The notes under the pieces are model-generated. The model was not told the DNA's origin. It did no database searches and worked only from the letters and a program-made list of their open reading frames with translations. A DNA stretch of 39,116 nt from Clostridia bacterium. GTDB taxonomy: Bacteria > Bacillota > Clostridia > Christensenellales > Aristaeellaceae. Numbering within the stretch: position 1 is the first letter of the stretch; every line of letters begins with the position of its first letter. A program made the translations under genes and the position numbers. Of this stretch, positions 1 through 39,116 are shown in pieces. The DNA is taken from the NCBI GenBank assembly GCA_017938795.1, contig JAGBAV010000119.1, positions 1 to 39,116 on the forward strand, in the 5' to 3' direction.

Positions 1-1379
1 CCGGCATGGCTGTCGGCCTGCCCAACGGCCAGATGGGCAACAGCGAGGTCGGCCACACCAATATCGGCGCGGGCCGTATCGTCTATCAGCAGCTGACGCT
101 GATCACCAAGTCCATCATGGACGGCACGATGAAGGAAAACGACGTGCTCGTGCGCAACATGAAGAAGGCCATCGACGCCGGCAAGGCCATCCATTTCATG
201 GGCCTGCAGGGCACCGGCGGCGTGCACAGCCACATCGAGCATCTCTTCGGTCTGCTGGATCTGGCGAAGCATCTGGGCGCGAAGGATGTGTTCATCCATG
301 CCATCATGGACGGCCGCGACACCGACCCCAAGAGCGGCAAGGGCTTCCTGCAGGATGTCCAGAATAAGCTCGACGAGATCGGCCTTGGCAAGATCGCGAC
401 TGTCACCGGCCGCTACTACGCCATGGACCGCGACTCCAACTGGGACCGCGTTCAGAAGGCCTACGCCGCGTTCGTCTACGGCGAGGGCGATAAGGCGGAG
501 AGCTGGGTCGAGTGCATGGACAAGACCTATGAGGCCGGCGTGACCGACGAGTTCGTCATTCCGTGCGTCACCTGCGAGGGCGGCCGCGTGAGCGAGGGCG
601 ACACCGTCGTCTTCCTGAATTTCCGCCCCGACCGTGCGCGTGAGATCACCCGCACCTTTGTCGACGATGCCTTCACCGGCTTCGAGCGCCGCTTCGGCCG
701 CTTCCCGGTGCAGTATGTCTGCATGGCCGAGTATGACAAGACCATGCCCAACGTCGAGGTTGCCTATCCGCCCGTTCCGCTGACGAACGTGCTGGGCGAG
801 TACCTCGCCGCCAACGGCAAGACCCAGCTGCGCATCGCCGAGACCGAGAAGTACGCGCACGTCACCTTCTTCTTCAACGGCGGCCGTGAGGCGCCGTGCG
901 AGGGTGAGGACCGCAAGGTTATCCCGTCCCCGAAGGTTGCCACCTACGACCTCAAGCCGGAGATGAGCGCTTACGAGGTTGCCGAGGAGTGTGCCGCGCG
1001 CATCCGCTCCGGCAAGTACGACGTCGTCATCCTGAACTTCGCCAACTGCGACATGGTCGGTCATACCGGCGTGTTCGAGGCGGCGGTTGCGGCTGTTGAG
1101 GCCGTCGACGCCTGCGTGGGCAAGGTCTGGGAGGCGACCGCCGAGATGGGCGGCTGCATGTTCCTGACGGCCGACCACGGCAACGCGGACAAGATGATGA
1201 ACGAGGACGGCTCCCCGTTCACCGCGCACACCACCAACGTCGTGCCGTTCCTGGCCGCCGGCGTGGGCGATGTGAAGATGCGCGAGGGCGGCTGTCTGGC
1301 CGACATCGCGCCGACCATGCTGCCCTATATCGGTCTGCCGGTTCCGGCGGAGATGACGGGCAAGAGCATCATCGAGTAA
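1..1379 (+). CDS. gpmI: 2,3-bisphosphoglycerate-independent phosphoglycerate mutase (5' partial)
   Basis: Interconverts 3- and 2-phosphoglycerate in glycolysis; a cytoplasmic Mn-dependent enzyme of the alkaline phosphatase superfamily. The reading frame is open from the left edge (codon phase begins at base 3). The visible part starts just before MGNSEVGH, whose Ser is the phosphorylated nucleophile, so only about 55-60 N-terminal residues are missing. Family motifs follow in order: GGVHSH, MDGRDTDP, GRYYAMDRD, NFRPDRAREI, AETEKYAHVTFF, NCDMVGHTG and the metal-binding TADHGNAD. One oddity is GTGGVHSH where most family members have SDGGVHSH. Codon choice is strongly C-ending, as expected for a highly expressed gene. 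A terminator follows directly. The identification is secure; the true start lies outside the window. Confidence 0.97.
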   Translation, partial: GMAVGLPNGQMGNSEVGHTNIGAGRIVYQQLTLITKSIMDGTMKENDVLVRNMKKAIDAGKAIHFMGLQGTGGVHSHIEHLFGLLDLAKHLGAKDVFIHAIMDGRDTDPKSGKGFLQDVQNKLDEIGLGKIATVTGRYYAMDRDSNWDRVQKAYAAFVYGEGDKAESWVECMDKTYEAGVTDEFVIPCVTCEGGRVSEGDTVVFLNFRPDRAREITRTFVDDAFTGFERRFGRFPVQYVCMAEYDKTMPNVEVAYPPVPLTNVLGEYLAANGKTQLRIAETEKYAHVTFFFNGGREAPCEGEDRKVIPSPKVATYDLKPEMSAYEVAEECAARIRSGKYDVVILNFANCDMVGHTGVFEAAVAAVEAVDACVGKVWEATAEMGGCMFLTADHGNADKMMNEDGSPFTAHTTNVVPFLAAGVGDVKMREGGCLADIAPTMLPYIGLPVPAEMTGKSIIE

Positions 1380-1391
1380 CTGCCAATCAGG

Positions 1392-1418
1392 GCGGGCGGA
1401 GCAATCCGCCCGTCTTTT
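1392..1418 (+). terminator. Rho-independent terminator of gpmI
   Basis: A nine-pair stem (GCGGGCGGA with TCCGCCCGT, one G-U pair) around a GCAA tetraloop is followed by CTTTTGC. It begins 12 nt after the gpmI stop codon, so the SIMPL gene downstream should have its own promoter. Confidence 0.85.
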
Positions 1419-1566
1419 GCTTTGCGCGGAAGAACGCATACGGCGGATGCCGAAGGATCATGAAAGCCCTGCTCTCCGAAAGCGGAAACATTGTCAGGAT
1501 CTGGCTGCATGCCGGGAAGAAACAGCCCTTCTGTTTCGTATATTTGGGTAAGAGAGGAGTGATTGT

Positions 1567-2268
1567 ATGAAAAAGAGAAATTGGCTGCTGATTGTGCTTG
1601 CATCGTTTGCGATGCTCCTGCTGGGCATTCCCTGCGCCATGGCGCAGAACAGCCCGGCGAAGATTACCGTACAGGGAAACGGCAGTGTGAACGCGGAGCC
1701 GGATGTGGTCGTCGTGCGCATGAGCGCTTCGTCCTTTGCGGAGAATATGCTGGATGCGCAGACGGCGATCAGCGGGGTGGTCGCCGCAGCAAATGAAGGA
1801 TTTGCCGCGCTGGGCATCGCGCCGGAGGACGTCGTGACCGTCAGCTACGGCTATTATCCGCGGTACAGCTATGACACGGAGCCGGCGGAGCTCGTCGGCT
1901 ATCAGGCGACCCATGAGCTGCAGGTCACCTGCCGCGATATCAGCCTGCTGGACAGCGTGATCACGGCGGCGACGGACAGCGGCATTGCGGAGATCGGCGA
2001 CGTCAGCTTTGACGTATCCGATAAGCGCGAGCTGTATCGGCAGGCGCTGGAGCTGGCCATCGGGAATGCCGGGGATAAGGCTGCGGCGATGGCTGCGGCG
2101 AGCGGGCTGACCGTCGTTTCGCTGGACAGCCTGACGGAGAATCAGGGATACGACGCGCGCTATGCGGTCATGACCGCAGCCAAGGAGGCGGATACGGTGA
2201 ACACCGGGATCCGTTCCGGCAGCATGAGCGTCAGCGCAAGCGTGACGGCGGTGTACATCGCGCAGTAA
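1567..2268 (+). CDS. Secreted SIMPL-domain (DUF541) protein
   Basis: The product has 233 residues with a Sec signal peptide: a basic MKKR start, a hydrophobic core and likely cleavage after AMA (residue 26). The rest fits one SIMPL domain (DUF541; BP26/OMP28-like): an ITVQGNGSVNAEPD entry strand, a central region with YPRYSY, and a C-terminal SVSASVTAVYIAQ strand. SIMPL proteins are extracytoplasmic, often oligomeric, and have no well-defined reaction. The start is set by GAGGAG eight nt upstream of ATG. The gene stands alone between two terminators; I could not pick out a convincing promoter in the 148 nt ahead of it. Family assignment is good, function unknown. Confidence 0.85.
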   Translation: MKKRNWLLIVLASFAMLLLGIPCAMAQNSPAKITVQGNGSVNAEPDVVVVRMSASSFAENMLDAQTAISGVVAAANEGFAALGIAPEDVVTVSYGYYPRYSYDTEPAELVGYQATHELQVTCRDISLLDSVITAATDSGIAEIGDVSFDVSDKRELYRQALELAIGNAGDKAAAMAAASGLTVVSLDSLTENQGYDARYAVMTAAKEADTVNTGIRSGSMSVSASVTAVYIAQ

Positions 2269-2320
2269 TCCGCTGCGTGCATGCCTGTGAACCGGCGTGA
2301 TAAAGTTGAAGAATATGCAG

Positions 2321-2351
2321 CAGCCTCCCGATTGGCGTCGGGAGGCTGTTT
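2321..2351 (+). terminator. Rho-independent terminator after the SIMPL gene
   Basis: An 11-pair perfect stem (CAGCCTCCCGA with TCGGGAGGCTG) with a six-base loop is followed by TTTGGCTT. It lies between convergent genes. The minus-strand flank has no T-run, so it mainly serves the plus-strand gene. Confidence 0.75.
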
Positions 2352-2441
2352 GGCTTCATGTGATTCGTGCAGACGTTCCTGCTGCGGGCGCAGCGCCATC
2401 TGAGCGGATAAGCAGTCCTGCTGCGGAAGCTGACGTCTGGA

Positions 2442-3686
2442 TCAGGCGATCCGGGATATGCAGCCGCCGACGGCGGCGAGTTTCTCTTCGATCCGCTCAT
2501 AGCCGCGCACGATGTGCCCGGCTTCGTCGCAGACGGTCGTCTCGCCCTCTGCGGCAAGCCCGGCGATGATCAGCGCCGCGCCGGCGCGCAGGTCAGTCGC
2601 CGTGACCTTTGCGCCGGTGAGGTACGGCGTGCCCTCGACGACGGCGACGCGGTTCTCCACGCGGATGTGCGCGCCAAGGCGCGTGAGCTCCGCAGCGTGC
2701 ATGAACCGGTTTTCGAAGATCGTCTCCAGGAATACGCTGGTGCCGGGCGTCTTGCAGGCGACGGCCATCATCGGCGCCTGCAGGTCCGTCGGGAAGCCGG
2801 GGTAGACCATTGTGCGGATCTCAAAGGGCTGCTTGGCGCGGCCGAGGACGAGCAGCCCGCTCTGTGTATCCCGGATATGTACGCCGGCCTCGCTGAGCTT
2901 GAAGAGCAGGGAACGCAGGTGATCTGCCCGTGCGCCGCGCAGCAGCAGCTCGCCGCCCGTGACGGCGCAGGCGCAGGCCATGGTGCCGGCCTCGGCGCGG
3001 TCGGAGATGGGCTGCCAGCTTGTGCCGTGGAGCGACGGCACGCCTTCGATGACCACGGTGGAGGTGCCCGCCCCGGCGATGCGCGCGCCCATTGCGCACA
3101 GGAACGCGGCGAGGTCGACGATCTCCGGTTCCTTGGCGGCGTTCTCGATGCGCGTGACGCCGTCGGCGAGCGTCGCCGCCATGATGAGGTTCTCCGTTGC
3201 GCCGACGGACGGCATGTCAAGGTAGATCACCGCGCCGCGCAGCCTGCCCGTGAGCGTTACGCCGCCGTGCCCGCAGGCGACCTTCGCGCCCAGCGCGCTC
3301 ATGCCCTTGAGGTGCTGGTCGATGGGGCGCTGGCCAATGGCGCAGCCGCCGGGCAGGGGGATGTGCGCCTCGCCCAGCCGCGCGAGCAGGGGACCGAGCA
3401 CCAGCACGGAGGCCCGCATCTTGCGCACGTCCTCCTCGTCTTTGGGCACATGGAAGGCGTCGGCGCGGATGGTCAGCGCATCGCGCTCCCTGTGCAGGGC
3501 GCAGCCGCAGGCCTCAAAGAGCGAGCAGAGCGTCGCGACGTCGGTCAGCTCCGGCGGGTTCTCGATGCGCACATCCTCGCTGGTCAGCAGCGCGCCGCAC
3601 ATAATGGGCAGCACCGCGTTTTTGGATGTACTGATGGGTATTTCTCCCCGCAGAGGCGGGCTTTCGCGGACAGCGTAATGCGCCAT
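2442..3686 (-). CDS. murA: UDP-N-acetylglucosamine 1-carboxyvinyltransferase, copy 1
   Basis: Transfers enolpyruvate from PEP to UDP-GlcNAc, the first committed peptidoglycan step, in the cytoplasm. The 414-residue length is normal for MurA. Seen motifs: the N-terminal SKNAVLP with catalytic Lys, LPGGCAIGQRPIDQH with the PEP- and fosfomycin-reactive Cys, YPGFPTDLQ with the catalytic Asp, TDLRAGAAL, and the C-terminal RGYERIEEKL. An upstream in-frame extension exists, but ATG at 3686 is preceded by GGAGGG with a 6-nt gap, and homology begins there. The residue before RGYERIE is Val where most MurA enzymes have Asp. A second murA lies at 12412. The gene is transcribed away from glnN across a 411-nt spacer. 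It could be the specialised MurA2/MurZ-type paralogue; sequence reading alone cannot decide. Confidence 0.93.
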   Translation of the reverse strand: MAHYAVRESPPLRGEIPISTSKNAVLPIMCGALLTSEDVRIENPPELTDVATLCSLFEACGCALHRERDALTIRADAFHVPKDEEDVRKMRASVLVLGPLLARLGEAHIPLPGGCAIGQRPIDQHLKGMSALGAKVACGHGGVTLTGRLRGAVIYLDMPSVGATENLIMAATLADGVTRIENAAKEPEIVDLAAFLCAMGARIAGAGTSTVVIEGVPSLHGTSWQPISDRAEAGTMACACAVTGGELLLRGARADHLRSLLFKLSEAGVHIRDTQSGLLVLGRAKQPFEIRTMVYPGFPTDLQAPMMAVACKTPGTSVFLETIFENRFMHAAELTRLGAHIRVENRVAVVEGTPYLTGAKVTATDLRAGAALIIAGLAAEGETTVCDEAGHIVRGYERIEEKLAAVGGCISRIA

Positions 3687-4097
3687 GAAAATCCCTCCGT
3701 GTTCTGATCTTGCGGCGGCGGCCCGCCTGATGGCAGGGTATGCCGCGGCGGGATGATGCGTCCGTGCCGCCGCAGGAGGATTTTCTCCCGGGGAGCGCGG
3801 CGGCATGCCGGGGCGCAGAGTCAGACAGCGCCGCTATTCAGAGTTTATGCTGGAAATGCGCCGCGGTGCGAAGGCCGCTGCGCCGCGGGATTCCCGGGCG
3901 GCGGGGAGGAAGAATCCGACTGCGGGGAATGGACGGAAGCGAAGGAAAGAAAGGCCTGGGCGGGAATTTCTTTGCGTTTTTTGCCGAATCCGGCGAATTG
4001 CCTTTTGCGATTGCATTTTGCCCTGCGATGGTGTATTGTAATAATGGTATGATTTGTGCCCCTTGGTCATTATGGGGCGAGAAAGAGGCATGTTTTC
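3687..4097. other. 411-nt intergenic spacer between divergent murA and glnN
   Basis: No credible gene was found. The half next to murA is very GC-rich, with short imperfect inverted repeats around GCCGCGGC and CGGCGGCATGCCG. The half next to glnN becomes AT-rich and carries an extended -10 element. A small GCCG-AATC-CGGC hairpin sits near 3983. No riboswitch class was recognised. Confidence 0.5.
4045..4053 (+). promoter_or_regulatory. Extended -10 promoter for type III glutamine synthetase
   Basis: TGGTATGAT matches the extended -10 form TGnTATAAT with one mismatch, 44 nt before the start codon. No good -35 hexamer lies at 17 nt, which is usual for extended -10 promoters. This is pattern evidence only. 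Confidence 0.45.
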
Positions 4098-6200
4098 ATG
4101 AGCGAGAATCTGAATATTCCCGGCATCTATGGATGCGCTGTCTTCGGCGAGAAGGAGATGCGCGACCGGCTGCCGCGCGCGATTTATAAAAGCCTGAAAA
4201 AGAGCATGGCCACCGGCGAGGAGCTTGATCCCGTCGTCGCCGACGCCACGGCGCTGGCGATGAAGGAATGGGCGATCGATCAGGGCGCGACGCATTACAC
4301 GCACTGGTTCCAGCCGCTCACGGGCACCACGGCGGAGAAGCACGATTCCTTCATCAGCCCGCAGGAGGGCGGCACGGTGATCATGGAGCTGCGCGGCAAG
4401 GAGCTCATCAAGGGCGAGCCGGATGCCTCCTCTTTCCCTTCCGGCGGCATCCGCGCCACGTTCGAGGCGCGCGGCTATACCGTATGGGATATCACCAGCC
4501 CGGCCTTCCTCTACGAGAGCGGCACGACCAAGACGCTGTGCATCCCCACGGCATTCTGCTCGTATACCGGCGAGGCGCTGGATAAAAAGACCCCGCTGCT
4601 GCGCTCGATGGAGGCGATCAGCCGTCAGGCGCTGCGCATCTGCCGCCTCTTCGGCGATACGCAGACGCAGAAGGTCATCCCCTCCGTCGGCCCGGAGCAG
4701 GAATATTTCATCGTTGACCGCGAAACCTATCTGCGCAGGAAAGACCTCATCTTCACCGGGCGTACGCTCTTTGGCGCGATGCCGCCCAAGGGTCAGGAGA
4801 TGGAGGATCACTATTTCGGCGCGATCAAGGAGCGCGTGAGCAGCTATATGCGCGACCTCGACGTGGAGCTTTGGAAGCTGGGCATCCCGGCCAAAACGGA
4901 GCACAACGAGGCGGCGCCCGCGCAGCATGAGCTGGCGCCCATCTACGCCACGGCAAACGTCGCGACGGACGAGAACATGCTGATCATGAACGTCATGAAG
5001 AAGGTTGCCCTTCGCCATGGCCTCGTATGCCTGCTGCATGAGAAGCCCTTTGCGGGCGTCAACGGAAGCGGCAAGCACAACAACTGGTCGCTGACGACGG
5101 ACGACGGGAAGAATCTGCTGGATCCCGGCAAGGAGCCGCAGCATAACCGTATGTTCCTGCTGATGCTTGCTGCGATTATGCGTGCCGTGGACGAGCATGC
5201 CGGTTTGCTGCGCGTGAGCGCCGCCAACCCCGGCAACGACCACCGTCTCGGCGCGAACGAAGCGCCGCCCGCGATCATTTCGATGTTCCTCGGCGAGCAG
5301 CTGACGACTGTGGTTGAGCATATCATTGCCGATAACGACGAGGCTGTTCCCGCTGTGTCCAGGATGAAGGTCGGCGTGGCGACGCTGCCGGCCATCCGCA
5401 GGGACGCGACGGACAGGAACCGCACCTCGCCCTTCGCCTTCACCGGCAATAAATTTGAATTCCGCATGGTGCCCTCCTCAGGCTGCATTGCCGACGCCAA
5501 CACCGTGCTTAACACCATCGTGGCCGATGCGCTGGCGTCCTTTGCGGACGAGCTGGAAGGCGCGCAGGATTTTGACGCCGCGCTGCATGCGCTCATCCGC
5601 CGGGAAATGAAGGCGCATCAGCGTATCATCTTCAACGGAAACGGCTACACCGACGAGTGGGTGGCCGAGGCGGCGCGCCGCGGCCTGCCCAATATCGTGA
5701 GCATGGTCGACGCCATCCCGCATCTGATTACCCGCGACGCGGTGGAGCTCTTCGAGCGCCACGGGGTCTACACGGAGAAGGAGCTTGTCGCCCGCGCGGA
5801 CGTTTCCTTTGAGCTGTATGCCAAGACGATCAATATCGAGGCGCTGACGATGATCGACATGGCGGGCAAGGACATTATCCCCGCTGTGGTCCGCTATACG
5901 ACGGAGGTCGCCGCCTCCATCGCTGCGGTCGAGGCCGTGGGCATGGACGCCAGCGTGCAGCGCGATCTGCTTTCCCGCGTGAGCGTTCTGCTGCGTCAGG
6001 CGAGCGCGGCGCTCGCGGATCTGCGCGTCTGCCAGAGTGCTGCGGCGCGGATGACCGGAGAGGAGCAGGCGCGCGCGTATTATGAGCGCGTCTGCCCGGC
6101 GATGCAGGTGCTGCGCGCGCCTGTGGATCATCTGGAGATGATCGTCGGCAGCAGCTACTGGCCGATGCCGACATATGGCGACCTGCTGTTCAACGTGTGA
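4098..6200 (+). CDS. glnN: Glutamine synthetase type III
   Basis: Makes glutamine from glutamate, ammonia and ATP in the cytoplasm, the main ammonium assimilation reaction. At 700 residues it matches the GSIII class (about 700-730) rather than the 450-470 residues of types I and II. Visible motifs: the N-terminal [11 protein letters not shown] signature, [19 protein letters not shown] (metal/glutamate binding), [13 protein letters not shown], and [12 protein letters not shown] in the ATP/glutamate site. The start is ATG 4098, with AAAGAGG nine nt upstream; an in-frame upstream ATG at 4056 has no ribosome site. An extended -10 element precedes it. No GlnB/PII or other nitrogen gene is nearby, so regulation is not evident. 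Codon use is strongly biased, suggesting high expression. Confidence 0.96.
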
Positions 6201-6208
6201 TGTCTGCC

Positions 6209-6230
6209 GCTGCGGGGGGATCCCCGCAGC
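6209..6230 (+). repeat. Perfect inverted repeat between glnN and the membrane protein gene
   Basis: A nine-pair perfect stem (GCTGCGGGG with CCCCGCAGC) and GGAT loop begin 8 nt after the glnN stop and end 2 nt before the GGAGAG ribosome site of the next gene. There is no T-run, so it is not a standard terminator. It could protect the glnN 3' end or limit downstream translation. Confidence 0.55.
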
Positions 6231-6243
6231 ATGGAGAGTTGCG

Positions 6244-7812
6244 ATGAAGAAGTCATTCCGTGCGGCTCTGCCGTATCTGGCGCTGGCCGCCGCGCTGCTG
6301 ATGGCGATTCTGCCGACTGCGCTGTGGGGTATGCATAACCTCGACGCGGATCAGAGCAGCGAGCTGGTGCTTGCCGCGCTGCTGAACAGCGAGGGGCGGC
6401 TTGTCACCGACAGCTGGTATTATTCTACCGAGCTGCGTGTGGTCAGCCCCGTGCCGCTGTATCAGCTGGGGCTGCTGCTGGGCGGCGGCAGCTGGCACGC
6501 GGCGCGTGTCATCGGGCTGGCGCTCTCCTTCCTGCTGGCGGCGGGGGCGGCGATCTATATGGCGCGGGGCGCGGGGCTTGGCGCCGGGGCGGTCTATGCC
6601 GCAGCGGTGCTGCTGCTGCCTCTGAGCGAGGTGCATAAGTTCCTCTTTTCCCTCGGCGGGTTTTATACGATGTATATCGCGGCGGGCTGCGCGTTTGTCG
6701 GGCTTGTGCTGCGCGCCGGGACGGGCGGGCGCAGCCGTCTGCGCGCTGCGCTGACGGCGCTGCTGGGCTTTGTCTGCGGCTTGTCCGGCGTCCGCATGCC
6801 AATGATCTGCGGCGTGCCGCTGCTGCTTGCCTGCCTGCTGGAGGGCTTTGGCGAGCTGCGCAGGCAGCTGTCCCTGCGCGCTGCGGTGCGCACGGAGCAG
6901 GCGAAGGTCTTTGCTCTTGGCGCCGCGGGCGTAGCGGCGATGCTGGTCGGCTATCTGGTCAATGCGAAGCTGCTGGCGGGCCGGATGCACTTCGCGGATT
7001 ACGGCGGCAGGATGCTGGGCGAACTGGACTTTTCCGGCTTCCTGACGCAGCTGCGCTATCTCGTGCAGTACTTTGGCTATAAGGCGAACGTGCAGCTGAT
7101 GAGCGTGCGCGGCGCGGTCTGCGTGCTGGCGGCCGGCGCGGTCGCCTTCATGGGGCTTTCGCTGCTGCGCGGCGTGCTGCACAGGCGCAGCCTGAGCGTG
7201 CGGGAGCGCGTGCTGCTGTATACGGCGGCGGCAGCGCTGGCGCTGGGGATGTTCATCAACGTCGTCACCGGCGAGGGACACAATGAGTACGCCGTGGGCT
7301 ATTATCTGCTGGGCGTGTATCTGCTTGTGTTGGCCGGTTTTGCGCATGTGGAGAAGATGCGCTTTGATATGCCTGCGCTGCGCTCCGCGTGCATGCTTGC
7401 GCTGTGCGGCGTGTTCTTCCTGCAGGCGGCGCTCTTTGTGCGCAACCATGTGCGCCGGGAGGAGAGCGGGCACGAGCTCGCTGCGCAGCATCTGGCGCAG
7501 GCGGGATACGGGGCGGGCTTTGCTACCTTCTGGAACGGCAATATCCTGACCGAGCTGTCCGACGGGCAGCTGGAGGTCTGGGTGCTGGACGGTCTTGACA
7601 GCGCGGAGCGCACAGCATGGCTGCAGGAGGCGAACCATCTGGATACCCTGCCGCAGGGGCGCGTGTTCATCTATGTCGGCGAGGACGACCGCTACAGCGG
7701 CGTGCCCGTCCCCTTCGGGGAGGAGGCGCTGATCTGGCGCTCGCCGGTCGACGGCGGCTGCGCATACGGCTACGACAGCGCACAGGACGTGATAGCGCTG
7801 CTGGAACAATGA
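6244..7812 (+). CDS. Polytopic membrane protein, GT-C glycosyltransferase-like
   Basis: A 522-residue protein with many hydrophobic segments. The first spans about residues 8-29 and is followed by a short acidic loop, NLDADQSSELVLA (D34, D36, E40), placed as in GT-C enzymes that use polyprenyl-phosphate sugars outside the membrane. A second element, WYYSTELRVVSPVPLYQLG, also fits GT-C proteins. The last ~110 residues are a soluble tail with alternating short strands. Start ATG 6244 has GGAGAG five nt upstream. A strong terminator follows, so it ends the glnN unit or is monocistronic. The exact family, sugar and acceptor are unknown; an unrelated multi-spanning protein remains possible. Confidence 0.6.
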   Translation: MKKSFRAALPYLALAAALLMAILPTALWGMHNLDADQSSELVLAALLNSEGRLVTDSWYYSTELRVVSPVPLYQLGLLLGGGSWHAARVIGLALSFLLAAGAAIYMARGAGLGAGAVYAAAVLLLPLSEVHKFLFSLGGFYTMYIAAGCAFVGLVLRAGTGGRSRLRAALTALLGFVCGLSGVRMPMICGVPLLLACLLEGFGELRRQLSLRAAVRTEQAKVFALGAAGVAAMLVGYLVNAKLLAGRMHFADYGGRMLGELDFSGFLTQLRYLVQYFGYKANVQLMSVRGAVCVLAAGAVAFMGLSLLRGVLHRRSLSVRERVLLYTAAAALALGMFINVVTGEGHNEYAVGYYLLGVYLLVLAGFAHVEKMRFDMPALRSACMLALCGVFFLQAALFVRNHVRREESGHELAAQHLAQAGYGAGFATFWNGNILTELSDGQLEVWVLDGLDSAERTAWLQEANHLDTLPQGRVFIYVGEDDRYSGVPVPFGEEALIWRSPVDGGCAYGYDSAQDVIALLEQ

Positions 7813-7818
7813 TCATCA

Positions 7819-7848
7819 GGCCGCGGAGTATTTGCTCCGCGGCCTTTG
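7819..7848 (+). terminator. Rho-independent terminator upstream of glmS
   Basis: A ten-pair perfect stem (GGCCGCGGAG with CTCCGCGGCC) with a TATTTG loop is followed by TTTGTC, six nt after the preceding stop codon. Confidence 0.85.
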
Positions 7849-7945
7849 TCGTGCGCAGCGCCCGGAATAAAGGCGGGTCTTGCCGCTGCGTCGGATAGAT
7901 TCACCCTGTTCGGCTCATCCTAGGATCCGATCAGGAGGGATGGAT

Positions 7946-9805
7946 ATGTGCGGGATTGTGGGTTATGCCGGCGCGGGGGAGGCCGGGCCGCTGCTGCTGG
8001 AGGGGCTCGGACGGCTGGCGTACAGGGGCTATGACTCGGCGGGCGTCGCGGTATGCGGCGATGACGGGCGGCTCTCGGTGATCCGCGCCGCGGGCAGGCT
8101 GGACAGGCTGCGGGAGAAGACGCAGGACGGCGCTGCGCTGCATGGCAGCTGCGGAATCGGGCATACGCGCTGGGCGACGCACGGCGCGCCGGATGAGCGC
8201 AACGCGCACCCGCATGCCTCGCCCGACGGTCTGACTGCGATCGTGCATAACGGCATCATCGGGAATCATCTGCTCCTGCGCAGCCGTCTTGAGGCGATGG
8301 GCTATGTCTTCCGCTCGGAGACGGACACGGAGGCGGCGGCGCTGCTGCTGCATGCATGCTGGCTGGCCTGCGGGGAGAGCGACCCGCGGCGGCGCGCGCT
8401 CGCCGCGCTGCGGGGGATGGCGGCGCAGCTCACGGGCAGCTATGCGATCTGCGCGCTCTTCGCCGGGCAGCCGGACGCTGTGTATGCCGTGCGGCGGGGC
8501 AGCCCGCTGGTGATCGGCTGCTGCGACGGAGGGTATATGCTGGCGTCGGACGTTCCCGCGCTGCTCGGGCGCGCGCATCACGCCGTCCATCTGCATGACG
8601 GGGAGTATGCATGCGTGAGTGCGGAGGCAGTTGAGCTCTATGACGCGGACGGCTGCAGGATCAGCCGGGAGAGCGAGGCGCTTGATATTGCGCCGGAGGC
8701 GGCGGACAAGGGCGGCTATGCGCACTATATGCTCAAGGAGATCGTGGAGCAGCCGCAAGCGCTGCGCCGCACGATCGGTGCATATACCGGCGAGGCGGGC
8801 GGCAGCCTGCGGGCCGATCTGCAGGCCGCCGGGCTGGGGCGGGAGCGGCTGGCTGCCGTGCGGCATGTGCTGCTCTTTGGCTGCGGCTCGGCGTATCACG
8901 CCGGTGTGGCGGGGCGCTATGCGATGGAGCGGCTGGCGCGCATTCCCTGCCGGGCGGAGCTGGCCAGCGAGCTGCGCTCGCGAGAGCTCCTGCTGGATCA
9001 GGCGGGAACGCTGGCTGTGGCCGTCAGCCAGAGCGGAGAGACGGCGGATACCCTCGCCGCGCTGCGCCTGTGCCGCGCGCATGGCGTACCCGTGCTGGCG
9101 GTGGTGAATGCCGCCCATTCCACGATGGCCCGCGAGGCGGACGGCGTGCTGCTCACCCGTGCCGGCCCGGAGATCGCCGTGGCGACGACCAAGGCCTATA
9201 CCGCGCAGGCGGCCGTGCTTGATCTGCTGGCGATTGCGCTTGCGGCGGCGCGCGGCTGCATCGGCGTGAGGGAGGAGGCTTCGCTCCTTGGCGCGCTGCA
9301 TGCGCTGCCGGACGCCGTCGGGGATTTGCTTGGCGTGCGGGACAGCATCCGGCGGATCGCAGAGGGAATGGCCGGTGCACACAGCGCCTTCTTCATCGGG
9401 CGGGGGATCGATCATGCCGCAGCGATGGAGGGCAGCCTCAAGCTCAAGGAGGTCAGCTATATCCACGCGGAGGCCTATCCCGCCGGGGAGCTCAAGCATG
9501 GCGCAATCAGCCTGATTGAGCCGGGTGTGCCGGTGATCGGGATCTGCACGCAGACGGATACGGCGGCGAGGATGCAGACCGCGATGGCGGAGGCAGGCAG
9601 CCGCGGCGCGTGCCTTGTGCATATATCATCCGGGGAGTGCGCCGTCCCCGGGGCGCAGGAGATACGGCTCCCGCAGGCGCATCCGCTCATTGCGCCGGTG
9701 CTCGCCGCCGTGCCGCTGCAGCTGCTGGCCTATGAGATCGGCTGCCTGCGCGGGCTTGACGTTGATCAGCCGCGCAATCTCGCCAAGAGCGTGACCGTGG
9801 AATAA
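7946..9805 (+). CDS. glmS: Glutamine-fructose-6-phosphate aminotransferase (isomerizing)
   Basis: Makes glucosamine-6-phosphate from fructose-6-phosphate and glutamine, feeding UDP-GlcNAc for the MurA enzymes in this window. 619 residues, a normal length. The start is fixed by MCGIVGYAG: Cys2 becomes the N-terminal nucleophile of the class II glutaminase after Met removal, and AGGAGGG lies six nt upstream. Other glutaminase motifs are TRWATHG and VHNGIIGNH. Two SIS sugar-isomerase domains follow (about residues 290-430 and 460-600), with GCGSAYHAG, SQSGETADT and YPAGELKHG. The tail DQPRNLAKSVTVE is the family C-terminus. The 97 nt between the upstream terminator and the start show no glmS ribozyme core, so the usual feedback control is not evident here. 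Confidence 0.97.
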   Translation: MCGIVGYAGAGEAGPLLLEGLGRLAYRGYDSAGVAVCGDDGRLSVIRAAGRLDRLREKTQDGAALHGSCGIGHTRWATHGAPDERNAHPHASPDGLTAIVHNGIIGNHLLLRSRLEAMGYVFRSETDTEAAALLLHACWLACGESDPRRRALAALRGMAAQLTGSYAICALFAGQPDAVYAVRRGSPLVIGCCDGGYMLASDVPALLGRAHHAVHLHDGEYACVSAEAVELYDADGCRISRESEALDIAPEAADKGGYAHYMLKEIVEQPQALRRTIGAYTGEAGGSLRADLQAAGLGRERLAAVRHVLLFGCGSAYHAGVAGRYAMERLARIPCRAELASELRSRELLLDQAGTLAVAVSQSGETADTLAALRLCRAHGVPVLAVVNAAHSTMAREADGVLLTRAGPEIAVATTKAYTAQAAVLDLLAIALAAARGCIGVREEASLLGALHALPDAVGDLLGVRDSIRRIAEGMAGAHSAFFIGRGIDHAAAMEGSLKLKEVSYIHAEAYPAGELKHGAISLIEPGVPVIGICTQTDTAARMQTAMAEAGSRGACLVHISSGECAVPGAQEIRLPQAHPLIAPVLAAVPLQLLAYEIGCLRGLDVDQPRNLAKSVTVE

Positions 9806-9809
9806 AGAA

Positions 9810-9833
9810 GCCCCGCGCCGTATGGCGCGGGGC
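9810..9833 (-). terminator. Terminator between convergent glmS and tetR
   Basis: A ten-pair perfect stem (GCCCCGCGCC with GGCGCGGGGC) and GTAT loop. Read on the minus strand it is followed by TTCTTTATTCC, so it best terminates the tetR-type gene. On the plus strand there is no T-run, but it still forms a 3' hairpin for glmS. Confidence 0.75.
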
Positions 9834-9844
9834 AATGGCGTATA

Positions 9845-10432
9845 TCAGGCGAGGTAGCGCTCGGCAACGATGCGCATGAAGAACTCTGTCGGGTCGCTGA
9901 GCATGCTGCCGGAGAAGCCGTCAAGCCTCGCGGACAGGGCGGCGGTGTGATTGACGCCGTGATAGAAGACATAGATGAAGGTGATCAGCTCGGCGATATC
10001 GCAGTCCTCCCTCAGCTCGCCGCGCGCCTTCGCGGCCGCAAAGACCTCGTGCTTTCGCGAGAGGAGCCATTGGGAGAATGCATTCCAGATGCCGGAGATG
10101 TCGGGAATGCCGCGTCCGGTCTGGAAGGAGGAGAAGAAATTGTCCCGGTTCTGCAGGCAGTATGCAAAGTCCTCGCGCAGCACGCTGCGGACGGGATGCT
10201 CAGCCACGAGGATGCGTTCATAGTTCTTTTTCATCTCGCTGGTGGCATATTCCGCCGCGGCGAGATACAGCTCCGCCTTGCTGGAGAAATAATAATACAG
10301 CGGGCCGCGCGTCACGCCGACCTCCTCCGCGATCTCGAGCATATTGGCCGCCACATACCCCCTGCTGGAGAAGTGACGGATGGCGCACTCGAGCAGCTGT
10401 GTGCGGAGCGCCTCGTTTCTGACCTGTGCCAT
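9845..10432 (-). CDS. TetR-family transcriptional regulator
   Basis: 195 residues, the usual TetR size. The N-terminal helix-turn-helix is clear at about residues 9-55: LLECAIRHFSSRGY, then MLEIAEEVGVTRGPLYYYF with the typical recognition-helix ending, then SSKAELY. The remaining ~140 residues are an all-helical ligand and dimer domain with no recognised inducer signature. ATG 10432 has GAGG six nt upstream. It is divergent from the flavin reductase gene; two matching pseudo-palindromes in that reductase's promoter are the natural operators, so it is probably the repressor. The inducer is unknown, perhaps the reductase substrate (inference). Confidence 0.92.
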   Translation of the reverse strand: MAQVRNEALRTQLLECAIRHFSSRGYVAANMLEIAEEVGVTRGPLYYYFSSKAELYLAAAEYATSEMKKNYERILVAEHPVRSVLREDFAYCLQNRDNFFSSFQTGRGIPDISGIWNAFSQWLLSRKHEVFAAAKARGELREDCDIAELITFIYVFYHGVNHTAALSARLDGFSGSMLSDPTEFFMRIVAERYLA

Positions 10433-10469
10433 AGTAAACCTCGCATTGCCAAATCATCATAATAAAGTC

Positions 10470-10498
10470 AGTATAGAGCATCTGCGCGGGAAAAACAA
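10470..10498 (-). promoter_or_regulatory. Promoter of the TetR gene
   Basis: On the minus strand: -35 TTGTTT, a 17-nt spacer, then -10 TATACT, about 38 nt before the start codon. The two operators of the divergent gene lie upstream of this -35 and do not overlap it, so strong autorepression is not predicted. Confidence 0.6.
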
Positions 10499-10532
10499 GG
10501 GCACAATCGTGTTAACTTCCTGACGAAATGAC

Positions 10533-10561
10533 TTGAAATTATACATGCGTGTATGTATAAT
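10533..10561 (+). promoter_or_regulatory. Near-consensus promoter of the flavin reductase gene
   Basis: -35 TTGAAA, exactly 17 nt, then a perfect -10 TATAAT. The spacer is occupied by operator 1. The predicted transcription start is near 10568. Confidence 0.85.
10541..10554. promoter_or_regulatory. Operator 1 (putative TetR site) inside the promoter spacer
   Basis: ATACATGCGTGTAT is a pseudo-palindrome (ATACA/TGTAT arms around TGCG) lying wholly between the -35 and -10 hexamers. A wider 22-bp dyad, arms TTATACAT and ATGTATAA, overlaps it. It shares the pattern ATRCATGCGTGYAT with operator 2. Confidence 0.7.
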
Positions 10562-10574
10562 AGTGGCAGAGATC

Positions 10575-10588
10575 ATGCATGCGTGCAT
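10575..10588. promoter_or_regulatory. Operator 2 (putative TetR site) just after the transcription start
   Basis: ATGCATGCGTGCAT has arms ATGCA/TGCAT, extended to TCATGCA/TGCATGA, around the same TGCG centre as operator 1. The centres are 34 bp apart, close to three helical turns. It lies at about +8 to +21, where a bound repressor would block early elongation. Confidence 0.7.
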
Positions 10589-10609
10589 GAATAAAAGGAG
10601 GAAAATCGT

Positions 10610-12319
10610 ATGATGAAGAGACTGTTTGCCGTCGTGCTGGCGGCGATGCTCCTCGCGACGGCGTCCATGGCTGCGGCCGAGGGCGTCAGCGGCACGTTCG
10701 AGGGCAGCGCGCAGGGCTTCCATGCGCCGGTCAAAGTGGCTGTGACGCTTGAAAACGGCGCGATTACGGATGTGACCGTGCTGGAGCAGGCCGAGACTGC
10801 GGGTGTGAGCGCCTATTCCCTCTCCGAGACCCCGAAGCGCATCGTTGAGGCGCAGAGCTGGAATGTGGACGCGCTCTCCGGCGCGACCTTCAGCTCCAAC
10901 GCGGTCAAGTACGCCGTGAAGGCGGCGCTGGAGGCCGCGGGCGCGGCTGGTCTGGACGCTGAGGTGCACAAGGAGCAGCCGGCGGACGAGACGCTGGACG
11001 TCGACGTGGTCGTCGTCGGCGCGGGCATGGCCGGCCTGAGCGCCGCCATCGAGGCGCATGACGCGGGCGCGAACGTGCTCGTGCTGGAGAAGCTGGACCG
11101 CATCGGCGGCTCCGCCATCACCTCCGGCGGCATTGTGTACGGCACCAACACCGTGATGAACGCCGAGATCGACAACGATCCGGAGGATATGGTGCAGTAC
11201 TACCTGATGCGCGGCAACAACAACATCGACGAGGACATCGTCCGCTTCTGGGCGGAGCATTCCGGCGAGAATGTCAACTGGCTGATCAATGACATGGGCG
11301 TGCAGTTCGCGACCCTCGGCGCCTCCGGCATCAGCCCGGCACAGCGCGCGCACACCACCGCCAACGGCGGCGCGGGCATCATCATGCCTGTGTTTGAGAA
11401 GTTTGAGGAGCGCGGCATTGCGCTTCGCCGCAACACCGCTGTGACCGACGTCCTCACCGACGGCGGGAAGGTGACCGGCGTTGTCGCCGAGTGCGACGGC
11501 GCGACCATCACCGTCAACGCGGATACCGTCATCATCGCCTGCGGCGGCTTTGACGTGAGCAAGGAAGCCAAGGCGAAGTACGCGCCTGACGCGGAGAATA
11601 TCGCCAGCATGTCCTCCATGGGCAACACCGGCGACTACATCGCCTGGGGCGAGAAGATCGGCGCGAGCATGATCTTCAAGGGCGGCGTCATGGGCATGCA
11701 CACCAGCAACGCGGCCTACACGCTGACTGACGGCATCAACCTGCTGTCCTTCATCCCGACGCTGGGCGTCACCGATCAGGGCGTGCGCTTCCAGAACGAA
11801 TCTAACGACTACCCGATCTTCTACACCAAGATGCTCGAGAGCGGCAGCGAGGTCTGCTACTGGATCTTCGACGCGGCCTCTCCGTTCGCCGCCCTGTGCG
11901 AGATGGCTCTGCCGCACTACGGCTACAAGGCCGACACCATCGAGGGTCTGGCCGAGGCCGCCGGCATGCCGGTTGAGACCTTCGCTGCGACCGTGGCCCG
12001 CTACAACGAGCTCGGCGCGAAGGGCGTTGACGAGGACTTCGGCCGCGCCGGCATTGCGCCGCTGGCTGCCGAGGGCCCGTACTACGCGGTCAAGGTTGTC
12101 CGCGCGACCGTCGCCGGCTTCGGCGGCTTCGAGATCAACACGTCCTCTCAGGTGCTTGACACCGAGGGCAACGTGATCCCGGGCCTGTATGCCGCGGGCG
12201 AGTGCGCGAGCGGCCAGTTCTTCGACAAGGAGTATCCGTGCTCCGGTTCCATGCTGTGCATCAGCACGACGTTCGGCCGTATTGCCGGCCAGAACGCCGC
12301 CGCCGAGGCCGCGAAGTAA
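10610..12319 (+). CDS. Secreted FMN-binding / FAD-dependent reductase (flavocytochrome c-type flavoprotein without heme)
   Basis: 569 residues. A Sec signal peptide (MMKRLF start, cleavage near SMAAA, residue 23) is followed by an FMN_bind domain (about 28-110) containing DALSGATFSS; Thr93 fits the residue to which ApbE-type transferases attach FMN. A FAD domain of the fumarate reductase/urocanate reductase superfamily starts with VVVVGAGMAGLSAA (GxGxxG at 137-142) and ends PGLYAAGECASG...FGRIAGQNAA. There is no CxxCH heme site and no lipobox. It should act outside the membrane, passing electrons through covalent FMN to FAD and then to a small organic acceptor. The usual fumarate-site His and Arg near the C-terminus appear replaced, so the substrate is probably not fumarate. 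AAGGAGG is eight nt upstream. Control by the divergent TetR is likely. No electron-donor or apbE gene is in the window. Confidence 0.9.
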   Translation: MMKRLFAVVLAAMLLATASMAAAEGVSGTFEGSAQGFHAPVKVAVTLENGAITDVTVLEQAETAGVSAYSLSETPKRIVEAQSWNVDALSGATFSSNAVKYAVKAALEAAGAAGLDAEVHKEQPADETLDVDVVVVGAGMAGLSAAIEAHDAGANVLVLEKLDRIGGSAITSGGIVYGTNTVMNAEIDNDPEDMVQYYLMRGNNNIDEDIVRFWAEHSGENVNWLINDMGVQFATLGASGISPAQRAHTTANGGAGIIMPVFEKFEERGIALRRNTAVTDVLTDGGKVTGVVAECDGATITVNADTVIIACGGFDVSKEAKAKYAPDAENIASMSSMGNTGDYIAWGEKIGASMIFKGGVMGMHTSNAAYTLTDGINLLSFIPTLGVTDQGVRFQNESNDYPIFYTKMLESGSEVCYWIFDAASPFAALCEMALPHYGYKADTIEGLAEAAGMPVETFAATVARYNELGAKGVDEDFGRAGIAPLAAEGPYYAVKVVRATVAGFGGFEINTSSQVLDTEGNVIPGLYAAGECASGQFFDKEYPCSGSMLCISTTFGRIAGQNAAAEAAK

Positions 12320-12332
12320 TTGCCAAACCACA

Positions 12333-12363
12333 AAGACGGCCCGCGAAAGCGGGTCGTCTTTTG
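12333..12363 (+). terminator. Rho-independent terminator of the flavin reductase gene
   Basis: A 12-pair stem (AAGACGGCCCGC with GCGGGTCGTCTT, one G-U pair) with a GAAA tetraloop runs into TTTT. Confidence 0.88.
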
Positions 12364-12372
12364 CTGTATGCA

Positions 12373-12400
12373 ATAAAAGCAGCCCGCCGAAGCGGGCTGC
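12373..12400 (-). terminator. Rho-independent terminator of the second murA
   Basis: A nine-pair perfect stem (GCAGCCCGC with GCGGGCTGC). On the minus strand it has a TTCG loop and is followed by TTTTATTG, 11 nt after the murA stop. It sits back to back with the plus-strand terminator. Confidence 0.87.
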
Positions 12401-12411
12401 CTGTGTAGTCG

Positions 12412-13680
12412 TTATTCCTTCACGCGGGAGATGCTTGCGCCAAGGCTGGAGAGCTTCGCCTCGATGTTCTCATAGCCGCGGTCGATGAAGTGCGTGTTGA
12501 AGATCTCGGTTGTGCCCTGCGCCATCAGGCCGGCCACGACGAGCGCCGCGCCTGCGCGCAGGTCCGTTGCCTCCACGGCGGCGCCGTGCAGCTGCGGGAC
12601 GCCCTCGATGATGGCCGTCTGCTCATAGACGCGCACGCGCGCGCCCATGCGCTCCATCTCCGCCAGATGCAGGAAGCGGGACTCGAAGAGATTCTCCACG
12701 ACGGTGGAGGTGCCGGTCGCCGTGCACAGCAGCGCGCTCATGGGCTGCTGCAGGTCGGTCGGGAAGCCGGGGTAGACCTGCGTCTTGAAGGAGACGGCCC
12801 TGTGGGAGCCGATGGACTTGACGCGGATGGAGTCGTCGCGCTCATAGACCTTTGCGCCCATCTCCAGCAGCTTGGCGGTCAGCGCCTCCATATGTGTGGG
12901 GATGCAGCCGGTGACGGTCACGTCGCCATGGGTGGCGGCAGCGGCGATCATCAGCGTGCCGGTCTCGATCTGGTCCGGGATGACGGCGTAGGGGCGGCGG
13001 GCAGCCAGCGACTGCGTGCCGCGCACACGGATGATGTCGGTGCCTGCGCCCTTGACCCTGCAGCCCATGGAGTTAAGGAAGTTGGCGAGGTCGACGATAT
13101 GCGGCTCCTTCGCCGCGTTGTAGATGGTGGTGATGCCCTGCGCGCGGGAGGCGGCGAGCATGACGTTGATCGTGCCGCCGACGGTCGCCATATCGAGGAA
13201 GACGTCGCCGCCGGCGAGCGGCTCGGCCTCCGCGATGACGGTGCCGCGGGAGAGCTCCACCTGCGCGCCGAGGGCGCGCATACCCTTGATGTGCTGATCG
13301 ATGGGGCGGCGGCCGATGTTGCAGCCGCCGGGCAGCGGCACGCGGGCGCTGCCAAAGCGCGCGAGCAGCGCGCCGATGTAGTAGGACGATGCGCGCATGC
13401 GGCGGCTGAGCTCCAGCGGCACATCCGTGCGGCAGATGGAGCTGGAGTCGACCTCCATGATGCCCTCAGCGGGATCCCAGTTGACCTTCGCGCCGAGGTA
13501 CTCCAGCGTCTCTACGGAGACGTGCACGTCCTCGATGTTGGGCAGATTCTCGATCACGCACGGGGTCTGGCTCAGGATTGCAGCCGGAATGATGGCGACG
13601 GCGGTGTTCTTGCCGCCGCTGACGCGGACGGTACCCTCCAGCCTCTGCCCTCCGGTGATGAGCATTCTCTCTTCTGCCAT
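12412..13680 (-). CDS. murA: UDP-N-acetylglucosamine 1-carboxyvinyltransferase, copy 2
   Basis: Same reaction as the copy at 2442. 422 residues with every MurA hallmark: SGGKNTAVAIIPA (catalytic Lys-Asn), RRMRASSYYIGALLARFG, LPGGCNIGRRPIDQH (reactive Cys), MATVGGTINVMLAA, YPGFPTDLQQP (catalytic Asp), TDLRAGAALVVAG and HFIDRGYENIEAKL. Unlike copy 1 it keeps the Asp before RGYE. ATG 13680 has GAGGAGG about six nt upstream and a good promoter further up. It is divergent from the FHA-FtsW-PBP cluster and likely monocistronic. Gram-positives often keep two MurA enzymes; which one is essential here cannot be told from sequence. Confidence 0.95.
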   Translation of the reverse strand: MAEERMLITGGQRLEGTVRVSGGKNTAVAIIPAAILSQTPCVIENLPNIEDVHVSVETLEYLGAKVNWDPAEGIMEVDSSSICRTDVPLELSRRMRASSYYIGALLARFGSARVPLPGGCNIGRRPIDQHIKGMRALGAQVELSRGTVIAEAEPLAGGDVFLDMATVGGTINVMLAASRAQGITTIYNAAKEPHIVDLANFLNSMGCRVKGAGTDIIRVRGTQSLAARRPYAVIPDQIETGTLMIAAAATHGDVTVTGCIPTHMEALTAKLLEMGAKVYERDDSIRVKSIGSHRAVSFKTQVYPGFPTDLQQPMSALLCTATGTSTVVENLFESRFLHLAEMERMGARVRVYEQTAIIEGVPQLHGAAVEATDLRAGAALVVAGLMAQGTTEIFNTHFIDRGYENIEAKLSSLGASISRVKE

Positions 13681-13736
13681 GCGTGTCCTCCTCTGCGTAT
13701 GTCATTTCTGCATAATGGCATATTTTCAATTCATAT

Positions 13737-13765
13737 ATTATACACGCACAGCGCGGGTTTGGCAA
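13737..13765 (-). promoter_or_regulatory. Promoter of the second murA
   Basis: On the minus strand: -35 TTGCCA, a 17-nt spacer ending TG plus one base, and a perfect -10 TATAAT, about 57 nt before the start codon. Confidence 0.75.
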
Positions 13766-13867
13766 GCGCGGGCGCGGCATTTGCCGGAAACTGGAACGGG
13801 ACAGGCGGGGAGGGGGCATAGAAATCTTGCTTTTCACGGATGAAATCCCCGCGCCGCGGCGTTTTTA

Positions 13868-13876
13868 TGGTATAAT
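13868..13876 (+). promoter_or_regulatory. Extended -10 promoter of the FHA-FtsW-PBP cluster
   Basis: TGGTATAAT is a perfect extended -10 motif, 61 nt before the GTG start of the FHA gene. No -35 match is seen at 17 nt. Confidence 0.65.
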
Positions 13877-13936
13877 CTGCAGACATGGGTCTGCGGGCGC
13901 AGCGAAGCGCCGCAGGGAAGAGAGGGGAGAGGCGCA

Positions 13937-14557
13937 GTGAGCGAGGCATGGTACCGCGTGTTTTCGATGATCTTTGGCTATCTGTCGGCGGCGATGCTGG
14001 CGTTCATCGTGCTGCTCGCCGGGCGGAAGATGATCTCGGACAGGAATCTTTGGCGGCGCGTGCATAAGGGCATCCCGCAGGCGGGCTCCGCCGGGCGGCT
14101 GGTGGTGCTCTCCGCCGGGAGCCGGCGTCTGCCGGCAGGGCGCGAGATCTTTGTGCCCTATGAGGGGACGATGGGCGCGGCGCACAGCTGCGACGTCCAT
14201 ATCCCGTACAGGAAGGTGCATCTGCGCTCGGCCTTCTTCTGGATGGAGAAGGGCGAGCTTCATATGACGGCGCTGCACAGGGACGGCTTTGTCGTGGACG
14301 ATGTGCCGGTGGAGCCGGGCGACGAGGCGATCCTTGGCGACGGCGCTGTGCTGCGCGTGGGCGAATTGAAGATGGTGCTGCGTCTCGGCGGGCATACCGA
14401 TATGGGGCGCGAGGCGGACGTGGGCCCGTATGTCACGACAGCCAGACGCTCCAGCGCCAGACGCGGACACGGCGAGGGCATCGGCGCGCCGGGGCGCGGG
14501 GAGATCCGCAGGGAGCAGAAGCTGCGGACGAAGAAGAAAAAGGACGAAGAGGCATAA
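13937..14557 (+). CDS. Membrane-anchored FHA-domain protein
   Basis: 206 residues. One N-terminal transmembrane segment (about 8-29, FGYLSAAMLAFIVLLAG) anchors a cytoplasmic FHA domain at about 60-155. FHA features are GTMGAAHSCDVHIPYRKVHLRSAFF (split here as GTMGAAHSCDVHI and VHLRSAFFW) and the closing DGAVLRVGELKMVL strand. FHA domains bind phosphothreonine, so a partner Ser/Thr kinase is expected, but none is in the window. The C-terminus is strongly basic, ending RTKKKKDEEA. The start is GTG, placed by GGGGAG seven nt upstream. It heads a unit with FtsW/RodA and a class B PBP, an order reminiscent of actinobacterial fhaB-rodA-pbpA, so it probably links phosphorylation to wall synthesis. 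Confidence 0.85.
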   Translation: MSEAWYRVFSMIFGYLSAAMLAFIVLLAGRKMISDRNLWRRVHKGIPQAGSAGRLVVLSAGSRRLPAGREIFVPYEGTMGAAHSCDVHIPYRKVHLRSAFFWMEKGELHMTALHRDGFVVDDVPVEPGDEAILGDGAVLRVGELKMVLRLGGHTDMGREADVGPYVTTARRSSARRGHGEGIGAPGRGEIRREQKLRTKKKKDEEA

Positions 14558-14590
14558 CCGGATAAGCGACGTGCGGAGGGAGGTGACGGC

Positions 14591-16372
14591 ATGCCGGGCA
14601 AAGCGCCTGTATACAAGGCACGATTCAGGAAAAACAGCGACGGCGCGGTAAAGGCGTCATACAAAAAGATCCGCGAAGAGGAAGCAAAGCCGTCCGGCAA
14701 GACGGCCGCACGCAGGAATCCGATCTTTGACGCGGAGGAGCAGGTGACGAAGGCTCGCGAGAGCGTGCGGACGACCGCCGCGGCGAGGCTGAAAGCGCCC
14801 AAGGACGAGCCCGCAAAGAGGACCCGGCAGACGGCCGCCGCCAAGAAGGCGGCGCAGCCCGACGGCGGAAAGGCAGCCGGGAATAGAACGGCCCCCAAGA
14901 GAGCGGCAGCCGGGACGACCGCCGCAAAGAAGCAGACGGTCTCCAGGGAAAACATAAAAAAACCGGCAGGAAAGAAAGAAACGCCGGTTTCCCCCGTCTA
15001 TAAGGATGAAGGGGCGAAAAAGCGCCCGCAGAAGGCACCTGCCGGACGTGCGGCGGCAAAGAAAAAGACTGCGTCCCTCACGCGGGGGGAGAAGAAGCAG
15101 ATGGCGGTATTCCGCGACAGGAAGCGCGCCGTCAGCCGCAGACCCGGGCCGGAGGTGACGCTCATCGCGCTGCTGACGGCGGTGTTTGAATGCCTCGGGC
15201 TGCTGCTTGGCGCGGCGAATACGCAGGGCGGTGCGGACACGCAGACGCTGATGCTGCTGTGCGGTGTCGTGCCGCTCGGGCTGGCGACGTCGCTGCTGCT
15301 CCCGCGCGTCATGCCCATCGACGCGCTGGTCATGGCGCTGACCAATTTCCTCTGCGGGCTTGGCGTGGTGATTCTGTACACGGTGTCGCCCGATCGCGGC
15401 GTGCGGCAGGCGATGTTCTATGGCGTCGGCACGCTGGCGATGATTGTGGTGGCGGCGGCTGTGCCGCGTATACGGCGATGGCGCGGGCTGACGGCGGTCT
15501 CGATGCTTCTGGGCATCGGCGCGCTGCTGCTGCCGCTGGCCTTCGGCGAATGGCAGGGCGGCGCGAAGAACTGGGTATCCGTGCCGTTCTTCGGCTCGTT
15601 CCAGCCCAGCGAGCTGGTCAAGCTGGCGATCATCCTTGCGATTGCCTATTCCTTCAGCGCGCACAGAACCGTGCTGCAGATGATGCCGGCGATTCTCTTC
15701 GCAGGGGCATGCCTTGCGCTGCTGATGTTCCAGCGTGATCTTGGCACCGCACTGATCTACTACATGACGACGCTGGTGCTCTTCTATGTCGCCTGCGGCA
15801 ATGTGCCGCTGACCATCCTCGGCCTTGGCGGCGGCGCGGGCGCGGCGGTCATGGGCTACCGGATGTTCGCGCATGTGAAGGTGCGCGTGGCGATGTGGCG
15901 CAACCCGTGGAGCGATCCGCTGGATAAGGGCTATCAGATCATTCAGGCGCTGCTGGCGATCGGCTCGGGCGGGCTCTTCGGTGTGGGCCTCGGGCAGGGC
16001 ACGCCCGATATGATCCCCGCCTATTACAACGACTGTATCTTCGCCGTCATCTGCGAGCAGATGGGGCTTGTCTTCGGTCTGCTGGTGCTGGCTGTCTATG
16101 TGATGCTGATCCTGCGGGGCGGCACGATTATCGCGCGAACGCGCCGCTCGTTTGATATGCTGCTGGGCTGCGGCGTGCTGGCGATGCTCGCCATCCAGAC
16201 GCTGATGATCGTCGGCGGCGTGATCAAGATGATCCCGCTGACGGGCGTGACGATGCCCTTCCTCAGCTACGGCGGCTCGTCGCTGCTCTCGTGCATGGCG
16301 ATGATCGGCGTGCTGCACGGCATCAGCGCCCGCGCGCAGGAGGATCTGGAGGAGGACATACTCGGCGCGTGA
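14591..16372 (+). CDS. FtsW/RodA/SpoVE-family peptidoglycan polymerase with long basic N-terminal extension
   Basis: SEDS-family glycosyltransferase that polymerises lipid II. About residues 185-593 form the multi-spanning SEDS core. Diagnostic elements: FFGSFQPSELVKLA, RDLGTALIYY (acidic residue of the active-site region), NPWSDPLDKGYQIIQALLAIGSGG, NDCIFAVICEQMG, and GVTMPFLSYGGSSLL. The first ~170 residues are soluble, rich in Lys, Arg and Ala (runs such as KKAAQ, AAAKKKTA), and carry PVYK twice. The start is ATG 14591 after GGAGGGAGGTGA. A second in-frame ATG at 15101 with a G-rich upstream stretch would give a normal-length 423-residue protein. The partner PBP is next. FtsW and RodA cannot be separated by eye. 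Confidence 0.92.
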   Translation: MPGKAPVYKARFRKNSDGAVKASYKKIREEEAKPSGKTAARRNPIFDAEEQVTKARESVRTTAAARLKAPKDEPAKRTRQTAAAKKAAQPDGGKAAGNRTAPKRAAAGTTAAKKQTVSRENIKKPAGKKETPVSPVYKDEGAKKRPQKAPAGRAAAKKKTASLTRGEKKQMAVFRDRKRAVSRRPGPEVTLIALLTAVFECLGLLLGAANTQGGADTQTLMLLCGVVPLGLATSLLLPRVMPIDALVMALTNFLCGLGVVILYTVSPDRGVRQAMFYGVGTLAMIVVAAAVPRIRRWRGLTAVSMLLGIGALLLPLAFGEWQGGAKNWVSVPFFGSFQPSELVKLAIILAIAYSFSAHRTVLQMMPAILFAGACLALLMFQRDLGTALIYYMTTLVLFYVACGNVPLTILGLGGGAGAAVMGYRMFAHVKVRVAMWRNPWSDPLDKGYQIIQALLAIGSGGLFGVGLGQGTPDMIPAYYNDCIFAVICEQMGLVFGLLVLAVYVMLILRGGTIIARTRRSFDMLLGCGVLAMLAIQTLMIVGGVIKMIPLTGVTMPFLSYGGSSLLSCMAMIGVLHGISARAQEDLEEDILGA

Positions 16373-16426
16373 CGCGGCCGGGCTGTGAGGTGAATTGCTA
16401 TCAAAGTCATCAGACGCAGGATCCGT

Positions 16427-17806
16427 ATGCTGCTCATGCTTTGCCTTGTGCTCTTTGGCATGACGACGGCGTATTGCTGCTATTCGGTGTATTTCTATGG
16501 CGGGCGCTGGGTGGCAAACCCGCATAACCCGCGCATCAGCAGCCAGAAGCAGCATGTCGTCATGGGCCGGGTCACCGACCGCGACGGCACGGTGCTGGCC
16601 TATACGGACGAGACGGGCGCGCGGCGCTACCACAGCAGCCGCGATACGCGCATGGCGGTCTCGCAGGTGGTCGGCGACAGCGGCGGCAAGGTGTCCACGG
16701 GCGTGGATACCTTCCATGCGCAGTATCTGCTTGGCTTCAAGGCGAATGTGCTTGAGCGCCTTGGCGACGCCTTCACCGGCACGCCCCAGCGCGGCGACGA
16801 CCTGACGCTGACCATCTCCGAGAGGCTGTCCCGGTATATCGCCGAGCAGTTCCCCGGCGGCAAGCGCGGCGCGGTTGTGATGCTCAACTATAAGACGGGC
16901 GAGATCCTTTCGATGGTCTCCATGCCGCAGTTTGATCCGACGGATGTGGGCAGCGCCCTCGGCGACGAGACGGCGGGCGCGCTGATCAACCGCGCGACGC
17001 AGGGGCTGTATCCCCCGGGCTCGACCTTCAAGATCGTGACCATGGCCTCCGCGCTGGAGAATCTGCCGGATCTGCAGGATTTTGCCTTTGACTGCACGGG
17101 CTATTTCCCCGTGGGTAATTATTCTGTGACGGAGAGCGGCGAGCACGGCGTGCAGACGCTGTCCGAGGCGTTTGTCCATTCGTGCAACACCACGTTTGCC
17201 GCGCTCTCGCAGGATCTGGGCTACGCGATGCTGGGGCAGACGGCGCAGGCGATGGGCTTCAATGAGAATTTCCTCTTCAGCGACCTGATTGTCTACAACT
17301 CGAGCTATCCCATTGACGACCTGAGCCCGGAGGATCTGGCATGGTCCTCGATCGGTCAGGGGCGCGTGCTGACCACGCCGATGCACATGGCGCTGATCGC
17401 TTCCGTGATCGCTAACGACGGCGTCTTCAATGAGCCGCGCCTGCTCGGCGCGATCACCACGGCGCAGGGCGGCCAGAGGCCGCTGCCTGCGGCGGAGACG
17501 GGGCGGCGGATGATCACCGCCGCCGCTGCGCAGCAGATCGAGAAGGATATGATCCGCGTGGTGAAGTCCGGCACGGGCACGCGCGCCGCGGTCGGCAACG
17601 GCTATGTCGTCGCCGGCAAGACGGGCACGGCGGAGGCGAGCAACGACAAAAGCATCGAGCCGCATGCGTGGTTCGTAGGCTATATCACCAATGACAACGC
17701 GCCGTATGCCATCTGCGTGCTGGTGGAGAACGGCGGCTCCGGCGGCTCCGTTGCCGCGCCGCTGGCGCGCAAGGCGCTGCAGAAGGCGATTAACCTCGGC
17801 CTGTAA
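16427..17806 (+). CDS. Class B penicillin-binding protein (PbpA-type transpeptidase)
   Basis: Cross-links peptidoglycan outside the membrane, partner of the preceding SEDS polymerase. About 459 residues, a short class B PBP like actinobacterial PbpA. The N-terminal transmembrane segment (about 2-23) precedes a small pedestal with GRVTDRDGTVLAYTD. The transpeptidase domain has all three motifs: S199-TFK (PPGSTFK), S252-C-N, and K398-TG (GKTGTAEA). The start is uncertain: ATG 16427 has only a CAGGA-like site, while the frame is open 11 codons further up with KVIRRRIR, a typical pre-membrane basic stretch, and GAGGTG just upstream, but only ATT/ATC are available as starts there. Spacing from the SEDS gene is 54 nt. 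Confidence 0.92.
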   Translation: MLLMLCLVLFGMTTAYCCYSVYFYGGRWVANPHNPRISSQKQHVVMGRVTDRDGTVLAYTDETGARRYHSSRDTRMAVSQVVGDSGGKVSTGVDTFHAQYLLGFKANVLERLGDAFTGTPQRGDDLTLTISERLSRYIAEQFPGGKRGAVVMLNYKTGEILSMVSMPQFDPTDVGSALGDETAGALINRATQGLYPPGSTFKIVTMASALENLPDLQDFAFDCTGYFPVGNYSVTESGEHGVQTLSEAFVHSCNTTFAALSQDLGYAMLGQTAQAMGFNENFLFSDLIVYNSSYPIDDLSPEDLAWSSIGQGRVLTTPMHMALIASVIANDGVFNEPRLLGAITTAQGGQRPLPAAETGRRMITAAAAQQIEKDMIRVVKSGTGTRAAVGNGYVVAGKTGTAEASNDKSIEPHAWFVGYITNDNAPYAICVLVENGGSGGSVAAPLARKALQKAINLGL

Positions 17807-17862
17807 CCGGCGCCCCGCCGGCGAAGAGCCCCTATGCGGGCAGAATGAGGAGGCTTGACAAG

Positions 17863-18960
17863 ATGCGGAAATGGGCTATGCTGCTCTGCCTGCTGCTGCT
17901 GGCGGCGTGCGCTGTCCCGGCGGCGGCGCAGACGATCAGCGTGTATTCGCCGTTCTCGCAGTACGATGATGCGCACGAGGCGTATATGCGCATGGCTGCG
18001 CAGTGGCAGGATGAGACCGGGCACCGGATCGACGACTATACCGGAGATATGGACGATACATGGCTGGCGCTGCTGCGCGAGGCCGTGGAGAGCGGCACGG
18101 CGGACGTGGTCATCATGGCGCCGGGCTCCGGCTTCACCGGCGAGGATATGATCACCGTGGACGAGCTCATGCAGGCGATCCCGGAGGCGGGCGTGAAGCG
18201 CTTTGCCTCCATGCGCGAGGCGGACGGCAGCGTGCTGCTTACGCCGCTGCGCCTGAACTGGGAGGCGCTGTATGTCAATACGGACGTACTGGCGGCGCAC
18301 GGCCTCGCCGTGCCGCAGAGCTATGCGGAGCTGCTGACGGCCTGCGCAGCGCTCTCGCAGCAGGGCGTAACGCCCCTCGCTAACGCGATGTGCGAATGGT
18401 CGGAGATCGTGCTGGACTGCGCGGCGCTCATCGGTGCGCCCGAGGCGCAGTATGGTCTGCAGCCGTCGCTGCAGGGCGCGCAGAGGCTGCTGCTGGAGCT
18501 GGCTGCTGTGGGCGCGTTCGGCCCGGATCCGTGGAATGCGTCCGATCTTGATGCGCAGGACAGCTTTACTAGGGGTGAGGCAGCGATGCGCTTTGATTCG
18601 GACTGGCTGGCGATGCTTATCCCGCCGGAGCGGGAGGACAGCGTGCAGGTTGTCTCCCTCGCCGGGGCGGACGGGCTGGCGCGCAGCACCGTCGTCGGCG
18701 TGCCGAGCATCGGCCTCGCGCTTACGCGGGCCTGCTATGACGACCCGGCCCGCCGGGAGGCTGCGCTCAGCTTCGCGTCGATGCTGCTGAAGGAAGAACA
18801 TGCGGCGCAGATTGCCGCCTGCTCAGGCGGCGCGCTGGGGGAAAGCATTGCGCAGCTGACGGCGGATGCGCAGGACTGCACGGGCTTCCTCTATGACCTG
18901 ATCCCCGATCAGTTCCTCAGCTGGTCGGACAGCGTGGTCGCCGCGCTCATGCAGCAGTAA
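17863..18960 (+). CDS. Extracellular solute-binding lipoprotein (ABC transporter family 1)
   Basis: 365 residues. The signal sequence MRKWAMLLCLLLLAAC ends in a lipobox (LAAC), so it is probably a lipid-anchored binding protein. The fold reads as a family 1 sugar-type binding protein: an ISVYSPF entry strand, AQWQDETGHRIDDYTGD, WEALYVNTDVLAAHGL followed by PQSYAELLTACAAL, and FTRGEAAMRFDSDW. AGGAGG lies about nine nt before ATG 17863; an upstream ATG at 17845 overlaps that site and is unlikely. No permease or ATPase genes are nearby, so it is an orphan either served by a distant transporter or acting as a sensor. It sits 56 nt after the PBP with a short CCGGCG/CGCCGG hairpin between. The ligand is unknown. 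Confidence 0.8.
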   Translation: MRKWAMLLCLLLLAACAVPAAAQTISVYSPFSQYDDAHEAYMRMAAQWQDETGHRIDDYTGDMDDTWLALLREAVESGTADVVIMAPGSGFTGEDMITVDELMQAIPEAGVKRFASMREADGSVLLTPLRLNWEALYVNTDVLAAHGLAVPQSYAELLTACAALSQQGVTPLANAMCEWSEIVLDCAALIGAPEAQYGLQPSLQGAQRLLLELAAVGAFGPDPWNASDLDAQDSFTRGEAAMRFDSDWLAMLIPPEREDSVQVVSLAGADGLARSTVVGVPSIGLALTRACYDDPARREAALSFASMLLKEEHAAQIAACSGGALGESIAQLTADAQDCTGFLYDLIPDQFLSWSDSVVAALMQQ

Positions 18961-19069
18961 CCTCCAGAAGGATGCCGGAAAAAAACCCCTCCCCAAAGCG
19001 ACGGTTTATCCCTGCCCGGCGCAGACCGGCGGTATGATGACATCGTCGAAAAGGAATGGAGGGATGCAT

Positions 19070-19180
19070 ATGATGAATATCAATCATATCAGCATGGCGC
19101 AGGGCGGGCACCATACGACCGAGATGCGGATCAAGAGAATGCGCCGGGAAAAGCTCGCGGCGCTGGCCTTCAGGTTGTAA
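19070..19180 (+). CDS. Possible 36-residue basic small protein
   Basis: ATG is preceded by GGAGGG at an ideal six-nt gap; another in-frame ATG six nt earlier abuts the ribosome site. The predicted peptide starts MMNINHISMAQGG, has a His pair, then a basic helix (RIKRMRREKLAALAF) and stops just before a strong terminator. It has its own ribosome site and terminator and lies outside any larger gene, which argues for a real small gene. I do not recognise it. It could be a nucleic-acid-binding or membrane-active peptide, but that is speculation. Confidence 0.45.
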   Translation: MMNINHISMAQGGHHTTEMRIKRMRREKLAALAFRL

Positions 19181-19206
19181 GCCGACGGCAAACAGAGATC
19201 AATAAG

Positions 19207-19236
19207 AAAACACCGGAAAGCTCCGGTGTTTTTTGC
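19207..19236. terminator. Bidirectional Rho-independent terminator
   Basis: An 11-pair stem (AAAACACCGGA with TCCGGTGTTTT) around AAGC gives a T6 run on the plus strand. The complementary A-run gives a T-rich tail on the minus strand. It separates the small plus-strand gene from the convergent Myb-like gene. Confidence 0.88.
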
Positions 19237-19286
19237 TTTGCGGGAAATGGTGTGAATAACGCTTGCGGCGGGCACTGACGCGCGGC

Positions 19287-20210
19287 TTACGGCGACTCGG
19301 GCTCCGTGGGCAGGGCGGGGTATGGATTCTGCTGCGCCGCCTCCAGCATGGCGCTCTCCATGCAGGCCACGCGCTCGGACGCGAGGCGGCAGAAGGTCTC
19401 CATCCCCTGCACGCGCTCATCACGGGGCAGGGCAATGTATTCCCGCACAAGGGATGCCATGCCGCCGGCCTCGCTGCACAGCGCCTGCAGGCGGGTCTGC
19501 CCGTCGTCCAGCTCGATGCGCAGCATATCGCACTGCGCGCGCAGACGGTCTGCCCTGCGCTGCGCGTCGCTCTCCCTGCCGTCCTGCTGCGCCGAGGCAG
19601 CGAGGCTGAGCAGATGATCCAGCGAGCGCATGAGCGCGGCGATCTGCTCGTCGCCGGTCTGCGCGGCCTTCCCGCGCAGCGCGTCCATATCCGGCGCGGG
19701 GAGCGCATCGCCCGGCTCCGGTGCATAGGGGCTGACAAAGGGCGTTCCGGCGGCGGCGAGCTGCTGCATCACGGCGCGCACGAGCTCCGGCCGCGTGCGG
19801 ACGGTGGAGCGGTATTTGTTCTGGTAGCGCAGCATCTTCGTTCTGTCGCCCCCGGCGAGCTGGCGGACGCAGGCGCGTACACTCATGCCCTGTGCCCGGG
19901 CGACGAGCACGCTGCGTACGAGCTGCTCAACCTCGCCGCGGCTGAAGGTCTCAAACGGCAGGGGACGCATCCCCTCATCCGGCGTGTCGGCGCGCAGCTG
20001 CGCATAGTAGAAATTGCGGATGCTGTTGGGCTTGCGCCCCAGCTCCAGCGCGAGCCGGTCAAATACGCTGCGCAGCGACTCGCCTGCGGAGGCGGCGTCA
20101 GCCACGCTCTGCTGCAGCGCAGCGATCTCCTGCGGCTTCCAGCCGCCGTGCGGGCCGCGGACGGGGGGCGATTGTCTCTCCGGGCGCGGGCTTTCCAAGG
20201 ACATTTCCAT
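19287..20210 (-). CDS. Myb/SANT-like DNA-binding domain protein
   Basis: 307 residues, no signal peptide or membrane segment. Residues ~22-75 resemble a Myb/SANT-type helix bundle as in some clostridial regulators: GGWKPQEIAALQQSV, then LRSVFDRLALELGRKPNSIRNFYYAQL, the GRKPNSIRNFYY part looking like a recognition helix. A second helical block (about 85-135, FSRGEVEQLVRSVLVARAQGMSVR) may be a second DNA-binding repeat. The C-terminal ~150 residues are Ala/Gln/Arg-rich and predicted helical, possibly coiled coil. AGGAGGG lies about ten nt before ATG 20210. It stands alone, convergent with a small gene. Target genes are unknown; a sporulation or developmental role is only a possibility. Confidence 0.6.
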   Translation of the reverse strand: MEMSLESPRPERQSPPVRGPHGGWKPQEIAALQQSVADAASAGESLRSVFDRLALELGRKPNSIRNFYYAQLRADTPDEGMRPLPFETFSRGEVEQLVRSVLVARAQGMSVRACVRQLAGGDRTKMLRYQNKYRSTVRTRPELVRAVMQQLAAAGTPFVSPYAPEPGDALPAPDMDALRGKAAQTGDEQIAALMRSLDHLLSLAASAQQDGRESDAQRRADRLRAQCDMLRIELDDGQTRLQALCSEAGGMASLVREYIALPRDERVQGMETFCRLASERVACMESAMLEAAQQNPYPALPTEPESP

Positions 20211-20520
20211 ATCTGTCTGTCCCTCCTATCATGATGATCCCGCGCAGTGCGCCGGGAAGAAAGCTGTCTTTCCGCCTTGGGCGGCAGGCTGCCTTTGTAT
20301 GACAGGGTGCGCATGATGCAGACGATTTATACAGTCTGTACCGGCGCTGCGGCTGTGTGCGTTCACGGTATCAGTCTATGTGCCTTGCCGCCGGCGCATG
20401 CCGGCGCGATGCGGGCAAAGGCATTGCCTGCCGGGCGAAGATGCGGTATAATAGAGTAAGCGGCCTTTGCCGCATGATGAGACAAAGACTGATTGGGAAT
20501 GCAGAGGAGGCGCGTTCTTT
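20211..20520. other. 310-nt spacer between the divergent Myb-like gene and the ApgM-like gene
   Basis: No gene is supported. Near the right end is a good plus-strand promoter (20424-20452). A minus-strand TATAAA at 20326-20331, without a matching -35, could start the Myb-like transcript. A CAGAC/GTCTG inverted pair flanks that element. The remainder is GC-rich and featureless. Confidence 0.4.
20424..20452 (+). promoter_or_regulatory. Promoter of the ApgM-LCP-CapA unit
   Basis: -35 TTGCCT, a 17-nt spacer and a perfect -10 TATAAT, 68 nt before the start codon. Confidence 0.75.
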
Positions 20521-21744
20521 ATGAAATATGTGCTGATTATCGGAGACGGCATTGCCGACGAGCCTGTGGCGCAGCTGGGCGGCGTGACCCCGCTGGCGGC
20601 GATGAGCCTGCCGCAGATCGACCGCCTTGCCGGGGGCAGGCTCGGCCTGTGCCAGACGGTGCCTGCGGGCGTGCCGGCGGGCAGCGACACGGCGATCCTG
20701 TCCATCTTTGGCTATGACCCGCGTACCTGCTACACCGGCCGCTCCGCGCTGGAGGCGGCGGGCATGGGCGTAATGCTCAAGCCGGGCGAGACCAGCCTGC
20801 GCGTCAATCTCTGTGCGCTGGAGGGCGAGTCCTTTGACGCGGCGGTCATCCGCTCCCACAACGGCGGCAGCATCGAGGGCGAGGAGGCTGTCGAGCTGAT
20901 GGAGGATCTGGTCTCCGATCCGCGCTTCGCCGCGCTGGCGGCGGCTGTGGGCTTCGGCGTGCATATCACCCCGACCTTCCGCCATATCGGCGTGATCGAT
21001 GCGGCGCATCAGCCGGCGGCGTATCCCACCTTCACCGAGCCGCACAATATCCTCGATTCCGCGATTGCGGGCTATATGCCCAAGGGCGTGATGGGCGCGG
21101 AGCTGACGGCGCTCATGCGCGCCTCCTTCGAGATCCTGCGCGATCACCCGGTCAACCGCAGGCGCATCGCCGAGGGCAAGCTCCCGGCGAACTGCATCTG
21201 GCCGTGGGGCCCGGGCAGCGCGATGACGCTCACCCCGTTTGACGAGCTGTATCACAAGCGCGGCAGTGCCGTTTCCGCGGTGCCGCTGGTCTGGGGCATT
21301 GCCAATCTCTGCGGCGTGGATACCCCACGCGTGGAGGGCGCGACGGCGGAGCTGGACACCAACTACGAGGGTAAGGTGGAGGCTGTGCTCGCGGCGCTGG
21401 CCGGCGGCGCGGATTTCTGCTGCGTCCATGTCGAGGCGCCGGATGAGTGCGCCCATGCCGGCGACGTGGAGGGCAAGTGCGAGGCGCTGCGCAGGCTGGA
21501 TGCGCGCGTGGTCGGCCCGCTGCTTGACCGCCTTGGCGAGGTCGATCCGGAGCACCGCGTGCTGCTGCTCTCCGACCACCCGACGCTGCTCAACACCCGC
21601 GGTCACGACGGCAAGGCGATCCCCTTCGCCATCTATGACAGCCGCTGCCCGGGTGAGCCGCGCAAGTTCGACGAGGCGCATGCCGCCGCGACCGGCGATT
21701 TCCTCGCCGAGGGGCCGATGCTCCTGCGCGCGCTGTTTGAATAA
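20521..21744 (+). CDS. ApgM-family cofactor-independent phosphoglycerate mutase or homoserine kinase-like enzyme
   Basis: 407 residues of the alkaline phosphatase superfamily, archaeal-type (ApgM) branch, distinct from GpmI at the left edge. Metal and nucleophile motifs: IIGDGIADEP at the N-terminus, PAGSDTAILSIFGYDP (Ser55 as likely nucleophile), YTGRSALEAAGMG, HVEAPDECAHAGD, and LLSDHPTLLNTRGHDG near the C-terminus. The DHPT-type C-terminal motif is typical of the bacterial subgroup annotated as proposed homoserine kinase, so either function is possible. With gpmI present, a role in threonine synthesis is reasonable, but no thr genes are adjacent. AGAGGAGG lies ten nt before ATG 20521. LCP and CapA genes follow and may be cotranscribed. 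Confidence 0.88.
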   Translation: MKYVLIIGDGIADEPVAQLGGVTPLAAMSLPQIDRLAGGRLGLCQTVPAGVPAGSDTAILSIFGYDPRTCYTGRSALEAAGMGVMLKPGETSLRVNLCALEGESFDAAVIRSHNGGSIEGEEAVELMEDLVSDPRFAALAAAVGFGVHITPTFRHIGVIDAAHQPAAYPTFTEPHNILDSAIAGYMPKGVMGAELTALMRASFEILRDHPVNRRRIAEGKLPANCIWPWGPGSAMTLTPFDELYHKRGSAVSAVPLVWGIANLCGVDTPRVEGATAELDTNYEGKVEAVLAALAGGADFCCVHVEAPDECAHAGDVEGKCEALRRLDARVVGPLLDRLGEVDPEHRVLLLSDHPTLLNTRGHDGKAIPFAIYDSRCPGEPRKFDEAHAAATGDFLAEGPMLLRALFE

Positions 21745-21846
21745 TGGCGGATATTCCCGCCTGCGGGGATGAATCTGTGCGGCAGGTTCGTCACAATGGG
21801 GAAGGGAACCAACGACACGGCCCGGGAGCCCGGAGCGGAGGATGAC

Positions 21847-22710
21847 ATGATGAAACGATTACTGGCTGCGCTGCTTTTGCTGCTTTGCTGCTGCTGCGCC
21901 GCCGCGGGCTGCGCGCAGGAGAACACACAGATCAAGCATTATCTGCTGCTGGGCCAGGATGGATATGCAGAGGATATCGTCGAGGACGCGAGGACGGACA
22001 CCATCGTCATCGTCTCTCTGGACGAGAAGTATAACCGCGTGATCATGACCTCCGTGCTGCGCGACAGCAAAATCAACAACCCGAAGGGCAACGCCACCAA
22101 GGCCAATCTGATTTACAAGTACTTCGGCTTTGATGGCGTGGAGAGCTGCATCGAGCGCGAGCTGGGCATCGATATCGAGGGCTCCGTGCTGGTGAATTTC
22201 GAGAATGTGAAGCCCGTGATCGACGCGCTGGGCGGCGTGGATATCGTCATCGACGAGAATGAATTCATCGCCATCCGCAAGATCCTGCTGGGCAGGGACC
22301 CGAACATGCCCAAGGGCCCGGGGCTTGTGCATATGACCGGGCGCATCGCGCTGGCCTATATGCGCGACCGCTCCTCCGGGCAGGGCGACTTCAGCCGCAC
22401 AGAGCGCCAGCGCAAGGTCGTCAGCCAGCTGTTTGACAAGTGCCGCAGCCTGTCGCTGATGGAGCTCATCGGCGTGTACAACCAGATCTCCGACGGGCTG
22501 AAGATGAGCCTTGGCGCGATGGATATCCTCTCCGCGCTCAAGGCGGGCTACTCGCTCATCGCAGACGGAGCGGACTTCGTGGAATACCATATCCCGCAGA
22601 AGGGCACCTACTACTACAGCGAGGTCGATGGTTCCTCCGCGCTGGATGTGCGCTGGAAGTCGAATATGACCCGCTTCCATGAGCTGATTGACAACCCGAC
22701 GGAGGAATAA
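21847..22710 (+). CDS. LytR-CpsA-Psr (LCP) family protein, lipoprotein-like
   Basis: LCP proteins transfer anionic glycopolymers from lipid carriers to peptidoglycan outside the membrane. 287 residues with a single LCP domain: DARTDTIVIVSLD, TSVLRDSKI (family form: S-x-x-RD), NFENVKPVIDALGGVDIVID, and the late block GRIALAYMRDRSSGQGDFSRTERQRK (seen as ALAYMRDR and DFSRTERQRK). The leader has four consecutive cysteines and then AAGC, a lipobox that would lipidate Cys22, whereas most LCP proteins use an N-terminal transmembrane anchor. Start: ATG 21847 or 21850 after GGAGG. It is 34 nt upstream of the CapA-like gene. Substrate polymer unknown. Confidence 0.88.
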   Translation: MMKRLLAALLLLLCCCCAAAGCAQENTQIKHYLLLGQDGYAEDIVEDARTDTIVIVSLDEKYNRVIMTSVLRDSKINNPKGNATKANLIYKYFGFDGVESCIERELGIDIEGSVLVNFENVKPVIDALGGVDIVIDENEFIAIRKILLGRDPNMPKGPGLVHMTGRIALAYMRDRSSGQGDFSRTERQRKVVSQLFDKCRSLSLMELIGVYNQISDGLKMSLGAMDILSALKAGYSLIADGADFVEYHIPQKGTYYYSEVDGSSALDVRWKSNMTRFHELIDNPTEE

Positions 22711-22743
22711 CCCCCTCCGCCCGACAGACACAAGGATAACGAG

Positions 22744-23937
22744 ATGACCAAAGGATCACCGATGAACAGACGAATTCTGATGATGCTGCTCTGCGCGCTG
22801 CTGCTTGTGCCGCATGCCGCGGCGGAGATGCTGGATCTCTCCCTGCTGGAGGACGCGCCCGCGGCCGAGGTATGGGAGGACGCCGTATTTGAGGAGCGCC
22901 CGTGGTATGAGCGGGAGGACGGCAGCGACTGGCGGCTGCAGGACGACGGCTCCGTGATCGTGACGATCAGCGCGACGGGCGACGTGACCATCGGCGGCGA
23001 CACGCGCAAGAAGAACAAGAGCGTGTTTGATAAGCAGCTGGAGCAGGAGCCGGGCGGGCTGACCTTCCCGATGGAGAATGTGCGCGATATTTTCGCCGAG
23101 GACGACATGACTCTCGTCAACTTCGAGGGCACGCTCACCACGACGAAGAGCGCGACAAAGAATTCCTTCTCCTTTGCCGCGCCGCCGGAGTATATTCAGG
23201 TGCTGACCTCCGGCAATATCGAGGCGGTATCGCTGGAAAATAACCACATCATGGATCACGGCGAGAAGGGCTACGCCGACACCTGCCAGACGCTGGAGAA
23301 CGCCGGCATCGTGTACAGCGGGCATCTGGGCTCCGGCGTGTATACGACGGACACCGGCGTGAAGATCGGCATGCTCTCCTATCAGACCTTCAACGGCAAG
23401 TACCCCGCCATCTATGAGGCGATTGAGGGCGATATCGCCGCGCTGCGCGCGCAGGGATGTCAGCTGGTGATCGTCTCCTACCACTGGGGAGAGGAGAAGG
23501 ACTATGTGCCCAACGAGCGTCAGGTGCCGCTCGGGCGTGCGACCATCGACGCCGGTGCGGATCTGGTGATCGGCCATCACAGCCACAGGATCAACCCGAT
23601 CGAGGAATACAACGGCAGGTATATCTGCTATTCGCTGGGCAATTTCTCCTTTGCCGGCAACACGCGTCCTGACGATATGGATACCTATATCTTCCAGCAG
23701 CGCTTCCGCGTCTATCCCGACGGCACGACGAAAAGCGAGGGCTTCCGCATCATCCCGTGCTCCATCTCCTCACAGGAGAAGGTCAACGACTTCAAGCCCA
23801 CCCCCGCTGATGCGGAGGCATCCGCCGCGATCGTTGAGCGGCTGCTTGGGCTGAATAAGAAGCTGGAGAAGAACTTCAGGTCCACCGTCGTTGCCGCTGT
23901 GGAGGACTACCCGACCGCGTGGTCAACGGAATACTGA
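22744..23937 (+). CDS. CapA-family secreted metallophosphatase-like protein
   Basis: 397 residues with a signal peptide (MNRRILMMLLCALLLVPHAAA) and a CapA/PgsA domain of the calcineurin-like fold: TISATGDVTIGGD, TLVNFEGTLT, EAVSLENNHIMDHG, VIVSYHWGEEKDY, and GHHSHRINPIEEYNGR (seen as GHHSHRINPIE) followed by YSLGNFSF. CapA proteins are linked to poly-gamma-glutamate capsule production, but no capB/capC genes are here, so polymer and reaction are uncertain. Start: ATG 22744 (AGGA eight nt upstream), with ATG 22762 as an alternative that would give a tighter signal peptide. It ends the unit begun by the ApgM-like gene, just before a 14-pair terminator stem. Confidence 0.87.
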   Translation: MTKGSPMNRRILMMLLCALLLVPHAAAEMLDLSLLEDAPAAEVWEDAVFEERPWYEREDGSDWRLQDDGSVIVTISATGDVTIGGDTRKKNKSVFDKQLEQEPGGLTFPMENVRDIFAEDDMTLVNFEGTLTTTKSATKNSFSFAAPPEYIQVLTSGNIEAVSLENNHIMDHGEKGYADTCQTLENAGIVYSGHLGSGVYTTDTGVKIGMLSYQTFNGKYPAIYEAIEGDIAALRAQGCQLVIVSYHWGEEKDYVPNERQVPLGRATIDAGADLVIGHHSHRINPIEEYNGRYICYSLGNFSFAGNTRPDDMDTYIFQQRFRVYPDGTTKSEGFRIIPCSISSQEKVNDFKPTPADAEASAAIVERLLGLNKKLEKNFRSTVVAAVEDYPTAWSTEY

Positions 23938-23947
23938 TGCATACAAA

Positions 23948-23980
23948 TCAGCCCCGCCGCATTCTCTGCGGCGGGGCTGA
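23948..23980. terminator. Strong hairpin between convergent CapA and UPF0340 genes
   Basis: A 14-pair perfect stem (TCAGCCCCGCCGCA with TGCGGCGGGGCTGA) and TTCTC loop. T-runs on both sides are weak (CTGCGTTTATT on plus, TTTGTAT on minus), but its placement suggests bidirectional termination. Confidence 0.75.
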
Positions 23981-24002
23981 CTGCGTTTATTCAGAATATG
24001 GC

Positions 24003-24551
24003 TCAGGGATACACGGCCCTCGCGCCGCCGATGTAGGGAAGGCGGCTGTAGGCGAGCACGAGATTCGCGCCGCCGATGTTCCTGACGCCGATGCGCAGCG
24101 GCACGGCGACGGGGCGCAGATGCATACCCACCAGCGTGTCGCCGACGTCGATACCGGCGTCCGCCTGAATGGACATCGCCAGCACAGGCTTGCCCAGCAG
24201 CTGCCATGCTGCGGCGGGGACGCTGCCGCCCGCCTTGGGCTGGGGAATGGCGTTGACCTGCGTGAGGCCCCGGCTGCGCAGGACGCTGCGCTCCATGACC
24301 AGCGCGCGGTTGAGATGCTCGCAGCACTGGAAGGCGGGTTCCATGCCGCGCGCGCGGCAGGCATCGATCATCGCCCCGGCGATGACGCCGCCCAGCTCGG
24401 GGACGCTGGCCTTGCCGATCTGCCCGCCGGCGACCTCGCTGGTCGAGCAGCCGAGCACGATGACGCTGCCCTCCTCGAGGCTGCCCGCCTCGCAAAGGGC
24501 GCTCACGGCGAGCGCAATGCGCTCGCGGATTTCCGTATGAAGATGATCCAT
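24003..24551 (-). CDS. UPF0340 (YwlG / DUF436) family protein
   Basis: 182 residues, cytoplasmic. Strong match to the UPF0340 family: VIVLGCSTSEVAGGQIG near the N-terminus, AFQCCEHLNRALVMER in the middle, QVNAIPQPKAGGS, then DAGIDVGDTLVGMHLRPVAVP and GGANLVLAYSRLPYIGG. The family is widespread in Firmicutes and of unknown function; the invariant CCEH suggests a metal or redox site, but that is inference. AGGAG sits seven nt before ATG 24551. It is only 11 nt downstream of the ABC exporter pair and is probably the last gene of that operon. Confidence 0.92.
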   Translation of the reverse strand: MDHLHTEIRERIALAVSALCEAGSLEEGSVIVLGCSTSEVAGGQIGKASVPELGGVIAGAMIDACRARGMEPAFQCCEHLNRALVMERSVLRSRGLTQVNAIPQPKAGGSVPAAAWQLLGKPVLAMSIQADAGIDVGDTLVGMHLRPVAVPLRIGVRNIGGANLVLAYSRLPYIGGARAVYP

Positions 24552-24562
24552 GGTATGCTCCT

Positions 24563-26365
24563 TTATTCGAACTGCGCCCTGTACATGCCGTAGTAGAAGC
24601 CCTTCTGCTGCATGAGCGAGGCGTGCGTGCCGCGCTCGACGATCTCGCCGTGGTCGATGACGAGGATCTCATCCGCGCTCTCGATGGTGGACAGGCGGTG
24701 CGCGATGACGAAGCAGGTCTTCCCGGCCATCAGTTCGCGCATGGCTTTCTGAATGAGCTTTTCTACACGGGTGTCGACGTTGCTGGTCGCCTCGTCGAGG
24801 ATGACCATGCGGCTCTCCAGCAGCATCGCGCGGGCGATGGTGAGCAGCTGCTTCTGCCCCTTAGAGATGTTTGCGCCGTCGTCGGTGAGCACGGTGTCAT
24901 AGCCCTGCGGCAGGCGGCGGATGAAGCTGTCGGCGTGCGCGGCCTTCGCTGCGGCGATCACCTGCTCGCGCGTGGCGTGCTCGCTGCCGTAGCGCAGATT
25001 CTCATAGACTGTGCCGTGGAAGAGCCATGTATCCTGCAGCACCATGGCGTAGGCGGCGCGCAGGCTGTCGCGGGTGACGGCGTCAAGGGGCTTGCCGTCC
25101 ACGCGGATGCTGCCCTCCTGCGCCTCATAAAAGCGCATCAGCAGGGAGATCAGCGTGGTCTTGCCCGCGCCTGTCGGGCCGACGACGGCGATCATCCTGC
25201 CCGGGCGGACGTCGGCGGTGAAGTCCTTGAGGATGGGCTTGCCCTCCTCGTAGCCGAAGGTCACGTGGTCAAGCTGCACATGCCCCTGCACATCGCCGAT
25301 GGGCTGGGCGGCTTCGGCGTCCGCGGGCTCCGCCGGCTCGTCGATCATCGCGAAGACGCGCTCCGCCGCGGCGAGCGCACTCTGCATCTCGCCGAAGACG
25401 TTGGCCGCCTCGTTGATCGGGCCGGAGAAGCGGCGGGAATAGAGCACGAAGGAGGAGATCGCGCCGATGCTCATCTGCCCGGCGCAGAAGAGCAGCGCGC
25501 CGAAGACGCTGACCAGAGCGAGGGACAGGTTGTTGATGAAATTGACCAGCGGCCCCACGACGCTGCCCTGATATTCGCTGTTGTAGTAGGCGACGACGGC
25601 CTCTTCATTGATCGCGTCGAATTTTTCCACGGCGGCGTCCTCGCGGCAGTAGGCGCGCAGCGTGGTCAGGCCGGAGAGCTGCTCCTCCACGAAGCCGTTG
25701 AGCTCGCCGAGCTTGCGGCTGCGCGCACGGAAGAGGGGTTTGGTGACCGTCGCGCGGCGGCGCGCTGCATAGAGCGAGAGCGGCACCGTCACGCAGAAGA
25801 CGAGCAGCAGGCGCGGCGAGATCGAGATCATGAAGCCGAGGCTGCCGAAGACCGTGACCAGCGTGGAGAGGATCTGCACGATGTCGTTGGAGAGGGAGGC
25901 GTTGACCGTGTCGATATCGTAGGAGATCCGGCTGATGATGTCGCCGGAGGGATGGGTGTCATAGTAGGAGACGGGCAGGCGCATCAGATTGTCAAACGCC
26001 TGCCCGCGCATGCGGTAGACGACGCCGCGGCTGATGTGGATCATCAGCATCGTCAGCGCATAGGACAGCGCCGCGCTGGCGGCGTAGGAGACGAGCATCA
26101 GCGCGCACTTGGCGATGACCGTATCCCAGAGGATGACGCCGTCCGCGCCGATGGCGTCGATCGCCTCGCCCGCCAGGCGCGGGCCGAGCAGACCGAGCAG
26201 GTTGCCCGTGATGCTCAGCGCGATGGCGAGGGCGAAGAGCGCGCGGTCCTGCATCATCGTGCGCAGCAGGCGCAGGATGGTGCTCTTTGCGTTTTTGGGC
26301 TTGCGCTGGTTCTGTGCGTCGCGGATGGCCTTGTCGGAATTGGGCCCCTGAGGGTTTTTGTTCAT
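24563..26365 (-). CDS. ABC exporter subunit with the catalytically complete Walker B site
   Basis: 600 residues: a six-helix exporter membrane domain (about 40-330), then an ATPase domain. The coupling-helix region includes YYDTHPSGDIISRI. ATPase motifs: Walker A GPTGAGKTT, Q-loop LQDTWLFHGT, signature NISKGQKQ (degenerate against LSGGQ), Walker B MVILDEATS with catalytic Glu, and H-loop VIAHRLST. The start codon overlaps the stop of the upstream partner by four bases (ATGA), so the two are translationally coupled. Together they form a heterodimeric type IV exporter of the TM287/288 or BmrCD kind, exporting lipids, drugs or peptides; the substrate is unknown. Confidence 0.94.
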   Translation of the reverse strand: MNKNPQGPNSDKAIRDAQNQRKPKNAKSTILRLLRTMMQDRALFALAIALSITGNLLGLLGPRLAGEAIDAIGADGVILWDTVIAKCALMLVSYAASAALSYALTMLMIHISRGVVYRMRGQAFDNLMRLPVSYYDTHPSGDIISRISYDIDTVNASLSNDIVQILSTLVTVFGSLGFMISISPRLLLVFCVTVPLSLYAARRRATVTKPLFRARSRKLGELNGFVEEQLSGLTTLRAYCREDAAVEKFDAINEEAVVAYYNSEYQGSVVGPLVNFINNLSLALVSVFGALLFCAGQMSIGAISSFVLYSRRFSGPINEAANVFGEMQSALAAAERVFAMIDEPAEPADAEAAQPIGDVQGHVQLDHVTFGYEEGKPILKDFTADVRPGRMIAVVGPTGAGKTTLISLLMRFYEAQEGSIRVDGKPLDAVTRDSLRAAYAMVLQDTWLFHGTVYENLRYGSEHATREQVIAAAKAAHADSFIRRLPQGYDTVLTDDGANISKGQKQLLTIARAMLLESRMVILDEATSNVDTRVEKLIQKAMRELMAGKTCFVIAHRLSTIESADEILVIDHGEIVERGTHASLMQQKGFYYGMYRAQFE

Positions 26366-28086
26366 GCGTCAAGACCTCCCATCTGCGAGTCATAGAGCTC
26401 CTTATACAGCGCGCAGGAGGCGAGCAGCTCCTCGTGCGTGCCGCGCGCGGCGATGCGGCCGCCGTCGAGCACGAGGATCAGATCCGCATGCGCGATGGAG
26501 GAGATGCGCTGGGCGACCATGACCTTGGTGGTGTCGGCGTAGCGCTCGCGCAGCGCACGGCGCAGGGCGGCGTCCGTCCTGTAATCAAGCGCGCTGGAGG
26601 AGTCGTCCAGCACGAGCACATCCGGCCGGCCGCAGAGCGCGCGGGCGATCATGATGCGCTGCTTCTGCCCGCCGGAGAGGTTGCTGCCGCGGATATTGAG
26701 CGCCGCGTCAAAGCCCTCCTTATCGCCGGTGACGAAAGCGTAGGCCTGCGCGTCCTGCGCGGCGAGGGCGACCTGCTCGTCCGAGAGCGCGCGCCCGAGG
26801 CGGATATTCTCAAGGATGGTATCCTCAAAGAGCGTGTCGGACTGGAACGCCGCGCCGAAATGCGCGCGCAGCGTATGGGCGGGCAGGGTGCGAACGTCCT
26901 GCCCGAAGAGGCGCACCGCGCCCTGCGTGGGGTCGTAGAAGCGCATCAGCAGGCGGATGAGCGTGCTCTTGCCGGAGCCCGTCGCGCCGATGATGCCCAG
27001 TGTCTGACCGCGCTGCAGGGTGAAGCTGATCTCCTCCAGCGCGTTCTCGCTGCTGGCGCCGTAATGGAAGGAGACGCCGTCAAACTCGATGGCCGGGGCG
27101 TTCTGCGGGGCAGTCTCCCCGCTGCCGAGGACGAGCATATCCGGCGGCATATCGATGATCGCCATCACGCGGTCGGCGGAGGCTGCGGCGCGGGAGAAGA
27201 CGATGAAGATGCGCGCGATATTGACCACGGCGGTCAGGATGATCGTGAAATAGGTCATGAACGCGAGAATACGCCCGACCTCGCACTGGCCTGAGGCCAC
27301 GCGCACCGCGCCGGCGAGGATGACGGCGACCTGCGCGCTGTTGAGGATGAGGCTGGTGGAGGGGCCCACGCGGGCCATCAGGCCGCTGGCCTTCTTCTCG
27401 CACTGGATGACCTCGCGGGAGACCTCGTCAAAGCGCGCGCGCTCCGTGTCCGTTGTGGAGAGCGCCTTGATCACGCGGATGCCGGCCGCGTCCTCGCGCA
27501 CAAGGCGCACGAGCTTGTCGCCCGCTTCCTGTACGCGGTGATACAGCGGGATGCTCGCCGCGCTGGTTCTGATCGTCAGAAGAACGATGAAGGGCAGCGT
27601 CGCCGCGAGGATGAGCGTGAGCACGGGGTCGAGCGTCAGCGTGACCATGATGCCGCCGAGGGCGAGGATGGGCGCGCGCACGCCGATGCGCTGGATGCGC
27701 CCGAGCATGTTGCTGATGTTGTAGGTGTCGCTGGTCAGGCGGGAGATGAGGGAGGGCTTGGTCTCCGCGTCGGTCTGCGCGGCGGAGAGATGCATCACCC
27801 GCGCAAAAAGATCGTGGCGGATGGTGCGCGTCGCGTCGCGCGATACGGCGCTGGCCATGCGGTTGGCGATGACATTCATCAGGAATGCGCCGACGGCGCA
27901 TGCCACCATCGCAAGGCCGTAGAGGACGATCATCCGCCTGTCTCCGGTCGGCGCGACGGTATCGATGATATATGCGAGAATCCACGGGAGAAAGAGATCG
28001 AGTATGGTGCCGAAGAACTTGATGGCGAAGCCCAGCACCATGCGCAGATAATAGGGACGCAGATAGACGAGGAGTACTTTTTTCAT
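26362..28086 (-). CDS. ABC exporter subunit with degenerate catalytic site
   Basis: 574 residues: membrane domain (about 15-300) plus ATPase domain. Walker A is GATGSGKST and the signature is an intact LSGGQKQR, but Walker B reads VLVLDDSSSALD, with Asp in place of catalytic Glu, and the H-loop is VAQRISS, with Gln in place of His. This is the degenerate half typical of heterodimeric exporters; its intact signature completes the working site of the partner encoded downstream. AAAGG lies about eight nt before ATG 28086, and an extended -10 promoter lies ahead. Head of a three-gene operon (ABC, ABC, UPF0340). Confidence 0.94.
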   Translation of the reverse strand: MKKVLLVYLRPYYLRMVLGFAIKFFGTILDLFLPWILAYIIDTVAPTGDRRMIVLYGLAMVACAVGAFLMNVIANRMASAVSRDATRTIRHDLFARVMHLSAAQTDAETKPSLISRLTSDTYNISNMLGRIQRIGVRAPILALGGIMVTLTLDPVLTLILAATLPFIVLLTIRTSAASIPLYHRVQEAGDKLVRLVREDAAGIRVIKALSTTDTERARFDEVSREVIQCEKKASGLMARVGPSTSLILNSAQVAVILAGAVRVASGQCEVGRILAFMTYFTIILTAVVNIARIFIVFSRAAASADRVMAIIDMPPDMLVLGSGETAPQNAPAIEFDGVSFHYGASSENALEEISFTLQRGQTLGIIGATGSGKSTLIRLLMRFYDPTQGAVRLFGQDVRTLPAHTLRAHFGAAFQSDTLFEDTILENIRLGRALSDEQVALAAQDAQAYAFVTGDKEGFDAALNIRGSNLSGGQKQRIMIARALCGRPDVLVLDDSSSALDYRTDAALRRALRERYADTTKVMVAQRISSIAHADLILVLDGGRIAARGTHEELLASCALYKELYDSQMGGLDA

Positions 28087-28139
28087 CGCATTGCCTTTCG
28101 TTGTTCCAAGGGAAAGGGGAAATATGTGCGTTATCCTTA

Positions 28140-28148
28140 ATTATACCA
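28140..28148 (-). promoter_or_regulatory. Extended -10 promoter of the ABC exporter operon
   Basis: The minus strand reads TGGTATAAT, a perfect extended -10 motif, about 54 nt before the start codon. No convincing -35 is seen. Confidence 0.65.
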
Positions 28149-28203
28149 CAAACATACAGAAATGGCGCGGCGATTTACGCCCCTTTCTTCTGCGGGGCAA
28201 GTA

Positions 28204-28212
28204 TGGTACAAT
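28204..28212 (+). promoter_or_regulatory. Extended -10 promoter of the Rsm22-like gene
   Basis: TGGTACAAT differs from the extended -10 consensus at one position and lies 30 nt before the start codon, divergent from the ABC exporter promoter. Confidence 0.6.
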
Positions 28213-28241
28213 GAAGCCACCTATGACGAGGAGGAGCTGCA

Positions 28242-29195
28242 ATGAACGCCATACTGGATGCTGCGCTTGCCCGCGTGCTGGAGGAATGCGACAGCCGCGC
28301 GCTGGAGCGGGATGCCCGCGCGATCAGCGAGAACTACCGCCTGCGCACGGGCACGGGAAAGCGCCTGCTGACCCGCGAGGGCGAGGCGGCTGCCTATGCC
28401 GCCGCCCGCATGCCGGCGACCTGCGCCGCGGCAGAGGCTGCGCTGGGGTATGCGCTTGCGGCCGCCGGCCTTTCGCCGCGCACGCTGCTGGACGTCGGCG
28501 CGGGGACGGGCGCTGTGAGCTGGGCGGCGGACAGCCTGCTGGAGCTTGAGGGCGTCGTATGCCTTGAGCGCGAGGAGGCAATGCGCGGCGTGGGCGCAAG
28601 GCTCATGCAGGACGCCGGGGGCGCGCTTGCCGCGGCCTCATGGCAGGCATTTGACATCACCTCCGCGCAGCCGCTGCCGCATGCCGATCTGGCGGCGGAG
28701 GGCTATATGATCGGCGAGCTGGAGGAGGGCATGCGTCTGCCTGCTGCGAGGAAGCTCTTTGCTGCGGCGGATCAGATGGCGCTGTTCATCGAGCCGGGCA
28801 CGCCGCAGGGCTTTGCCAACCTGAGGATGATCCGCGATGCGCTGCTGAGCGAGGGCGCGTATATTGCCGCACCCTGCCCGCAGGGGACGCAGCGCTGCCC
28901 GATGGCGGGGGACGACTGGTGCCATTTTACCGTGCGCGTACAGCGCACAAGGCTGCACAAGGCGCTCAAGGGCGGCAGCGCGCCGTATGAGGATGAGAAG
29001 TTCGCCTATCTTGCGCTGACGAAGACGCCGCCGCAGGCGGCCTGCGCGGCGCGCGTGCTGCGCCATCCCCTGATCGCGCCCGGGCGCATCACGCTCACGC
29101 TGTGCGGGGGCGGGGAGACGCATGTGCAGGCCGTCACAAAAAAAGACCCGCTTTGGAAGCGGGCCAGAAAGATCGGCGCGGGCGACGCGCTGTAA
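28242..29195 (+). CDS. Rsm22/METTL17-family ribosome-associated methyltransferase-like protein
   Basis: 317 residues. SAM-binding motif I is TLLDVGAGTGAVSWAA (about 81-96). The family signature follows: APCPQGTQRCPM then DDWCHFTVRVQRTR, with Cys212, Cys219 and Cys227, and a late LTLC (Cys288). Eukaryotic mitochondrial relatives use four such cysteines for an iron-sulfur cluster and act on the small ribosomal subunit, so the same is plausible here. The exact reaction in bacteria is not established. GAGGAGG seven nt before ATG sets the start. The last 50 bases of the gene double as a terminator for the convergent ECF gene. Confidence 0.9.
   Translation: MNAILDAALARVLEECDSRALERDARAISENYRLRTGTGKRLLTREGEAAAYAAARMPATCAAAEAALGYALAAAGLSPRTLLDVGAGTGAVSWAADSLLELEGVVCLEREEAMRGVGARLMQDAGGALAAASWQAFDITSAQPLPHADLAAEGYMIGELEEGMRLPAARKLFAAADQMALFIEPGTPQGFANLRMIRDALLSEGAYIAAPCPQGTQRCPMAGDDWCHFTVRVQRTRLHKALKGGSAPYEDEKFAYLALTKTPPQAACAARVLRHPLIAPGRITLTLCGGGETHVQAVTKKDPLWKRARKIGAGDAL
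29138..29163 (-). terminator. Minus-strand terminator lying inside the Rsm22-like coding region
   Basis: A seven-pair stem (CCCGCTT with AAGCGGG). On the minus strand it is followed by T7, a textbook intrinsic terminator, 36 nt after the stop of the ECF gene. It is embedded in the last codons of the opposite gene (Lys-Lys-Asp-Pro-Leu-Trp-Lys-Arg). Confidence 0.8.
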
Positions 29196-29198
29196 AAA

Positions 29199-29768
29199 TC
29201 ACATCTTGTCAAAGAGACCGGCGCCCTTGAGCGCGGGGCGCAGGGCGGAGAAGAGCAGCGGCGCGGCAATGCCGGCGAAGACGGCGTTCATCAGGCTGCC
29301 GGGCAGCTTGGAGGCCAGCTTCACATTCAGCGCGTCCGGCGTCAGGCCGTCGATGAAGTGACCGGCGATCGCGGTCTTGAGCATATAGAGCGCGACATAG
29401 GTCAGCGCGCCCAGCGCACAGCCGAGGATGACCTTGGCGCAGTCCGCGCGGGTGAGCTGCCTGTCATGCGCGGCGCGGCCGGCGATGAGCCCGGCGACGA
29501 GCGCGATCATGCCCTTGTTGACGAAGGTTACGATGCATTCCGCACCGTAGCCGCCGACGATATCATACAGCCCGGAGCCGATGCCCGCTGCGAGGAAGCC
29601 GCCGCCCGGCCCGAAGAGCAGGCCGCTGAGCGCGCACAGCGCGTTGGTCATGTGCAGCTGCGTGCCCATGAACGGGATGCGCAGGTAATTGACGACGAAT
29701 ACGATAGCGCTCATCAGGCCGATGAAGCAGATGCGCATGGTCTTCTGATGATTCTGAGCAGCAGACAT
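29199..29768 (-). CDS. ECF-type transporter substrate-binding (S) component
   Basis: 189 residues with about five to six membrane segments. Substrate-capture membrane subunit of an energy-coupling-factor vitamin or cofactor transporter, which uses a shared ATPase/T module encoded elsewhere. Typical S-component features are IGLMSAIVFVVNYLRIPF, MGTQLHMTNALCALSGLLFG with a Pro-Gly-rich turn, and GSGLYDIVGGYGAECIVTF. The start at MSAAQ is fixed by AGAGGG seven nt upstream; a longer frame runs back through the promoter and is not translated. I cannot name the vitamin. Its promoter sits under a large inverted repeat, so it is likely repressor-controlled by a cofactor level. Confidence 0.85.
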   Translation of the reverse strand: MSAAQNHQKTMRICFIGLMSAIVFVVNYLRIPFMGTQLHMTNALCALSGLLFGPGGGFLAAGIGSGLYDIVGGYGAECIVTFVNKGMIALVAGLIAGRAAHDRQLTRADCAKVILGCALGALTYVALYMLKTAIAGHFIDGLTPDALNVKLASKLPGSLMNAVFAGIAAPLLFSALRPALKGAGLFDKM

Positions 29769-29825
29769 GATGATTCCCTCTTTCTGCGCGGCCCGGCTGC
29801 CGGGCCCGTTTGATGGTATGGGAGC

Positions 29826-29853
29826 ATTATAACACAAACTGGCATGGCGTAAA
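29826..29853 (-). promoter_or_regulatory. Promoter of the ECF S-component gene
   Basis: The minus strand reads -35 TTTACG, a 16-nt spacer ending TGT, then a perfect -10 TATAAT, about 58 nt before the start codon. Nearly all of it lies within the inverted repeat described separately. Confidence 0.65.
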
Positions 29854-29866
29854 GTGCCAGTTTGTG
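29833..29866. promoter_or_regulatory. Large operator-like inverted repeat over the ECF promoter
   Basis: Perfect 12-bp arms (CACAAACTGGCA and TGCCAGTTTGTG) are separated by 10 bp. The repeat covers the -35 and most of the spacer of the ECF S-component promoter. It has no T-run and lies upstream of the transcript, which favours a protein-binding site over a terminator. Confidence 0.7.
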
Positions 29867-29878
29867 AATATTTGACCA

Positions 29879-29890
29879 TGCCAGTTTACG
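29879..29890. promoter_or_regulatory. Third copy of the AAACTGGCA half-site
   Basis: TGCCAGTTTACG repeats the right arm of the neighbouring inverted repeat 24 bp further along. On the minus strand it reads CGTAAACTGGCATGG, while the first arm reads CAAACTGGCATGG, so 12 bp are shared in the same sense. It lies between the ECF promoter and the divergent GT-C promoter. Confidence 0.55.
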
Positions 29891-29923
29891 CACGTTCCGG
29901 CAGCGATTTCCGGGGCGGGGGCG

Positions 29924-29952
29924 TTGAGCATGGCGGAGAAATATGTTATAAT
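29924..29952 (+). promoter_or_regulatory. Promoter of the GT-C gene pair
   Basis: -35 TTGAGC, a 17-nt spacer ending TGT, and a perfect -10 TATAAT, 27 nt before the start codon. Confidence 0.75.
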
Positions 29953-29979
29953 CAAATGATTAACTCACCTGGAGGCATT

Positions 29980-31395
29980 ATGAATCTACGCAGATTAAGC
30001 AGCCCTGTGATCCTGACCGGCCTGATGACGGCGGCGCTGCTGCTGGTGCAGGCGGCGCTGATGGCGGCGGGGCTTGAGGAGATATCCGGCGCGGGGGAGG
30101 CGCTTGCGCTCTCCGCGCTGTATGCGCTGGTGTACGGCGGGGCGATGCTGGCGTATGTGCGCCTGCGCCGCCCGGGGACGGGTGAGCTGCTCTTTGCCGG
30201 CGTGTTTGCGGCGGTGAGCATGCTCGCGCGCACGGCGATGCTCGACTTCAGGTCCGCCGACTATGTGTCCTTCCTGAGCCTGTGGACGGATATGTTCCGC
30301 GAGGGGGGATTCTCCCTGCTGGCGGAAAACGTGGGCGACTATAACCTGCTCTACCAGTATATTCTGCTGATCATCACCAAGGCGCCGCTGCATGAGCTGT
30401 ATATGATCAAGTGGGTGTCGGTGATCTTTGACTATGTGCTGGCGGTTGCAATGATGCTCGCCGCCGGGCATTACGCCGGGGAGAAGGCGAAGACGCCGGC
30501 TTTCCTGCTGGTCTGCGTCATGCCGACGGTGCTGCTGGACGGCGCATGCTGGGGGCAGTGCGACGCGGTGTATGTGTCGCTGATCATTCTGAGCCTGTAT
30601 TTCCTGGAGACGGAGCGGCCGATGCGCTCGGCTGTGCTGCTGGCGTTCTCCTTCGCCTTTAAGCTGCAGACGATCTTCTTCTTCCCGGTCGTGCTGCTCG
30701 GGCTGATCCACAGGCGGTATAAGCTGCGCCATGCGCTGGCGTTCTTCGCGGCATATCTGCTGACGATGGTGCCTGCGCTGCTGGCGGGGCGCTCGCTGGC
30801 GGACGCGCTGTCCGTCTATGCCGCACAGTCGATGGGGCAGTACTACGACAGGCTGACCTACAACGCACCCAACCTCTATCTCTTCTTCCCGATGCTGGAG
30901 TTCTCCGTCAGCCGGGAATTCACATGGATGCGCTATATCCCGGGCATTGACGGCAAGGCGACCAACGCCTACCTGACGGCGGACCTGATGCCCACGCTGC
31001 AGCATGCCGTGCTCTATGCCTGCGTCGTGCTGACGCTGATCGTCGTCGTCTACTGGCTGATCCACTACAGGGAGATCACGCCGGATATGACGCTGGAGCT
31101 TGCGCTGTTATTTGCCGTCTATCTGCCGTTTGTGATGCCGAAGATCCACGAGCGTTACTTCTTCCTCGCGGATATGCTGTCCGTGCTCTATGCTGTGCGC
31201 AGGAAGGACAGGCGGTTCATGCCGCTGCTGGTCGTCGGCGCGTCGCTGATGTGCTGCGTGCCGTACCTGACGCGGCAGCATCCGATTGACAAGCGCTGGC
31301 TGGCGCTGATGATGCTCGCGGCGCTGGTGACGATCTCGCGCGATCTGCTTGAGCGCATGCGCGAAAACCGCGCGGCGCTGAAGGGAGGCGCCTGA
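29980..31395 (+). CDS. GT-C type polytopic mannosyltransferase-like protein
   Basis: 471 residues with 10 or more hydrophobic segments. GT-C enzymes use polyprenyl-phosphate sugars on the outer membrane face. Family marks: FRSADYVSFLSLW in the first loop with the acidic residue near the active site, GGFSLLAENVGDYNLLYQY, DGACWGQCDAVYVSL, FAFKLQTIFFFP, NAPNLYLFFP, and PKIHERYFFLADMLS, the HERYFF block being characteristic of bacterial Gpi18/DUF2029-like mannosyltransferases. ATG 29980 has GGAGG four nt upstream; a longer upstream frame crosses the promoter. The next gene starts one nt after its stop. Donor and acceptor are unknown; surface glycan or glycolipid synthesis is likely. Confidence 0.82.
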   Translation: MNLRRLSSPVILTGLMTAALLLVQAALMAAGLEEISGAGEALALSALYALVYGGAMLAYVRLRRPGTGELLFAGVFAAVSMLARTAMLDFRSADYVSFLSLWTDMFREGGFSLLAENVGDYNLLYQYILLIITKAPLHELYMIKWVSVIFDYVLAVAMMLAAGHYAGEKAKTPAFLLVCVMPTVLLDGACWGQCDAVYVSLIILSLYFLETERPMRSAVLLAFSFAFKLQTIFFFPVVLLGLIHRRYKLRHALAFFAAYLLTMVPALLAGRSLADALSVYAAQSMGQYYDRLTYNAPNLYLFFPMLEFSVSREFTWMRYIPGIDGKATNAYLTADLMPTLQHAVLYACVVLTLIVVVYWLIHYREITPDMTLELALLFAVYLPFVMPKIHERYFFLADMLSVLYAVRRKDRRFMPLLVVGASLMCCVPYLTRQHPIDKRWLALMMLAALVTISRDLLERMRENRAALKGGA

Positions 31396-31396
31396 T

Positions 31397-32827
31397 ATGA
31401 AGAACAGGATGATCATGAGCCGGCTGAGGGACTTGGGCGACAGGCTCACGCGCCTTCGCCTGCCGCTTGGTGCGGCGTGCGCGCTGCTGCTGGCGGCGCT
31501 GCTGGCGCTGCACAACGTCAGCGCAGGGCCGCTTGGCAATCTGCATGATATCGGCGGCTGGAGCAACCGCGCGCTGTTCATCGCGATGACGGCGGCCGTG
31601 CATGCGGCTGTGCTGCTGCTCGCGGTGATGACGAGCCGGGTGAGCTTTGCGCGTACGCTGCTGCGTCAGGTCCTGCTGACGGCGGGGCTGTATATCCTGC
31701 TGCAGGCCATCAACCAGAAGACCTTTGCCTATGTGACGCAGATCCAGCCGATCGTCCGCGCGATGGACGGCGGCGGGCTGGCGGCGGGGCTTGCGATGGA
31801 GAGCAGCCTCTCCGCTCCGGCGCTCACGCTGCTGTACCTGATCACGCGCGGCCCGGTCTATGATATGTATCTGGTCAAGCTGTTTGCTGTTGCGTGCATG
31901 CTGGGGCTTTCGCTGCTGGCGGTGCGCGAGGCGGATGCGCGCGGTCTGGGGATCCGCGCCGAGGTGCTGCTCGCGCTGTGCATGATCCTGCCGCAGGGCT
32001 TCCTGAATGCGGCCTGCACCGCGCATATCGAGATTGCCGCCGTGCTGCTGCTGGCCGTGTCCCTTGCGCTGGCGTTTGATGAGCGGCCGCGGATGACGGC
32101 TGCGTGCCTCTGCCTCGGCGCGGCCTGCGCGGTCAGCGGCGCGGCGCTGTATGCGCTGCCGGTATATCTGTGGCTGGCGCATCGCGGCACGCTGCCGGCG
32201 AAGCGGCTGGCGCTTGCGGCTGTGCCGCCGCTTGTGCTGTGCCTGCCCGCCGTGCTGTGCGGCATGGGCGCTTTGGATGCGCTGGCGAGCCTGATCCGGG
32301 CGAACATCTCCCTGCCGGTGCATGCCTCCGGCACGCCGGCGATGCTCAGCCTGATCCCGCGTGCGAATCCGCTGGAGATGCCGGAGATCTTCCAGCTCAG
32401 CCGACTGCCGGCGCTGGATCTGATCACGAACGATCAGCCGTTTTACCAGCAGGCGCACTATGAGCAGCTGGCTGCCGGGCTGACGGCTGCCGGGCTGGCG
32501 CTGTATATGGGCGCGTGCGCGCTGGCATACAGGAGCAAAAAGCCCGCGCTTGACCGGGCGATGATCCTGCTGCTGGGCGCGCTGCTGGTGCTGCCGGCGG
32601 CGACGACCTCGGCTTGGCTGCTGCTGGATATCGTCTGCCTGTATGCGCTGCTGGCTGCGCCGCGCCTGCGGCTGCCCGCGTGCCTGCTGCTGTTCGCCAC
32701 GGCCGGCGGCAGCTGCTATCCGATGACGGGCGAGGTGCTGCTGCCCGGGGCGGCGGCGTTTGGACTGTGCTTTGCTGCGCTGTGCATGCTGCTGGACGTC
32801 ATCCCCACGGGCGCGAAGGAGGAATAA
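31397..32827 (+). CDS. Polytopic membrane protein, partner of the GT-C protein
   Basis: 476 residues, about ten membrane segments, very Leu/Ala-rich. Its general plan resembles the preceding GT-C protein (first loop with VTQIQPIVRAMDGGGLAAGLA, a middle GPVYDMYLVKLFAVA segment, LPQGFLNAACTAHIEIAAVLLL at the place of WGQCDAVY), but the acidic and HERYFF motifs are missing. I read it as a degenerate or diverged paralogue, perhaps a non-catalytic partner or flippase-like subunit; this is inference. GGAGG lies eight nt before ATG, inside the preceding gene's last codons. The DUF1934 gene follows three nt later, so this belongs to a long operon. Confidence 0.65.
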   Translation: MKNRMIMSRLRDLGDRLTRLRLPLGAACALLLAALLALHNVSAGPLGNLHDIGGWSNRALFIAMTAAVHAAVLLLAVMTSRVSFARTLLRQVLLTAGLYILLQAINQKTFAYVTQIQPIVRAMDGGGLAAGLAMESSLSAPALTLLYLITRGPVYDMYLVKLFAVACMLGLSLLAVREADARGLGIRAEVLLALCMILPQGFLNAACTAHIEIAAVLLLAVSLALAFDERPRMTAACLCLGAACAVSGAALYALPVYLWLAHRGTLPAKRLALAAVPPLVLCLPAVLCGMGALDALASLIRANISLPVHASGTPAMLSLIPRANPLEMPEIFQLSRLPALDLITNDQPFYQQAHYEQLAAGLTAAGLALYMGACALAYRSKKPALDRAMILLLGALLVLPAATTSAWLLLDIVCLYALLAAPRLRLPACLLLFATAGGSCYPMTGEVLLPGAAAFGLCFAALCMLLDVIPTGAKEE

Positions 32828-32830
32828 GCC

Positions 32831-33250
32831 ATGGAGCAGGAAACGAAGGTCCGCCTGAAGATCGTCTCCCGGATGCGCGAGCCCGGCGGCGACGTCAATG
32901 AGATCCGGCATGCGCGAAGGGGCACGCTCACGCGCACCGCGCAGGGCGTGCAGATCCTCTACGACGAGGAGCAGGACGGCGAGAAGGCGCGCATTCTGCT
33001 GAGCGCGGAGGGCCGCGCGGCGCGCATGCTGCGCAGGGGCATGACCAGCGCGGAGCTGCGCTTCATCCCCGGCGAAAAGACGAGCAGCGCGTATGTGACG
33101 ATGTACGGCGATATCCCGGTGATGATTGACACCCGCGCCGTCTCCGTGCTGGAGGACGAGCGCGGCGGCGTGCTTGCGCTTGACTATGACTGCTATGTCA
33201 GCGGCGAGATGACGTACAGCACGAGGTTCGAACTGACGTGGCGCGTATGA
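32831..33250 (+). CDS. DUF1934 (YwiB-like) beta-barrel protein
   Basis: 139 residues, cytoplasmic. Matches DUF1934: ETKVRLKIVSRM at the start, the central block with VQILYDEEQDG and RAARMLRRGM, then a strand series ending DYDCYVSGEMTYSTRFEL (seen as YDCYVSGE and RFELTWRV). Structures of the family are lipocalin-like barrels of unknown ligand. In many Firmicutes it precedes argS; here argS is absent and an unrecognised gene follows. AGCC and a weak GGAG precede the start, and its stop overlaps the next ATG (ATGA). Confidence 0.87.
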   Translation: MEQETKVRLKIVSRMREPGGDVNEIRHARRGTLTRTAQGVQILYDEEQDGEKARILLSAEGRAARMLRRGMTSAELRFIPGEKTSSAYVTMYGDIPVMIDTRAVSVLEDERGGVLALDYDCYVSGEMTYSTRFELTWRV

Positions 33251-33792
33251 CGGACACCGCGTCGATGCTGCGTACCCGCGTGAGGGATGTGATCCTCACC
33301 GCAGGGGGAAGGGGCTTTGTGCGCTATCTGCCGCCGGGCGGGCGTATGCTGGTGACGGACGCGGCGCGGCGCGGGGATGGGGAGGCGATCGCCTCTGCGC
33401 TGCAGGCCGCGGGCTTTGTCTGTGAGCAGGAGGAAAGCGGGCTGATGGCAATCTCTCCGGGCGATGCGCTGATCGCAGAGATCACGCAGGGGTATATGCC
33501 CGGCGTGCGCGCGCAGATCAGTTGGAGCAGCCCGGACTGCGGGGCGCATGCGCTGGCGGACAGGCTGCTGCGCTGCGGAAGCCTGCCGCTGACCGATGCC
33601 GGGCGGCGGCTGATCGACGAGGCGCTGCGGCTGTGCCTGACGCCGGAGCGGCAGCGGGGGGAGATGCTCTCCGCCCTGCGCGCGCGTATCGCCGTCATGC
33701 TGCGCGAGGGGGACAGGAGCGGCATGGCTGAGGCCGGATGGCTGCTCGGAGCATACTATGGCATACTGAATGACGGGAGGAACTGCGAATGA
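33247..33792 (+). CDS. Uncharacterised cytoplasmic protein
   Basis: I do not recognise this family. 181 residues, no signal peptide or membrane segment, mixed alpha/beta. An N-terminal part (RTRVRDVILTAGGRGFVRY, then LVTDAARRGDGEAIASALQAAGF) reads as a strand-helix unit, and the C-terminal half (LADRLLRCGSLPLTDAGRRL to the end) is helical. The start ATG overlaps the DUF1934 stop (ATGA), and its own stop overlaps the next start (ATGA), so it is translationally coupled on both sides. A GTG nine nt upstream is an alternative start. It occupies the place where argS often follows DUF1934, but it is far too short and lacks any synthetase motif. Confidence 0.7.
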   Translation: MTDTASMLRTRVRDVILTAGGRGFVRYLPPGGRMLVTDAARRGDGEAIASALQAAGFVCEQEESGLMAISPGDALIAEITQGYMPGVRAQISWSSPDCGAHALADRLLRCGSLPLTDAGRRLIDEALRLCLTPERQRGEMLSALRARIAVMLREGDRSGMAEAGWLLGAYYGILNDGRNCE

Positions 33793-34424
33793 AGATCGAA
33801 TGGATTGGACATGCCTGCTTCCGCATCGCGGCGGACGACGGCACGGTGGTGATCACGGATCCGTATGACCCGACGGTGGGGATTGACATGCTGCCGCTGG
33901 AGGCGGATGTCATCACCATGAGCCATGAGCATCACGACCACAACGAGACGCAGATGATCAAGGGCAGCCCCGTGATTCTGCGCGGCGGCGAGGGCGCTGA
34001 GCGCGGCGGCATGCGCATCACGGCGCATGCGTCCTATCACGACGACGTGCAGGGCGCCAAGCGCGGGCCGAACTATATCTATGTCTTCGAATGCGGCGGA
34101 CAGAAGGTCGTTCACATGGGCGATCAGGGCTGCATGCCGGATGAGGCGATCATTGAGGCGATCCGCGGGGCGGACGTGATGATGATCCCGGCCGGCGGCA
34201 CCTACACCGTCGATGCGGCGGGCGCGAAGGCAATCGTTGAGGCGGCGCAGCCGCGCTGTGTGATCCCGATGCATGTGAAGACGAGGCGCTGCGGCTATCC
34301 GATTGCGGCCGTGCATGCCTTCCTTGAGGCGATGGGCGTGCCCTCGCTGCCGCCCGTGCAGGCGCTGCCCTGCGGGGCGCAGGGCGTCGTGCTGCTTGCG
34401 CCGAAGGCGGATAAGCTGTGGTGA
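33789..34424 (+). CDS. MBL-fold metal-dependent hydrolase (UlaG-like)
   Basis: 211 residues, cytoplasmic. UlaG/L-ascorbate-lactonase-like branch of the metallo-beta-lactamase fold: MKIEWIGHACFRI, VITDPYDPTVG, the HxHxDH motif as SHEHHDHNE, TAHASYHDD, VVHMGDQGC, MMIPAGGTYTVDA and VIPMHVKT. Such proteins hydrolyse phosphodiester, lactone or similar bonds with two metals; the substrate here is unknown. GGGAGG lies seven nt before the ATG, which overlaps the previous stop (ATGA). Its stop overlaps the next gene's start region. Part of a tightly coupled four-gene chain. Confidence 0.9.
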   Translation: MKIEWIGHACFRIAADDGTVVITDPYDPTVGIDMLPLEADVITMSHEHHDHNETQMIKGSPVILRGGEGAERGGMRITAHASYHDDVQGAKRGPNYIYVFECGGQKVVHMGDQGCMPDEAIIEAIRGADVMMIPAGGTYTVDAAGAKAIVEAAQPRCVIPMHVKTRRCGYPIAAVHAFLEAMGVPSLPPVQALPCGAQGVVLLAPKADKLW

Positions 34425-35614
34425 TCACGAAGGCGCAGGCGCGCCGGTTCATTCTGCTGCACCACGGTCTGCTGGGTGAGCATCGCTTCATCGGCAAGGA
34501 CGGCGCGTATGCCTATGTGCGGCAGGCGGGCTGTATCCAGTTCGACCCGGTTGACGTCTGCGGGAAGAATGCGGAGCTGACGCTGCAGTCGCGCGTGAAG
34601 GGCATGACCAAGGAGATGCTCCATGATCTGCTCTATCAGGACAGGCTGCTGGCGGACTATACGGATAAGCAGCTGGCGATCATCACCACGGAGGACTGGC
34701 CGTACTTCGCCCGCTTCCGCGCGAAGGCCGTTGAATGCGGGCGGCAGTTCGCCGGGCTGGCGGAGCTGGAGGCACAGGCGAAGGCGTATATCGCGGAGCA
34801 CGGCCCCGTCGCAGCGGAGGAGCTGCCCATTGAGGGGAAGATTGAGTGGCACTCTGCGATCCACTGGAGCGGGAACTGGAATGGGCTGAGCAACGCCGCG
34901 CGCTCCGTGCTGGAGCAGCTGTATTCTGCGGGCGAACTGGTGATCCACCACAAGAAGGGGTCGCGCAAGGTTTATGACCTCGCATCCCGTCATCTGCCGC
35001 AGGCGCTGCTGGATGCGCCGGATCCGCTTGAGGATGACCGGGCGCATATCTGCTGGCGTGTGCTGCGGCGCATCGGGGCGATTGGCCTCCTGTGGAACAG
35101 GCCGTCCGATGCATGGCTGGGCATCGGCAGGCTGGATACGCAGGCGAGGAACGAAGCCTTCGCGCAGCTGCTTGCGCAGGGCGAGATCTTCCCCGTGGAG
35201 GTCGAAGGGATCAGAGGGCCGATGTACTGCCGCGAGCGCGACAGGCAGACGCTGGCGCTCGCTGTGAGCGATACGGCGCTGAAGCCCCGCTGCGAGGCGA
35301 TCGCGCCGCTGGATCCGATGATGTGGGACAGGAAGCTCATCCGCGCGCTGTTCGGCTACGAATACTCATGGGAGATCTACACGCCGGCGGAGAAGCGGAA
35401 GTACGGCTACTATGTCCTGCCGCTTTTGTACGGCGAGGGCTTTGCCGGGCGCGTTGAGGCGGCGCGGGACGAGAAGGCGGGCGTGCTGCGGGTGAAGCAC
35501 ATCTGGCTGGAGGACGGCGTGCGCCGGACGAAGAAGCTGGATGCCGCCATATGCAGCTGCATGAAGCGGCTTGCAAAGTTCAACGCCTGCAAAGAGGTTC
35601 TGTATGACGAATAA
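34418..35614 (+). CDS. YcaQ/AlkX-like winged-helix DNA glycosylase (HTH_42)
   Basis: 398 residues of the winged-helix YcaQ/AlkZ superfamily, DNA glycosylases that remove interstrand crosslinks and bulky adducts. Features: ITKAQARRFIL at the N-terminus, GCIQFDPVDVCGKNAELTLQSR, containing the QxD catalytic pair of the YcaQ/AlkX branch (AlkZ has QxQ), WGxW-like IHWSGNWNGLSN, and APLDPMMWDRKLIRALFGYEY with KYGYYVLPLLYGE (seen as DRKLIRALFGYEYSWEIY and YYVLPLLYGEGFAGR), the most conserved C-terminal block. The start is GTG, either 34418 (AAGGCGG seven nt upstream) or 34421, inside the end of the MBL gene. It ends a four-gene coupled chain at a 17-pair terminator. Activity is inferred from family. 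Confidence 0.88.
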   Translation: MVITKAQARRFILLHHGLLGEHRFIGKDGAYAYVRQAGCIQFDPVDVCGKNAELTLQSRVKGMTKEMLHDLLYQDRLLADYTDKQLAIITTEDWPYFARFRAKAVECGRQFAGLAELEAQAKAYIAEHGPVAAEELPIEGKIEWHSAIHWSGNWNGLSNAARSVLEQLYSAGELVIHHKKGSRKVYDLASRHLPQALLDAPDPLEDDRAHICWRVLRRIGAIGLLWNRPSDAWLGIGRLDTQARNEAFAQLLAQGEIFPVEVEGIRGPMYCRERDRQTLALAVSDTALKPRCEAIAPLDPMMWDRKLIRALFGYEYSWEIYTPAEKRKYGYYVLPLLYGEGFAGRVEAARDEKAGVLRVKHIWLEDGVRRTKKLDAAICSCMKRLAKFNACKEVLYDE

Positions 35615-35653
35615 AAAGAGACCGGAAGGATGCTTGTCCTTCCGGTCTCTTTT
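35614..35653. terminator. Bidirectional Rho-independent terminator
   Basis: A 17-pair perfect stem (AAAAGAGACCGGAAGGA with TCCTTCCGGTCTCTTTT) with a TGCTTG loop gives T-runs on both strands. It separates the convergent YcaQ-like and nucleotidase genes. Confidence 0.92.
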
Positions 35654-35675
35654 GTGATATGCAATGGATGCCGGG

Positions 35676-37232
35676 TTACCCGACGACGGTGCAGTACCTG
35701 TGGGTGTCGACATGAATGTCGGGATGCTCCACGATGTATTCGATCATCGCGTCGGCGACGTCGACCTGGATATCGCGCAGCACCTTCTGCCCGACGATCA
35801 TGTCATAGCCGCCCGCGCCGCTGGAGCGATAGCTGTTGATGCAGACGGAGACGGTCTCATCCTCGCCCAGCTCATGCCCGTCGATCTTCATGCATGTCAC
35901 ACGGCTGCCGACGGGGCGGCTGACGTCGATGGTATAGTCCACGCCGGAGAAGCGGTCGTAATTGTAATGCTCGACCTTCGGGCGCAGGAACGCGTCGGAG
36001 ATGATCAGGTTCCCTTCCGCGTCGTGATCAAAATACTCGGCGGATCGCTCGATGTAGCGGCGCAGCGAGCACCCCGTCATCTCCAGCACGACGAGCGTAT
36101 TGGTGTAGATATAGGTGGAGACCACATCGCGCACGGTAACGACGGCGGGCAGCCCCTTGAATTCATTGGGCAGGGAGCAGGCGGAGACATGCGCGCCGGA
36201 GGCGGCGAGCTGCACGGTATTGATGAAGTTGGCCAGCGGGCTGCCCTCCACGGCGCTGCGCAGATGATCCTCGCCCGTCAGCGGGATATCCAGATAGCCG
36301 GCGGGGGTATCGAGCCAGCGCTGCACCTTCTCCTGCAGCGGGGCGAGCAGCGCAGCGGCCTCGCGGGAGACCCCGCCGTCCGCCATGATCAGGCGTGAGG
36401 CAAAGTCCTTGCTGCCGTCTTCATGAACAGTGACGCCGACGGAGACGGCATGGGGCGCGCGATAGGCGGGCTGCACGGCGTAGCTGGCGCCGTAGCGAAC
36501 GCCCTCCACCGGCATATGCTGGTGGCCCGTGAGCAGGAGGTCAAAATCAAGCTCCGTGCAGATGCGGCAGGCCTCGTTCTCCGAGGTGTCCGTCAGGCGC
36601 TGCCCGGTCCTGAGGTCGCACTCAAAGCCGCCGTGATAGATCAGCACGGTGACGTCGCACTGCGGGCGGATCTCTTCAAGGATGCCGCGCAGGATCGGCA
36701 CGGGCTCCTCGATAACGAGCTTCTCCACCGTGGCGGGATTCTCCCAGCGGGTGACATAGTGCGTGCATGCGCCGACGAGGCCCACGCGCAGCCCGTTGCC
36801 CAGCTGATGGATGGCGTAGGGGGCGATGGGGAGCTTCCCCTCGCGGTCGCGGATATTGCAGCACAGGCAGATGGCGTCCAGCTGCGCGAGGAAGTCGTGC
36901 AGCGCATCCAGCCCGTTGTTGAAGTCATGGTTGCCGAGGGTCACATACTGATACCCGGCCAGATTCATGACGGCGGCGACGGGATGCGTGCCGTAGGCTT
37001 CAGAGGCGAGGCAGCCGGCGCGCTCCTCCTGCGGCAGGCGGTAATACAGATTGGTCATCGGCGAGCCCTGAATGGTGTCGCCGCCGTCGATGATGAGCGT
37101 GTTTTCGTCGCCCGTCATGGCGGGGATCAGCTTCATCAGGCCCATGGGGCGGTCGGCGTGGTCGGCGTAGTTGGTGGGGTATAGGTAGCCGTGCACGTCG
37201 GATGTGAAGAGGATGGAAAGCGTTCTGTCCAT
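35676..37232 (-). CDS. Bifunctional metallophosphoesterase / 5'-nucleotidase family protein, no signal peptide
   Basis: 518 residues. The N-terminal calcineurin-like domain (about 1-280) has FTSDVHGYL (D12, H14), IDGGDTIQGSP, TLGNHDFNNG, IYHGGFECD and TGHQHMP. The C-terminal 5'-nucleotidase substrate domain (about 300-518) has ANFINTVQLAASGAHVSAC and INSYRSSGAGGYDMI. The family hydrolyses nucleoside monophosphates and 2',3'-cyclic nucleotides, usually outside the cell; this one starts MDRTLSILF with no export signal, so it looks cytoplasmic. AGGAG six nt before ATG 37232 fixes the start; a longer frame would add nothing secretory. It follows two PhnE permease genes, suggesting it cleaves an imported phospho-compound. 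Confidence 0.9.
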   Translation of the reverse strand: MDRTLSILFTSDVHGYLYPTNYADHADRPMGLMKLIPAMTGDENTLIIDGGDTIQGSPMTNLYYRLPQEERAGCLASEAYGTHPVAAVMNLAGYQYVTLGNHDFNNGLDALHDFLAQLDAICLCCNIRDREGKLPIAPYAIHQLGNGLRVGLVGACTHYVTRWENPATVEKLVIEEPVPILRGILEEIRPQCDVTVLIYHGGFECDLRTGQRLTDTSENEACRICTELDFDLLLTGHQHMPVEGVRYGASYAVQPAYRAPHAVSVGVTVHEDGSKDFASRLIMADGGVSREAAALLAPLQEKVQRWLDTPAGYLDIPLTGEDHLRSAVEGSPLANFINTVQLAASGAHVSACSLPNEFKGLPAVVTVRDVVSTYIYTNTLVVLEMTGCSLRRYIERSAEYFDHDAEGNLIISDAFLRPKVEHYNYDRFSGVDYTIDVSRPVGSRVTCMKIDGHELGEDETVSVCINSYRSSGAGGYDMIVGQKVLRDIQVDVADAMIEYIVEHPDIHVDTHRYCTVVG

Positions 37233-37251
37233 ACGGAGCTCCTTGCTGTCC

Positions 37252-37269
37252 GGCGCTGTGGACAGCGCC
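37252..37269. repeat. 18-bp palindrome upstream of the nucleotidase gene
   Basis: GGCGCTGT and ACAGCGCC are perfect 8-bp arms around two bases, ending 19 nt before the start codon and just above the ribosome site. It could be an operator or an RNA hairpin affecting translation. There is no T-run. Confidence 0.5.
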
Positions 37270-37274
37270 ATGGT

Positions 37275-37309
37275 GAAAGAAAACGGGTTTGACAGAATCA
37301 AACCCGTTT
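37275..37309 (-). terminator. Terminator or attenuator between phnE and the nucleotidase gene
   Basis: A 12-pair perfect stem (AAACGGGTTTGA with TCAAACCCGTTT). On the minus strand the loop is TTCTG and the stem runs into TCTTTC. It lies 57 nt after the PhnE stop and should end, or partly end, the transporter transcript. Confidence 0.75.
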
Positions 37310-37365
37310 GTTTGTCATGCGAGGCCCTGTGATACGGGTCTGGAAGGCGATGCGGGCGTGCCCGA

Positions 37366-38208
37366 TCAGCCGCGGGTGAGCTTATTGCGGATCTTGGTGG
37401 AGGCGAGCTCGATGAAGAGCATCAGCACGATCATGCCGCACAGATAGGCGCCGACCATGCTCCAGCGGCTGGAGTTGATGCACTGCACCAGCGCCGCGCC
37501 GATGCCGCCCGCGCCGACGATGCCCAGCGTGGTTGCGTCCTTGACGTTGATGTCAAAGCGGTAGATCACGGTGGAGATGAAGTTCGGGATGATCTGCGGC
37601 AGCACGCCGTAGCGGATCTTCTGGAAGGCGTCGCAGCCTGCGGCGTCGAGGCTCTCCAGAATCTTGGTGTCCAGATCCTCGATGGCGGTGATATACATCT
37701 TGGTGATCATGCCGATGGAGCAGACGGACTGGGTGACCACGCCGCAGAAGGCATTCGGGCCGGTCACGCGGATCCAGACCAGCGCCCAGACGATGCTGGG
37801 GATGGTGCGGATGAGCAGGATGACGGCCTGAAAGATGACTGCGACCCACTTAGGCACGATCTTGTCGCAGGCGAGGAAGCTGAACGGCACGGCCAGCAGG
37901 CCGCCGATGATGGTGCCCAGCACGGCGATGGCGACCGTCTGGAACAGCTGATACGGCACGCCCTCGTCGGTGAGGTTGAACAGCAGCTTGGTATCCGGAT
38001 GGGTGAGGCCGTAGCCGACGCCCTTGGCGACCTCGATGCCCTTATTGGCGAAGCCCTCGAACTCGACCGTCGTGCCCGACCACGTGAGCAGGGAGACGAC
38101 GATCAGGATGATCAGCGTATACAGCCACCAGAGGCGGGGCCGCATCTCATAGGCTTCCTCAATCGAAACGGGACGATCGGTCAGCATATTGGTTTTTGTC
38201 TTTGCCAT
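37366..38208 (-). CDS. phnE: Phosphonate-type ABC transporter permease, second PhnE
   Basis: 280 residues, about six membrane helices, first at about 28-48 after a cytoplasmic N-terminus. Membrane channel subunit of a phosphonate/phosphite/phosphate-ester importer. The permease EAA loop is ESLDAAGCDAFQKIRYGVLPQ, shown here as LDAAGCDAFQKIRYGVLPQ, and the PhnE-typical end is VKDATTLGIVGAGGIGAAL. AAGGAGG overlapping the stop of the first permease gene places the start. It forms a heterodimer candidate with the permease encoded 14 nt upstream; two-permease Phn systems are common in Firmicutes. The substrate cannot be told from the permease alone. Confidence 0.93.
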   Translation of the reverse strand: MAKTKTNMLTDRPVSIEEAYEMRPRLWWLYTLIILIVVSLLTWSGTTVEFEGFANKGIEVAKGVGYGLTHPDTKLLFNLTDEGVPYQLFQTVAIAVLGTIIGGLLAVPFSFLACDKIVPKWVAVIFQAVILLIRTIPSIVWALVWIRVTGPNAFCGVVTQSVCSIGMITKMYITAIEDLDTKILESLDAAGCDAFQKIRYGVLPQIIPNFISTVIYRFDINVKDATTLGIVGAGGIGAALVQCINSSRWSMVGAYLCGMIVLMLFIELASTKIRNKLTRG

Positions 38209-38222
38209 GATTCCGATCCTCC

Positions 38223-39089
38223 TTAGCTCAGTTTCTTTCTGAGGTACTGGCTGGTGTTCTCGATGATGAACACGACCACGAACAGGGACAGCAGCACCAT
38301 GCCAAGGCCCGTGTAGTCGCGCCAGCCGACGCGCTCATTGATCAGCAGGCCCAGACCGCCCGCGCCGACGTAGCCGAGGATCGCCGCCGCGCGGATATTC
38401 ATCTCCAGGCTGTAGAGGCAGTAGGAGAGGTAGGTGGGCAGGATCTGCGGGAAGCAGGCGGACCAGAAGGCCTGGAACTTATCCGCGCCAGCGGACTCCA
38501 TCGCCTCGAATGCGCCCATGTCGATGGTCTCGATGGCCTCGTACATCATCTTGGAGACGACGCCGAAGGTGAACACCGTGATGGCGACCGTACCGGCGAA
38601 GGTGCCCAGACCGAAGATCAGCGCCGCGAACTTGGCGATGATCAGCGTGGGCAGGGTGCGGATGATATTGAGCAGGAAGCGGCACAGCGCCACGACCCAG
38701 CCGGTGCGGTTGATGTTCGTGGAGGCGACCACGGAGAAGGGCAGCGCCAGCGTTGCGCCGAGCACCGAGCCAAGGATGGACATCTTGATGGTATCCAGCA
38801 GCGGGGCGACGACCTTCGGGAAATAGGAGAAGTCCGGCTGGAAGATCTGCTTGAGGATGACGGTGAACTGATGGCCGCGGCGGATAATGATGCCGATATC
38901 AAAGCCGGTCAGCAGGATGGATACCCAGACAGCGGCGATCACCGCGAGGACGATCAGCGGCGTGCGGGAGCGCGGGCGCTCGACCGTGTGACCGTTTGGC
39001 AGCGTGATAAGCTCCGGCCTGAAGAGGCTGACGACCCGGTCAAACAGGGTGACACGGCTGCCGACGGCAAAAAAGCTGTTCTTTGCCAT
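38223..39089 (-). CDS. phnE: Phosphonate-type ABC transporter permease, first PhnE
   Basis: 288 residues, about six membrane helices, with a ~45-residue cytoplasmic N-terminus before the first. Permease marks: EAMESAGADKFQAFWSACFPQ shortened here as MESAGADKFQAFWSACFPQ, and NIRAAAILGYVGAGGLGLL. The start is ATG 39089; a GTG nine nt earlier is possible but overlaps the likely stop of the upstream gene. The 24 bases before the edge read on the minus strand as AVPQAGE followed by TAA, which fits the end of the transporter ATPase (phnC), though that is too short to annotate. The binding-protein gene must lie further right, outside the window. Confidence 0.93.
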   Translation of the reverse strand: MAKNSFFAVGSRVTLFDRVVSLFRPELITLPNGHTVERPRSRTPLIVLAVIAAVWVSILLTGFDIGIIIRRGHQFTVILKQIFQPDFSYFPKVVAPLLDTIKMSILGSVLGATLALPFSVVASTNINRTGWVVALCRFLLNIIRTLPTLIIAKFAALIFGLGTFAGTVAITVFTFGVVSKMMYEAIETIDMGAFEAMESAGADKFQAFWSACFPQILPTYLSYCLYSLEMNIRAAAILGYVGAGGLGLLINERVGWRDYTGLGMVLLSLFVVVFIIENTSQYLRKKLS

Positions 39090-39116
39090 GTTACTCACCC
39101 GCCTGCGGAACGGCAG

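Follow-up and report, generated by a model that had tools for sequence, protein, structure and literature searches.

The window, by which we mean the whole 39,116-nucleotide stretch of Clostridia DNA analyzed here, contains a TetR-type regulator gene and a flavin reductase gene that diverge from a common spacer (Table 1). The genome sample to which it belongs (G000) comprises 2.87 Mb in 156 contigs and is 79% complete. The regulator matches the TetR_N domain (PF00440) with 51.3 bits (cut-off, 24) and TetR_C_13 with merely 22.3 bits, under the cut-off of 27. The reductase matches FMN_bind (65.7 bits) and FAD_binding_2 (187.2 bits). Rfam at gathering thresholds gave no match in positions 9800 to 10700, and neither did plasmid records searched in near mode with positions 9800 to 12420.

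Table 1. Features of the tetR-reductase locus (window coordinates)
Feature	Position	Strand	Basis or remarks
tetR gene, 195-aa TetR/AcrR-type repressor	9845..10432	-	ORF and TetR_N match
Candidate tetR -10, TATACT	10470..10475	-	-35 TTGTTT at 10493-10498, 17-nt spacer; weak, 8/12 consensus matches
Reductase promoter -35, TTGAAA	10533..10538	+	Sequence and promoter scan
Operator 1 (putative), ATTATACA-TGCGTGTA-TGTATAAT	10538..10561	no strand	Conserved arms, matrix score
Reductase promoter -10, TATAAT, within right arm of operator 1	10556..10561	+	Sequence and promoter scan
Operator 2 (putative), degenerate copy, ATCATGCA-TGCGTGCA-TGAATAAA	10572..10595	no strand	Matrix score
Perfect palindrome inside operator 2	10573-10590		7-bp arms, 4-nt center
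Shine-Dalgarno sequence, AGGAGG	10596..10601	+	By eye
Flavin reductase gene, FMN_bind (SGAT motif) and FAD_binding_2	10610..12319	+	ORF, domain matches, motif alignment

Promoter palindromes at the divergent locus

The reductase promoter was the sole sigma-70-like site found in positions 9800 to 12420 (11 of 12 matches; shuffles, mean of 0.4). Its TTGAAA-17-TATAAT arrangement, pointed out in an earlier note on this DNA, is present, as are the palindrome ATACATGCGTGTAT in the 17-nt spacer (10541 to 10554) and a second palindrome, ATGCATGCGTGCAT, at 10575 to 10588. Their centers are 34 bp apart, and the second covers +8 to +21 if +1 is assumed to be position 10568. The earlier note had the two sites bracket the promoter, which is a loose description: two related palindromes do lie there, but site 1 is within the promoter and site 2 is downstream of it.

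The exact 14-mer ATRCATGCGTGYAT occurs at two places in its own genome, which are the two sites of the window. With up to three mismatches, however, its 14 matches in the window do not exceed the number expected by chance (14.1), so the case had to rest on comparison. Among the six orthologous spacers (five scanned and that of G333 inspected by eye), one, from G209, contains the exact 14-mer. We therefore dropped the 14-mer as the unit of conservation: as drawn in the earlier note, the motif is not conserved in related genomes, whereas a 24-bp element of which it is the core is.

Conservation of a 24-bp element with tetR

What is conserved is the 24-mer ATTATACA-N8-TGTATAAT, with the -10 box inside its right arm. 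The window and all six closer TetR orthologues (TetR identity of 39 to 47%) agree in every letter of both 8-bp arms, and each of the six is adjoined by a divergent reductase gene (58 to 80% identity). Five of these orthologues (39 to 43%) were found among 299 other genomes of the family, a count that omits a 32-residue remnant in G238; all five have the divergent reductase (58 to 68% identity over the compared part) and the exact element in the spacer. The sixth, in G333, is from another family of the same order and was the one new match in a TetR-profile search of 396 order genomes (E ≤ 1e-15). It combines a TetR of 47% and a reductase of 79 to 80% identity with an exact operator over the -10 box. 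Three of the genomes (G201, G209, and G266) are of one genus, and the counts of relatives are not independent. When the contigs of the named genomes were scanned with this one TetR sequence, 16 loci were returned, 30 to 50% identical over part of the protein.

An operator matrix was built from nine relatives, with the window, G860, and G014 excluded. Operator 1 scored 46.2 bits, the highest of all window positions, and the best position after sites 1 and 2 reached 3.3 bits; none of 5,000 spacer shuffles matched the score of either site. Operator 1 is also the only exact copy of the arm pattern in its own genome, as expected of the site of a local repressor. A wider regulon in this genome was considered and rejected: besides site 1 there is one copy with two mismatches and there are nine with three, and the reversed control gave five places. 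In 29 stretches around the genome's own reductase paralogues, the best match to the matrix was 5.2 bits. G213 (L143), a genome of the same genus as the window, has a 45% identical reductase paralogue beside a divergent TetR-like gene (by eye), without this operator.

When the bare arm pattern was searched in 308 family genomes, exact copies were found in seven, namely, the six that bear the TetR and G014, and 23 genomes had a one-mismatch copy only. At the 30 loci from this search, this TetR or reductase is encoded only at the six TetR-bearing ones; around the G014 copy and the 23 one-mismatch copies, neither was found within the 1.6 to 3 kb fetched. The arms alone are thus unspecific at one mismatch, and arms plus center are specific. 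The association of operator and TetR had a Fisher P value of 7e-12 by genome (300 genomes), which is too small because of kinship, and of 2e-5 by genus. A natural control is provided by G274, of the same family, in which a 63% identical reductase has a TTGAAC-17-TATAAT promoter (by eye). No TetR orthologue was found in this genome (83% complete), and no operator on the 4.7-kb contig (best matrix score, -0.9 bits); the promoter is kept without the palindrome, so the promoter alone does not explain it.

At the class level, TetR matches with E ≤ 1e-12 were found in 21 genomes besides the window's own, among 391. We examined 22 loci (of 23 matches listed, the own match being excluded), and three contain the element: G730, G872, and G796, with zero, one, and two mismatches, respectively. 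Their TetRs are 23 to 27% identical to that of the window; beside tetR, G730 and G872 encode a divergent reductase of 38% identity, and the G796 locus is cut by the contig end. Three further loci of the 22 have three-mismatch copies and no reductase match. The bare pattern with an R/Y center and up to two mismatches, searched in 283 class genomes, likewise returned G730, G872, G796, and, besides the window's own genome, only G860, where a two-mismatch copy adjoins unrelated genes; the reversed-pattern control gave no matches in the genomes listed. Because the element is almost unchanged even in such remote versions of the gene pair, it looks like the real landing site of the repressor. The recognition-helix region is conserved alongside the operator: the seven closer TetRs have VTR(G/A)PLYYYF there, and the three far ones have ISRGP(I/V)YYHF. 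Cys92, which would be a candidate for cysteine sensing of the NemR type, is shared by the seven closer TetRs, G872, and G796; G730 lacks it. By comparison, the 24-mer is identified as the putative operator, is linked to this TetR, and overlaps the promoter.

Two other readings of the palindrome were weighed. A different regulator might bind it while the adjoining TetR acts elsewhere, as the copies in G014, in the 23 one-mismatch genomes, and in G860 could suggest, since neither this TetR nor this reductase is encoded in the surrounding sequence that was examined. We consider this very unlikely, as the palindrome tracks the tetR gene through nine relatives in five families (f1, f27, f52, f77, and f100) and is lost in the TetR-less G274, and the single exact copy in the own genome is what a local repressor would leave. 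Alternatively, the palindrome could reflect nothing but conservation of the -35 and -10 boxes, given that the -10 box sits in its right arm. This reading is already contradicted by the comparisons, and we give it hardly any credence: the left arm, ATTATACA, serves no promoter function toward the reductase and yet is identical in the window and all six closer orthologues, G274 keeps the promoter and not the left arm, and the whole element of G730 and G872 is located past the best-matching -10 box.

Second site and promoter layout

Operator 2 scored 23.3 bits with the matrix, second of all window positions, and no copy of it was seen in the six closer orthologues. It starts 10 nt past the -10 box, close to where the strong operator of G730 and G872 starts (8 nt past). 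Alternatively, the same letters could fold as a hairpin in the 5' part of the reductase mRNA and act on its stability or translation, with TetR binding to site 1 only. The perfect palindrome folds into a 7-bp stem with a 4-nt loop (-7.2 kcal/mol), and an 18-nt palindrome with the same stem and loop lengths and different letters lies just past the -10 box of G333; shuffling the letters of the leader rarely produced such a stem (47 of 20,000 shuffles for the window and 330 of 20,000 for G333). Against this, no stem of this kind is present in the remaining five leaders of the closer relatives, and both the matrix score of site 2, unmatched in the shuffles, and its position near that of the G730 and G872 operator favor an operator. 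We regard the hairpin-only reading as unlikely, although one to be kept in mind, and the two roles could hold together. G872 also has a second, weaker operator copy, 147 bp from the first in the direction of tetR; this copy is borderline, being equaled in 17 of 2,000 spacer shuffles and 5 of 100 shuffles of the 9-kb stretch.

According to the earlier note, the operators leave the tetR promoter clear. For the window this is plausible, as a separate weak candidate on the minus strand (TTGTTT-17-TATACT, 8 of 12 matches) lies outside the operator, and G333 is alike, with TTGCAG-18-TATACT at the identical distance from its operator; in both, the tetR-ward -35 over the operator is poor (two of six matches). 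As a general rule it does not stand. In the five same-family relatives, face-to-face near-consensus promoters share the operator, with TTGACN-18-TATAAT directed toward the reductase and TTGACA-17-TATAAT (TTGATA in G196) toward tetR, so that a single repressor site would shut both genes.

These five relatives (L085 to L089) all have a further block 29 to 30 nt to the tetR side of the operator, consisting of an ACA-containing hexamer, 16 nt, and TATAAT. It could be half an operator or an upstream promoter. In G238, of the same genus as the window, the last 32 tetR codons, 12 bases, and about 124 C-terminal reductase codons (95% identical) lie between glmS and murA (L084, 4386 to 4865). A single deletion appears to have removed the operator and the remaining parts of both genes, unless the contig is misassembled at this point.

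Proposed switch and known systems

The switch of the earlier note, with TetR operating the reductase promoter, is well supported as far as comparison goes, since the putative operator goes with tetR across genomes and is gone in G274. Its details needed revision: there are two sites at the promoter, but the operator is 24 bp rather than 14, one arm holds the -10 hexamer, and the second site is a degenerate copy. The full proposal, which we hold to be very probable, is as follows. TetR, probably as a dimer or a pair of dimers, would bind ATTATACA-N8-TGTATAAT and, by covering the -10 box and the spacer before it, keep RNA polymerase off the reductase gene; the weaker site 2 just past the start site would tighten repression. 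A small molecule would free the repressor, and the reductase would then be made, exported, and flavinylated and form the end of an anaerobic electron transfer chain. Repression, dimer binding, induction, export, and flavinylation are what knowledge of these protein families leads us to infer.

The reductase contains DALSGAT, which the motif alignment places with flavinylation motifs of the [S/T]GA[S/T] type, and one ApbE gene was found in the own genome. Its N terminus looks signal-peptide-like by eye alone, and the starts in G333, G730, and G872 look lipoprotein-like, also by eye. The domains, the motif, and the ApbE gene fit a predicted exported, flavinylated reductase. In G730 (L174), the FMN-binding and FAD domains are separate adjacent genes (4559 to 4900 and 3080 to 4537) behind the same operator, both with lipoprotein-like starts (by eye).

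In an alignment with Fcc3, the window reductase has Tyr401 at the place of Arg402, TVAGFGG for HHTMGG, and EYPCSG for NRLGG, and it lacks carboxylate-binding residues of fumarate and urocanate reductases. In Fcc3 these are Arg402, the hinge histidine, and a C-terminal arginine. For UrdA, PMC7921117 gives Arg411, His520, and Arg560 as the substrate-carboxylate residues and reports no activity for the R411A and R560A variants. Six paralogues in the own genome (C29b, C115, C11, C100, C56, and C112) keep HHTMGG together with NRLGG or NRVGG. Near its C terminus the window reductase has Y542-P-C-S-G546, with Tyr and Gly four apart; YPxSG is also found in G087, G201, G209, G266, G333, G730, and G872 (G196 is cut at that point), as well as in the operator-less G274 and the own paralogue C94a. 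In ketosteroid dehydrogenases, a Tyr and a Gly four apart hold the ketone oxygen, and Tyr401 may be equivalent to a KstD tyrosine. The replaced residues point away from fumarate-like acids, and Tyr401 with Y542-P-x-x-G546 is a hint that the substrate may be an unsaturated carbonyl; to read these residues as a carbonyl site of the ketosteroid dehydrogenase kind is a guess from the Tyr/Gly spacing. The earlier note proposed that the ligand may be the substrate of the reductase or a precursor of it. It is likewise a guess that the inducer would be the substrate itself and that this would probably be an unsaturated carbonyl compound rather than an acid like fumarate.

A broader idea, which we offer tentatively and would not yet favor, is that one repressor-operator pair, its letters kept while TetR identity fell to about 25%, guards one subclass of exported flavin reductases, with a carbonyl-type active site, in at least four families of the class; the layout would have drifted (on the -10 box, past the start, over two promoters, doubled in the window) while the sensed unsaturated carbonyl electron acceptor stayed unchanged. 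The switch itself is ordinary in kind; what is new is the question of the reductase substrate and the drift of promoter layout around a fixed operator.

The substrates of many members of this reductase superfamily are still unknown, according to PMC8238504. The operator-TetR pair is a good handle on the substrate, and once validated it could serve as a reporter for finding one without culturing the source organism. In the own genome, 23 places including the window match this reductase (E ≤ 6.4e-9; some are pieces at contig ends), and 5 of the 11 TetR_N genes, the window's among them, have a reductase-like match no more than about 0.7 kb away; for a sixth (C2) the distance is about 2 kb. A binomial figure for this adjacency, calculated with a hand-set genome fraction of 2.6%, is given no weight here. 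As TetR_N genes adjoin such places, the reporter approach may extend to others. Neighbors of this type in G000 are on contigs C96, C2, C56, C100, and C116.

TetR/TetA is the familiar case of a local TetR-family repressor acting on a neighboring gene. NemR of E. coli, a TetR-family repressor of the flavin-dependent enoate reductase NemA, senses electrophiles and resembles the present pair in having a flavin-dependent reductase as target; NemA, however, is a cytosolic old yellow enzyme, whereas the window reductase is putatively exported. In literature searches, six consensus-like operator forms did not occur, and of six window forms one string occurred once, in a prostate cancer paper (PMC4041454); no description of this regulator-reductase pair was found in the excerpts returned, which is not proof of absence. 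Listeria FrdA and Shewanella UrdA, which are extracytosolic flavinylated enzymes of the fumarate reductase-like type (PMC8238504), share with the window reductase an FMN_bind domain with an [S/T]GA[S/T]-type motif and PF00890, and the carboxylate-binding residues of Fcc3 and UrdA are replaced here. Cgr2 has Y532 and G536 four apart near its C terminus, like Y542 and G546 here, a likeness of spacing, and Y532 is described as dispensable in Cgr2 (PMC5953540). AcrR/AcrAB is alike in combining a TetR_N domain with a palindromic promoter operator. In PMC10597343, the E. coli AcrR site is TACATACATTTGTGAATGTATGTA, which is 24 bp like the window operator and has the string TACATACA in common with it. 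This string begins at position 1 of the AcrR 24-mer and at position 5 of the half-site consensus here (by eye), so the arm spacing differs, and an AcrR-type operator, similar in letters, was rejected. The targets differ as well: AcrR acts on a pump, and the window TetR would act on a reductase.
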